Below, one piece after another: positions 1 through 52,420 of a stretch of DNA of 52,420 nt. The notes below the pieces were generated by a model that saw only the letters and a program-made list of their open reading frames with translations, was not told where the DNA came from and did no database searches. The translations under genes were made by a program, and so were the position numbers. Position 1 is the stretch's first letter; the number at the start of each line of letters is the position of its first letter. Origin of the DNA: an uncultured Eubacterium sp. (GTDB lineage Bacteria; Bacillota; Clostridia; Lachnospirales; Lachnospiraceae); contig CAJOPH010000025.1 in the NCBI GenBank assembly GCA_905236805.1, positions 1-52,420 on the forward strand. The letters run 5' to 3'.

Positions 1-1
1 A

Positions 2-1018
2 CAATTAGCGCAAAGAGAGGGGGAGATAGCTTTTTTATCACAAGAAGCACAAGTAGTGCAAAATGAGGTAGAAGGAGCTTTTGATAAACAGCTGGCGCAG
101 GAAACACAAACAGATCAAATAATAGATTCAAATCCAAAAACACCCACCCAAAACCTCCTTGGCACTTCCTTGTATGAAATCCTTGATCCGGAGGAATTAA
201 ATAACCTCTCTGAAACCCTAAGGGATATTTCCTCATCAAATGAAGGAACCCCCCTTTCTTCCATGATCATGACGCTTCTTTCCGAAGAGGGGATAATATC
301 CGAAGATTCCGATGGGAACAGGCTCATGAATGTGCTTTCAGAGCTTTTCAAAAATCCATCTGCCATGACGGATGAACAGGCGAAGGCCCTTCTTCGTTCA
401 CCTGCCTTTACCAGGGTGCTTTCCAATGTGATGGAGAAGCAGTGGCTCCTTTCCCCGGAGGACCTTAAAGGAAAAAACAAAATAGAAGACCTCTATGAGA
501 GACTGGATAAGCAGATGGAACGCTTCGAACAGGCGTTCGAAAAGGTAAACACGCCCCAGACATCGTCCATTGCCAAGGCGGCCTCAGACCTTCGTCAGAA
601 TATATCCTTCATGAACCAGATAAACCAGACCTATACCTATGTCCAGATTCCATTAAAGCTCTTAAACCAAAATGCACATTCTGACCTTTATGTATATTCA
701 AACAAAAAGAAAATGAATGACGATGGAACGCTTAGTGCTTTTCTTCATCTGGACTTAGATAACCTGGGGTCTACCGATGTTTCCATCAAGATGAAGGACA
801 TGAATGTGTCCACACATTTTTTCTTTGAGGATGAAAAATCCTTTGACCTTATAGAGGACAATATACATATATTGACACAAAGGCTTCAAAAAAAAGGATA
901 TAATTTCACGGCATCGGTAACAAACGATTCCAAAAAGACGGATTTTGTGGAGGATTTCCTCAAACAAGATGAACCCTCCATAGCTGTACACAGATATTCC
1001 TTCGATATGAAGGCGTAA
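2..1018 (+). CDS. FliK C-terminal-like / YlqG-like protein, truncated at the left window edge
   Basis: The frame stays open upstream of the listed GTG at 56 back to base 2 (QLAQREGEIAFLSQEAQV...), so this is a partial gene. The C-terminus (LHLDLDNLGSTDVSIKMKDMNVSTHFFFEDEKSFDLIEDNIHILTQRLQKKGYNF) resembles the Flg_hook/FliK C-terminal domain. It is followed by an FlhB-C-like ORF. Confidence 0.6.
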   Translation, partial: QLAQREGEIAFLSQEAQVVQNEVEGAFDKQLAQETQTDQIIDSNPKTPTQNLLGTSLYEILDPEELNNLSETLRDISSSNEGTPLSSMIMTLLSEEGIISEDSDGNRLMNVLSELFKNPSAMTDEQAKALLRSPAFTRVLSNVMEKQWLLSPEDLKGKNKIEDLYERLDKQMERFEQAFEKVNTPQTSSIAKAASDLRQNISFMNQINQTYTYVQIPLKLLNQNAHSDLYVYSNKKKMNDDGTLSAFLHLDLDNLGSTDVSIKMKDMNVSTHFFFEDEKSFDLIEDNIHILTQRLQKKGYNFTASVTNDSKKTDFVEDFLKQDEPSIAVHRYSFDMKA

Positions 1019-1053
1019 AGGTTTACTATATCAGGGACACATTCGAGGGTATT

Positions 1054-1377
1054 ATGGCTCAACATGCTTCAAGAAATAATGTCATAAAAAAAGAGGACAT
1101 TGAATCAAAAAAAATAAAGACAGCTGTGGCCTTGTCCTACAAGCCCGGAGACCTTGCCCCAAAGATTTTAGCCACGGGAAAAGGCAAGGTGGCCGAAAAA
1201 ATAGTCGAAAAGGGCTTAGAGGCAGATGTACCCTTCTACAGCGACAATAAGCTGGCAGATACCTTATCAAAGCTTGAGATAGGAGATGAGATTCCTCCCG
1301 AGCTTTATGAGGTGGTGGCAGAGATTTTGGTATTTGTCGATGAGATGGACAGGTTAAGGTCGAGGCTTGATATTTAA
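1054..1377 (+). CDS. FlhB C-terminal domain-like protein (YlqH-like)
   Basis: AVALSYKPGDLAPKILATGKGKVAEKIVEKGLEADVPFYSDNKLADTLSKLEIGDEIPPELYEVVAEIL matches the FlhB cytoplasmic C-domain pattern. No membrane domain and no NPTH motif. Confidence 0.8.
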   Translation: MAQHASRNNVIKKEDIESKKIKTAVALSYKPGDLAPKILATGKGKVAEKIVEKGLEADVPFYSDNKLADTLSKLEIGDEIPPELYEVVAEILVFVDEMDRLRSRLDI

Positions 1378-1739
1378 TGGCGGATCATTACAAAAAAAGG
1401 GTGGGAGACCTCCATGAGGAAAAGGCGGCAAAATACCTTGAAACCAAAGGATATGCCATCCTTGAAAAAAATTACCGCTGCAGGATGGGAGAGGCTGACA
1501 TCATAGCCAAAAAGGACGGGGTCTATGTGTTTGTGGAAGTAAAATACAGGAAATACGCATCTTCCGGCTATCCGCTTGAGGCGGTAAATTTAAGAAAACA
1601 AAAAAAGATTTCAAGGTGCGTAGATCATTACAGAATGATCCACTCCATGGGTGATGGGATTCCGTTCAGGTTTGACGTGGTGGGAATATTGGGGGATGAA
1701 ATAACGCATATCGAAAATGCGTTTGAATATGTATTTTGA
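1377..1739 (+). CDS. YraN/UPF0102 family endonuclease-like protein
   Basis: GDLHEEKAAKYLETKGYAILEKNYRCRMGEADIIAKKDGVYVFVEVKYRK is the typical UPF0102 signature. TAATGG overlap with the upstream gene. Confidence 0.9.
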   Translation: MADHYKKRVGDLHEEKAAKYLETKGYAILEKNYRCRMGEADIIAKKDGVYVFVEVKYRKYASSGYPLEAVNLRKQKKISRCVDHYRMIHSMGDGIPFRFDVVGILGDEITHIENAFEYVF

Positions 1740-1774
1740 TACACTGTATTTTGATATATTGTTTTTTGATACAC
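1730..1774 (+). repeat. Three tandem 15-bp units, each a near-palindrome TGTATTTTGATACA
   Basis: TGTATTTTGATACAC (1730-1744), TGTATTTTGATATAT (1745-1759), TGTTTTTTGATACAC (1760-1774). Confidence 0.85.
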
Positions 1775-1818
1775 ATGGTTGAAAAGATAAAAGAAGCTTA
1801 TTTAGTGAGGTTTTTTAA

Positions 1819-4800
1819 ATGCAGGGCCGTATAAGGAAGATATCTGCCGGGATATTCGAGGATGCGCCAAAGGTGGTGCTCTTGTCGGAAAAGCTTAGCC
1901 TTTCGGTATATGAAAACGAGACATCAAAGGGGAGCTTTACCGTAGGCTCATTAAATGGCATTGCGCTGGAAGGAATGGCCGTATCATCGTCTTCGAGAAT
2001 ACATGTGGGGGAGGGCAAATATCAGGGAACCGAAGTGATGGTGCCTTATGCCGTAGACGCGTCAAACCTTGTGGCAGGGGATTTTGTCCATGGGACCATT
2101 ACCTTCCTTAGCACGGGAGGGGAGCTTTCCATAGAGGTATCTGCCAGGGTGTTGGCCCATTATCCCGCATGGGAAAATAATGAGGCCAGAACCCTTAAGG
2201 AATTTATCGGAATAACATCAGAAAATAAGGACGTAGGGAAAAAGATATTTTCATCACCTTTTTTCCCAAATATCTTTTCCGATTCAGAAGAAAATAAAAG
2301 GCTTCTTTATGAGGGACTTACCTTAAAAAACGGGATAAATGACCATACCTTTGATGAATTTCTCCTGGGGAACGGAGGGGTAAGGGAAAGCGTGATTAAA
2401 GACATCGGTAAGGAGGAAGATCTGCCCCAAACAGAAGATTTAAAAGGCGCAAAAAAAACCATCCTTAAGGCCGGCATACAAAGAAAAATAAAAAGGTTAA
2501 GAGCCTCACACATGAAATCCTATGTGGATTATTCCTTAGGGCTAAAAGACAGGGAAGAATGGCTTGAAGAGGAAAAAGAAACCCTTGGAGAATGGATGGA
2601 TATTTCTCCCGATGATCCTTCACCAAAGATCTTATTTGCCTACGTGTACGCATTATCCGGCAAAGGCAAAAAGGCAAAGTCCCTTCTGGAAGAGTGTGAT
2701 GACAAGGTGATCATGGAAGACCATTCTTTATGGGCTTTTTATGACCTTGCAAGGGCTAAGGCACAGGGAGGAGAAGACCTTGTAAGGGAGCTTAAAGCAG
2801 AGGTCAGGGAATTTCTTTCCAGGGATCAAAGAAATGACGTCATTTTGTTTTGCCTCGTCTGCATGGATGAGGAAACAAGTCCCCAAAGGAAGATAGCTTT
2901 ATTAAGGGATGGAATCCTTTCGGGGATGAGATCCCCATACATATATTCCGAGGCGGTGAAGCTGTTTAGGGAATATCCCTATCTGATAGCAGAGGCCGGT
3001 AAATTTGAGCAAATGACCATTTCCTGGGCCGCAAGGAGGGGAGTTCTCACCGAGGATATGGCAGACCAGATCTGCAGGTTTTCCGAAGATCTTGCGGGAT
3101 ATTCCCCCATTATGTTTAAAACCCTCTGCAGGTGCGTGTCCATTGATGAAAAAAACAAAGACAGGACAAGGGCGCTTATCAGCTATATGATAAAAAACGA
3201 CCTCGTAGGGGAGAGGTTCATAAAATGGTATGAATTGGGAGAAAAAGCCTCCCTCCATACGGCAGGATTATATGAAAATTATATGAGGTCTCTGGGATGC
3301 CTCAAAGATCCTGACTATTCCGGGATATCCAGGCAGATGAAGCTGTATTTCAGCTACGGGGCGAAGCTCCCCGACAATGAAAAAGCCTCACTTTACGCCC
3401 TTATCATAAGGCAAAAGGAAGAAGACAAAAACATGTATGAAAGGTATAAGGAATCAATAGATGCCTTTGCCTCACATTGCCTTGCGAACAGACAGATATC
3501 CCCTTACATAAAGGAGGTTTACGAGGAATTTTTTTCTGGTAAGTCGTTTTCCTTTGAGGATGCGTATGCGGCGGGAGAGGTGATATTCTACAAGAAAATA
3601 ACCTTCAAAAAGCCAAGGGAAGCAAAAAAAATAATCGTCATTAACAGCGTCTTTAAGGGTGAGCAGGAAATAGAACCTAAGGACTTTGAAGAAGATGGCA
3701 TATTTGCCAGGCTCATAGGATCTTCCTACTGCATACTGTGGGAGGATAAGGACAAAAAAAGGCATACCCTTACCGGGGATGTGCATATGGAGGATATGTT
3801 TCCGGTATACAGGTACAGGAAGAAATTCATGGAAATATGTCCGGAACACCCATACCTTATCCTGGATGAATTTTACGGAAAGAAAAAGAGCGTAACCTCT
3901 GATGAGGAGAAAACGGCATCTGTATTTAAGATATTATCATCAGGCAGGGTAAGGAAGCAGGCAGGAAAGGAAATCCTTACCATCCTCGCAAAGGAATGTA
4001 TCGAAGATCACAAAAAGCCGTATATATTAAGGGAGCTCTTAAAGACAGATATTTATTGCCTTGAGCCTTCATTGAAGGGAAAGATCACAGACCTTTTGAT
4101 AGAAAAAGGCATGATGGATGAGGCGTACAGGCTCATAAGTCTCTATGGCAGGGAGCACGTAAATAAAGAGCGCCTTTGCACCCTTTTTGACTATTATCTG
4201 TCCCTTCCGTCAAAGTCAGAGGAAGGCGACATGATACTTACGGACGGCTTGCTTTACCTCTTCGAAAAGGACATTTATACGGATGACGGGCTTTGCTTCC
4301 TTGAAAACCATGCCCGGGGAAAGACCAAGCTTCTTGCAAGGATAAGGAGGGCGGCGGTAAAGTCCGGGATATCAAACGGGGAGTTTGACAAAAAAATAAC
4401 GAGGCAGAAGCTTTTTACGAGGGAGTATGTAAGCGACATAAATGACATATTTAAGGGAGCCTTTGAAGGGGGGCTTGAGATGTTCGAAAAAATGGCTTTT
4501 TTTGCCGTTTATTCAAAGGATTACCTAAGGGATGAGGCTCAGGAGGATGAGGAGGTATTTTCATTATTTTTCAGGACAATAGACTCCTTATCATCACCCC
4601 CCATAGACCTTATAAGGATGGGGCTTTTGAAATGGCTGGTAAAGATACAATACCCCCAAAAGAACATGAGGGCCATGGTGGATACCGACCTCTCCTATTT
4701 CATGGGAAAGGGGATGTATCTTTCGTTTTTTGAAGGGATAGATCCATCACTGAAGGGAAAGTACCAGCTTGAGGAAGTTTCCATAGCGGATTATGTGGGG

Positions 4801-5154
4801 GATGGAAAGGAAAAAGCTGTTACATTTTGCTACAGGTACAATGACCAAAAGGATTTCAAGGCCATAAAAGTATCGCCCGTCATCATGAATATTTATTCGA
4901 TGGCCATACCCCTTTTTCCGGGGGATGAGGTACAGTATTATTTTTCCGTGGGAGATGAAGGCGGAACAGAGGTAGTAGGAAGTGGGATAAAGCAAAAGGG
5001 CGATGTGTATTTCACATCGGGAAAGAGCGTATATGACCACCTCCAAAACCTCATAGCCGCGAGGAACCTTAACGATATGAAAAAGGCAAGACAGACCGTT
5101 TGGGATTATGAAAAGACAAGCGTTTTGGTCAAAGGGATGTTTGGGATAGTATGA
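1819..5154 (+). CDS. DUF5717-like large protein (1111 aa), N-terminal beta-rich domain followed by a helical-repeat region
   Basis: Long ORF MQGRIRKISAGIFEDAPKVVLLSEKLSLSVYENETSKGSF..., overlapped by an actin/Hsp70-fold ORF downstream. Family name is from memory of Lachnospiraceae annotations. Confidence 0.6.
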   Translation: MQGRIRKISAGIFEDAPKVVLLSEKLSLSVYENETSKGSFTVGSLNGIALEGMAVSSSSRIHVGEGKYQGTEVMVPYAVDASNLVAGDFVHGTITFLSTGGELSIEVSARVLAHYPAWENNEARTLKEFIGITSENKDVGKKIFSSPFFPNIFSDSEENKRLLYEGLTLKNGINDHTFDEFLLGNGGVRESVIKDIGKEEDLPQTEDLKGAKKTILKAGIQRKIKRLRASHMKSYVDYSLGLKDREEWLEEEKETLGEWMDISPDDPSPKILFAYVYALSGKGKKAKSLLEECDDKVIMEDHSLWAFYDLARAKAQGGEDLVRELKAEVREFLSRDQRNDVILFCLVCMDEETSPQRKIALLRDGILSGMRSPYIYSEAVKLFREYPYLIAEAGKFEQMTISWAARRGVLTEDMADQICRFSEDLAGYSPIMFKTLCRCVSIDEKNKDRTRALISYMIKNDLVGERFIKWYELGEKASLHTAGLYENYMRSLGCLKDPDYSGISRQMKLYFSYGAKLPDNEKASLYALIIRQKEEDKNMYERYKESIDAFASHCLANRQISPYIKEVYEEFFSGKSFSFEDAYAAGEVIFYKKITFKKPREAKKIIVINSVFKGEQEIEPKDFEEDGIFARLIGSSYCILWEDKDKKRHTLTGDVHMEDMFPVYRYRKKFMEICPEHPYLILDEFYGKKKSVTSDEEKTASVFKILSSGRVRKQAGKEILTILAKECIEDHKKPYILRELLKTDIYCLEPSLKGKITDLLIEKGMMDEAYRLISLYGREHVNKERLCTLFDYYLSLPSKSEEGDMILTDGLLYLFEKDIYTDDGLCFLENHARGKTKLLARIRRAAVKSGISNGEFDKKITRQKLFTREYVSDINDIFKGAFEGGLEMFEKMAFFAVYSKDYLRDEAQEDEEVFSLFFRTIDSLSSPPIDLIRMGLLKWLVKIQYPQKNMRAMVDTDLSYFMGKGMYLSFFEGIDPSLKGKYQLEEVSIADYVGDGKEKAVTFCYRYNDQKDFKAIKVSPVIMNIYSMAIPLFPGDEVQYYFSVGDEGGTEVVGSGIKQKGDVYFTSGKSVYDHLQNLIAARNLNDMKKARQTVWDYEKTSVLVKGMFGIV

Positions 5155-6413
5155 GTGATAAGTATTGCGGAATCGATTTTAAGGAAAATATATTGATAGC
5201 CTCATATTACGAGAAGAATATGATGGAACCTTTTACCCTTTCGCAATATGAAGGCTCGGAGGATTATGGGATACCATACGCATTGTCCATCCTGAAGGAA
5301 GGTAATACGGTCTTTGGAAAACAGGCCCTTGATAACACCCAAAAGACCACCCTTACGGAAAAAAATGTCCTTGACGCGGTATATTACAACAAGGCGTACA
5401 GGCTGGCGGATAAAAGGGTAGATGCCGTAGAGCTCATGGAAATATACCTTTCAACCATCATCAAAATGGCCCTTGAAAAGATGAATGACGGGTATTTGGA
5501 CGATCTGGTATTTACCACCGAAAAAATAGAAAAGGATTTTTCATACATGGCAGATTCCCTTTCTTCTGACAGCCTTGGGATAAGGGGAAAGATAAAGCTG
5601 ATAGACCACAAGGAGGCCTTTGCTTATTACGCCTTGTCCCAGAGCGCGGATCTAAAAAAAGCAAATGTTGCCCTTTTTGATTTTGACGGAAAAAGGATGA
5701 TGTTTTATTGTCTGCTAAAAAAGGGTAGGAGCGTCCCTTATTACGCGGCCGTAAGGGAAGAGACAGAGGATGGTTTTTACCAAAATGATTTCGAAAAGAC
5801 CATACTCGACAATAATGAAAATGAAAGAAAGAAACTTGACGCAAGGTTTAGTGATTACGTCAAGGAAAAGCTCTCCGAAGGTCCTTACAGCGCGGTATAT
5901 CTTGTGGGTGATGGCTTTGAGGGAGACTGGATGAAGCTTTCCGTAGATGTCTTGTGCGGATATGCCAGGGTTTTTCTTGGCCAAAATCTTTTTTCCAAGG
6001 GCGCGTGTTATTACGCGATGAGGGAAAAGGCAACATCAGAGGAATTCATTTACCTGGGAGAAAGCAAGACCAGGGCGGACATAGAGATAGCCTTAAAGGA
6101 TAAGGGAAAGGCCATGTCTTACCCCCTTTGCAGGGCAGGAAGAAACTGGTATGATGAGGATGAAAAGATAGAAGTCATCCTGGAAGGTGAAGAAAGGATA
6201 GACCTTGTGTTAAGGTCTCCCGACGGCACCCAGGACAAGGTGGAGGTGCTTGACCTTAAAGGCCTGGAAAAAAGACCAAACCGCATGACAAGGCTATCCA
6301 TAAAGGCAAGACCCAGTGCCGAGGATACCGTGAGGATACGCGTGGAGGATCTGGGCTTTGGGGATATTTATCCCTCCGGTGGAAAGGTATGGGAATACAA
6401 GGTAACCATTTGA
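5151..6413 (+). CDS. Divergent Hsp70/actin-fold ATPase (DUF5716-like)
   Basis: YCGIDFKENILIASYY (phosphate-1-like), VALFDFDGKRMMFYCLLK (phosphate-2-like), AVYLVGDGFEGDWMKL...LFSKGACYYAMREKA (adenosine motif and KGAxxxA). 4-bp overlap with the upstream gene. Confidence 0.65.
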   Translation: MSDKYCGIDFKENILIASYYEKNMMEPFTLSQYEGSEDYGIPYALSILKEGNTVFGKQALDNTQKTTLTEKNVLDAVYYNKAYRLADKRVDAVELMEIYLSTIIKMALEKMNDGYLDDLVFTTEKIEKDFSYMADSLSSDSLGIRGKIKLIDHKEAFAYYALSQSADLKKANVALFDFDGKRMMFYCLLKKGRSVPYYAAVREETEDGFYQNDFEKTILDNNENERKKLDARFSDYVKEKLSEGPYSAVYLVGDGFEGDWMKLSVDVLCGYARVFLGQNLFSKGACYYAMREKATSEEFIYLGESKTRADIEIALKDKGKAMSYPLCRAGRNWYDEDEKIEVILEGEERIDLVLRSPDGTQDKVEVLDLKGLEKRPNRMTRLSIKARPSAEDTVRIRVEDLGFGDIYPSGGKVWEYKVTI

Positions 6414-6425
6414 TAAGGGTGTTAT

Positions 6426-7247
6426 ATGATACTGTGCTGTGGTGAAAAATCAAAAAAACCTTACATAGTGGAAGACGAAGGGGTAAACATATACTCTATT
6501 GAAGAGCTTTGCTTTTATCTGATCCATTATCCCGAATATGTATTGACAGACCTTTTTTCGGAAAGGCTCTTTGAGTGGATGGAATATGACGCGCATCTTC
6601 CTTCGGTCTCAAAAAAGCTAAGAAGTCTGGATCCTTCGGATGATAAATATTATCAAAGGGCTGCCAGGGTGGTCTTTGAGGAGAGCGGCTATGCCACCGA
6701 AAGGGAAAAAGAATCCGTCTTAAGCTTTCTGAATGTACTTACGGGAATGACCGATGAAGAAAGGAAAAAGGCCTATGCGGACGGGAGGCTGAAGGAGGGA
6801 AAGATATATAGGGCCATAAAGATCTATAACAAGATATTAGGTGAGTCAAAAAATATCCCCGATGCCTTAAGGGCGGATATTTTGCATAATCTTGGGACGG
6901 CCTACGCAAAGCTCTTTTTGTTTGATACCGCGGCGGATTTTTTTAAGAGGGCAAATATCGCCTATCCTAACGAGATCCATCAGGAAGCGTACAAGAGGGC
7001 GCTGTACCTATACGAAGATGACAAGGAAAGACTCCTTCATGAAAACATCCTCTCCGGTGAGGATCTGGGAAGGATAGGAAAAACGGAAAAAGACATCCTG
7101 GCTTTTCAATTCCATGGGGATAGGATAAAGGAAGCTTTTTCCAATGATGCTCAAAGCATAACACAAGAGACTATATCGGCCTGGAAGGCTGATTATCTAA
7201 AGAGGATGGAAAATGGGATTCTTGCAAAGGCTTTTTGGGACAGATGA
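6426..7247 (+). CDS. TPR-repeat protein of unknown function
   Basis: GKIYRAIKIYNKILGESKNIPDALRADILHNLGTAYAKLFLFDTAADFFKRANIAYP is TPR-like. Lies in a tight gene string. Confidence 0.6.
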   Translation: MILCCGEKSKKPYIVEDEGVNIYSIEELCFYLIHYPEYVLTDLFSERLFEWMEYDAHLPSVSKKLRSLDPSDDKYYQRAARVVFEESGYATEREKESVLSFLNVLTGMTDEERKKAYADGRLKEGKIYRAIKIYNKILGESKNIPDALRADILHNLGTAYAKLFLFDTAADFFKRANIAYPNEIHQEAYKRALYLYEDDKERLLHENILSGEDLGRIGKTEKDILAFQFHGDRIKEAFSNDAQSITQETISAWKADYLKRMENGILAKAFWDR

Positions 7248-8529
7248 TTATTATGACGATGACGACTACTATGATGAATACGATGAATATGAAGAAGACG
7301 GATATTTAGAAGAGCTCATAGGCTCGAAGGAAAAAGAGCCCCCGGAAAAAGAGCCCCCGGAAAAAGAGCCCTTACCGGCATCTTCCCCCAAAGAGGCTTT
7401 ACGGCCACCCGCCCCCAGGATCAAAAAGCTTCCCATTGATGATTTTGACAGGGAGCAGGAGGTTGTTTCATGCTGTGAGAGGATAATGGACCACACCTCC
7501 CAGATGAGGGATGCCAAGGCCCAGTACGATGTGATCAGCGACTACCTGAAGGATGCGGAAAAAATAGATGACCTTCCCGATGGAAAAAGGATGAGGCTCA
7601 TAAGGGCGGCACAGGACGTTGAAAATGTCTCTGCGCAAAGGGACGAGCTTTTGGAAAGAAAGTCCAAGATCCCCGAAAGCAGGAGGGCTTTGTTTGATTC
7701 CATGGGTGATGACATGGTAGACCAGTTGGAGAGATTAAAGTCCAATGAATCCTACCAGGCACTCGTCAAAAGGGATATGCAGCGTCTGGAAGGAGAGAGG
7801 CATTCGTGGATAGTCGAGATAGAAGAATCAAAAAACGCCCAGAAGATCTTAAGGCGTTCGCTTTATATTTTGATGGGGATTTTCATTGCATGGATCATCA
7901 TATACCTGGTCCTTCTTAATAACATTTCGGGAAGGTATATCGATGAACTAAAGTTTGCAATGCTTATTGTGAGCGCTCTTGTGGCGGCCTTGGGATTTGC
8001 GTCATACCTTAGGTTTTTGAACAGGAAAACCAACCAGAAAAAAGCAAGGCGCGCCTTAAATAAATCCATAGTCCTTCTCAACCAGATGAAGGCAAAGTAT
8101 GTGACCATCACCAATGCGGTAGACTATGCCTACGAAAAATATGACATCCACAGCTCCCATGAACTTTCCTATCTGTGGGAGCAGTACCTTAAGGCCAAAA
8201 AAGAAGAGGAGGAATTTGAAAGGACGGGGGATGAGCTTGATGCCGTAGGAAGGGAGCTAAAGAGGGTGTTGGAGGCCATGGAGATAGACGCTGTCAATTT
8301 CTGGGCCATACAGACCAGGGCATTGATAGACAGGAGGGAAATGGTGGAGGTAAGGCACCATATGGTAGAGCAGCGCCAGAGGATAAGGACGCATATGGAA
8401 AGACAGATAGTAGATATCCGCAATGAGCGGGAAAACCTCCTTCTTCTTACCGATGGGCAGGTGGTCGCCAATCCCGAGATGAGGAACATATTGGACGCTG
8501 TCAACAAGTTTTGCGAAGAGTTTGCTTGA
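7213..8529 (+). CDS. Coiled-coil membrane protein with amphipathic N-terminus and acidic Asp/Tyr-rich linker
   Basis: MGFLQRLFGTDDYYDDDDYYDEYDEYEED, then EPPEKEPPEKEP repeats, coiled coil, two hydrophobic segments (SLYILMGIFIAWIIIYLVLL; FAMLIVSALVAALGFASYL) and a C-terminal coiled coil. Confidence 0.6.
   Translation: MGFLQRLFGTDDYYDDDDYYDEYDEYEEDGYLEELIGSKEKEPPEKEPPEKEPLPASSPKEALRPPAPRIKKLPIDDFDREQEVVSCCERIMDHTSQMRDAKAQYDVISDYLKDAEKIDDLPDGKRMRLIRAAQDVENVSAQRDELLERKSKIPESRRALFDSMGDDMVDQLERLKSNESYQALVKRDMQRLEGERHSWIVEIEESKNAQKILRRSLYILMGIFIAWIIIYLVLLNNISGRYIDELKFAMLIVSALVAALGFASYLRFLNRKTNQKKARRALNKSIVLLNQMKAKYVTITNAVDYAYEKYDIHSSHELSYLWEQYLKAKKEEEEFERTGDELDAVGRELKRVLEAMEIDAVNFWAIQTRALIDRREMVEVRHHMVEQRQRIRTHMERQIVDIRNERENLLLLTDGQVVANPEMRNILDAVNKFCEEFA
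7329..7373 (+). repeat. 15-bp tandem repeat x3 encoding EKEPP
   Basis: ggaaaaagagccccc / ggaaaaagagccccc / ggaaaaagagccctt. Confidence 0.9.
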
Positions 8530-8554
8530 CATTTTGGGGAAATGGTGCTATATT
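8526..8554 (+). promoter_or_regulatory. Sigma-A promoter for the pan/coaBC operon
   Basis: TTGACA (8526-8531), 17 bp, TATATT (8549-8554). The -35 box overlaps the upstream stop codon. Confidence 0.8.
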
Positions 8555-8564
8555 GTAACTGTTC

Positions 8565-8584
8565 AAAACCCCTGCGGGGGTTTT
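8565..8584 (+). terminator. GC hairpin with U-tail (AAAACCCC-TGCG-GGGGTTTT); terminator or 5' mRNA hairpin
   Basis: Perfect inverted repeat flanked by A4/T4, just downstream of the -10 box. Confidence 0.55.
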
Positions 8585-8624
8585 ACTGATTGTGATCCGA
8601 TAAGGACGGGGAGATATATTTATC

Positions 8625-9470
8625 ATGAAACACACTGTTTTGACATTGCAGAAGATGAAGGAAGATGGGGAAAAGATCACCATGGTGACGGCCTATGACT
8701 ATACGACTGCCGCGATAGCTTCCGAGTCCGGGATAGACACCATACTGGTAGGGGATTCTTTGGGGATGACCATGCTGGGCTATGATGATACGCTGGCGGT
8801 CACCATGGATGACATGATCCATCATGCAAGGGCCGTTACCAGGGGAGCCGGGGATACTTTCGTTATCTGCGATATGCCATTTATGTCGTACCAGGCGTCT
8901 GTCTATGACGCCGTGACGAATGCCGGGCGCATCATGAAGGAGTCAGGCGCGAATGCGGTAAAGATCGAAGGAGGCGCGAATATTTATGACAGTATCGCGG
9001 CCATAGTGGATGCCTCCATTCCCGTGTGCGGACATATAGGAATGACGCCCCAGTCGGTAAACGCCATGGGGGGATTCAAGGTTCAGGGAAAAGACATAAA
9101 AAAAGCCCAGCAGCTGATAGAGGACGCAAGGGCCTTTGAAGATGCGGGGGCGTTCATGGTGACCTTGGAGTGCGTTCCTTCCAGGCTGTCGGAAATCATT
9201 ACCAGGGAGCTTTCCATCCCCACCATCGGAATAGGAGCAGGAGCTGGGTGCGACGGGCAGGTATTGGTGTATCAGGATATGCTAAACATGTTCCCGGGGC
9301 ACCAGGCAAAGTTTGTCAAGCATTTTGCCGAGGTGGGCGAAGAGATGAGGAAAGGCTTTAAGGCCTACATAAGTGAGGTAAAGGAGGGAGTCTTCCCTTC
9401 CGATGAGCATTCCTTCAAGATCGACGATGAAGTGATAGAAAACCTGGAACTGGGCAAGATAAGGAAATAA
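8625..9470 (+). CDS. panB: 3-methyl-2-oxobutanoate hydroxymethyltransferase
   Basis: [52 protein letters not shown]. Confidence 0.97.
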
Positions 9471-9472
9471 AG

Positions 9473-10324
9473 ATGGCAGTGATAGTGACAAAAACCGTAG
9501 ATGAGGTAAGAAGCCTTGTCAAGGAATGGAAGAGAAAGGGTGATACCATAGGGCTGGTTCCCACCATGGGATATCTTCATGAGGGTCATGGGAGCCTCAT
9601 AAAGAGGGCGGTATCCGAAAATGACAAGGTGATAGTATCAGATTTCGTAAACCCGATACAGTTTGCTCCCAGCGAAGACCTTTCCACCTATCCGAAGGAT
9701 TTTGATGCGGACAGGGCACTTTGTGAGGAGCTTGGGGCAGATCTTATATTTGCGCCGGAGCCATCCGAAATGTACAAGGAAGATTTTTCCACCCACGTGG
9801 ATGTGTCACAGATTACGGAAGGTCTTTGCGGAAAGAGCAGGCCCACGCATTTCAGGGGAGTGTGTACCGTGGTGTCAAAGCTCTTTCATATATCGGGGGC
9901 AAACAGGGCGTATTTTGGGCAAAAGGACGCCCAGCAGCTGGCGGTCGTCCGCCGTATGGTAAGGGATCTTAATTTCGACATACAGATCATAGGGTGTCCC
10001 ATCATCCGCGAGGATGACGGGCTGGCCAAAAGCTCCAGGAACACCTATCTGGATGATAAAGAAAGAAAGGCCGCAACGGTGCTCTACAGGGCCCTTTCGG
10101 AAGGGAAAAACCTCCTTGACGGAGGGGAAAGGGACACCGGCGTCATAGTGGAAAAGGTTCAGGAAATCATTGAGTCAGAGCCCATGGCAAAGGTGGACTA
10201 TGTGGAGCTTTTAAGGTGGGATTCGTTGGAAAACCTTTCTTTGGTAGACGGTCCCGTGCTTTTGGCGGTAGCAGTTTACATCGGAAGGACCAGGCTCATA
10301 GATAATATTGTTTACAGTGACTAA
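9473..10324 (+). CDS. panC: Pantothenate synthetase
   Basis: VPTMGYLHEGHGSLIKRA, FGQKDAQQLAVVRRMVRDL. Confidence 0.97.
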   Translation: MAVIVTKTVDEVRSLVKEWKRKGDTIGLVPTMGYLHEGHGSLIKRAVSENDKVIVSDFVNPIQFAPSEDLSTYPKDFDADRALCEELGADLIFAPEPSEMYKEDFSTHVDVSQITEGLCGKSRPTHFRGVCTVVSKLFHISGANRAYFGQKDAQQLAVVRRMVRDLNFDIQIIGCPIIREDDGLAKSSRNTYLDDKERKAATVLYRALSEGKNLLDGGERDTGVIVEKVQEIIESEPMAKVDYVELLRWDSLENLSLVDGPVLLAVAVYIGRTRLIDNIVYSD

Positions 10325-10401
10325 GTTAATTTTTTAACAGTTCCTAAGGAATCAGTAAGGAGTCCATTTCAGGCGAAGCAAATATCTTGAGGTATAAGAA
10401 A

Positions 10402-10797
10402 ATGCTGTTACTTACAATGCTAAAAGGAAAAATCCACAGGGCCAGGGTAACTGAGGCCAATGTGGATTACGTGGGATCTATTACCGTAGACTTAGATCTT
10501 TTGGACGCGTCCGATATCCTGCCCTACGAGAGGGTCCAGGTAGTGGATGTGGATAACGGGGAGAGGCTTGAGACCTATACCATCCCCGGAAAGAGGGGCT
10601 CGGGGTGCATATGCTTAAACGGGGCCGCCGCAAGGAAGGTGAACGTGGGGGACGAGGTCATCATAATGGCTTACTGCCAGATGGAGAACCTTGAAGCCAC
10701 ACAGCATCAGCCCCACGTGGTGTTCGTGGACAAGGAAAACAAGATAACGGAAACTTCCAGATATGAAGAATATGGAGTAGTACACAAGAATGCTTGA
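10402..10797 (+). CDS. panD: Aspartate 1-decarboxylase
   Basis: [25 protein letters not shown] with the G-S self-cleavage site. ATG at 10402 preferred over the TTG at 10387. Confidence 0.95.
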
Positions 10798-12004
10798 AGG
10801 TAAAACCATAGTACTTGGGATAACAGGATCGATAGCTGCCTACAAGATAGCCACCCTTGCCAGCATGCTCGTAAAAAAACGCGCGGATGTCAGGGTGGTC
10901 ATGACGAAAAATGCCACGGAGTTCATAACGCCCTTTACGTTTGAGACCCTGACCCACAACAAGTGCCTTGTGGATACATTTGACAGGGATTTTGAGTATG
11001 ACGTAAAGCACATCTCCCTTGCCCAAAAAGCAGACGTTTTGTTGATAGCGCCTGCCACCGCAAACATCATCGCGAAAATAGCCCACGGGATCGCGGACGA
11101 TATGCTATCTACGCTGGCTTTGGCCTTTGGGGGACCTTTGCTCATGTCACCCGCAATGAATACGGGGATGCTCGAAAAGGAAGTGACAAAGGATAATATT
11201 GAAAAGCTTAAGGGCTATGGGGCAGAAATCATCTCTCCCGCGGAAGGCTACCTTGCCTGCGGAACCGAGGGAAAGGGCAAGATGGCAGAGCCTTATGTCC
11301 TTTATGATCATATCCTTAAGGCCTGCCTTTACGAAAAGGATTTTGAGGGAAGAAAGGTTCTCGTTACCGCAGGCCCCACCATGGAAAAGATAGATCCCGT
11401 AAGGTTTATATCAAACCACTCCACAGGTACTATGGGATATGAGATAGCAAGGGAGGCTTCCTTCAGGGGAGCCGATGTGACACTGATATCGGGAAAGACT
11501 AATTTAACATCTCCACCCTTCATAAGAAAGCAAGATGTCACAAGTGCCGAAGATATGTATGAGGCAGTTACCGATATTTCAGATTCACAGGATATCATCA
11601 TAATGGCGGCCGCGGTTGCGGATTTTAGGCCAAAGAATGTATCCGATGAAAAAATAAAAAAAGCTTCCAAAGGGAATGGTTGCGCCAAAAATATTTTGGA
11701 ATTGGAGCCTACGGAAGATATTTTAATGACCTTGGGTCAAAAGAAAAAAAAGGGACAGTTTTTGTGCGGCTTTGCCATGGAGACCAAAAACATGGAGGAA
11801 GAGGCAAGGAAAAAACTTATCTCCAAAAACGCGGATTTAATTGTGGCGAACAACGTAAAGCTGGAAGGTTCGGGCTTTGGCTACGATACCAACGTGGTTA
11901 CCATGGTAACGAAAGATGAAATGATAGGGCTTCCCATGATGGGAAAAGGAGAAGTTTCCCATAAAATACTTGACCAGATCAAAAAAATGTTGTATAATGG
12001 ATAA
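10790..12004 (+). CDS. coaBC: Bifunctional phosphopantothenoylcysteine decarboxylase/phosphopantothenate-cysteine ligase
   Basis: [60 protein letters not shown]. Confidence 0.96.
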
Positions 12005-12017
12005 GTTGCATTTAGTT

Positions 12018-12091
12018 CGGGGCGTGGCGTAGTTTGGTAGCGCGCTTGACTGGGGGTCAAGAGGTCGTCGGTTCAAATCCGGTCGCCCCGA
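12018..12091 (+). tRNA. tRNA-Pro (anticodon GGG)
   Basis: CGGGGCG acceptor pairs with CGCCCCG; anticodon arm CTTGA-CTGGGGG-TCAAG; T-arm GTCGG-TTCAAAT-CCGGT. Confidence 0.95.
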
Positions 12092-12139
12092 TTTTCATTG
12101 GGAATAAAGTTCCTAAGGTAAACTTTCTACTGCGAAAGG

Positions 12140-12169
12140 TTCGGCGTTCATGTTTTCATGAACGCCGAA
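12140..12169 (+). promoter_or_regulatory. Perfect 13-bp hairpin (TTCGGCGTTCATG-TTTT-CATGAACGCCGAA) upstream of plsX
   Basis: Inverted repeat read directly; no U-tract follows. Confidence 0.8.
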
Positions 12170-12180
12170 ATGGTATATAT

Positions 12181-13248
12181 ATGACAGATAAAGATGTGAG
12201 GATAGCCGTAGATGCTATGGGCGGTGACAATGCCCCATCCGAAATAATACGGGGAGCCGTATTGGCCGCCAATGAATCTAAAACGATCCGCATCATCCTG
12301 GTGGGAAAAAAGGATATAGTGGAGGATGAATTAAGGAGCCTTTCTTTTCCCGAAGGGTCGATAGAGATAAAGGATGCCCCTGATGTCATAGAGACTGCGG
12401 AAGCGCCGGTTTTGGCCATCAGAAAGAAAAAGGAATCCTCCATGGTGGTGGCCCTTAATATGGTAAAGCATGGCGAGGCTGATGCCTTCGTGTCCGCGGG
12501 AAGCTCCGGGGCCATCCTGGTGGGCGGACAGGTCATAATAGGAAAGGCTAGGGGAGTAAAGAGGGCTCCTTTGGCTCCCCTTATTCCCACTGCCAAGGGA
12601 GCCTGCCTTCTCATAGACTGTGGAGCGAACGTGGATGCGAGGGCAGAGCACCTTGCGCAGTTTGCGAGGATGGGTTCCATCTACATGGAAAACGCCGTGG
12701 GGGTAAGAAACCCAAAGGTAGCGATAGTAAATATCGGCGCGGAAAAGGAAAAGGGAAACGCCCTGGTGAAGGAGGCATATCCTTTGCTTGAGACCTTAGC
12801 CGGCATCAATTTCATCGGAAACATAGAGGCAAGGGACATACCTTCAGGTTTAGCCGATGTGGTGGTATGTGAGGCCTTCGTGGGTAATGTCATCCTAAAG
12901 CTTTACGAGGGTGTGGGAGCCACCCTCCTCGGGGAGTTGAAAAATGCCTTCATGTCCGGCGCAAGGTCAAAGCTTGGGGCCATGATGGCAAAGCCCGCTC
13001 TAAAGGATACGTTAAAGAAGTTTGACGCGTCCAGCTACGGGGGAGCCCCCCTGCTTGGCCTAAAGAGTCTGGTGGTAAAGGCCCATGGCTCAAGCACGGC
13101 CAAAGAGATAAAAAATTCAATCCTTCAGTGCGAGACCTTTGCGAGGCAGGATATAAATTCAAAAATCCTTGAAGCATTTTCCGAGGAGGACATGGTTTCA
13201 ATGGATAAGGTTTCATCGGATAATGTTTTATCGGAAAATGAAGGGTAA
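12181..13248 (+). CDS. plsX: Phosphate acyltransferase PlsX
   Basis: MTDKDVRIAVDAMGGDNAPSEIIRGAV. The listed start at 12034 lies inside the tRNA and was trimmed to ATG 12181. Confidence 0.95.
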   Translation: MTDKDVRIAVDAMGGDNAPSEIIRGAVLAANESKTIRIILVGKKDIVEDELRSLSFPEGSIEIKDAPDVIETAEAPVLAIRKKKESSMVVALNMVKHGEADAFVSAGSSGAILVGGQVIIGKARGVKRAPLAPLIPTAKGACLLIDCGANVDARAEHLAQFARMGSIYMENAVGVRNPKVAIVNIGAEKEKGNALVKEAYPLLETLAGINFIGNIEARDIPSGLADVVVCEAFVGNVILKLYEGVGATLLGELKNAFMSGARSKLGAMMAKPALKDTLKKFDASSYGGAPLLGLKSLVVKAHGSSTAKEIKNSILQCETFARQDINSKILEAFSEEDMVSMDKVSSDNVLSENEG

Positions 13249-13265
13249 TGTGGAGGAAATGAAAA

Positions 13266-13496
13266 ATGGAATTAAAGCTATTAAAAAAGATAATCTCTGA
13301 CGTCCTTGATGTAGATGAAGAAGATATCACTGAAGAGACGACATTTGAGGGAGATTTGGGGGCGGACTCTTTGGATGTTACGAGCATCATCCTTGAGCTT
13401 GAGGAGCAGCTGGGGATAGAGATAAGTGATGATGAGGCACTGGAGATAAAGACCGTGGGGGATGCGGCGGAAAAAATAAGGGCCGCAAAGTCTTGA
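13266..13496 (+). CDS. acpP: Acyl carrier protein
   Basis: GDLGADSLDVTSIILELEEQLGIEISDDEA with the DSL phosphopantetheine site. Confidence 0.97.
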   Translation: MELKLLKKIISDVLDVDEEDITEETTFEGDLGADSLDVTSIILELEEQLGIEISDDEALEIKTVGDAAEKIRAAKS

Positions 13497-13526
13497 AGGG
13501 GACTGCCGCAGTATAGAGATTTTTAG

Positions 13527-13560
13527 GGCTGTCTTTGGATCAATGCAAAGGCAGCCTTTT
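13527..13560 (+). terminator. Intrinsic terminator after acpP
   Basis: GGCTGTCTTTG...CAAAGGCAGCC followed by TTTT. Confidence 0.7.
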
Positions 13561-13569
13561 GGATATGAA

Positions 13570-14280
13570 ATGAAGACACAAGAAGAAGAGTTTCAGGACA
13601 TAATAGGATATAAGTTTAAGGATATTAAGCTTTTAAAAAGAGCCCTTACCCACAGTTCATTCGCCAATGAATGCCAGAATCCCGACATACAGGATAATGA
13701 AAGGCTTGAGTTTTTGGGGGATGCCGTGCTGGAAGTGGTAAGCAGCGAATTTTTATTCAAAAGATACGATGAGGTATCGGAAGGGGAGCTTACGAAGCTG
13801 CGCGCCAGTATCGTCTGCGAACCCACATTGTACCGGTGTGCGGCAGATGTGGATCTGGGAAGGTATCTTTACATCGGGAGGGGGGTCGAGGCTTCCGGTG
13901 GAAGAAATAGTATGTCAGTGTGTTCGGATGCCATGGAGGCCGTTATAGGGGCGTTATACTTAGACGGTGGGATTGATGCCGCGTCGGAATGGATACACAG
14001 GGTAATCCTTAATGACATTGAGAAAAAAAGGCTCTTTTTTGATTCCAAGACATCGCTTCAGGAGCTTACCCAGGCCGCAGGCTTTGGTACGCCCGAATAC
14101 AAGGTAACGGGGATGTTGGGTCCTTCGCACAGCAGGGTGTTTACGGTGGATATTTATATACTTGGGAAAAAGATTACCGGGGGCAGGGGAACCTCCAAGA
14201 AACAGGCGCAGCAGGATGCCGCGCACAAGGTTCTTGAAATGTATGGTGATGACATTGGCAGATTATCAGGGGATGATTAG
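13570..14280 (+). CDS. rnc: Ribonuclease III
   Basis: ALTHSSFANE...NERLEFLGDAVLEVVSSEFLF; C-terminal dsRBD (GGRGTSKKQAQQDAAHKVLE). The listed start at 13543 lies in the terminator hairpin, so ATG 13570 is preferred. Confidence 0.93.
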   Translation: MKTQEEEFQDIIGYKFKDIKLLKRALTHSSFANECQNPDIQDNERLEFLGDAVLEVVSSEFLFKRYDEVSEGELTKLRASIVCEPTLYRCAADVDLGRYLYIGRGVEASGGRNSMSVCSDAMEAVIGALYLDGGIDAASEWIHRVILNDIEKKRLFFDSKTSLQELTQAAGFGTPEYKVTGMLGPSHSRVFTVDIYILGKKITGGRGTSKKQAQQDAAHKVLEMYGDDIGRLSGDD

Positions 14281-17200
14281 ATGTATCTGAAAAGGATTGA
14301 GCTGCAGGGATTTAAGTCCTTTGCGCACAGGACGAAATTTGAATTCCATAATGGCATCACGTGCATAGTAGGTCCTAACGGAAGCGGAAAAAGCAATGTG
14401 GCTGATGCGGTGCGCTGGGTTCTTGGGGAGCAGAGCGCAAAGCAGCTCAGGGGAGGCAGCATGCAGGATGTCATCTTCGCGGGCACCGTGAACAGGCGTC
14501 CCTTAAGCTCTGCCTTTGTGGCCATCACCCTGGACAATTCCGACCATGCCCTTCCCACGGATTTTTCAGAGGTGACGGTGGCAAGGAGGCTCTACAGGTC
14601 AGGGGAAAGCGAGTACCTTATCAACGGATCCCCCTGCAGGCTAAAGGACGTTCAGGAGCTTTTTTATGATACCGGAGTGGGAAAGGAAGGGTATTCAATC
14701 ATAGGCCAGGGGCAGATAGAGAAGATAGTAAGCGGAAGGCCCGAGGACAGAAGGGATCTTTTTGACGAGGCAGCGGGCATAGTAAAGTACAAGCGCCGCA
14801 TGGGAGAGGCCCAGAAGAAATTAGAAGGACAGAATGAAAATCTCTTAAGGATAGGGGATATCATTACAGAGCTTGAAAAGCAAAAAACCCCGCTTGAGGA
14901 GCAGGCAAAGACCGCAAGGGAGTACCTTTCAAAAAAACAGGAATTGAAAGACCTTGACATATCATATTATCTTAAGGTGGCAGGGGAAATAAAAAAAGAC
15001 CTTGAAGAGGCAGATAAAAACATAAGCCTCGTAGAAGAAGAAAAAAAAGAAGCAGACCAAAGCTATGAGAAGCTCAAAAAAGACTCTTCGGCCGCCGAAA
15101 AAAGGCTTGAGGCCCTCGAAGGGATAATCTCAAGGCATTCTAAAGAAAAAAGCGATGCATCCTACAAAAAGTCTGAGGATATGCACAAGATAGAGCTTTT
15201 GACCGAGCAGATAAATGCCGCGAATGTTACGGGCGATCACTACAAAAAGAGCCTTTTTGAACTGGAAGAAAAGATAGACGAAATAGATAAAGCCCTCAAG
15301 GATTACGATGGAAAGTTAAAAGGCCAAGATGACTCCTTAAGAAAGGCCATAGAAACCAAGGATGAAAAAAACGATGAATTTTCCAAGGTCTCTGAAAGGA
15401 TTGCCGTAATAAATGAAAAAATAGAATCAGGCAAGGAAAGGATATTGGAGCTCATAGAAAAAAAGGCCATGATAAAGTCCGAGGGACAGCATTTTAAGAC
15501 CTTAGTGGAGCAGATATCCATCCAAAAGGATGAGGCTAAGCAAAAAAACGAAGAGCTTTTGGAAGAAAGAAAACAGATAGGTGACTTAATAAAAAATACC
15601 AAAGATGAAAAAATAAGGGCCGAAAAAGAGCTTGACCAAATAAAAGAGCAAAGGGAAGAAGCAAAAGACAGGCTAAATGAACTGGGAATGCGAAGAAATG
15701 AGACACAAGATAGGCTGGAAACAGTAAGCCGGACCCTTATAAGGTCAAAGTCCCAGCTGGAGTCTTTGCAGAATATCGCGGAGCGATATGAAGGCTATGG
15801 TCATGCCACCAGGAAGGTCATGGAAAAAAAGAAGGACTACCCCAAGATCTGCGGTATAGTCTCAGAGCTTATCCATGTGGAACAAAAGTATGAGACCGCC
15901 ATAGAGACTGCCCTGGAAGGTGGGATAAAGAATATAGTTACAGAGGATGAAGATACCGCAAAGAGGATGATAGATTTCCTAAAGAAAGGAAGGCACGGAA
16001 AGGTCACCTTCCTTCCCCTTACCGCTGTAAAAAGGCGAAATGCGGAAAAAGAAAAGCAGGTTCTTGGGGAGGATGGCGTAATAGGATTGGCCCCGGAGCT
16101 TGTATCATATGATGAAAAGTATTCCGATGTGGTATCGCAGCTGTTGGGGCAGATCATCATAGTGGATAATATCGACAATGCCCTAAGGACGGCAAAGAAG
16201 AATCACTATTCCTTAAGGCTTGTTACCCTCGCGGGGGAATACCTAAAGCCCGGGGGTTCCATTACGGGAGGAGCCTTCAAAAATGACGCAAACCTCCTTG
16301 GGAGGAACCGTCAGATGGATGAGCTTTCCCAAAAAATAAAAGACCTTGAAAAAAACAAAAACGACCTTGAAAAGGAGCTTTCCCGCATAAAGGACAGGCG
16401 CGTACAGGCAAGAAACCTTGGGGATGAGCTAAATGAAAAAATAAAAGAAAAAGAGATCGAAATAAACTCCATAAAAAACTCCATAAAACACAGGGAAAAA
16501 GATATGGAGAAAAAAGATGACGAGATAAAGGATCTGAAAGAAACAGCCACAGGGTATGACAAGAGGCAAAAAAGGATAGAAAAAGAAAGCAGGGACAATG
16601 AATTAAAGGAAAAGGAATCAGAAAAGAAAAGCAATGAAATAGCACAGGAAAACGCAAGGCTCGTTGTGGAGCTTTCGACACTTTCCGAAAGAAGTAAGAC
16701 CCTTGATGAAGAATTAAAAAAAGCCCTTCTCGATGAGGCGGAAGAAAAAAGAAAAATGGACTACCTTTCGGAAAATATTGCCCGGATACAAGGTCAAAAA
16801 AATGAATATCTCTCCCAAAAAAAAGAGCTTTCGGTGAGAATGGACGATCAAAGGGACGATGCCGACAGGAAAAAAGAAAATATAAAGTCCCTTGAAAAAG
16901 AAATAGGGCTTTTGGATGAAAAAGAAGAGCAGGCCTCCATAAAGTCCAAAGAGGCCTTGGAGGAAAAAGAAGAAGTAAACAAAAGGTATAAAGAGTACTT
17001 TAATACCAGGGAAGACCTTACCAGGAAGATAGGCGCCCTTGAAAAAGAATCCCTAAGGCTCATCCAGAAGAAGGAAAAATACGAGGAGAGGTTAAAGGCG
17101 CAGGATTCATACATGTGGAACGAATATGAGCTTACCTACCACAATGCCAAAGATGAGGCAAAGGACATTGATTTTTCCACAGAGGAGCTGTCCGCAAAGA

Positions 17201-17850
17201 TAAAGGCCCTTAAAAATGACATAAAGCAGTTGGGACCTGTCAATGTAAACGCCATAGAAAGCTTTAATGAAGTATCCAAGAGGCATGAGTTTCTCTCATC
17301 CCAGAAGGATGACATAGAAAAGGCAAGGGAGAACCTCATAAAGGTGATAGACGATTTGGACAAAGGAATGAGGGAGAAATTCAACGAAAACTTTGCGCTG
17401 ATAAGGGAAGAATTCCAAAAGGTTTTTTCGCTTCTTTTCGGAGGTGGCAAGGGAACATTGGAGCTGGTGGACGGTGAAGATGAACTCGAGGCGGGGATAC
17501 AGATAAACGCCCAGCCCCCCGGCAAAAAGCTTCAAAACATGATGCAGCTTTCAGGCGGGGAAAAATCCCTTACAGCCATCTGTCTTTTGTTCGCAATCCA
17601 AAACCTAAAGCCTTCCCCGTTTTGCCTTTTGGATGAGATAGAGGCCGCACTTGATGAACCTAATGTAGAAAGGTTTGCAAAATACCTGCACAAGCTCTCA
17701 AAGAACACGCAGTTCATAGTCATCACCCACAGGAGGGGAAGCATGAACGCGGCGGACAGGCTTTACGGGATAACGATGCAGGAGAAGGGTATATCGGCAC
17801 AGGTTTCCGTGAACCTGATAGAAGATGACCTGGAAAAAAAGAGTGCATAG
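14281..17850 (+). CDS. smc: Chromosome segregation protein SMC
   Basis: MYLKRIELQGFKSFAHRTKFEFHNGITCIVGPNGSGKSNVADAVRWVLGEQ; C-terminal LSGGEKSLTAICLLFAIQNLKPSPFCLLDEIEAALDEPNV. Confidence 0.98.
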   Translation: MYLKRIELQGFKSFAHRTKFEFHNGITCIVGPNGSGKSNVADAVRWVLGEQSAKQLRGGSMQDVIFAGTVNRRPLSSAFVAITLDNSDHALPTDFSEVTVARRLYRSGESEYLINGSPCRLKDVQELFYDTGVGKEGYSIIGQGQIEKIVSGRPEDRRDLFDEAAGIVKYKRRMGEAQKKLEGQNENLLRIGDIITELEKQKTPLEEQAKTAREYLSKKQELKDLDISYYLKVAGEIKKDLEEADKNISLVEEEKKEADQSYEKLKKDSSAAEKRLEALEGIISRHSKEKSDASYKKSEDMHKIELLTEQINAANVTGDHYKKSLFELEEKIDEIDKALKDYDGKLKGQDDSLRKAIETKDEKNDEFSKVSERIAVINEKIESGKERILELIEKKAMIKSEGQHFKTLVEQISIQKDEAKQKNEELLEERKQIGDLIKNTKDEKIRAEKELDQIKEQREEAKDRLNELGMRRNETQDRLETVSRTLIRSKSQLESLQNIAERYEGYGHATRKVMEKKKDYPKICGIVSELIHVEQKYETAIETALEGGIKNIVTEDEDTAKRMIDFLKKGRHGKVTFLPLTAVKRRNAEKEKQVLGEDGVIGLAPELVSYDEKYSDVVSQLLGQIIIVDNIDNALRTAKKNHYSLRLVTLAGEYLKPGGSITGGAFKNDANLLGRNRQMDELSQKIKDLEKNKNDLEKELSRIKDRRVQARNLGDELNEKIKEKEIEINSIKNSIKHREKDMEKKDDEIKDLKETATGYDKRQKRIEKESRDNELKEKESEKKSNEIAQENARLVVELSTLSERSKTLDEELKKALLDEAEEKRKMDYLSENIARIQGQKNEYLSQKKELSVRMDDQRDDADRKKENIKSLEKEIGLLDEKEEQASIKSKEALEEKEEVNKRYKEYFNTREDLTRKIGALEKESLRLIQKKEKYEERLKAQDSYMWNEYELTYHNAKDEAKDIDFSTEELSAKIKALKNDIKQLGPVNVNAIESFNEVSKRHEFLSSQKDDIEKARENLIKVIDDLDKGMREKFNENFALIREEFQKVFSLLFGGGKGTLELVDGEDELEAGIQINAQPPGKKLQNMMQLSGGEKSLTAICLLFAIQNLKPSPFCLLDEIEAALDEPNVERFAKYLHKLSKNTQFIVITHRRGSMNAADRLYGITMQEKGISAQVSVNLIEDDLEKKSA

Positions 17851-17921
17851 ACATGAACAAAAGTTCCACGTTCATATTCTACAGTTCCTAATATTTATAC
17901 AGTTCCTTAGGAGGCTTTTTA

Positions 17922-18944
17922 ATGGGATTATTCAGCAAGCTTAAACAGGGTCTTTCAAAGACCAGGGATTCCATAGTTTCGGGGATAGACTCTGTATTTT
18001 ACGGTGCCTCTTCCATAGACGATGACTTCTACGACGAGATAGAGGAAATCCTCGTTATGGGGGATATCGGGATAAATACCACAGAAAAGATAATGGAAGA
18101 CCTTAAGGAAAGGGTAAGGAAGGAACATATTAAAGAACCCTTGGAGTCAAGGCGCCTTTTGATGGAAAGCATAGAAAAAAGGATGGAGACTGAAGGGGAC
18201 CTTTATGAGTTCGAAAAAAAGCCCTCGGTCATATTGGTGATAGGCGTAAACGGCGTGGGAAAGACCACTACCATAGGAAAGCTTTCTGCCCAGTTAAGGT
18301 CACTTGGCAAAAACGTCATAATAGCCGCGGCAGATACCTTCAGGGCGGCGGCCAAAGAGCAGCTTGAAGTATGGGCAAAAAGGTCTGATGCTCAGTTTGT
18401 CTACGGCCAGGACGGTCAAGACCCTGCCTCCGTGGTATTTGACGCCGCATCCGCGGCAAAGGCAAGGGGGTGTGACATACTCCTTGTGGATACCGCGGGG
18501 AGACTTCACAACAAAAAAAACCTCATGGATGAGCTTGGAAAGATAAACCGCGTCATAGACAGGGAGCTTCCTGATTTTCACAAAGAAAGTCTCATAGTGG
18601 TGGATTCTGCCACGGGGCAGAATGCGTTAAGCCAGGCAAAGGCTTTTTCGGAAACCGTGGATGCGACGGGGGTAATACTTACCAAGATGGACGGCTCTGC
18701 CAAAGGCGGGATAGCCGTGGCCATACAGACCCAGCTTAATATTCCCGTCAAATACATAGGGGTGGGTGAGCAGATAGAAGATTTGCAAAAGTTTGACCCA
18801 AAAGCCTTTATAGAGGCCCTCTTTGACAGAAATGCAGATGACGATGAAGCAGAAGATAATGAAGAAGATGAGGCAATGCCGGAAGATGGTGGGGAAGTTT
18901 CCGAAGATGACGGGGCAGTTTCTAAAGACGAAGGGGCCAAATGA
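17922..18944 (+). CDS. ftsY: SRP receptor FtsY, with an acidic C-terminal tail
   Basis: [80 protein letters not shown]. Confidence 0.97.
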
Positions 18945-19420
18945 AAATGAGGGTAGGTTTTGGATATGACGCGCACAGGCTTACATATGGGCGAAGGCTC
19001 GTATTGGGAGGCGTTGACATTCCCTACGAAAAAGGATTGGATGGCCATTCCGATGCGGATGTTTTGCTTCATGCCATAATGGACGCTTTGCTCGGGGCGG
19101 CCGCTTTGGGAGACATAGGGACAAATTTTCCCGATACCGAAAAGGCCTATGAAGGGATATCTTCACTAAAGCTCCTTGAAAAAGTCGGAAAAAAGCTTGA
19201 TGATAATAATTATCAAATAATTAACATCGATTCCACCATTGTAGCCCAAAAGCCAAAGCTTAAAGACTACATCGAAGATATGAAAAGAAACATCGCGGAT
19301 TGCTTAGGCCTTTTGGCAAGGGATGTTTCCGTAAAAGCCACTACGGAAGAAAAAATGGGGTTTACGGGCGATGGCACGGGGATATCTTCCTATGCGGTGT
19401 GCCTGATAGAGGGAAAATAA
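18941..19420 (+). CDS. ispF: 2-C-methyl-D-erythritol 2,4-cyclodiphosphate synthase
   Basis: [11 protein letters not shown]...[45 protein letters not shown]. Confidence 0.97.
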
Positions 19421-20913
19421 TGGGAAGATACATACTATCATTGGATCAGGGAACTACCAGCTCCAGGGCTATAGTTTTTGACAAGGGTGGAAATATCATA
19501 TCCATGTCCCAAAAGGAGTTTGGGCAGATATATCCAAAGCCCTACTGGGTGGAGCATGACCCCATGGAGATACTTTCTTCACAGCTAAAGGTGGCAAAAG
19601 ATGCCCTATCAAAGAAAAATATCCCTGCTGAAGATATTATCTCGATAGGTATCACCAATCAGAGGGAGACCACCGTGGTATGGGAAAAGGATACGGGAAA
19701 ACCCATATATAACGCCATCTGCTGGCAGTGCCACAGGACGGCTGACATGATAGAAGACCTGCTTGATGATGAAAAAAAAGACCTCATAAAAAGAAAGAGC
19801 GGCCTTATCCCCGACGCGTATTTCAGCGCTTCAAAGCTTGCGTGGATCCTTGACAGGAAAGATTCTGACAGAAAAAGGGCAAAAAAAGGAGAGCTTCTTT
19901 TTGGCACCGTGGATTCGTGGCTGATATGGAACCTTACAAAAAACCATTACACGGATATGACCAACGCCTCCCGCACCATGCTTTTTAATATCCATGACAT
20001 GAAGTGGGATGAAGAGATCTTGGATATCTTTAATATTCCCACCGAAATGCTTCCAAAGGTTTTTCCCTCGGGTGCTTTTTACGGGGAGTGCGATGAAAGA
20101 TTTTTTGGAAAAAAGATTCCCATTACCGGAGTTGCCGGAGACCAGCAGGCGGCACTTTTTGGACAGATGTGCTTTGGGAAGGGCGATGTAAAAAACACCT
20201 ATGGCACGGGGTGCTTTCTCCTTATGAACACGCAGGATGAGATCATTGAATCAAAAAACGGGCTTTTGACCACGGTAGCTTCCACCCTGGAAGGAGAGAA
20301 GACCCAATATGCCCTGGAGGGAAGCGTATTCATAGGCGGAGCCTGTGTTCAGTGGCTTAGGGATGAGCTTAGGATCATAGACAGGGCCTGTGATACGGAG
20401 GATATATGTGAAAAAAATAACAAACAGTCGCAGGTGTACCTGGTGCCATCCTTTACGGGAATGGGTGCTCCCTACTGGAACCCTAATGCCAAAGGGATGC
20501 TTACCGGCATAGGAAGAAATACCGGCCGGGAGGATATCATAAAGGCCGCCGTAGACTCCATATGTTACCAGGTGGCCGACGTGGCAGGTGCCATGGAGGA
20601 AGACGCAAAGACAAAGCTTACCTCCCTTAAGGTAGACGGAGGAGCATCCGCAAATAATTACCTTCTAAAATTCCAGGCCGACATATTGGGAAAAAAAGTA
20701 ATAAGGCCATCCTGCGTCGAAAGTACCGCGCTGGGGGCAGCCTACCTTTCGGGGCTTTATACGGGCTTTTGGAAGGACAGGGATGAAATCAGGGAAAATG
20801 CCTCGGTGGATAGGGTTTTTGAACCGAAGATAGACAAGGAAAAAAGAGACAAACTCACGGGCGGATGGAAAAAGGCGGTAAAGGCAGCTTTGTATCTGGC
20901 GGATTTGGAGTAA
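19420..20913 (+). CDS. glpK: Glycerol kinase
   Basis: [39 protein letters not shown] overlap with ispF; the listed start at 19300 was trimmed to 19420. Confidence 0.96.
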   Translation: MGRYILSLDQGTTSSRAIVFDKGGNIISMSQKEFGQIYPKPYWVEHDPMEILSSQLKVAKDALSKKNIPAEDIISIGITNQRETTVVWEKDTGKPIYNAICWQCHRTADMIEDLLDDEKKDLIKRKSGLIPDAYFSASKLAWILDRKDSDRKRAKKGELLFGTVDSWLIWNLTKNHYTDMTNASRTMLFNIHDMKWDEEILDIFNIPTEMLPKVFPSGAFYGECDERFFGKKIPITGVAGDQQAALFGQMCFGKGDVKNTYGTGCFLLMNTQDEIIESKNGLLTTVASTLEGEKTQYALEGSVFIGGACVQWLRDELRIIDRACDTEDICEKNNKQSQVYLVPSFTGMGAPYWNPNAKGMLTGIGRNTGREDIIKAAVDSICYQVADVAGAMEEDAKTKLTSLKVDGGASANNYLLKFQADILGKKVIRPSCVESTALGAAYLSGLYTGFWKDRDEIRENASVDRVFEPKIDKEKRDKLTGGWKKAVKAALYLADLE

Positions 20914-20929
20914 AATAATTTAATAATAT

Positions 20930-21619
20930 ATGAGATTCTTAAAATATTTCAGGGAACAGGTAAAAATAATAAGGGAAAGGGATCCCGCGATCCATTCAGA
21001 CCTTGAGGTATTGCTGTATCCAAGCTTCTGGGCGGTGTGGAACTACAGAAAGGCTCACAAGCATTACCTTAAGGGGCATTATTTTAAGGCCAGGAAGATA
21101 TCCCAAAGGTCTGCCAGAAAGACCGGGATAGAGATCCACCCCGGTGCCGTGATAGGGGAGGGATTTTTCATAGACCATGGAACGGGGGTCATCATAGGAG
21201 AGACATCCGTAATCGGGAAAAATGTGACCCTCTACCAGGGGGTGACCCTTGGTGGTACCGGAAAAGAAACAGGAAAAAGGCACCCCACCATAGGGGATAA
21301 TGTCATGATAAGCGCAGGTGCCAAGGTCTTAGGGTCTTTTACCGTGGGGGAAAATTCCAAGATAGGCGCAGGGAGCGTGGTCATAAGGGAAGTCCCTCCA
21401 AACTGTACTGTGGTAGGGGTACCCGGGCAGATAGTAAAGCAGGAAGACATAAAGATCCCCAGGGAAGACTTAGATCAGGTAGACCTGCCGGATCCGCTCA
21501 GGGAAGACATAAACATCCTTCAGAAAGAAAACACGGCACTGGTAAACAGGATAATAGAGCTCGAAAAGGAAGTAAAGTCTGTGCTTAAGGTCGATAGCAA
21601 CAAGGGATCGGGGATATAG
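20930..21619 (+). CDS. cysE: Serine O-acetyltransferase
   Basis: [62 protein letters not shown]. Confidence 0.96.
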
Positions 21620-21627
21620 GAGAAAAG

Positions 21628-23049
21628 ATGAAGATATATAATACATTGTCCCGAAAAAAAGAAGAATTTGTCCCATTGGAAGAGGGAAAGGTATCGATGT
21701 ACGTCTGCGGTCCTACCGTCTACAATCTGATACATATAGGAAACGCAAGGCCCATGATAGTATTTGACACGGTAAGGAGGTATTTTGAGCACAAGGGATA
21801 TAGTGTCAACTACGTCTCGAATTTTACCGATGTGGACGACAAGATAATAAAAAAGGCAAATGAAGAGGGAGTAAGCGCCCGTGAGATTTCCACAAAATAT
21901 ATCAAAGAGTGCAAAAAGGACATGGAGGGCATGAACGTAATGCCTGCCACGACCCACCCTTTGGCCACGCGGGAAATAGACGGGATGATAGATATGATAA
22001 GCACCCTTATAGATAAGGGAAATGCCTACAGGGCAGACGACGGGACGGTATATTTCAGGACCAAAAGCTTTAAGGAATACGGAAAGCTTTCAGGAAAAAA
22101 TATAGAAGACTTAGAGTCAGGGCACAGGGACATAAAGGTGACGGGGGAGCTTAAGGAAGATCCCCTTGATTTCGTGCTCTGGAAGCCGAAGAAAGAAGGA
22201 GAGCCCTTTTGGGAGTCTCCCTGGTCCGAGGGCAGACCCGGATGGCACATAGAATGCTCCGTCATGGCAAAAAAATACTTAGGGGACAGCATAGACATCC
22301 ATGCGGGAGGAGAAGACCTTATTTTTCCCCACCACGAAAATGAGATAGCCCAAAGCGAGTCCGCAAACGGAAAGATATTTTCCAAATACTGGATGCACAA
22401 TGCCTTCCTCAAGGTGGATAATGAAAAGATGAGTAAGTCCCTTGGTAATTTTTTTACGGTAAGGGATATAGAAGGTCATTATGACTTAAATGTTTTAAGG
22501 TTTTTTATGCTTAGCGTCCATTACAGAAGCCCATTAAACTTTTCCGATGAGCTGATGGAGTCTGCAAAAAGGGGATTAGATAGAATAATAAATGCCTGCG
22601 AAAACCTTAAAGACCTTATGGAAGGCGCCGCAGAAAAAGGGCTTACGGATGATGAAAAGATCAAATTAGACGAAGCAGGCACTTTCCGCGCAAAGTTTGA
22701 AACAGCCATGGAAGATGACTTTAATACGGCGGATGCGGTATCGGCCGTGTTTGAGCTGGTAAAATGGGCAAATACCAACGCCCGTTTGGACCGGTCCAAA
22801 GAATTCCTTAATATGATCCTTATGGAAATAAACGACCTTATGGATATTTTGGGAGTAAAAACAGACAGGGAAGAAAAGTCCCATGAGGGCGGATTGGAAA
22901 AAAGCGATATAGAAGCCTTCATAGAAGAAAGAAAGGCCGCAAAAAAAGAAAAAAACTTCCAAAGGGCAGATGAAATAAGGGATTTATTAAAGGCTAAGGG
23001 AATCATTTTGGAAGATACCAGGGAAGGCACGAAATGGAAGAGGATTTAA
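21628..23049 (+). CDS. cysS: Cysteinyl-tRNA synthetase
   Basis: MYVCGPTVYNLIHIGNARPMIVFDTVRRY, GWHIECSVMA, KMSKSLGN. Confidence 0.98.
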   Translation: MKIYNTLSRKKEEFVPLEEGKVSMYVCGPTVYNLIHIGNARPMIVFDTVRRYFEHKGYSVNYVSNFTDVDDKIIKKANEEGVSAREISTKYIKECKKDMEGMNVMPATTHPLATREIDGMIDMISTLIDKGNAYRADDGTVYFRTKSFKEYGKLSGKNIEDLESGHRDIKVTGELKEDPLDFVLWKPKKEGEPFWESPWSEGRPGWHIECSVMAKKYLGDSIDIHAGGEDLIFPHHENEIAQSESANGKIFSKYWMHNAFLKVDNEKMSKSLGNFFTVRDIEGHYDLNVLRFFMLSVHYRSPLNFSDELMESAKRGLDRIINACENLKDLMEGAAEKGLTDDEKIKLDEAGTFRAKFETAMEDDFNTADAVSAVFELVKWANTNARLDRSKEFLNMILMEINDLMDILGVKTDREEKSHEGGLEKSDIEAFIEERKAAKKEKNFQRADEIRDLLKAKGIILEDTREGTKWKRI

Positions 23050-23483
23050 ATTTATCTTCCCTCATAGGAAAAAGGTTCGGTATCGAAAAAAAAGATTTAA
23101 GGACATATTCCCCCCTTACATTGGCCTTTGTGGGGGATAATATCTATGAGCTTGTGATAAGGACCATCATAGTGGAATCGGGGAATATGTCCCCCGCAAA
23201 TCTTCAAAGAAAAAGCGCAGGATACGCAAGGGCTACCTACCAGGCGAAGATGGCAGATCTTCTTTTGCCATATCTTTCGGAGGAAGAAAAAGATATATTA
23301 AGGCGCGGGAAAAACGCAAAGGTTCATACCAGGGCAAAGAACGCATCGGCGAAAGAATACCATGTGGCCACGGGGCTCGAGAGTCTTTTGGGATACCTCT
23401 ACCTTAAAGGGAGGACGGAGAGGATCCTGGATATTATTTTCGAGGGATTAAGGCAGATGGATAAAGATCAGGAAGAAAGATGA
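23034..23483 (+). CDS. mrnC: Mini-ribonuclease III
   Basis: SPLTLAFVGDNIYELVIRT..., KVHTRAKNASAKEYHVATGLESLLGYLYLKG. Confidence 0.92.
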   Translation: MEEDLNLSSLIGKRFGIEKKDLRTYSPLTLAFVGDNIYELVIRTIIVESGNMSPANLQRKSAGYARATYQAKMADLLLPYLSEEEKDILRRGKNAKVHTRAKNASAKEYHVATGLESLLGYLYLKGRTERILDIIFEGLRQMDKDQEER

Positions 23484-23505
23484 TAGATAAAGATGAGGGA
23501 TAAAA

Positions 23506-24255
23506 ATGAGAGATAAAGAATCGGTTCTTGAGGGAAGAAATCCCGTATTGGAAGCCTTTAAGGCAAAAAAGCCATTTGACAGGATCTTTATCCAAAAGGG
23601 TCTGGACGACTCACCCATAAGGTCTATCATGGATAAGGCCAAAAGAAACAACATCCAGGTTAAATTTCTAACAAAAAACAAGCTGGATGAAATCTCGCAG
23701 ACGGGGGCGCACCAGGGGGTAATAGCCTATCTTGCGGCCTTTGGATACTCTTCAATCGATGATATATTGGAAAGGGCAAAAAAAAGGGGGGAAGATCCCT
23801 TTATTTTCATATTGGACGCAATAGAAGACCCTCACAATCTTGGAGCGATCATAAGGACTGCGGACGCGGCAGGGGTCCATGGGGTAATAATCCCCAAAAA
23901 CAGGGCCTCTTCCCTCACATCATCTGCCGCAAAGGCCTCGGCGGGAGCCATAAGCCATGTACCGGTGGCCAAAGTGACGAATTTAAATGATGCCATAAAA
24001 GGCTTAAAAGACAGCGGTCTTTGGATAGTGGGCTCGGATATGGAGGGGGATGACATGTACTCCCTGGACCTTACGGGGCCTTTGGCGATGGTCATAGGGA
24101 ATGAGGGAAAAGGCATATCCAGGCTCACATTGAAAAACTGCGACATGGTGGCAAGGATACCCATGAGGGGAGAGCTAAGCTCCCTGAACGCCTCCGTCGC
24201 GGCAGGGGTTTTGGCCTATGAGGCACTAAGGCAGAGAATGGTAAAAAATGTCTAA
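23506..24255 (+). CDS. rlmB: TrmH/RlmB-family 23S rRNA 2'-O-methyltransferase
   Basis: LEGRNPVLEAFKA, ILDAIEDPHNLGAIIRTADAAGVHGVIIPKNRAS, MVIGNEGKGISRL. Confidence 0.93.
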   Translation: MRDKESVLEGRNPVLEAFKAKKPFDRIFIQKGLDDSPIRSIMDKAKRNNIQVKFLTKNKLDEISQTGAHQGVIAYLAAFGYSSIDDILERAKKRGEDPFIFILDAIEDPHNLGAIIRTADAAGVHGVIIPKNRASSLTSSAAKASAGAISHVPVAKVTNLNDAIKGLKDSGLWIVGSDMEGDDMYSLDLTGPLAMVIGNEGKGISRLTLKNCDMVARIPMRGELSSLNASVAAGVLAYEALRQRMVKNV

Positions 24256-24269
24256 ATATAGAAAAAAGC

Positions 24270-24298
24270 TTGACTATTGTGCGAATATGTAGTATATT
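24270..24298 (+). promoter_or_regulatory. Sigma-A promoter at the left end of the accessory island
   Basis: TTGACT (24270-24275), 17 bp, TATATT (24293-24298). Confidence 0.75.
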
Positions 24299-24352
24299 AA
24301 GACAAGTAACTATTTTTCTGTGAACAAAAATTGAAGAACCAGGGTACAAATA

Positions 24353-25315
24353 GTGAAAAAAATGGTAGCGGCAGTGGGATTGGTGGCCGTTTTGGTATTG
24401 GCCGTAGCGGTGGTGGCTGTCTTTTCCATGCGAGGGAGAAAGGGCGAAGAAAGTATCAGCGCTAATGCTTCAGGGGAGGTAAATCTACAGGAAAGTAAAT
24501 CTCCTTCGGACCTTGCGGAAGATATGGCAGATTCTTCGGGAGACGGAAAGGCAGATCTTGATGAAACCGAAAACGCCGGCAAAGCTTCTGTGGGAGAGGA
24601 TGATACCGCAAGCGACGCATTAAATAATGACGCATCTGCGGAAGAAAATGATGCCGGCAAAGAGTTTTCTTTTGCCAAGACCGACACGGACGGTGCGTCA
24701 GTAACTACGGACGGATCCGTTGATATATCTTCCATAGAGGGCTTTACCCTTAAAGAAATGACGCAAGAGCCCATATCATCGGGAAGGATAAGGATAGTGG
24801 CATTGGGATCTTATTCGGGATTATTTTTTGAGGATGGTTCTGATGAGGAAAAGGAAGATATCTTTGCCGTGGTAGTTACCAATACCACTGACAGGTTTTT
24901 ACAATATTCCGAGATCACCTTTTCCGATGGAAACGGAAAAGAGGCTTCTTTTTCCATCAGCAATATTCCGTCCGGGGCATCCTGCCTTGCCCTCGAGAAA
25001 AATGCAAAGGAATATGCTAAATCCTATGAATATCAGGAGGATGTGAGCGCATTCATAGGAGACGTCTCACTCCACAGGGATGTTTTTTCATGGGAGATAG
25101 CAGATAACATATTGGAGCTGTCAAACAATGGTACAGATGACATTAAGGAGGTGTATGTGTACTACAAGAACGCCGAGGAAGGGGTATACCTCGGCGGCAT
25201 CACGTACCGGGTGCGCTTTGAGGATCTGGGTGCAAAGGAAGAAGGACAGGAATTGTCAAAGCACCTAAGCGCATCAAAGAGTAACATCATGATGGTGGAT
25301 ATCATCAGCGATTAG
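24353..25315 (+). CDS. Membrane-anchored or secreted hypothetical protein with acidic low-complexity linker
   Basis: N-terminal TM (MVAAVGLVAVLVLAVAVVAVFSMRG), Asp/Glu/Ser-rich linker, then a globular beta-type domain. Confidence 0.65.
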   Translation: MKKMVAAVGLVAVLVLAVAVVAVFSMRGRKGEESISANASGEVNLQESKSPSDLAEDMADSSGDGKADLDETENAGKASVGEDDTASDALNNDASAEENDAGKEFSFAKTDTDGASVTTDGSVDISSIEGFTLKEMTQEPISSGRIRIVALGSYSGLFFEDGSDEEKEDIFAVVVTNTTDRFLQYSEITFSDGNGKEASFSISNIPSGASCLALEKNAKEYAKSYEYQEDVSAFIGDVSLHRDVFSWEIADNILELSNNGTDDIKEVYVYYKNAEEGVYLGGITYRVRFEDLGAKEEGQELSKHLSASKSNIMMVDIISD

Positions 25316-25343
25316 AAAACAGGGAAGGAGGTTTCCAAAGATT

Positions 25344-28300
25344 ATGAAAAAGAAAGTATTATCGTTAGCATTGGCTCTTACGATGGGGCTTAGCCTTGGC
25401 GCATCCGCGGTGCCGGCTCTTGCGGCATCGGGAGACACGGGGCAGGAAGGGCAAGACCTTGAGACGTCCGCATCCACGGCTAAGGCTTCATCAGGGGACG
25501 TGGATCTGCATTATTTTGATGTCACCATGTTTGATTACAAGACGAGGTCTGAAACAGGTTCCAAATTCAACTGGAACGATTATGTAAAGCAGAATTTCCC
25601 GGATGATACAAAAAACATCTACATGAAGGATATGGACTGGGATAAAGATTCTAACGGACAGAAATTTGATATGAGTAGTGGGGTTAATTCCTGGTCACAG
25701 TACAAAGGAATCGAACTGGGCATAGCCAAGGACGAGCTTAATGCTGATTCTGACATTGAATTCAACTATAATGACAATGGATTATTTACGTTGGATAGCA
25801 ATCCTGCAAAGGATGTATTTACAGGTGTGAAATTCCCTATGGTTTTGGATAATGATGGGTATTACAATTTTGACTCTTCGACAATGGACGCGTCTTTCCC
25901 CGGTGGGAAGGGTGAAAACGGCGCTACCATGAATTTCTATAACACCAGTGCCATCTATTCCGATATCAATAAAGATGGATTTTTCCCATACAATGATACC
26001 GAGGGAAAAAGTCGATACAACGGGACGAGGAATTACTACTTCGGAATGAAAATGAATGTAGATTTCTACATGATGAATGATGGGTACATGGATTCTTCCA
26101 AGAAGGAGCCTATAAAGTTTGAGTTTTCCGGTGATGACGACGTATGGGTATATATAGACGGGAAATTGGCTTTGGATCTTGGCGGCATCCACGGTGCGGT
26201 ATATGGAAGCATAGACTTTGCCAGCGGCGATGTATTTGGATATCAGATCTCCGATCCTGACAATACAAATAATACATACACGGAGGAGGCGAACCTCTAC
26301 GCTGTTTTGGGATCTGACTGGAAGAGCTCTGATGAGGTTCATTCCCTCCAGATATACTACATGGAGAGGGGCGCGAATCAGTCCAATCTCAAATTAAGGT
26401 TTAACCTCCCGCAGAAGGATCAGCTGACTGTGGAAAAGGCCTATGATGACACGAGCGCAAATACCGAAAACTATGAGCAGCTCAAGGACAAGGAGTTTAC
26501 CTTCGAGGTAAAGAGGGGAAACTATCCTTTATCCAATGCCTCATATTCGCTCTTCCAGGGAGGTGCCCTCATTGAGAAAAACCTCACCACGAATGAATTG
26601 GGAAGACTTACCCTTAAGTACGATCAAAAGGCTGTATTTGCTTTGGAGATGCCGAGGTCATATTCCAATGAATATACGGTGACCGAGATTACCGACAGTG
26701 ATTACTATGAGTCATCGTGGAATATATGCAAAAACGGTGAAGAGCAGAAGTTCGGTTCAGGTAAGACATCGGATACGTTTACCATACCTTCCAAGTCTGA
26801 ATATGACCGTACGAACATAGACAGCTATACCGTGACTTTCCACAATATCTGGGGCAGTGACCTTGAGGAAAATATAAAGAAAAACGAGCTCAAGGACGAT
26901 GTGGTGGTAGCCGACTACGGCAAAGAAATAGACATAGACGTTTTGGCTAATGACATCATAAATACCGATGACAAGTCGTTTACCTTGGGTGATGATGCCA
27001 CGAATATAAATGGTACATTCGCAAAGAAAGATGAGACCCTGGTAAGCTACACCCCGTTTGATTTCCTCGAGGACATAGAAACAGCCTCCTATTCCGTAAA
27101 AAATACCAGTGGGGATGAGGATACGGCAAAGATTACCGTGATTCCTGCCACCACCGTTTATTATGAGGATGATTTCAACGCGATCACATTCGATGGTGAC
27201 TGGAAAAACGAAGCATCCGAATCATCCGCCAAGGACAAGGTTCAGGATGACGGGCATGTAGGCGAAGGTAACAACTATGGATATGATTCCGGCTATAATG
27301 GAGATCTTCTCTTCTCGGCAGGGGGAGCTAAATACTTTGAGGCATCAAGTGATGAAGAAGAAACAGCTTCTGCTTCATTTACCTTCAAGGGAACGGGATT
27401 TGATATCATAAGCCTTACGGATAATGCTTCTGGTACATTGCTTGTAAATGTGACCAATGAGTCGGGAGATAGGGTATACCAGAGAGTCGTAAACAATAAA
27501 TACACCACGCAGGGAGGAAGGCTCTACCAGGTTCCCGTTATAAACTGTTATGATCTTTCATATGGTACATACACAGTGACACTGACTCCGGGAACGAATG
27601 AAGGCTTTACCTTCTACCTCGATGCCATAAGGGTGTACAACCCCATGGGATCATCCAATGAGACGGCAAATGCCGCATATACCACGGACAAAGAAATAAA
27701 CGCATCTGTAGTGGAAGTACGTGATACCATATTAAATGACGCGGAATCATATGCATCTTCGGCAAACAAAACCCTTTATGTAGACAATGAAGCCGAGGCA
27801 GTCACGGATCTTTCCAAGTATGAGTCCATAGGACCAAATAACGAATTATACCTTAAGAACGGAAATAAGATTTTCACTACGCTTAAGACCGCAAGCGCCA
27901 CAGGACCTTCCTCGGTACAGATCGGGGCAAGGGCTGCCGATGGAAAGGCAGTTTCCCTGGCATTGGAAGTATTTAGGGAAAATGAAGACGGTAACATAGA
28001 GTCCGTAGGAAGCTTCGAGCGGGATATTACATCATCTACGGATATGTACTATGATGTGACGAGCCTCTTTGGTGCCGAAGGGCTTGATTTTGGCAAGGGC
28101 GTGACAATATCCATAGGATATGGTCAGACAGGTGACGGCATTCTTTCCCTTACAAACTTTAAGACAACAGGAGAGGCTGTGACCTTGCTGGTGGGAGATT
28201 CCACCTACAAGACCGTATCTTCGGTATCTACGGCGACAGGGACGTCGGACGTATCCATAGATGCAGGAACCCTTGTTGCGGGTGATGAGGCTTCCGATGA

Positions 28301-28649
28301 TATATCAGCGGATGAGCCCGGTGAAACGGTTACAGGAAGCGATGAGGATGCATCTGATACAGCCGTTACCGTAAATAAAGTAAAGGTAAACAAAAAATCA
28401 TACAAGAAGGGCGCCAAGGCTACCTTGAAGATTACCACATCCGCAAATGCGAAGAGCCTTGTGATAAAGCTTAATGGAAAGAAAGTAAAGATACTTTCCA
28501 AAAAATCCAAGGTTTCGAACGGCAAAAAGTTATGGACCGTAAAGATCAAGGTTCCTTCTAAGAAGGGCACCTACAAATATTCAGTGAAGGCTAAGGCAAA
28601 GGGTATTGCATCATCTGCTAAGTCCTTTAAGATTAAGGTGAAAAAGTAA
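25344..28649 (+). CDS. Secreted multidomain surface protein with fibro-slime domain
   Basis: Signal peptide MKKKVLSLALALTMGLSLGASAVPALAA; FEFSGDDDVWVYIDGKLALDLGGIHGAVYGSIDF (fibro-slime motif); DVLANDI repeat-like segment; CBM-like beta region; Lys-rich C-terminus. Confidence 0.85.
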   Translation: MKKKVLSLALALTMGLSLGASAVPALAASGDTGQEGQDLETSASTAKASSGDVDLHYFDVTMFDYKTRSETGSKFNWNDYVKQNFPDDTKNIYMKDMDWDKDSNGQKFDMSSGVNSWSQYKGIELGIAKDELNADSDIEFNYNDNGLFTLDSNPAKDVFTGVKFPMVLDNDGYYNFDSSTMDASFPGGKGENGATMNFYNTSAIYSDINKDGFFPYNDTEGKSRYNGTRNYYFGMKMNVDFYMMNDGYMDSSKKEPIKFEFSGDDDVWVYIDGKLALDLGGIHGAVYGSIDFASGDVFGYQISDPDNTNNTYTEEANLYAVLGSDWKSSDEVHSLQIYYMERGANQSNLKLRFNLPQKDQLTVEKAYDDTSANTENYEQLKDKEFTFEVKRGNYPLSNASYSLFQGGALIEKNLTTNELGRLTLKYDQKAVFALEMPRSYSNEYTVTEITDSDYYESSWNICKNGEEQKFGSGKTSDTFTIPSKSEYDRTNIDSYTVTFHNIWGSDLEENIKKNELKDDVVVADYGKEIDIDVLANDIINTDDKSFTLGDDATNINGTFAKKDETLVSYTPFDFLEDIETASYSVKNTSGDEDTAKITVIPATTVYYEDDFNAITFDGDWKNEASESSAKDKVQDDGHVGEGNNYGYDSGYNGDLLFSAGGAKYFEASSDEEETASASFTFKGTGFDIISLTDNASGTLLVNVTNESGDRVYQRVVNNKYTTQGGRLYQVPVINCYDLSYGTYTVTLTPGTNEGFTFYLDAIRVYNPMGSSNETANAAYTTDKEINASVVEVRDTILNDAESYASSANKTLYVDNEAEAVTDLSKYESIGPNNELYLKNGNKIFTTLKTASATGPSSVQIGARAADGKAVSLALEVFRENEDGNIESVGSFERDITSSTDMYYDVTSLFGAEGLDFGKGVTISIGYGQTGDGILSLTNFKTTGEAVTLLVGDSTYKTVSSVSTATGTSDVSIDAGTLVAGDEASDDISADEPGETVTGSDEDASDTAVTVNKVKVNKKSYKKGAKATLKITTSANAKSLVIKLNGKKVKILSKKSKVSNGKKLWTVKIKVPSKKGTYKYSVKAKAKGIASSAKSFKIKVKK

Positions 28650-28659
28650 GGAGGATCCT

Positions 28660-28929
28660 ATGAGTAAGAATGTATATGAGACGCCTACCTTGATATTTTC
28701 AAGCACCGGCGTGAGCGATTTTAATGCGAACTGCACAAAGACGGATGATGTTAATGCCACGGAGAATACCTGCAAAATGACCGTAGAAGGAATAAAGAAC
28801 GTGTTTAGCACGGCCGGTGAGTCTTCTCCCTGTGAGGTGGACATTGAATCCTTTGGCAGCCAGAAAAAGGATAAGGACGGGTATTGCTATCATATACCTA
28901 CCAGCGATATGCAGTACTTTAGTTCATGA
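28660..28929 (+). CDS. Candidate RiPP precursor peptide (89 aa; Cys at 25, 38, 58, 76)
   Basis: Strong SD (aaggagg), leader-like YETPTLIFSSTG (YxxPxL...G), four Cys. Overlaps the next gene (ATGATG). Confidence 0.65.
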   Translation: MSKNVYETPTLIFSSTGVSDFNANCTKTDDVNATENTCKMTVEGIKNVFSTAGESSPCEVDIESFGSQKKDKDGYCYHIPTSDMQYFSS

Positions 28930-29819
28930 TGAAGAGATGTTTTATACTGGGGGATCTTGGGATCATCATAGATTCCCCGGTGGATCTGCCTTCATTTGAA
29001 AGATTAGATGTCTTTGAGGCAGGATGTGAAAATGATACGGCAGTGGAGACGGAAGTTCTCCGCTGCCGTTTTGAGGATTATGGGAAGGTTAAAGGCGTCC
29101 ATGCCTACAGGATCAGTGGAAAGCACAGGTACTATTTTCTTGGCGAAATGGAAATAATGGTACATTTTAGCCTTTATCCTGAAAAAGAGCTCATATGGTG
29201 CATTGACAAGGGCATTGGTGGGAAGGATATATATATATCTCCTGATATACCTCCTGCCTGCCTTTGCCTTCATGAGATATTAAAGCATGTGGATCTTACG
29301 GGGATATTGTCAAGGCACGGGAGGTATGTGCTGCATTCGTGCTATGTAAAAAAAGACGGCAGGGCCATACTATTTTCGGGTGACCCCGGAGATGGCAAAT
29401 CCACCCAGGGGTCACTTTGGGAGCGCTACGGGGATGCTGAGGTCATAAATGGGGATAGGAGTCTTATCTATAAGGATCATCTGACCCAAAAATATTATGC
29501 CGGGGGGTATTTTTACTGCGGATCCTCCGGGATATGCAAGAATGAATCCCTTCCCATAGCGGCCATTGTTTTTCTCGAAAAAGGAAAGGAAAATGTTTTG
29601 TGTCACCTTTCAAAGGCAGAAGCCATAAAGAGATTATACCTTCAGCTTTCGGGAGATTCATATTTTGAAAAAGATGTGGATATTAGGCTTTCCTTCCTTT
29701 GCGATTTGGTAGATAAGATCCCTGTATATCTTCTTAGATGCAGGATAGACAGGGGGGCAGTGGATATATTGAAGGATGAATTAACAAATGGAACCTGCAA
29801 ACATCTCAAGGCTATTTGA
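28926..29819 (+). CDS. HPr kinase/phosphorylase-like P-loop protein (RiPP-locus type)
   Basis: ILFSGDPGDGKSTQGSLWERYGDAEVINGDRSLIYKD is an HprK-type Walker A context. Overlaps precursor and rSAM genes. Confidence 0.7.
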   Translation: MMKRCFILGDLGIIIDSPVDLPSFERLDVFEAGCENDTAVETEVLRCRFEDYGKVKGVHAYRISGKHRYYFLGEMEIMVHFSLYPEKELIWCIDKGIGGKDIYISPDIPPACLCLHEILKHVDLTGILSRHGRYVLHSCYVKKDGRAILFSGDPGDGKSTQGSLWERYGDAEVINGDRSLIYKDHLTQKYYAGGYFYCGSSGICKNESLPIAAIVFLEKGKENVLCHLSKAEAIKRLYLQLSGDSYFEKDVDIRLSFLCDLVDKIPVYLLRCRIDRGAVDILKDELTNGTCKHLKAI

Positions 29820-30900
29820 AAAGGCCAAGGACAGGGGAATCCCTTTGAACGGGACATTTGAGCTCTCCCCCATGTGCAATATGGACTGCTCCATGTGCTA
29901 TGTACGAAGGACGAAGGATGAGGTCATGGAGGCGGGGGGACTTCTTTCGTCTGATGAATGGTATGAAATAGGGAAGGAAGCTGCGTCAAACGGCATGCTT
30001 TTCCTTCTTCTTACGGGAGGAGAGCCCCTGCTTTATCCTGATTTTTTTGGCCTTTATCACCGCCTGAAAAACCTGGGGCTTATGATAGCCTTAAATACCA
30101 ATGGAACCATGCTCACCGAAGAGATGGTAAGGGAGCTTTCGAGGAATGCGCCTTACAGGATACAGCTTACTTTGTACGGTGCATCAAATGAAACCTATGG
30201 AAGGCTTTGCCAAAACAAAAAGGGCTTTGACCAGGTAATAAGGGCTTTAGACCTCCTTAAAAAATATTCTTTGACATTCAAGCTAAATGCCACCATGACT
30301 CCCCGGAATATTGATGACATTGAGGAAATCTACAGGATTGCCAGGGAGTATGATGCATATGTGCAGACCAGCACCTATATGTTTCCCCCTTTAAGAAAGG
30401 GGAAGGATGAATTTGAAAAGGAGGATAGATTCTCTCCAAAAGAGGCAGGGTTTTATCTGGCCCGGATAGACAGGCTAAGATACGATGGGGAGCTTTTAGA
30501 CAAAAAAAAGCAGATGATCAAAAATGAGCAAAAAGAAAGGGATAAGATATACGAAGACTGTGAAAGGTCTTTCAAGGAACCCTTAGGCTGCAGGGCAGGG
30601 AGGAGCTGTTTTTGGATTTCATGGCAGGGCAAAATGACGGCCTGCGGAATGATGGATGAGCCGGATATAGATGTAAGGAAAGAAGGGATAAAAAAAGCCT
30701 TTGACCTTATAAGGGAAGATACCCAAAAAAGATTTTTGCCGCCCAAATGCACCTCGTGTGAGCTAAGGTCAGCGTGCCCCGTGTGCGGCGCCGCCGTCTT
30801 TTGTGAGATGGATAGGAATTTTGATGAGCCCCCCTCTTACCTGTGTGAGATGACAAAAAGTTATGTAAAGGAGATGGGAATATATAATGAAAAGGTCTGA
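29788..30900 (+). CDS. Radical SAM/SPASM peptide-maturase-like protein
   Basis: ELSPMCNMDCSMCYVRR (CxxxCxxC), LLTGGEPLLYPDF, and SPASM cysteines GCRAGRSCFWISWQGKMTACGMM...CTSCELRSACPVCGAAVFC...YLCEMTKSY. Confidence 0.9.
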   Translation: MEPANISRLFEKAKDRGIPLNGTFELSPMCNMDCSMCYVRRTKDEVMEAGGLLSSDEWYEIGKEAASNGMLFLLLTGGEPLLYPDFFGLYHRLKNLGLMIALNTNGTMLTEEMVRELSRNAPYRIQLTLYGASNETYGRLCQNKKGFDQVIRALDLLKKYSLTFKLNATMTPRNIDDIEEIYRIAREYDAYVQTSTYMFPPLRKGKDEFEKEDRFSPKEAGFYLARIDRLRYDGELLDKKKQMIKNEQKERDKIYEDCERSFKEPLGCRAGRSCFWISWQGKMTACGMMDEPDIDVRKEGIKKAFDLIREDTQKRFLPPKCTSCELRSACPVCGAAVFCEMDRNFDEPPSYLCEMTKSYVKEMGIYNEKV

Positions 30901-31150
30901 TGAATTTGTATTAAGAAACGTGGCAGATGAATATATGCTTATTCCCATAGGGGAGATGTCGGCCAAACATAATGGGATCATTTCATTAAATCCCGTAAGC
31001 CTTCTTCTCTGGGAGAAGCTTTCCGGGGATGTATCTAAGGAAGATTTAATAGAGGCTGTCCTTGAAAAATTCGATGCGCCAAGGGAGGTTATTTCCGTGG
31101 ACATTGACCAATTTTTAGATCAGCTAAGACAGATGGATATGATTTTATGA
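30887..31150 (+). CDS. PqqD-like peptide-recognition protein (RRE)
   Basis: 87 aa: LRNVADEYMLIPIGEMSAKHNGIISLNPVSLLLWEKLSGDVSKEDLIEAVLEKFDAPREVISVDIDQFLDQLRQMDMI. Confidence 0.85.
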   Translation: MKRSDEFVLRNVADEYMLIPIGEMSAKHNGIISLNPVSLLLWEKLSGDVSKEDLIEAVLEKFDAPREVISVDIDQFLDQLRQMDMIL

Positions 31151-31734
31151 AGATACTTTTTTATGGTGATTCAAACACATATGGTTTTGACCCGAGAGGA
31201 CCTGTCCCCGGAAGGTATGACGAGGAAAAGATATGGCCATATATTGCGGGAGGCGTTTTTAATGACGCGGATATTTTCGTAAGGGGACAAAACGGAAGAA
31301 AGCTTCCTTCGTCTGATTTTGATTTCGAGGTTATGTTTAATGCGATAAGGGAGTTTGAGCCGCTTGATCTGTTTGCCGTGATGCTTGGGACCAACGACTA
31401 TATTTATATGTATGCCCCGGATCTTAAAGAGGTGGTTAAAAGGGCAGCCCATATGCTGGATATGATAAAAAACGAATTTCCAAAGCTTGGGATTTTGCTT
31501 ATTGCCCCGCCTCCTGTAAAGACATCAAATGTGTGCGGCATGCAAAAGTATGATACGACAGATGGGAGAATGTCAAAGGAATACAGGAAACTTTCCGCGG
31601 AAAAGGAAACCATGTTTTTTGACGCGGCAAATGAGCCGCTATCCATGGCATTTGACGGGGTACATCTTTCTGAGGAAGGACACAGGATGCTTGGGATGAG
31701 GGTTGGTCAATATTTGAAAGATGAGTTTTCCTAA
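31147..31734 (+). CDS. SGNH/GDSL hydrolase
   Basis: ILFYGDSNTYGFDPRG, VMLGTNDYIYM, FDGVHLSEEGHRMLG. Confidence 0.88.
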   Translation: MKILFYGDSNTYGFDPRGPVPGRYDEEKIWPYIAGGVFNDADIFVRGQNGRKLPSSDFDFEVMFNAIREFEPLDLFAVMLGTNDYIYMYAPDLKEVVKRAAHMLDMIKNEFPKLGILLIAPPPVKTSNVCGMQKYDTTDGRMSKEYRKLSAEKETMFFDAANEPLSMAFDGVHLSEEGHRMLGMRVGQYLKDEFS

Positions 31735-31757
31735 ATCTTTTTTTGGGTAGATCATTT

Positions 31758-32573
31758 ATGTCAGATACAAATTTAGAAAAAAAATACCATGAATTAAAAA
31801 GCATATTGGAAGGCTATGGAAAAACTGCCGTGGCCTTTTCCGGTGGAGTAGACTCTACCTTTCTTCTTTATGCAGCGTTTGAAGTCCTTGGGAAGGATGT
31901 TTGCGCGGTCACATCATCATCCGCCATGTATCCCCAAAGGGAGCTTGATGAAGCAAAACAATTTTGCAAAATCCGCGGCATAAAGCATATCATCCTAAAG
32001 AGTGATGAGCTAAAGGTAGAAGGATTTAAGGAAAATCCCAAAAACAGGTGTTATCTTTGCAAGAAGGATCTTTTCCAAAGAATGAAAAAAGAAGCCTCCC
32101 TTCAAGGGGTAAGTACAATAGCCGAAGGCTCGAACAAGGATGATGAGGGAGACTACAGGCCCGGGCTTGATGCGGTTTCTGAGCTTGGCATAAGATCCCC
32201 CTTAAGGGAGGCTATGCTTACCAAGGAAGAAATAAGGAAGCTTTCTAAGCAGCTGGGTCTATCCACATGGGACAAGCCTTCATTTGCCTGCCTTGCGTCC
32301 CGTTTTCCCTACGGTGATACCATTACCAAAGAAGGGCTATTGATGGTGGAGAAGGCAGAAGAGTATTTAAGGGGATTGGGGATAAGGCAGTACAGGGTGA
32401 GAAATCACCAAAAGATAGCAAGGATAGAGGTTTTGCCGAAGGACTTTGAAAAGCTCTTGGAAGATGATACAAGGGAAAATATATACAAGGCATTTACGAG
32501 CTATGGCTTTAGCTATGTGGCGCTGGATCTTTTGGGATATCGTTTGGGAAGCATGAACAGGGAGATAGTATAG
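31758..32573 (+). CDS. larE: LarE-family ATP-dependent sulfur transferase
   Basis: TAVAFSGGVDSTFLLYAAFEVLG, NRCYLCKKDLF, EGSNKDDEGDYRPGLDAV, KPSFACLASRFPYGDTITKEGL. ATG at 31758 preferred. Confidence 0.88.
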   Translation: MSDTNLEKKYHELKSILEGYGKTAVAFSGGVDSTFLLYAAFEVLGKDVCAVTSSSAMYPQRELDEAKQFCKIRGIKHIILKSDELKVEGFKENPKNRCYLCKKDLFQRMKKEASLQGVSTIAEGSNKDDEGDYRPGLDAVSELGIRSPLREAMLTKEEIRKLSKQLGLSTWDKPSFACLASRFPYGDTITKEGLLMVEKAEEYLRGLGIRQYRVRNHQKIARIEVLPKDFEKLLEDDTRENIYKAFTSYGFSYVALDLLGYRLGSMNREIV

Positions 32574-33443
32574 TTGGGAAGGGAGCTTACTTTTTGTCAG
32601 AATGTTGAAAGAAGCATTTCAAAAAAATACAGGAAAACCATCTGGAATCCATTCATAAAGGCCATAAAAAATTATGATCTTATCAGCGAAAATGACCACG
32701 TGGCGGCCTGTATTTCCGGAGGAAAGGACTCCATGTTAGGAGCCGTTCTTTTAAGGATGCTAAAGAGGTATTCCGATGTGCCCTTTGAGCTCTCCTTTAT
32801 CGCAATGGATCCGGGATACAATGAAGAAAACAGACAGATGATAGAAAAAAACGCTGCCCTTTTGGAGCTTCCCGTGGAGATATTTGTCTCTGATGTGTTT
32901 GACATAGCATATTCTGTAGAAAAATCCCCCTGTTATCTGTGCGCCAGGATGAGGAGGGGGCATCTTTACGCAAAGGCAAAGGAAATGGGCGCAAATAAGA
33001 TAGCCTTGGGACACCACCTTAGCGATGCCATAGAAACGGTTCTTTTATCCATGTTCTATGGATCGCAGATCCAGACCATGCCCCCAAAGCTTAGGAGCAT
33101 GAATTTTGAAGGGATGGAGCTTATAAGGCCCTTGTACTGCATAAAGGAAGATGACATAATTTCCTGGAAAAATTATAACGGCCTCCAATTCATACAGTGC
33201 GGATGCAGATTCGTGGAGGATTCTGATAAAGGTGTGGGGGATTCAAAGCGAAAGGAGATAAAAGAGCTGATAAGAAGTTTAAGAAAAAATAATCCTGACA
33301 TAGATAACAATATTTTTAACAGCCTGCATAAAGTTCATATAGATACCTTTCCGGGATTTAAGTCCAAGGGGAAAGATCATAGCTTTTTGGAAAGATATTG
33401 GGAATATAGAGTTCAAGACGGGGGAACCTTTTTTGAAAAATAA
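32574..33443 (+). CDS. TtcA-family PP-loop ATPase/sulfurtransferase
   Basis: ACISGGKDSMLGAVLL, CYLCARMRRGHLYAKAKEMGANKIALGHHLSDAIETVLLSMFYG, C-terminal CGC. TTG start. Confidence 0.8.
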   Translation: MGRELTFCQNVERSISKKYRKTIWNPFIKAIKNYDLISENDHVAACISGGKDSMLGAVLLRMLKRYSDVPFELSFIAMDPGYNEENRQMIEKNAALLELPVEIFVSDVFDIAYSVEKSPCYLCARMRRGHLYAKAKEMGANKIALGHHLSDAIETVLLSMFYGSQIQTMPPKLRSMNFEGMELIRPLYCIKEDDIISWKNYNGLQFIQCGCRFVEDSDKGVGDSKRKEIKELIRSLRKNNPDIDNNIFNSLHKVHIDTFPGFKSKGKDHSFLERYWEYRVQDGGTFFEK

Positions 33444-33444
33444 A

Positions 33445-33473
33445 TTGATAATATACGCAAAATGTGGTAAAAT
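33445..33473 (+). promoter_or_regulatory. Sigma-A promoter for the MBOAT operon
   Basis: TTGATA (33445-33450), 17 bp, TAAAAT (33468-33473). Confidence 0.7.
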
Positions 33474-33533
33474 GTAGAGTGGTTGGTAGCTATTGATCAA
33501 GAAAGGATTTTTGCCGCAAGGGCAGATGAAGCA

Positions 33534-34931
33534 ATGGTATTTTCTAGCATAATTTTTCTTTACGTATTTCTGCCGCTCCTGTTCATAGGGTATGGAATAA
33601 CGAAAGGGACAGGGAAAAATCTTATTCTTTTGGTTTTTTCCCTGTTTTTTTATGCATGGGGGGAGCCCAAGTATATTTTGCTGATGATATCCTCCATAGT
33701 CATAAATTACCTTTTGGGCATGGCCATATTTGGAAACAAAGGCCATGCGAAAAAGGTTATTTTGGCTTTGGGTGTCATTATAAATATTTTTATGCTTGCG
33801 GTGTTTAAATATCTTGATTTTATAATAGGTATAATAGACCTTGTTCCCGGAATGAACCTAAATGAAGCAGGCATTACCCTTCCTATCGGCATATCTTTCT
33901 ATACCTTTCAGGCCCTTTCATACCTGATAGATGTTTACAGGGGTGATGAAGAAGTAGAAAAAAACCTCGTTAATTTTGCCACGTATATATCGTTTTTTCC
34001 GCAGCTCATAGCAGGTCCCATAGTTCAGTACAGGCATGTGAGGACAAGGCTGAACGAAAAAACAAATCCATCCTTAAATGAAATAAACGAAGGCGTAATG
34101 AGGTTTTGCATAGGCCTTGGAAAAAAGACCCTTATTGCCAACGCCTTAGGGCAGATGGTGGATTCTCTTACCGTGTTGAGGGGAGATGAATTGTCGTGCC
34201 TGTCTTCATGGGTGGCGGTCATTGGCTTTTCTCTGCAGCTTTATTTTGACTTCTCCGGATATTCGGACATGGCCATAGGATTAGGGAAAATGTTTGGCTT
34301 TTCCTTCCCGGAAAATTTCGATCATCCCTATGAGTCAAAAAGCGTCACTGAATTTTGGAGAAGGTGGCATATTTCACTGGGGTCGTGGTTTAGGGATTAT
34401 GTATACATACCCCTGGGGGGAAGTAAAAAGGGATTTAAAAGGCAGGTATTGTCGATACTGGTGGTATGGGCCGTGACAGGTCTGTGGCATGGCGCGTCAT
34501 TTAATTTTGTCGTATGGGGACTCTATTATGCCGCGTTTTTGCTTATGGAAAAAATATTTCTCCTTAGATTAACCGCAAGATTCCCATCCTTTTTGAAGCA
34601 TCTTTACACGGTGGTTGTCGTGGTAATAGGATGGAGCATATTTATGAAACCGGATCTTACGGCGGGATATGGATTCTACAAAAAGATGGCGGGGATGGGG
34701 GATTTGACAGACCGGGGCATTTTCTTTGTGATCAGGGAATACGCCGTGATCTTGGTGCTTGGCATCATAGGCAGCACCGGTATCCCAAAGAGACTCTCAG
34801 GCAGGATTGTGGAAGGAAATGATGGGTTAAAATACATATTGTCCTGCGTGTTTATTTCGTTTATAATGGTTCTTTCCACAGCTGCCATTATCAGTGATAC
34901 GTACAATCCTTTTTTATATTTTAGGTTCTAG
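33534..34931 (+). CDS. MBOAT-family O-acyltransferase (AlgI/DltB-like)
   Basis: MVFSSIIFLYVFLPLLFIGYGI, LPIGISFYTFQALSYLIDVYRGD, ESKSVTEFWRRWHISLGSWFRDYVYIPLGGSKKG, TGLWHGASFNFVVWGLYY. Confidence 0.93.
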   Translation: MVFSSIIFLYVFLPLLFIGYGITKGTGKNLILLVFSLFFYAWGEPKYILLMISSIVINYLLGMAIFGNKGHAKKVILALGVIINIFMLAVFKYLDFIIGIIDLVPGMNLNEAGITLPIGISFYTFQALSYLIDVYRGDEEVEKNLVNFATYISFFPQLIAGPIVQYRHVRTRLNEKTNPSLNEINEGVMRFCIGLGKKTLIANALGQMVDSLTVLRGDELSCLSSWVAVIGFSLQLYFDFSGYSDMAIGLGKMFGFSFPENFDHPYESKSVTEFWRRWHISLGSWFRDYVYIPLGGSKKGFKRQVLSILVVWAVTGLWHGASFNFVVWGLYYAAFLLMEKIFLLRLTARFPSFLKHLYTVVVVVIGWSIFMKPDLTAGYGFYKKMAGMGDLTDRGIFFVIREYAVILVLGIIGSTGIPKRLSGRIVEGNDGLKYILSCVFISFIMVLSTAAIISDTYNPFLYFRF

Positions 34932-34975
34932 AGCCGCTCGATGCGGGTGCATGGCAGGGAAGGAGATAAACTAAA

Positions 34976-36412
34976 ATGAATGTAGATAAATTCTCTTCAT
35001 ATAAGAGGCGTTTTTGGGGCTTGCTTTTTGCATTATCTGCGGCATTTCTTATGTGGGGGATAGTTCCCGATAAAGCCTTTGCACAAGACGATGACCATAC
35101 GCTTAAGGTGTATGAATGTTCTTTTGGGATGCGTTTGTACAAGGGGGATACCACCTTCATAGACATATGCAAAAAGAGCGCTGATAAAGTGGAGGTTTCA
35201 TCTTCAGATAAGGATGTGGTTTCCATAAACCTAAAGGGAAAGATCACGGCAAAAAAATGCGGCCGTGCCACGGTTTTCATACATCTTGTATCGGAAGAAT
35301 GCATTAGGGACATAAGCCTTGAGATAAAGGTGGAGTATTGCTCCTATGACAGCAAATCCTCACAAGGAAGCGGAATAAAAAGAAATTCAAATTCCGTTTC
35401 GGTAAAAGTATATAACGAGATGAGGAAGGGAGGAAAGGTTTCTTTTTCCATAGACCCTGACATGTCGATAAAAAGTTCAAAGCCTTCCGTAGTTTCCATA
35501 AAAGACGGCATGATCTATGCCCAAAAAAAGGGGGATAGCAATGTCACGGTATCGCTAGACAAGGAAGGCAGCACCGTTAAAATATGTACCATAAAGGTAA
35601 CGGTAAAAAACAAAAAGAAGCTAAAGCCCAAAGTGGCCCAAAAGGATGCTTTTTTCAAAAATTCACTGTTTACGGGCAACTCACTGGGGATAGGATTTAG
35701 ATATTATTGTGACAATAAATACAAGTCATTTCTGGGAAATGTCATTAACATCAGCGCAAAAAGCTATAGCTTCATGAATGACCTAAGTAAGGTTACCTCA
35801 TCATCCCTTCATCCTACCTACCATGGGAAGAAAAAGAAGGTAAAGGACCATGTCAAGGATATCAAACCCAAACACATAATCCTTCATTACGGAATGAATG
35901 ACCTTAATATCTATGGGGTGCTAGGGTCGGCAGATCATTACAAGAGCTTCATAAAAAACCTCGAAAAGGTAGACAAGGATGCGCATTTTTATATAATGGC
36001 CATGACTCCGGTCATGCAGAATAAAGGAAGGCTTAATTACACTGACATAAAGAAATTTAATAAATACCTTAAAAAATACGCTGCCACAAAGGATAATGTG
36101 ACCTTCATAGATGTATTTACTCCGCTTTTGGAAAAGGGGACCACGAGGCTTAAAAAATCATACTGCAGCGATGGTTTTTGCCATTTGACATTTGCCGCAT
36201 ATGACGTGTGGAGGGACAAGCTCTATGAGTATGCCGCAAAGCAGATAGTAATAAATACCAAGGCCAATGATGCCTACCATACGGTAAAGGATACGTTAAG
36301 CGAAGAAGATTATGAAAATGCAAGTAAGCTGGTAAACAAGATGCAGGCGGGGCGTGACAGGAACAAGCTTCTTAAAAAATTAAAAAAGCTAAAAATACGG
36401 TTGGAAAAATAA
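34976..36412 (+). CDS. Secreted protein with BIG2-like Ig domain and SGNH-hydrolase-like domain
   Basis: N-terminal signal; VEVSSSDKDVVSINLKGKITAKKCGRATVFIHL (BIG2-like); FTGNSLGIGF, LHYGMNDLNIYG, YCSDGFCHLTFAAYDVW. Confidence 0.75.
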   Translation: MNVDKFSSYKRRFWGLLFALSAAFLMWGIVPDKAFAQDDDHTLKVYECSFGMRLYKGDTTFIDICKKSADKVEVSSSDKDVVSINLKGKITAKKCGRATVFIHLVSEECIRDISLEIKVEYCSYDSKSSQGSGIKRNSNSVSVKVYNEMRKGGKVSFSIDPDMSIKSSKPSVVSIKDGMIYAQKKGDSNVTVSLDKEGSTVKICTIKVTVKNKKKLKPKVAQKDAFFKNSLFTGNSLGIGFRYYCDNKYKSFLGNVINISAKSYSFMNDLSKVTSSSLHPTYHGKKKKVKDHVKDIKPKHIILHYGMNDLNIYGVLGSADHYKSFIKNLEKVDKDAHFYIMAMTPVMQNKGRLNYTDIKKFNKYLKKYAATKDNVTFIDVFTPLLEKGTTRLKKSYCSDGFCHLTFAAYDVWRDKLYEYAAKQIVINTKANDAYHTVKDTLSEEDYENASKLVNKMQAGRDRNKLLKKLKKLKIRLEK

Positions 36413-36448
36413 ATATCATGCCGGTAACTGTTCAAAAAGGTGATACGT

Positions 36449-37747
36449 ATGAGCATTGGAAAAATATTAAAGGTCTTGCCGGCTTTGGTCTTTTCGATGA
36501 TGCTGGGTGTTGGTTTTTTGCTTATTATTGCTTTTCCCAAAGAGGATTTTTCGAAGATTGAAAACAGAAACCTTTCGCAATTTCCGAGCATTTCAAAGCA
36601 AACCATAACAGGCGGGGATTTTGAAAAGGAAATAGAAGATTATTTAAATGATCATTTTCCGTTTAGAAATAAGCTCGTTTCCCTAAATACGAAAAGAGAG
36701 CTTCTTCTAGGAAAGAGGATGGTAAATGGTGTGTATTATGCCAAGGATGGATACCTTATTGAGTATCATGATGAAAATGACATAGATAAGGACAGGGAAA
36801 AAAATAACGCAAGGATCCTTTCAGGAGCCGCATCTTATTTTGGAAAAAAAATAGGGAATGAGAATGTAAAGATCTACCTTACCCAAACCAAGGAAAATGC
36901 CTTATCTTACCTGCTTCCCGGGGAGCTTACCCCCTATGATGGGGGAAAAATGGTAAACAGGGTAAAAAAAAGGCTTAAAAAAGAAGGTGCGGATATTAAG
37001 GTCATAGACACATCACTGATACTTTCAGATGCGGAGGGGATGTATTATTACACTGACCACCACTGGGTGAGCGATGCTGCCAAAGAGGTATATGAAAAAT
37101 GGTGTGAGGATGAGGGAGAGGATAAAAGGACAGACATAATGGATAAAGTAGTAGTATCTGATTCTTTTTGCGGCTCTACGTATTCCAAGGTGCTTTATTC
37201 TTCCAGGAAAGATGAGATAGTGCTTTACGAATCGTCATCTTCATCATCTTTAATAAGTGTTACCTATCCTGATGATAGTGACGTTGATGACAGGGATTCC
37301 ATGTACCAAATGGATAGGCTTTCCCATGCCCAAGGGTATGAGGTTTTCTTCGGGGGGAATTTTTCGGATATAGTAATCCACAATGATAACGGAAACGGAA
37401 AAAGGCTCGTTATTTTCAAGGATTCTTTCGCAAACTGCTTCGTGCCGTTTTTGGCCGGACATTATTCGGACATACTGATGATAGACCTTAGGTATCTCGA
37501 TGAACCTATTAAGGATGTTTTGGATGGGTTTGGGGAATATGATGATCTGATCTTCATGTATAATACGATAAAGCTGGCACAAGATACTGACCTTTACAAG
37601 CTTTCCGAGTATATCGAAGATGATGGTGACTCTTTTGTAGATAAAGGAGACTCAGACATAGTGACAGACGATGATTCGGACATAATGATAGATGACGATT
37701 CTGACATAATGATAGATGATGACTCTGACATAATGATAGATGATTGA
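36449..37747 (+). CDS. DHHW family (AlgX/AlgJ-like) cell-surface protein with C-terminal Asp-rich repeats
   Basis: [49 protein letters not shown]. Confidence 0.8.
37649..37744 (+). repeat. 24-bp tandem repeat, about 4 copies, encoding DSDIMIDD
   Basis: gactcagacatagtgacagacgat / gattcggacataatgatagatgac / gattctgacataatgatagatgat / gactctgacataatgatagatgat. Confidence 0.9.
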
Positions 37748-38768
37748 CAGGCAGGATGGGTATATGGAAAGAAGGGTTATTTCCACTGAAGCCAAAAAGG
37801 AAGATGAGAAAACAGAAAAGAGCCTAAGGCCTTTGTCCCTTAAGGACTATATAGGCCAGGAGAAGATAAAGGACAATCTTAAGGTATATATAGAGGCTGC
37901 AAAAAAAAGGAATGAGCCTCTGGACCATGTGCTTTTTTACGGGCCTCCGGGGCTTGGAAAGACCACTCTTTCCGGAATAATAGCCGAAGAGATGGGCGTT
38001 AACATGAAGGTAACATCAGGTCCTGCCATCCAGCGTCCGGGGGAGCTTGCAGCCATACTTAACGCCCTCAAGGAAAACGATGTGCTTTTCATAGACGAGA
38101 TCCATAGGTTGAACCGCCAGGTGGAAGAGGTGCTTTATCCTGCCATGGAGGATTTTTCGATAGATATCGTGGTGGGAAAGGGGACGGGAGCCAGATCCAT
38201 CAGGCTAAGCCTTCCAAAGTTTACCCTGATAGGGGCTACCACCAGGGCGGGGCTTCTTAGCGCCCCCTTAAGGGACAGGTTTGGGGTCGTAAACCATATG
38301 GAGTACTATTCCGAAGATGAGCTGTTTGTGATCATAATGAATTCCGCCAAGAAGCTTTCGGTGGACGTGGATGAGGAAGGCGCAAGGGAGCTTGCCAAAA
38401 GATCCAGGGGAACCCCCCGTCTGGCAAACAGGCTTCTTAAAAGGGTGAGGGATTTTGCGCAGGTAAAGTATGATGGCAGGATCACACAGGAGGTGGCAAG
38501 GTTCGCATTGGAGCTTCTGGACGTCGATTCACTGGGATTGGATGTCATGGACAGAAAGATCCTCCTTACCATCCTCGAAAAATTTTCAGGGGGACCTGTG
38601 GGATTGGATACAATAGCATCCTCCGTGGGTGAGGACGCGGGAACGATAGAAGACGTTTATGAGCCGTATCTCGTACAGAATGGATTCATAAACAGGACTC
38701 CCAGGGGCAGGGAAGCGACGGAGCTTGCCTTTTTACATTTTGGAATGAAAAAACAAGACCCGGTGTAA
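37740..38768 (+). CDS. ruvB: Holliday junction branch migration helicase RuvB
   Basis: [58 protein letters not shown]. Start may be ATG 37764. Confidence 0.97.
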
Positions 38769-38788
38769 CAGTCTAAAAGGAGATATTT

Positions 38789-39346
38789 ATGTCTGATAAA
38801 AACAGGGCAAAGGTTCTGATAGGTGGGAGCATCTATGAATTATATGGGTTTGAGAGTGAAGAATACCTGCAGAAGGTGGCCGGATTTATCAATACCAAGA
38901 TAGAAGAAATAGAAGGATCCCAAACTTCTTCCAATCTGTCTTTGGAAAGAAAATCGGTCTTGATAGAGCTAAACCTTGCCGATGAGTATTTCAAGGCCAA
39001 AAAACAGGCCGAAAACATGGAAATGGAGCTAAAGGATAAGGAAAAGGAACTCTACGACCTGCGCCATAGCCTGGTAGAGGCCCAGATGAAGGGTGAAACC
39101 CAAAATGAGCATTTGCAGGCCATAGAAGAAGAAAACAAAAAGCTTGCGATAGAAAATGCGGCGCTTAAGGAGAGGCTCTTATCCATGAATGAAAGACATA
39201 AGGAAGAAGAAAGCCTCGCGGAAAAAAGTGCTAAGGATGATGGCACGCAGAATTATAACGTAAATCAGGGCGTAAATAATAATGGAAACCCGGGAGTAAA
39301 TAATAATCAAAATAACAACAAAAAAAATAAGCACAAGCATAAATGA
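38789..39346 (+). CDS. zapA: ZapA-like cell division protein with Asn-rich tail
   Basis: KVLIGGSIYELYGFESEEYLQKVAGFINTKIEEI...LIELNLADEYFKAKKQAE. Confidence 0.82.
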   Translation: MSDKNRAKVLIGGSIYELYGFESEEYLQKVAGFINTKIEEIEGSQTSSNLSLERKSVLIELNLADEYFKAKKQAENMEMELKDKEKELYDLRHSLVEAQMKGETQNEHLQAIEEENKKLAIENAALKERLLSMNERHKEEESLAEKSAKDDGTQNYNVNQGVNNNGNPGVNNNQNNNKKNKHKHK

Positions 39347-41550
39347 AAAAAACATGTGAAAAAATTAACAAACCCGAACTGCTATGCCCCGCCGGAAACA
39401 TGGAGATATTTGAGTCTTTGATAGATGCCGGGGCAGATGCCATATATGGTGGGGCCCAAAGGTTTTCCGCCAGGGGAAGGGCAAGGAATTTTTCGGAAGA
39501 TGAGCTCTTAAGGGCGATAGATATCTCCCATATCCACGGAAAGAGATTTTACCTGGCGCTAAATACTTTGGTAAGGGATGATGAATTCAAGGATCTGTAT
39601 TATATTTTACTACCCTTATATGAAGAGGGATTAGATGCCGTAATAGTCCAGGATCTGGGGGTATTTTCCTTCATCAAGGATCACTTCCCAAACCTTCCCC
39701 TTCATGCCAGCACGCAGATAAGCGCATATGGGCACCATGGCTTTTCTCTCCTTGGGCAAATGGGTTTTGACAGGGCAGTGCTTCCAAGGGAGCTTTCATT
39801 GTCACAGATAACAAAGATCCATGATAATTGCGATATAAACCTGGAGTGTTTTATTCATGGGGCCTTGTGCTTTTGTTATTCGGGGCAGTGCATGATGAGC
39901 AGCATGATAGGAGGTAGGAGCGCAAACAGGGGAACTTGCGCGCAAAGCTGCAGGAAGCAATACGGTATATATGAAAATGGAAAAAAAACGGCAAAAGGAT
40001 ATCCCTTAAGCCCCAAGGATCTGTGCACCGTAAAGACCATAAATAGCCTTATCGAAATAGGGGTAACATCTTTCAAAATAGAAGGAAGGATGAAGGATAA
40101 GGATTATGTGGAAGGTACTGCCGGAATATACAGGGAAATAATAGACAGGGCAGGGGAATTATCCCAGAGGCAATTAAACGAAAAAATAAAAGAGCTTAAA
40201 CAATACGGAAACAGGTCGGGATTCACCAATGGATATCAGCTGGGGAAAACAGACAGGTCCATGATATCATTTAACAGCCCGTCAATACAAAAAGAGAAAA
40301 TAAAGACCGAAGGTTACGCGAAAAAGAAGGTGCCCATATATGTGGAATTGGAAATAAAAGAGGAAAAGCCCATCTTTGCGAAGGTAAAAAATGGTGGGAC
40401 AAAGCTTTCTTTTGCCGTAGGAAGGGCAGAAAAAGCCAGGGAAAACCCAACTGAAAAAAAGACCATTGAAAAGCATCTTAAAAAAACCAAAAACACTGAA
40501 TACGATATAATTCCCGATATAAAAATGGATGAAGGGATCTTCGTCCCCTTAGGCGAAATAAACAGGTTAAAAAGAGACATAATAGAAGGGGTAAGGGATA
40601 AGACTTTATCCGGATTCAAAAGGAAACACAAGGAAAATAATCCGGAAGATTTTTTTGAAGATTTTTTCGTAGATTCTTTTGAAAAAATCCCCGAAAAGGC
40701 CGTAAACACAAAGATTTGTGATAAGCTTTTTGTGACGGTTTCAAACCATGGGCAGTTAAGCTATTGCCTAGGCAGGGAAGAGCCCTCATACGTGGGGCTT
40801 GACTGCCATTATTTTCCCATGGATGATAAACTAAAGGAAATAACAGGACAAATAAGAGAAAAAGGAAAAAAGCCCGTATACCTTCTTCCCGTGGTCTTTA
40901 GGGATGACTTTTCGGAAGAATTTGAGAGGGATTTTCATTACGTAAGGGAGGCGGGGTTTAGTGCATATATGGTAAGGGCTTTTGATGAGATTGGTTTTTT
41001 AAGGAAAATGGAAGAAAGAGCCCCCGTATGGTGTGATGCCAATATCTATACCTTTAATACCCTCTCGGAAAGATTCCTTGATGAATGCGGGATATCTTGT
41101 GACTGCGTTCCCTTGGAATTAAATGAAAGGCAGCTTACCCAAAGAAAAATGACTAAAAGCATGGTCATGGTATATGGATATACCCCCCTTATGCTAACGG
41201 CGCAGTGCCTTTTAAAAAACACAAAGGGAAGGTGCCGGAAGGATGGGAATAAAGGTAGGAATAAAGGTGAGAATTTTTTCCTTGAAGATGAAAGAAAAAA
41301 GAGGTTTAGGGTAGGTAAGCTTTGTGACATATGCGCCAACAGGATATACAACTGTGTGCCTGTTTCCCTGTTTGGGGTGGCAGATAAGGTAATGGATATG
41401 AAGCCTTGTATCCTGAGGATGGATTTTGTTTTTGAGGATGATGATGAAATGGATATGGTTTTTGACTTGTATGTAAATAGCTTCCAAAAAATGAAGGCAA
41501 AAAAACCCGTTTTTGACTTTACCTACGGGCATTTTAGAAGAGGGGTGTAG
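39343..41550 (+). CDS. U32 family peptidase (RlhA/YhbU-type)
   Basis: ELLCPAGNMEIFESLIDAGADAIYGGAQRFSARGRARNF, CFIHGALCFCYSGQCMMSSMIGGRSANRGTCAQSCRKQY. Confidence 0.93.
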   Translation: MKKTCEKINKPELLCPAGNMEIFESLIDAGADAIYGGAQRFSARGRARNFSEDELLRAIDISHIHGKRFYLALNTLVRDDEFKDLYYILLPLYEEGLDAVIVQDLGVFSFIKDHFPNLPLHASTQISAYGHHGFSLLGQMGFDRAVLPRELSLSQITKIHDNCDINLECFIHGALCFCYSGQCMMSSMIGGRSANRGTCAQSCRKQYGIYENGKKTAKGYPLSPKDLCTVKTINSLIEIGVTSFKIEGRMKDKDYVEGTAGIYREIIDRAGELSQRQLNEKIKELKQYGNRSGFTNGYQLGKTDRSMISFNSPSIQKEKIKTEGYAKKKVPIYVELEIKEEKPIFAKVKNGGTKLSFAVGRAEKARENPTEKKTIEKHLKKTKNTEYDIIPDIKMDEGIFVPLGEINRLKRDIIEGVRDKTLSGFKRKHKENNPEDFFEDFFVDSFEKIPEKAVNTKICDKLFVTVSNHGQLSYCLGREEPSYVGLDCHYFPMDDKLKEITGQIREKGKKPVYLLPVVFRDDFSEEFERDFHYVREAGFSAYMVRAFDEIGFLRKMEERAPVWCDANIYTFNTLSERFLDECGISCDCVPLELNERQLTQRKMTKSMVMVYGYTPLMLTAQCLLKNTKGRCRKDGNKGRNKGENFFLEDERKKRFRVGKLCDICANRIYNCVPVSLFGVADKVMDMKPCILRMDFVFEDDDEMDMVFDLYVNSFQKMKAKKPVFDFTYGHFRRGV

Positions 41551-42863
41551 TGATGGTCACTGTGACTTTGGAGGTATCTAAATACCTGATGCTGATACTT
41601 TTTGCCATATACACATTTAGGTCCTATGCTTCCCTTTCTCATGGCTCTAAGGAGGAAAGGAGGAGAAGGGCAACCATCGCCCAGAGGATAATAATCTTTT
41701 TGTTTATCTTCATTGGCTTTCTTGATCTTTATGTTTATACCGGGGATATCGGGGTGGTTTTTTTTATGGTGACAGAGGTCTTGGTCATGATTTTTTTCAT
41801 GTTGGGATTTTGGATACTTTACCCCAATGCGCCCGGTCTTCTCATAAACCATATGGTATTATTTCTTTCGGTGGGATTGCTTATGCTCGAGAGGCTTGAT
41901 TTTTCTTTGGCCGTAAGGCAGCTCATTTTTACATTTTTTTCATCCGTGGTATCGCTGGCCGTGCCCTTCTTTATAAAAAAGTTTCATATCTGGAACCGTC
42001 TTACATTTATTTACCTTTTGGCGGGTCTTGGGGGGCTTTTCCTTGTGATATCTACCGGGGCTACCAGTTACGGGGCAAAGCTTTCCCTGTCGATAGGGGG
42101 GATTTTGTCCATACAGCCTTCGGAGTTTGTTAAGATTATTTTCGTTTTTCTTATAGCATCCATGCTTTCCAAAGACACCTCATTTAAGAATGTAGTGGTA
42201 ACTACCCTGGCAGCAGTGCTCCATGTGGGCGTTTTGGTGGTCTCCAAGGATCTGGGGGCTGCCCTTATCTTTTTTGTGGTATATATAGCGATGCTTTATG
42301 TGGCAACGAAAAACCCCGGCTATGCCATTTTGGGTCTGGGAGTAGGCGTTATGGGGGCTTTGGCAGGATACAGGCTTTTCGCCCATGTAAGAACCAGGAT
42401 AATCGCCTGGAAAAATCCCTTTGATCCTTCCATAGTGGAGGGTGCGGGATGGCAGGTGGCACAGTCTTTATTTGCCATCTGTTCGGGAGGATGGTTTGGG
42501 ACGGGGCTTTTTTTGGGGTATCCTTCGTCCATTCCGGTGGTGGAAGAGGACTTTATCTTTGCCGCGATAGCAGAAGAGCTTGGGGGATTGTTTTCGATTT
42601 TTTTGATACTCATCTGCATATCCTGCTTCCTTTTGATATTAAATATCGCCATGCAGATAAAAGATCCCTTCTATAAGCTGGTCGCGTTGGGCCTTGGAAC
42701 CTGTTACATGATCCAGGTGTTTCTCATGATAGGGGGCGTTATAAAATTCATCCCCTCCACTGGGATCACCCTTCCTTTCGTAAGCTATGGAGGGTCGTCC
42801 CTTCTTAGCAGCTTCATACTCTTTAGCATCATACTGGGGATGTATACCACACAAAAAAAGTAA
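41550..42863 (+). CDS. FtsW/RodA/SpoVE family SEDS glycosyltransferase
   Basis: LSIGGILSIQPSEFVKIIFVFLIASML, GAALIFFVVYIAMLYVATKN, GTGLFLGYPSSIPVVEEDFIFAAIAEELGG, PSTGITLPFVSYGGSSLLSSF. Confidence 0.93.
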   Translation: MMVTVTLEVSKYLMLILFAIYTFRSYASLSHGSKEERRRRATIAQRIIIFLFIFIGFLDLYVYTGDIGVVFFMVTEVLVMIFFMLGFWILYPNAPGLLINHMVLFLSVGLLMLERLDFSLAVRQLIFTFFSSVVSLAVPFFIKKFHIWNRLTFIYLLAGLGGLFLVISTGATSYGAKLSLSIGGILSIQPSEFVKIIFVFLIASMLSKDTSFKNVVVTTLAAVLHVGVLVVSKDLGAALIFFVVYIAMLYVATKNPGYAILGLGVGVMGALAGYRLFAHVRTRIIAWKNPFDPSIVEGAGWQVAQSLFAICSGGWFGTGLFLGYPSSIPVVEEDFIFAAIAEELGGLFSIFLILICISCFLLILNIAMQIKDPFYKLVALGLGTCYMIQVFLMIGGVIKFIPSTGITLPFVSYGGSSLLSSFILFSIILGMYTTQKK

Positions 42864-42896
42864 GGAACGTTCTATAGTTCCTAACCACGGCAACGG

Positions 42897-42925
42897 TTGA
42901 CATAAAATGAAAATTGATCTATAAT
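42897..42925 (+). promoter_or_regulatory. Perfect-consensus sigma-A promoter upstream of the PBP gene
   Basis: TTGACA (42897-42902), 17 bp, TATAAT (42920-42925). Confidence 0.85.
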
Positions 42926-42946
42926 TTCGTATATGGGTATTTTGAT

Positions 42947-44464
42947 ATGGCTATTTTAAGGGTTGGGAAGAAAAAGCATAAGGAGACGGGGTTTGACGCC
43001 CCTGACATGATAGACCTTAACGATGGATACGAAAGTCCAAAGAAAAAGGCAAAAAGGGAAAGAAACCGCGAATATGCCGTGGTTACTTATTTTTTCCTTT
43101 TTCTTTTCGTGGCACTGATAGGTTATTTTGGATGGATCCTTTTCGCGAGGGCCGAAACCATCATAAACAGTTCCTATAACAAACGCTCCGAAATCTACGC
43201 CCAAAGGGTTCAAAGGGGGAGCATACTTTCTTCCGACGGGGAGGTTTTGGCCTATTCCAAAGAAGATGATGATGGTGGGGAAGATAGGATCTACCCATAT
43301 GGTGAAGTGTTTGCCCATGCGGTGGGATATGACATAAAGGGAGGAGCAGGGCTCGAAGATGAGGCCAATTTCTACCTCCTTAGGTCCCATACCTTTATCA
43401 CATCCTACCTGGCGAATGAAGTGACCGGGAACAAGAACATAGGGGATAATGTAATAACCACCTTGGACGCCGGGGTACAGGAGGCTGCGTATGAGGCCAT
43501 AGGCGACTATAGGGGGGCGGTGGTGGTGATACAGCCTTCCACCGGTAAGATTATTGCGATGGCGTCAAAGCCGTCCTTTGACCCCAATACCTTGGAGTCG
43601 GACTGGGATGACATAGTGGGGGATGATGAAGGAGATTCTCCCCTTCTGAACAGGGCATCTCAAGGTCTTTATCCCCCGGGATCTACTTTCAAGATATTTG
43701 CCGCCTTGGAGTATTTCAATGAAAAATCTACCGGGGAAAGCTTTTCATATTATTGCACAAGTTCCATCACAAAGGGGGACTCTACCATACATTGTTACGC
43801 GAATGCCTCCCATGGGGAGCTTTCCCTAAAGAAGGCTTTTGCCAAGTCGTGCAACTGTGCGTTCGCGTCATTGGGATATGAAATAGATCTACCCTCGTAC
43901 AGAAAGCTGGTGGAAAAAGCTCTCTTTAATGACAGTCTTCCCGTGTCCTTTGCATATAGCAAAAGCTCCTTTTCCATGCCGGACGACCCTTCCGATGAAG
44001 AGCTGATGCAGACCGTGATAGGGCAGGGTAATACCCTGGTCACCCCTCTTCATATGGCTCTGGTGGTATCTGCCATAGACAACAAGGGTGTGCTTAGGTA
44101 TCCTTACATGATAGATAAGATTGAGAGCAGCTCCGGTGGAGAGGTAGAGACATTTGAGCAAAAGGACAAGAAAAGGCTCTTTTCAAAAAAAAGCTCCAAA
44201 ACTCTCAGGGAGTACATGAGGTATACCGTAACTGACGGGACCGCAAAAGACCTTAATGTCTCTTCCTACAAGGCTTACGGAAAGACCGGGTCTGCCGAGT
44301 ATTCAGACACGTTGGACCTTACCCATTCGTGGTTTGTGGGTTTTGCCAAAAAGGACGGATATGAGGATATCGCGATAGCCGTCATAGTGGAAAAGTCGGG
44401 ATCCGGGAGTAAGTACGCCGTGCCTGTGGCAAAAAAAGTATTTGATGAATATTTCAGCAAATGA
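42947..44464 (+). CDS. Penicillin-binding protein (transpeptidase)
   Basis: LLNRASQGLYPPGSTFKIFAALEYF (SxxK), SCNCAFASLG, AYGKTGSAEYSD (KTG). The listed ATG at 42914 lies inside the promoter; ATG 42947 preferred. Confidence 0.92.
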   Translation: MAILRVGKKKHKETGFDAPDMIDLNDGYESPKKKAKRERNREYAVVTYFFLFLFVALIGYFGWILFARAETIINSSYNKRSEIYAQRVQRGSILSSDGEVLAYSKEDDDGGEDRIYPYGEVFAHAVGYDIKGGAGLEDEANFYLLRSHTFITSYLANEVTGNKNIGDNVITTLDAGVQEAAYEAIGDYRGAVVVIQPSTGKIIAMASKPSFDPNTLESDWDDIVGDDEGDSPLLNRASQGLYPPGSTFKIFAALEYFNEKSTGESFSYYCTSSITKGDSTIHCYANASHGELSLKKAFAKSCNCAFASLGYEIDLPSYRKLVEKALFNDSLPVSFAYSKSSFSMPDDPSDEELMQTVIGQGNTLVTPLHMALVVSAIDNKGVLRYPYMIDKIESSSGGEVETFEQKDKKRLFSKKSSKTLREYMRYTVTDGTAKDLNVSSYKAYGKTGSAEYSDTLDLTHSWFVGFAKKDGYEDIAIAVIVEKSGSGSKYAVPVAKKVFDEYFSK

Positions 44465-44467
44465 AAA

Positions 44468-45403
44468 ATGTTATTTTTATCGATTCTTAAAATAGTAGGA
44501 ATAGTATTACTGTGCCTTTTGGGGTTTTTTGTCCTTGTGGCGGCGTTGGTTTTGTTTGTGCCCGTAAGGTTTTATGCGGATATGGAAAACCATGACCATA
44601 TGTCGGCAAGGGCGGGGGGCTCTTTTCTTCTTTTTGTCATAAGGTTTAGGGCAGAATATGAAAAAGACAGGCCAAAAATAGTATTTAGGATATTCGGTAT
44701 ACCTGTATTTGACAGCTCGAAGAAAAAGAAAAAAAAGAAAGATGCTACAGATAAGAATGAAAATACAGATAATGATATAGATAGGAATGAAAATATAGAT
44801 AATGATATAGATAGTAATATAGACAATAACGAAGATGAAAATAATGATAATAAGGAAAAGTCCCCGGAAGGGACAAATGACAGGGAGGCTGTAATAAGAA
44901 CCGAAGATCTTGGGGAAGATATGCCCCAAAAAGAAAAAGAGCCCCCGGAAGCATCCGAAAAAAAAGCCGAAAGAAAAAAAAGAGACAAAAAAAAGAATAA
45001 GCATAGGGAGAAAAATAAGGGTAAAAATAAGGAGAAAAATAAGAAAAAAAATAAAAAGGGCGTTATTTTCGGATTGGAGTCTGATGAGCTAAAGGAGGTT
45101 ATATCTTTTCTTTTGGGACAGGTAAAGGATCTTCTTTCAAGGATACATTTTAAGAAGCTTAAGGGAAATGCGTCGTTTTCATTGCAATCTCCGGACAGTA
45201 CGGGGCGTTTGGTGGGATTTATGTCCCTTCTTCCCTTTATGTATTCAAAAAAGCTCTTTCTTTATCCTGATTTTACCTCGGATAGGATGTATTTTGATGG
45301 CGAAATCAGCATGAAGGGGCATCTTAGGCTGATAGGAATACTTGTCATTGCGATAAGGGTAATAAGAAACAAAACGATAAAGAAGGCATTGAGAAATTTA
45401 TGA
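44468..45403 (+). CDS. DUF2953 (YtfI-like) membrane protein with low-complexity linker
   Basis: N-terminal TM, Asn/Asp- and Lys-rich linker, C-terminal DUF2953-like segment; immediately upstream of ytfJ-like gene. Confidence 0.75.
   Translation: MLFLSILKIVGIVLLCLLGFFVLVAALVLFVPVRFYADMENHDHMSARAGGSFLLFVIRFRAEYEKDRPKIVFRIFGIPVFDSSKKKKKKKDATDKNENTDNDIDRNENIDNDIDSNIDNNEDENNDNKEKSPEGTNDREAVIRTEDLGEDMPQKEKEPPEASEKKAERKKRDKKKNKHREKNKGKNKEKNKKKNKKGVIFGLESDELKEVISFLLGQVKDLLSRIHFKKLKGNASFSLQSPDSTGRLVGFMSLLPFMYSKKLFLYPDFTSDRMYFDGEISMKGHLRLIGILVIAIRVIRNKTIKKALRNL
44755..44814 (+). repeat. 30-bp tandem repeat, 2 full copies plus partial
   Basis: gaatgaaaatacagataatgatatagatag / gaatgaaaatatagataatgatatagatag. 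Confidence 0.85.
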
Positions 45404-45445
45404 TATCATATGGAATACGCGTAATATTTTAGGAGGATTTTAATT

Positions 45446-45865
45446 ATGGCGAACAATGATTTTAAGGCTACCGTAGAGTCTTTGTTTTCAGGGATGGATA
45501 CCTTCATTAACACCAAGACCGTGGTGGGAGAGCCCATAAACGTAGGCGATGATACGCTCATACTCCCCCTGGTGGAGGTAACCTTTGGTGTGGGGGCAGG
45601 TGCATTCGGGGGAGAAAAGGGGAATAACGCCGGTGGAGGATTGGGCGGAAAGATGTCCCCAAACAGCGTCCTTGTCGTAAAGGGAGACAAGGTAAAGCTT
45701 GTCAATATAAAGAACCAGGATGGTATCACCAAGGTATTGGATCTTTTGCCAGAGGTGGTGGACAAGATTTCCGGCAAGGTCAAAAATAAAAATGGCGAAA
45801 AGGACCTATCCAAAGAGGAGATTACGGAAATAATAGAAGATAATATCAAAGAGTCGGATGACTGA
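45446..45865 (+). CDS. ytfJ: GerW/YtfJ family sporulation protein
   Basis: ESLFSGMDTFINTKTVVGEPINVGDDTLILPLVEVTFGVGAGAFGG...GGGLGGKMSPNSVLVVKGDKVKLV. Confidence 0.93.
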   Translation: MANNDFKATVESLFSGMDTFINTKTVVGEPINVGDDTLILPLVEVTFGVGAGAFGGEKGNNAGGGLGGKMSPNSVLVVKGDKVKLVNIKNQDGITKVLDLLPEVVDKISGKVKNKNGEKDLSKEEITEIIEDNIKESDD

Positions 45866-45906
45866 TCAGATTTATAGTGAACCTTACGAGTCGTGGCGTC
45901 GGAGAC

Positions 45907-45939
45907 GAAAAAACAGCCAAGGGCAAAGCCTTTGGCTGT
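45907..45939 (-). terminator. Intrinsic terminator for rpmB (minus strand)
   Basis: ACAGCCAAGGGCAAAGCCTTTGGCTGT, followed by a T-run on the minus strand (45907-45912 read in reverse). Confidence 0.7.
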
Positions 45940-45982
45940 CGGTTTTCGTGCTTTTTGTGCAAACCCCAGTGAAAAGGCAGCC

Positions 45983-46168
45983 TTAAGCCCTTTCGACTTT
46001 TCCGGACTTGAGGCAGCTGGTGCACACGTGCATCTTACGCCTGTTGGTTCCATCGGGGACGCGTACCGTCTTTATGTTTGCATGCCACATCTTGTTGGAA
46101 CGCCTGTGGGAGTGGCTCACCTTCTTCCCGAAATGGACTCCTTTGCCGCAAATCTCGCATTTTGCCAT
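45983..46168 (-). CDS. rpmB: 50S ribosomal protein L28 (Cys4 type)
   Basis: MAKCEICGKGVHFGKKVSHSHRRSNKMWHANIKTVRV...CTSCLKSGKVERA; upstream in-frame codons trimmed. Confidence 0.96.
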   Translation of the reverse strand: MAKCEICGKGVHFGKKVSHSHRRSNKMWHANIKTVRVPDGTNRRKMHVCTSCLKSGKVERA

Positions 46169-46250
46169 TGTTACCACCTCCTTACTCAAACAGCCTGCGC
46201 ATGGTGCCGCGCCGGGCTGGAATTTCCTTGTGAAAAATCACAACTTCACT

Positions 46251-46279
46251 ATTCTATCACAATGGAGGATAAAAATCAA
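46251..46279 (-). promoter_or_regulatory. Promoter for rpmB (minus strand)
   Basis: On minus strand TTGATT, 17 bp, TAGAAT. Confidence 0.65.
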
Positions 46280-46410
46280 CTAAAATTTTACTTTTTCTTA
46301 CAAAACATCTTTATTTTTTCACGAAATCATAGTATAATGGTACGGATGATTTTTGGTAGCTATACGCTTCGTGTGCATCAGTGTATTTCCATTTCACGTG
46401 GAGGATTTTT

Positions 46411-46767
46411 ATGAATGGTCAGATAAACAATGAGCTGGGAAAAGTGGTGATAAGCCAGGACGTCATATCCACCTATGCGGGCTCCGTGGCAGTAGAGTGC
46501 TTTGGCATCGTGGGCTTTGGAAGCATGTCCATGACTGACGGAATAGTGAAGGTACTTAAAAAAGAAAAGATTACCAGGGGCATCAGGGTGAGGGTCGATG
46601 AGGATGGGATATATCTTGACTTCCATCTGATTTTTGCCTACGGCGTCAACATAAAGACGGTGACGGATAACCTCATAGACACCGTGAAATACAAGGTGGA
46701 AGACTTCACGGGGCTCAAAATTGCCCGGATAAACATTTACGTTGACGGTGTTAGCGTGATAGATTAA
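46411..46767 (+). CDS. Asp23/Gls24 family protein
   Basis: MNGQINNELGKVVISQDVISTYAGSVAVECFGIVGFGS...GIRVRVDEDGIYLDFHLIFAYGVNI. Confidence 0.92.
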   Translation: MNGQINNELGKVVISQDVISTYAGSVAVECFGIVGFGSMSMTDGIVKVLKKEKITRGIRVRVDEDGIYLDFHLIFAYGVNIKTVTDNLIDTVKYKVEDFTGLKIARINIYVDGVSVID

Positions 46768-46780
46768 GGAGGGTTAAGCG

Positions 46781-48478
46781 TTGAGTGTAGAAAGTATAGA
46801 TGCCAAGTTGCTTTCTAAGATGTTCCTTGCGGGGGCAGCAAGCTTAGAGGCCAGAAAGGAATACATAAATGATTTAAACGTCTTCCCGGTACCGGACGGG
46901 GATACGGGGACGAACATGACCATGACCATACTTTCCGCGGTGGGGGAGGTATCGGTCTTGGAAGACCCTTCGATGAAGGAGTTGTCAAAGGCCATATCCT
47001 CAGGATCCCTAAGGGGCGCCAGGGGGAATTCCGGTGTCATTCTCTCCCAGCTTTTAAGGGGGTTTTCCCGTACGATAGCAGATACGGAAGAAATAGACAT
47101 AAATATCATGGCAGAAGCCTTTGAAAAGGCGGTGGAAACAGCGTACAAGGCTGTCATGAAGCCCATGGAAGGCACGATTCTTACCGTGGCAAGAAATATC
47201 AGCGAGAAGGCCTCGGACATGAAGGATACGGGCGTTGGATTCGAAGAGTTTTCCGGGGCTATTTTGGAAGTGGGGCAGGAAGCTTTGGACAAAACGCCCG
47301 AGCTTTTGCCTGTCCTAAAGGAGGCGGGGGTTGTGGACTCCGGCGGAGCGGGGCTTTTGGAAATACTTAAAGGCGCCCGGGACGCCCTCCTTGGGAAGGA
47401 AGTGGATTATTCAAAGCTTGAAGCAAATGAAGCTCCCCGTCCGTTAAAGATATCAAAGGAAGTTAATGACGATATTAAATTTGGCTATTGCACCGAATTT
47501 ATCATTGTCCTTGACAGGCCCCTTGATGATGATGAGATTACGGACTTTAAGGCGTTTTTGAACGGCATCGGGGACTCCATAGTGTTTGTCCCCGATGATG
47601 AGATAGTAAAGATCCACGTTCACACTAATGAGCCGGGAAATGCCATTCAGAAGGCTTTGGGCTACGGATCGCTCAGCAGGATAAAGATAGACAATATGAG
47701 GGAAGAGCACCAGGAGAGGCTCTTTAAGGATTCACTAAAGCTTGCCAGGGAACAAAAGGAAGCCGATGAAAAGGCGGCTGATAAGAAAACGGGAGAATCC
47801 TTCGCAAAAAACATGCACAAGGAAAACGGATTTGTTGCGGTATGCGCGGGAGAGGGGATGACCGAAATATTTAAGGACCTTGGGACTGACCGGGTGATAA
47901 TGGGCGGCCAGACCATGAATCCTTCTACCGATGACATAGTAAAGGCGGCGGAAAAGATAGATGCGGACAATATCTTCATCCTTCCCAACAACAAAAACAT
48001 CATCATGGCGGCAAACCAGGCAAAAGACATCATTGAAGACAAAAACGTCATCGTGATAGAGACAAAGACGATCCCGCAGGGAATAGCAGCCCTCATAAGC
48101 TTTACCCCGGACATTCCTCCCGATGATAATAAAGAAAACATGAAGGAGGCGATAGATCAGATAAGGAGCGCCCAGGTGACGTATGCGGTACGGGATACCA
48201 CCATAGAGGGAAAGTCCATAGAAAAGGATGATTACATGGCCATAGGAGATGACGGACTCCTTGCGTCGGGAAAGGATCTTGAGGATGTGGTCATCTCGAT
48301 GATAGAAAAGATGGCGGATGATGATTCGGAGATCATCAGCCTTTACTATGGGGCAGACATTGATGGAAAGGATGCGCAGACAGTATCGGAAAGGCTAAGG
48401 GAAAAATATCCCGACTGTGAAATAGAGGTAAACGATGGAGGCCAGCCCGTGTACTATTACATAGCATCGGTGGAGTGA
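46781..48478 (+). CDS. DAK2/DegV-type fatty acid kinase-like protein (FakA/YloV)
   Basis: NVFPVPDGDTGTNMTMTILSAVGEV...LRGARGNSGVILSQLLRGF...VVDSGGAGLLEILKG. TTG start. Confidence 0.93.
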   Translation: MSVESIDAKLLSKMFLAGAASLEARKEYINDLNVFPVPDGDTGTNMTMTILSAVGEVSVLEDPSMKELSKAISSGSLRGARGNSGVILSQLLRGFSRTIADTEEIDINIMAEAFEKAVETAYKAVMKPMEGTILTVARNISEKASDMKDTGVGFEEFSGAILEVGQEALDKTPELLPVLKEAGVVDSGGAGLLEILKGARDALLGKEVDYSKLEANEAPRPLKISKEVNDDIKFGYCTEFIIVLDRPLDDDEITDFKAFLNGIGDSIVFVPDDEIVKIHVHTNEPGNAIQKALGYGSLSRIKIDNMREEHQERLFKDSLKLAREQKEADEKAADKKTGESFAKNMHKENGFVAVCAGEGMTEIFKDLGTDRVIMGGQTMNPSTDDIVKAAEKIDADNIFILPNNKNIIMAANQAKDIIEDKNVIVIETKTIPQGIAALISFTPDIPPDDNKENMKEAIDQIRSAQVTYAVRDTTIEGKSIEKDDYMAIGDDGLLASGKDLEDVVISMIEKMADDDSEIISLYYGADIDGKDAQTVSERLREKYPDCEIEVNDGGQPVYYYIASVE

Positions 48479-48497
48479 TTAAAGAGGCAAAAAAAGC

Positions 48498-48526
48498 TTG
48501 ACTTTTGCCGGATAAAGTAGTATAAT
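48498..48526 (+). promoter_or_regulatory. Sigma-A promoter for rpmF
   Basis: TTGACT (48498-48503), 17 bp, TATAAT (48521-48526). Confidence 0.8.
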
Positions 48527-48565
48527 GGTGAACCGTACGTTGACCGTGAAAGGAGGTGTGACCCA

Positions 48566-48748
48566 ATGTCCATTTGTCCAAAAAACAAATCTTCCAAGGG
48601 AAGAAGGGACAAGAGAAGAGCAAACTGGAAGATGAGTGCTCCTACTCTTGTTAAGTGCAGCAAGTGCGGTGAGCTTATGGTTCCTCACAGGGTCTGCAAG
48701 AACTGTGGCTCTTACAATAAGAAGGAAATCATAGCCATGGATGCGTGA
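48566..48748 (+). CDS. rpmF: 50S ribosomal protein L32
   Basis: CPKNKSSKGRRDKRRANWKMSAPTLVKCSKCGELMVPHRVCKNCGSYN; SD aaaggaggtg. Confidence 0.95.
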   Translation: MSICPKNKSSKGRRDKRRANWKMSAPTLVKCSKCGELMVPHRVCKNCGSYNKKEIIAMDA

Positions 48749-48754
48749 TGAAAA

Positions 48755-48789
48755 CAGACCTCCGGGCGCTAAGGCGCTTGGGGGTTTTT
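48755..48789 (+). terminator. Intrinsic terminator after rpmF
   Basis: acctccgggcgctaaggcgcttggggg followed by TTTTT. Confidence 0.65.
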
Positions 48790-48820
48790 CATATGCGTCA
48801 AAAATAAACGGGATGGAATA

Positions 48821-49753
48821 ATGAAAGAACGTTTTAACTATGTTATTTCCCTGTCCCTTCTCATCTGTCTTATTATCCTCGGAGCGATATCACACGGACA
48901 GGATGCGGAAAGGAAGGAAGTAACGCACACCATAAAGTATGATTTAACATATGCGGAAGGCACTGATGAATCGGGGGATTTTGAAGGGCTTAAATCTTCA
49001 TGGCTGGATTACCCGGGAGTGATAGCCCATGCGGGAGGTGCCATGAGGGAAGCAGGCACCTTGTACACGTATACAGGCTGCAAGGAGGCCTTTGAGCAAA
49101 ACTATCTGCTGGGGCACAGGGTATTTGAATTCGATTTTCTTCCCACCACCGACGGGAGTCTTGCCCTTACCCATGAATGGGAAGATGATAAGGAGCTGAC
49201 ATCATCTGAGTGGAAGCAGGTCAAGGTAGAGGGCAAATACACATCCCTTCTCATAGGGGATCTTCTGGACATCATGGTCAAATACCCTGATATTTATGTC
49301 GTAACCGATACCAAGCTCACGGATGACGATGATGTTAAATCGGAATTTGATATTATTTACAAAGAGTGCATGGAAAGGGACCCAAACCTTCTTGACAGGA
49401 TAGTGCCGCAGATATATACAAACGGGATGTATGGCGTAATAATGGATGTCTATGACTGGAAGAGCGTGATTTATACCACCTACAAGACCAGGAAGGACAA
49501 GGATGTTACGGCAAAGGACATAGTGGATTTTGCAAAGGACAAGGAAAATATTTGCGTAATTACTGCCAGTGTGAAGGACGATAGGTTTGGGGAAGAGGGC
49601 GCAAAGCTGGTTCATGATGCGGGGATGCTCCTTTTCAGGCATACCGTGAATGACTACACCCTGATGACGAAATGCCATGGGGAAGGGTCGGACGGATTTT
49701 ATACCGACACCCTCCTGCCGTCAGATGTCACACTCATGTATTCGTTGGAATGA
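48821..49753 (+). CDS. Glycerophosphodiester phosphodiesterase/PI-PLC-like protein, membrane-anchored
   Basis: N-terminal TM; VIAHAGGAMREAG...HRVFEFDFLPTTDGSLALTHEWED...DIYVVTDTKL. Confidence 0.75.
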   Translation: MKERFNYVISLSLLICLIILGAISHGQDAERKEVTHTIKYDLTYAEGTDESGDFEGLKSSWLDYPGVIAHAGGAMREAGTLYTYTGCKEAFEQNYLLGHRVFEFDFLPTTDGSLALTHEWEDDKELTSSEWKQVKVEGKYTSLLIGDLLDIMVKYPDIYVVTDTKLTDDDDVKSEFDIIYKECMERDPNLLDRIVPQIYTNGMYGVIMDVYDWKSVIYTTYKTRKDKDVTAKDIVDFAKDKENICVITASVKDDRFGEEGAKLVHDAGMLLFRHTVNDYTLMTKCHGEGSDGFYTDTLLPSDVTLMYSLE

Positions 49754-49891
49754 GGGGTGCATGGAGAAAATTTTAATTTTGGCAAAAATGCTTTCTTGAT
49801 TTTACCACATGTCTCTGCATGGGATATTTACAGCTAATTTGTGTATTATTGATGTATTTTTCGCTTTTTGTGCTTTTTTTTAACAATATTC

Positions 49892-49920
49892 TTGAAATTT
49901 TCTTTGGTAAGTGATAAAAT
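49892..49920 (+). promoter_or_regulatory. Sigma-A promoter for the abfD-like gene
   Basis: TTGAAA (49892-49897), 17 bp, TAAAAT (49915-49920). Confidence 0.75.
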
Positions 49921-49926
49921 TGTCTT

Positions 49927-50111
49927 ATACGTTTTTAAAGGAGGCGGGAAAGACCGTTTCCGTATCGCACCGGCTGAGGGGTGAAGGTTACTATCCTGCC
50001 CGGGCTGTGTGCATCATTAACCCATTTACTTAAGCACTGTTACGGGAGAGCCTTTTGGATCAGACGGGGGTGATCTTGTGGCAGGACATCAGATTCAGGA
50101 GGTATGGTCCA
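49927..50111 (+). promoter_or_regulatory. Long structured 5' leader (about 185 nt), candidate cis-regulatory RNA
   Basis: Enclosing stem TTTCCGTA (49957-49964)/TACGGGAG (50041-50048); GCAC (49967-49970) can pair with GTGC (50009-50012), which can also pair with GCAC (50034-50037). Confidence 0.4.
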
Positions 50112-51707
50112 ATGGCAATAGGAACTTACGAGCAATACAAGGAAAGGTTGCTCAAGATGAAACCAAACGTATATCTTCACGGCAAGAAGATTGACCGCTC
50201 TAACGGAAAGACCGGTGCCGAGAGGGACTTGGCAGATTGGGTAAAGGGTGGCGCATACGTTATGAAGCAGTGCTATGATACTGCGAATGACCCTGAGTAT
50301 GCCGATGTCTGTGTTATAGATGACGGCAATGGAAAGAAGCACAATAGGTGCTGCCACATAAATCAGTCCAAGGAAGATCTTTTGACAAAGCAGCTCATGA
50401 CCCGTCTCATCTGTCACAGGGTGGGTGGCTGCATGCAGAGGTGCATGGGTACGGACGCCATCAACGCCCTGTATTCTGTTACCTATGACTGCGACCAGGC
50501 TACGGGCACCGAGTATCACCAGAGATTAAAGAAATACATCGAGTACCTTCAGGAGTATGACCTTGTGGCTAACTGTGCGCAGACCGACGTGAAGGGTTCG
50601 CGTAACAAGAAATACAAGAGGGCGCACCAGCAGCCCGATCCTGACCAGTTCGTGCATGTTGTAGATACTGACGTGGACGGTGTCGGCATAGACGGAAAGC
50701 CCTGCAAGGGTATCATCGTAAGGGGAGCCAAGATATGTAACTCCAACGCTCCTTATGTGGATGAGATCGTGGTTAACCCCACGAAGTTCATGGATGAGGA
50801 GGATAAGGACTATGCCGTAGCTTTCGCCCTTCCTGCTGACTGGGACGGTATAAAGCTCATGGCCCTTCCCGGACTTCACCACAAGAGGACAAACCTTGAC
50901 GCGCCGTTCGCGAAAATAGGTGACGTAGAGTCACTCACCATCTTTGATGATGTGTTCGTTCCTTACGAGCGCGTGTTCATGTGTGGGCGTGACAATGAAG
51001 GCGTATGTCGCTTCGCCGGCTACCTTGCCCTGATGTTTGCCCATTATCACCGTCATTCCTACACGGGATGCAAGACCGCAGTGTCTGAGGTAATAGCTTC
51101 ACAGGCAGCCCTTGTAGCTGAGGTAAATGACATTGCCAAGGAGTCACATGTACGCTCAAAGCTTTGCGATATCATCCAGACGGCTGAGCTGGTGTTCGCT
51201 GCCGGACAGCAGGCAGGTCACAGGGCGCAGGAGTTCCCTTCGGGACAGTGGGTGCCTGATGAGATCCTTACCAATGCGGGCCGCCGTCTTGCGGGACACA
51301 ATATCTACCATGAGTATGAGACCATGGCAGACCTTACGGGTGGTATCTGCGCATCGCTTCCCACGGAGGAGAGCTTCTTTGCTGAGGAGACGGCAGAGCT
51401 TTGCAACAAGTACATCCAGAGGAATCCTGCGTGGAGCACTGAGGATACGCACCGCGTGATGCGTATGATGGAGAACAAGCTCTGCGATTCCTTCGAGGCA
51501 GCCCAGGCGGTAGCCGGTGTACATGGCGGTGGATCACCCCTTATGGAGGAGATCACACTCATGAGCCGTTACGACCTTGAGGAACTGAAGAAGATAGCCA
51601 AATATCTTGCAGGCATCCCGGGATATGAAAAGTGTCCGCGTTACGAGAGGGAGTATGCATCCCCGAGGTCCATGTTGGCACGTTTCGATGCCTCAAAAAA
51701 GAAATAA
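50112..51707 (+). CDS. abfD: 4-hydroxybutyryl-CoA dehydratase/vinylacetyl-CoA delta-isomerase (4-HPA 3-hydroxylase family)
   Basis: MAIGTYEQYKERLLKMKPNVYLHGKKI after SD aggagg; RVGGCMQRCMGTDA (CxxxC) and HRHSYTGCK (H-x6-C), fitting the [4Fe-4S] ligand pattern. Confidence 0.88.
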   Translation: MAIGTYEQYKERLLKMKPNVYLHGKKIDRSNGKTGAERDLADWVKGGAYVMKQCYDTANDPEYADVCVIDDGNGKKHNRCCHINQSKEDLLTKQLMTRLICHRVGGCMQRCMGTDAINALYSVTYDCDQATGTEYHQRLKKYIEYLQEYDLVANCAQTDVKGSRNKKYKRAHQQPDPDQFVHVVDTDVDGVGIDGKPCKGIIVRGAKICNSNAPYVDEIVVNPTKFMDEEDKDYAVAFALPADWDGIKLMALPGLHHKRTNLDAPFAKIGDVESLTIFDDVFVPYERVFMCGRDNEGVCRFAGYLALMFAHYHRHSYTGCKTAVSEVIASQAALVAEVNDIAKESHVRSKLCDIIQTAELVFAAGQQAGHRAQEFPSGQWVPDEILTNAGRRLAGHNIYHEYETMADLTGGICASLPTEESFFAEETAELCNKYIQRNPAWSTEDTHRVMRMMENKLCDSFEAAQAVAGVHGGGSPLMEEITLMSRYDLEELKKIAKYLAGIPGYEKCPRYEREYASPRSMLARFDASKKK

Positions 51708-51731
51708 TATGACAGAATGTTTGTGACTATT

Positions 51732-51759
51732 GACCCCCACATCGTGTGGGGGTCTTTTT
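51732..51759 (+). terminator. Intrinsic terminator after the abfD-like gene
   Basis: GACCCCCACATCGTGTGGGGGTCTTTTT. Confidence 0.9.
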
Positions 51760-51837
51760 GCAATATCGGTTACACTATCCTTCTAAAAAACTTTTGGGAA
51801 CTAAGGACAATTCAAACGGTTAACCCGTGCGCTGAAG

Positions 51838-52242
51838 AACGGCTTTAACTTGGAAGCTATCTTTATAGAATATTCTATTTGGTAAGATCGTCTTGAGTCA
51901 GTGTTAAGACATGCCGGGAAATGGGACGCCTATGTTAAAAAGTGAAAAGGACATGATACAACGCTTCATACGAAGGTCACTTATCTCAAGAAGCTGGCAG
52001 AAATCAAAAGAGATCTTTTTGTGAAAATCAAATTAAACATATTGAAAACTATTCGTTTTGTCATCCAGCATCACCCTGACTGGAATGATGAAGTTGTTAA
52101 TGGTACATGGTACCAACGTTCAACGTTGTTAAAAGTAACAGAAAAAAGTCCTTGGCAGGAAATCGACCAGCTGAAAGCAGAGCACGACGCAATAGAAATG
52201 GAGGTGGCAGGAGGTCATAGATATTATGACGACTTTGTTTGA
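51838..52242 (+). pseudogene. Decayed ORF with in-frame stops, unknown family
   Basis: One frame reads ...GFNLEAIFIEYSIW*DRLESVLRHAGKWDAYVKK*KGHDTTLHTKVTYLKKLAEIKRDLFVKIKLNILK..., protein-like sequence broken by TAA and TGA. Confidence 0.5.
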
Positions 52243-52420
52243 TCAGGAAACAATAATGAAAAACCATGATGCAGCACTTAGGAAAGAAGTGCAAAACGAG
52301 ACACGTAAGAAACTCTATAAATTCCTTGTTTATAGGGCGTTGTGAGCAGTGAAGAGTGTAACGAGATCCTTGATGAGATCAAATACGGTATGAAGATTTG
52401 GATGGAAGAGTGCTAAAAAA

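Follow-up and report, generated by a model that had tools for sequence, protein, structure and literature searches.

Homologs of the HPr kinase encoded in lasso peptide clusters phosphorylate the hydroxyl of the C-terminal serine of their substrates, the rest of the sequence mattering little (PMC8498205, PMC9266682). A His-Lys-Asp-Asp set has been reported as essential in these kinases (PMC9266682), and PsmN, annotated as a nucleotidyltransferase, attaches hexoses to the phosphate (PMC9266682, PMC8498205). RREs, in turn, recognize W/Y/LxxP/L/I motifs (PMC12710340). The cassette described here, found in a window of 52,420 nucleotides (the whole stretch of DNA that was analyzed) of a gut-type anaerobe, unites two tailoring logics that are known apart, namely radical SAM peptide chemistry and C-terminal serine phosphorylation of the HPr kinase type. 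No paper combining HprK, PqqD and radical SAM was found in the indexed open literature, to which the search was confined, and the novelty is accordingly provisional. Our preferred reading, to which we assign a probability of about 0.62, is that of an operon for peptide maturation of the RiPP type, linked with a cell-surface module, in which the peptide would undergo RRE-guided radical SAM modification and phosphorylation of its C-terminal serine, and would act at the surface.

Gene organization of the operon

All five overlapping ORFs that the original prediction placed at 28660-31734 were found, together with the overlaps claimed for them, i.e. ATGA at 28926/28929 and 31147/31150, 32 nt at 29788/29819 and 14 nt at 30887/30900. 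The strong SD is present as well, as AAGGAGG ahead of the first ATG of the 89-aa ORF. While the genes of this five-gene locus are real, the conserved unit starts further upstream, at 24353, and two genes had been overlooked, here called ANCH and FIB (Table 1). The FIB stop lies 11 bp ahead of the precursor start. The resulting order in the window is ANCH, surface protein, precursor (type P1, see below), HprK, radical SAM and PqqD, and the common order in other loci is surface protein, P1, ANCH, HprK, radical SAM and PqqD. A single transcript starting at the promoter-like site upstream of ANCH would be consistent with the consensus match. Such sites are no commoner around these positions than in shuffled sequence.

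Table 1. Features of the cassette and its immediate surroundings, in positions of the window.
Feature	Position	Strand	Description
Promoter-like site TTGACT-17-TATATT	24270-24298	+	upstream of ANCH; consensus match only
ANCH	24353-25315	+	membrane-anchored; transmembrane helix at the N-terminus, then a linker and a pair of beta-sandwich domains; belongs to the conserved cassette
FIB	25344-28649	+	1101 aa; secreted surface protein with signal peptide, fibro-slime/PA14 domain and Big_9
Precursor peptide, type P1	28660-28929	+	89 aa; leader Y6xxP9, Cys25/38/58/76, C-terminal Ser89
HprK-like P-loop kinase, predicted C-terminal Ser kinase	28926-29819	+	297 aa
Radical SAM/SPASM peptide maturase (predicted)	29788-30900	+	370 aa
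PqqD-like RRE, predicted leader-binding chaperone	30887-31150	+	87 aa
SGNH/GDSL hydrolase	31147-31734	+	195 aa; translationally coupled, no conserved cassette part

The last gene of the overlapping series matched GDSL lipases in Pfam (PF13472, 2.4e-15) and had been proposed as an esterase-like tailoring gene; despite its translational coupling here, it had no equivalent in any of the 116 other loci and was rejected as a tailoring enzyme. Directly downstream of the cassette (31743-33443) are LarE and a TtcA-like PP-loop protein, the latter scoring 188 against an NCBIfam cut-off of 272. Both are considered background, because LarE recurs in one other locus only (L060), with an integrase-like gene in between, and a TtcA-like gene likewise in one (L074), on the opposite strand. 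Further on, at 33483-37747, a row of genes for an MBOAT protein (DltB/AlgI-like), an SGNH protein with Big_2 and, by inspection, an AlgJ/AlgX-like protein looks like a surface O-acylation operon. The remainder of the window was judged by inspection to consist of chromosomal housekeeping genes, with no exporter among them.

Distribution of the cassette

Within the same bacterial family, 46 out of 396 genomes (about 12%) have homologs of the radical SAM protein (E<1e-30, up to 48% identity). From a public genome set, an alignment scan retrieved 80 named loci, which belong to Lachnospiraceae, Oscillospiraceae, Peptostreptococcaceae, Christensenellaceae and Erysipelotrichaceae; a single-protein scan of the named genomes gave no matches. 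Recurrent families were defined by gene clustering across 117 loci. Out of the 64 radical SAM loci with full flanks, 54 had an HprK-like gene within 3 kb, 44 a PqqD gene, 38 a recognizable P1 precursor and 24 ANCH. The combination of a small precursor, a modifying enzyme and a leader-recognition element is conserved across genomes, as expected from the RiPP-type locus originally proposed, and this is a genuine and widespread peptide-maturation cassette, which recurs with variations among many related gut bacteria. Culturable relatives with such a locus include the Fusibacillus kribbianus and Anaeromassilibacillus senegalensis lineages (L064, L080).

The precursor family

The four cysteines described for the 89-aa ORF are where they were said to be, spaced by 13, 20 and 18 residues. 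Neither this ORF (Pfam) nor any of 45 precursors (NCBIfam, all models) was matched, and the family is without an entry in the copies of the two databases searched. It nevertheless has more than 60 diverged members adjoining related radical SAM genes in Clostridia and relatives, about 20-33% identical to the ORF of the window. In many loci the P1 ORF is 80-93 aa long and situated upstream of the HprK-like or radical SAM gene, its sequence following MKKxYxKPxxxxExFxLSxxIAxxC...C...F...C...CYHxP...FxS. The presence of homologs beside related radical SAM, HprK and PqqD genes supports the 89-aa ORF as the precursor; their absence next to radical SAM/PqqD pairs would have spoken against the original prediction. 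The P1 consensus reads KKxYxxPxxxxExFxLSxxIAxxC...C...F...C...CYhxP...FxS; in the 45-sequence alignment M1, Y6, P9, C25 and S89 are invariant at a mean column identity of 24%, which bears out the YxxP leader first seen in the single sequence.

A precursor profile built without the window had the 89-aa ORF as its sole match among 465 ORFs of the window (E 1.6e-12), aligning from the leader through the final residue, and the match is therefore not due to chance. When 392 genomes of the order were searched with the precursor profile only (E<=1e-5), three genomes were matched and all three carry cassettes: the window's own, one already known (G033) and a new one (G707). In the latter, two of the three precursor matches belong to complete cassettes, the first consisting of surface protein, P1, a 587-aa gene, HprK, radical SAM and ANCH, and the second of surface protein, P1, HprK, radical SAM and another surface protein. 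The third match is at the edge of a contig, with a PqqD gene next to it. The AlphaFold model of the 89-aa ORF has a mean pLDDT of 54, exceeding 70 in the leader region only; a folded protein was accordingly rejected as a reading, and the core is predicted to be disordered.

Besides P1 there is a longer kind of precursor, P2, with about 100-160 aa and the leader KREYVxPxxxxExFxANEYVAAC. Its loci (L104, L161, L036, L054 and others) contain NTP_transf_5, ABC exporter, S26-like peptidase, exopolysaccharide, PHP phosphatase and Wzz-type genes, several with two or three radical SAM copies. On a rapidly built radical SAM tree, many forks of which are weak, precursor type was clustered, with 26 changes against 44 in shuffles and none out of 200 shuffles as low; the P1 locus of genome G290 was the row nearest to the window.

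Radical SAM and RRE proteins

The assignments of the radical SAM/SPASM and PqqD-like proteins were upheld. In Pfam the former matched Radical_SAM (2e-26), and both its CxxxCxxC motif and the C-terminal SPASM cysteines are invariant in 18 homologs, as befits a member of the radical SAM/SPASM enzymes. The closest solved relatives by profile match are SkfB, PqqE and 5v1q; the last is entered as "Radical SAM", and we take it to be SuiB. The 87-aa ORF matched PqqD (PF05402, 5.4e-15), with a weak match (E 0.12) to the lasso RRE TbiB1.

The C-terminal serine and the kinase

The C-terminal peptide of the precursor, ..CYHIPTSDMQYFSS, ends in S89. A terminal serine is found in 62 out of 63 P1 precursors, the window included (these are related sequences and not independent), and in 14 out of 17 of the P2 type, against 5.7% of the other proteins in these loci. 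The exceptions end in FSST (P1) and in NASV, NLSY and PFSA (P2). All three precursors from the precursor-only search in G707 also end in serine. The phosphorylation that had been raised as a possibility is hereby given a specific candidate site, and we include phosphorylation of the terminal serine in the likely path because lasso HprK homologs phosphorylate the same residue.

The 297-aa ORF had no match in Pfam and no sequence match in the PDB; its NCBIfam matches, SynChlorMet ScmC (4e-6) and HprK_rel_A (4e-5), were both far under cut-off. Across 112 aligned kinases H137, G157, K158, T160, W165, D177 and G199 are invariant. In an alignment with lasso-locus kinases from the same bacterial family, NGD is found here in place of their ADD, so that the family keeps the His, the Lys and one Asp of the lasso His-Lys-Asp-Asp set, one catalytic Asp being missing. 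Judged from these residues, catalysis by the HprK-like protein is likely yet not assured, because NGD replaces ADD while the full set is reported to be essential.

A distant sister group (L043, L044, L047 and L049) has the order PqqD, radical SAM, a 127-134-aa ORF, HprK, ABC exporter and exopolysaccharide genes. Its kinases are of the INGD type, and the small ORFs beside them are unrelated, without a YxxP leader, the Cys pattern or a C-terminal serine.

The HprK-like protein might, on another reading, have a regulatory or ATP-binding function or some other target, the terminal serine serving export, folding or cleavage. The altered Asp-Asp motif, the sister group in which the kinase occurs with no Ser-ending ORF, and a PqqD-HprK fusion found in the window's own genome beside an exporter, with no radical SAM or precursor gene seen, would all fit. 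We nonetheless regard this as rather unlikely, given that H137, K158 and D177 are invariant in the 112 sequences and that nearly all P1 precursors carry a serine at the documented substrate position of RiPP-cluster HPr kinase homologs.

Surface proteins and export

ANCH, present in 50 out of 117 loci, matched a profile built without the window at E 3.7e-62. Its AlphaFold model has a pLDDT above 90 for 194 residues, with a helix at 3-29 and an all-beta part at 131-318; no Pfam family was found for it, and a fold search gave generic Ig-like/beta-sandwich matches alone, with low TM scores. FIB scored 52.7 bits against TIGR02148 (Fibro_Slime, cut-off 45) and also matched PA14 and Big_9. For 32 P1 ORFs, a same-strand gene encoding 700 aa or more stops less than 250 bp upstream, and a large adjacent protein with a signal-like N-terminus occurs in 23 out of 38 P1 loci. 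These neighbors and ANCH agree with the surface connection suggested originally. Given this association of P1 loci with giant surface proteins, a cell-surface role of the peptide is likely, as a prediction from gene neighborhood.

Many of the giant proteins just upstream of P1 terminate in a short tail that is aromatic and amphipathic, examples being IFGRWF, LFSRWF and LLGWLFK (L151:3539-7756, L114, L120, L096, L102, L086, L160 and others). Two close aromatics within the last 10 residues were found in 15 out of 32 of these proteins, compared to 35 out of 567 other proteins. The tail, which FIB of the window does not have, might serve as a signal for sorting or docking.

The lack of an exporter or leader protease noted originally holds for the locus of the window, where no exporter, protease or immunity gene was recognized. 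As to the exporter, however, another contig of the same genome (C92) encodes a single full-length homolog, 41% identical to the exporter in some sister loci. On this contig the ABC exporter adjoins the PqqD-HprK fusion gene mentioned above (L173:4294-7193). There is also one NTP_transf_5 gene in the genome, on contig C14, and both this and the exporter may act in trans.

Against this background, a secreted antimicrobial, i.e. a sactipeptide- or ranthipeptide-like bacteriocin with incidental surface genes, appears unlikely. The Cys-containing precursors, the leaders of relatives, weakly like that of StsA, and the nearest solved radical SAM relatives, which are RiPP maturases, would suit such a product, but StsB and PapB scores are far under cut-off, the locus has none of the recognizable accessory genes listed above, and ANCH and giant surface proteins recur. 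Very improbable, in our view, is that ANCH or the large surface protein is the substrate of the radical SAM/PqqD pair, the 89-aa ORF being a mere small accessory or chaperone. That surface proteins are so closely linked to the cassette speaks for this; against it, the small peptide has an invariant YxxP leader, the radical SAM/HprK/PqqD set also accompanies P2 precursors in loci without a surface protein, and the small peptide is predicted to be disordered past its leader, as expected of a RiPP substrate.

Proposed pathway

In the peptide-maturation operon that we prefer, the PqqD-like RRE would bind the precursor via its YETP leader and present it to the radical SAM/SPASM enzyme. This would install one or more radical modifications in the core, at residues of about 25-80, most likely thioether or C-C crosslinks with the conserved cysteines, although their type is not readable from sequence. 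The HprK-like kinase would phosphorylate Ser89, and the product would be exported by an exporter encoded elsewhere in the genome, to act at the cell surface with the fibro-slime protein and ANCH from the same operon. As a speculative and decidedly improbable extension, the phosphoserine might be an attachment point, e.g. through a phosphodiester bond with a polymer or sugar, formed with NTP_transf_5-type enzymes, leaving the peptide covalently surface-bound near the giant adhesin-like proteins; if so, a class of such radical-SAM-modified peptides would be widespread in gut Clostridia. The analysis yields a precursor profile absent from the Pfam and NCBIfam copies searched, predicts one sharply defined site, Ser89, and gives grounds for examining the cell surface rather than looking for a bacteriocin.

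Comparison with known systems

The sactipeptide and ranthipeptide maturases SkfB, StsB and PapB share with the cassette a SPASM radical SAM enzyme and Cys-containing peptides, but here the RRE is a separate gene and a kinase is present. Membership in these curated families was rejected, with scores of 59.6 against a cut-off of 625 for StsB and 49.8 against 340 for PapB, SkfB also being under cut-off. The HPr-rel-A system likewise combines an HprK-related kinase with a PqqD-family chaperone, but TIGR04352 and TIGR04353 scored 23 and 17 bits, under their cut-offs of 200 and 35. The SynChlorMet cassette (ScmC, ScmD, ScmE, ScmF), to which the locus was originally likened, has the same set of HprK-like, PqqD-like and radical SAM/SPASM proteins; unlike it, the present locus has a single radical SAM gene and surface-protein neighbors. 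With scores against cut-offs of 26/125 (ScmC), 26/100 (ScmD), 64/400 (ScmF) and 54/400 (ScmE), the likeness amounts to remote homology and nothing beyond.

Kinase-tailored lasso peptides, namely paeninodin (PadeK/ThcoK) and pseudomycoidin (PsmK/PsmN), share with the cassette a discrete PqqD-like RRE, a YxxP leader, an HprK homolog and a C-terminal serine in the precursor, as well as NTP_transf_5 and an exporter in sister loci. They differ in having a B2 protease and a C cyclase where a radical SAM/SPASM enzyme is found here, in lacking the long core with four cysteines, and in the ADD motif of their kinases. By Pfam, neither a lasso B2 protease nor an asparagine-synthetase-like C cyclase is encoded in the cassette, and B2 had no match in the genome of the window. 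By these tests the cassette belongs to none of the lasso, SynChlorMet, HPr-rel-A or curated sactipeptide systems; in its logic it resembles the kinase-tailored lasso loci.
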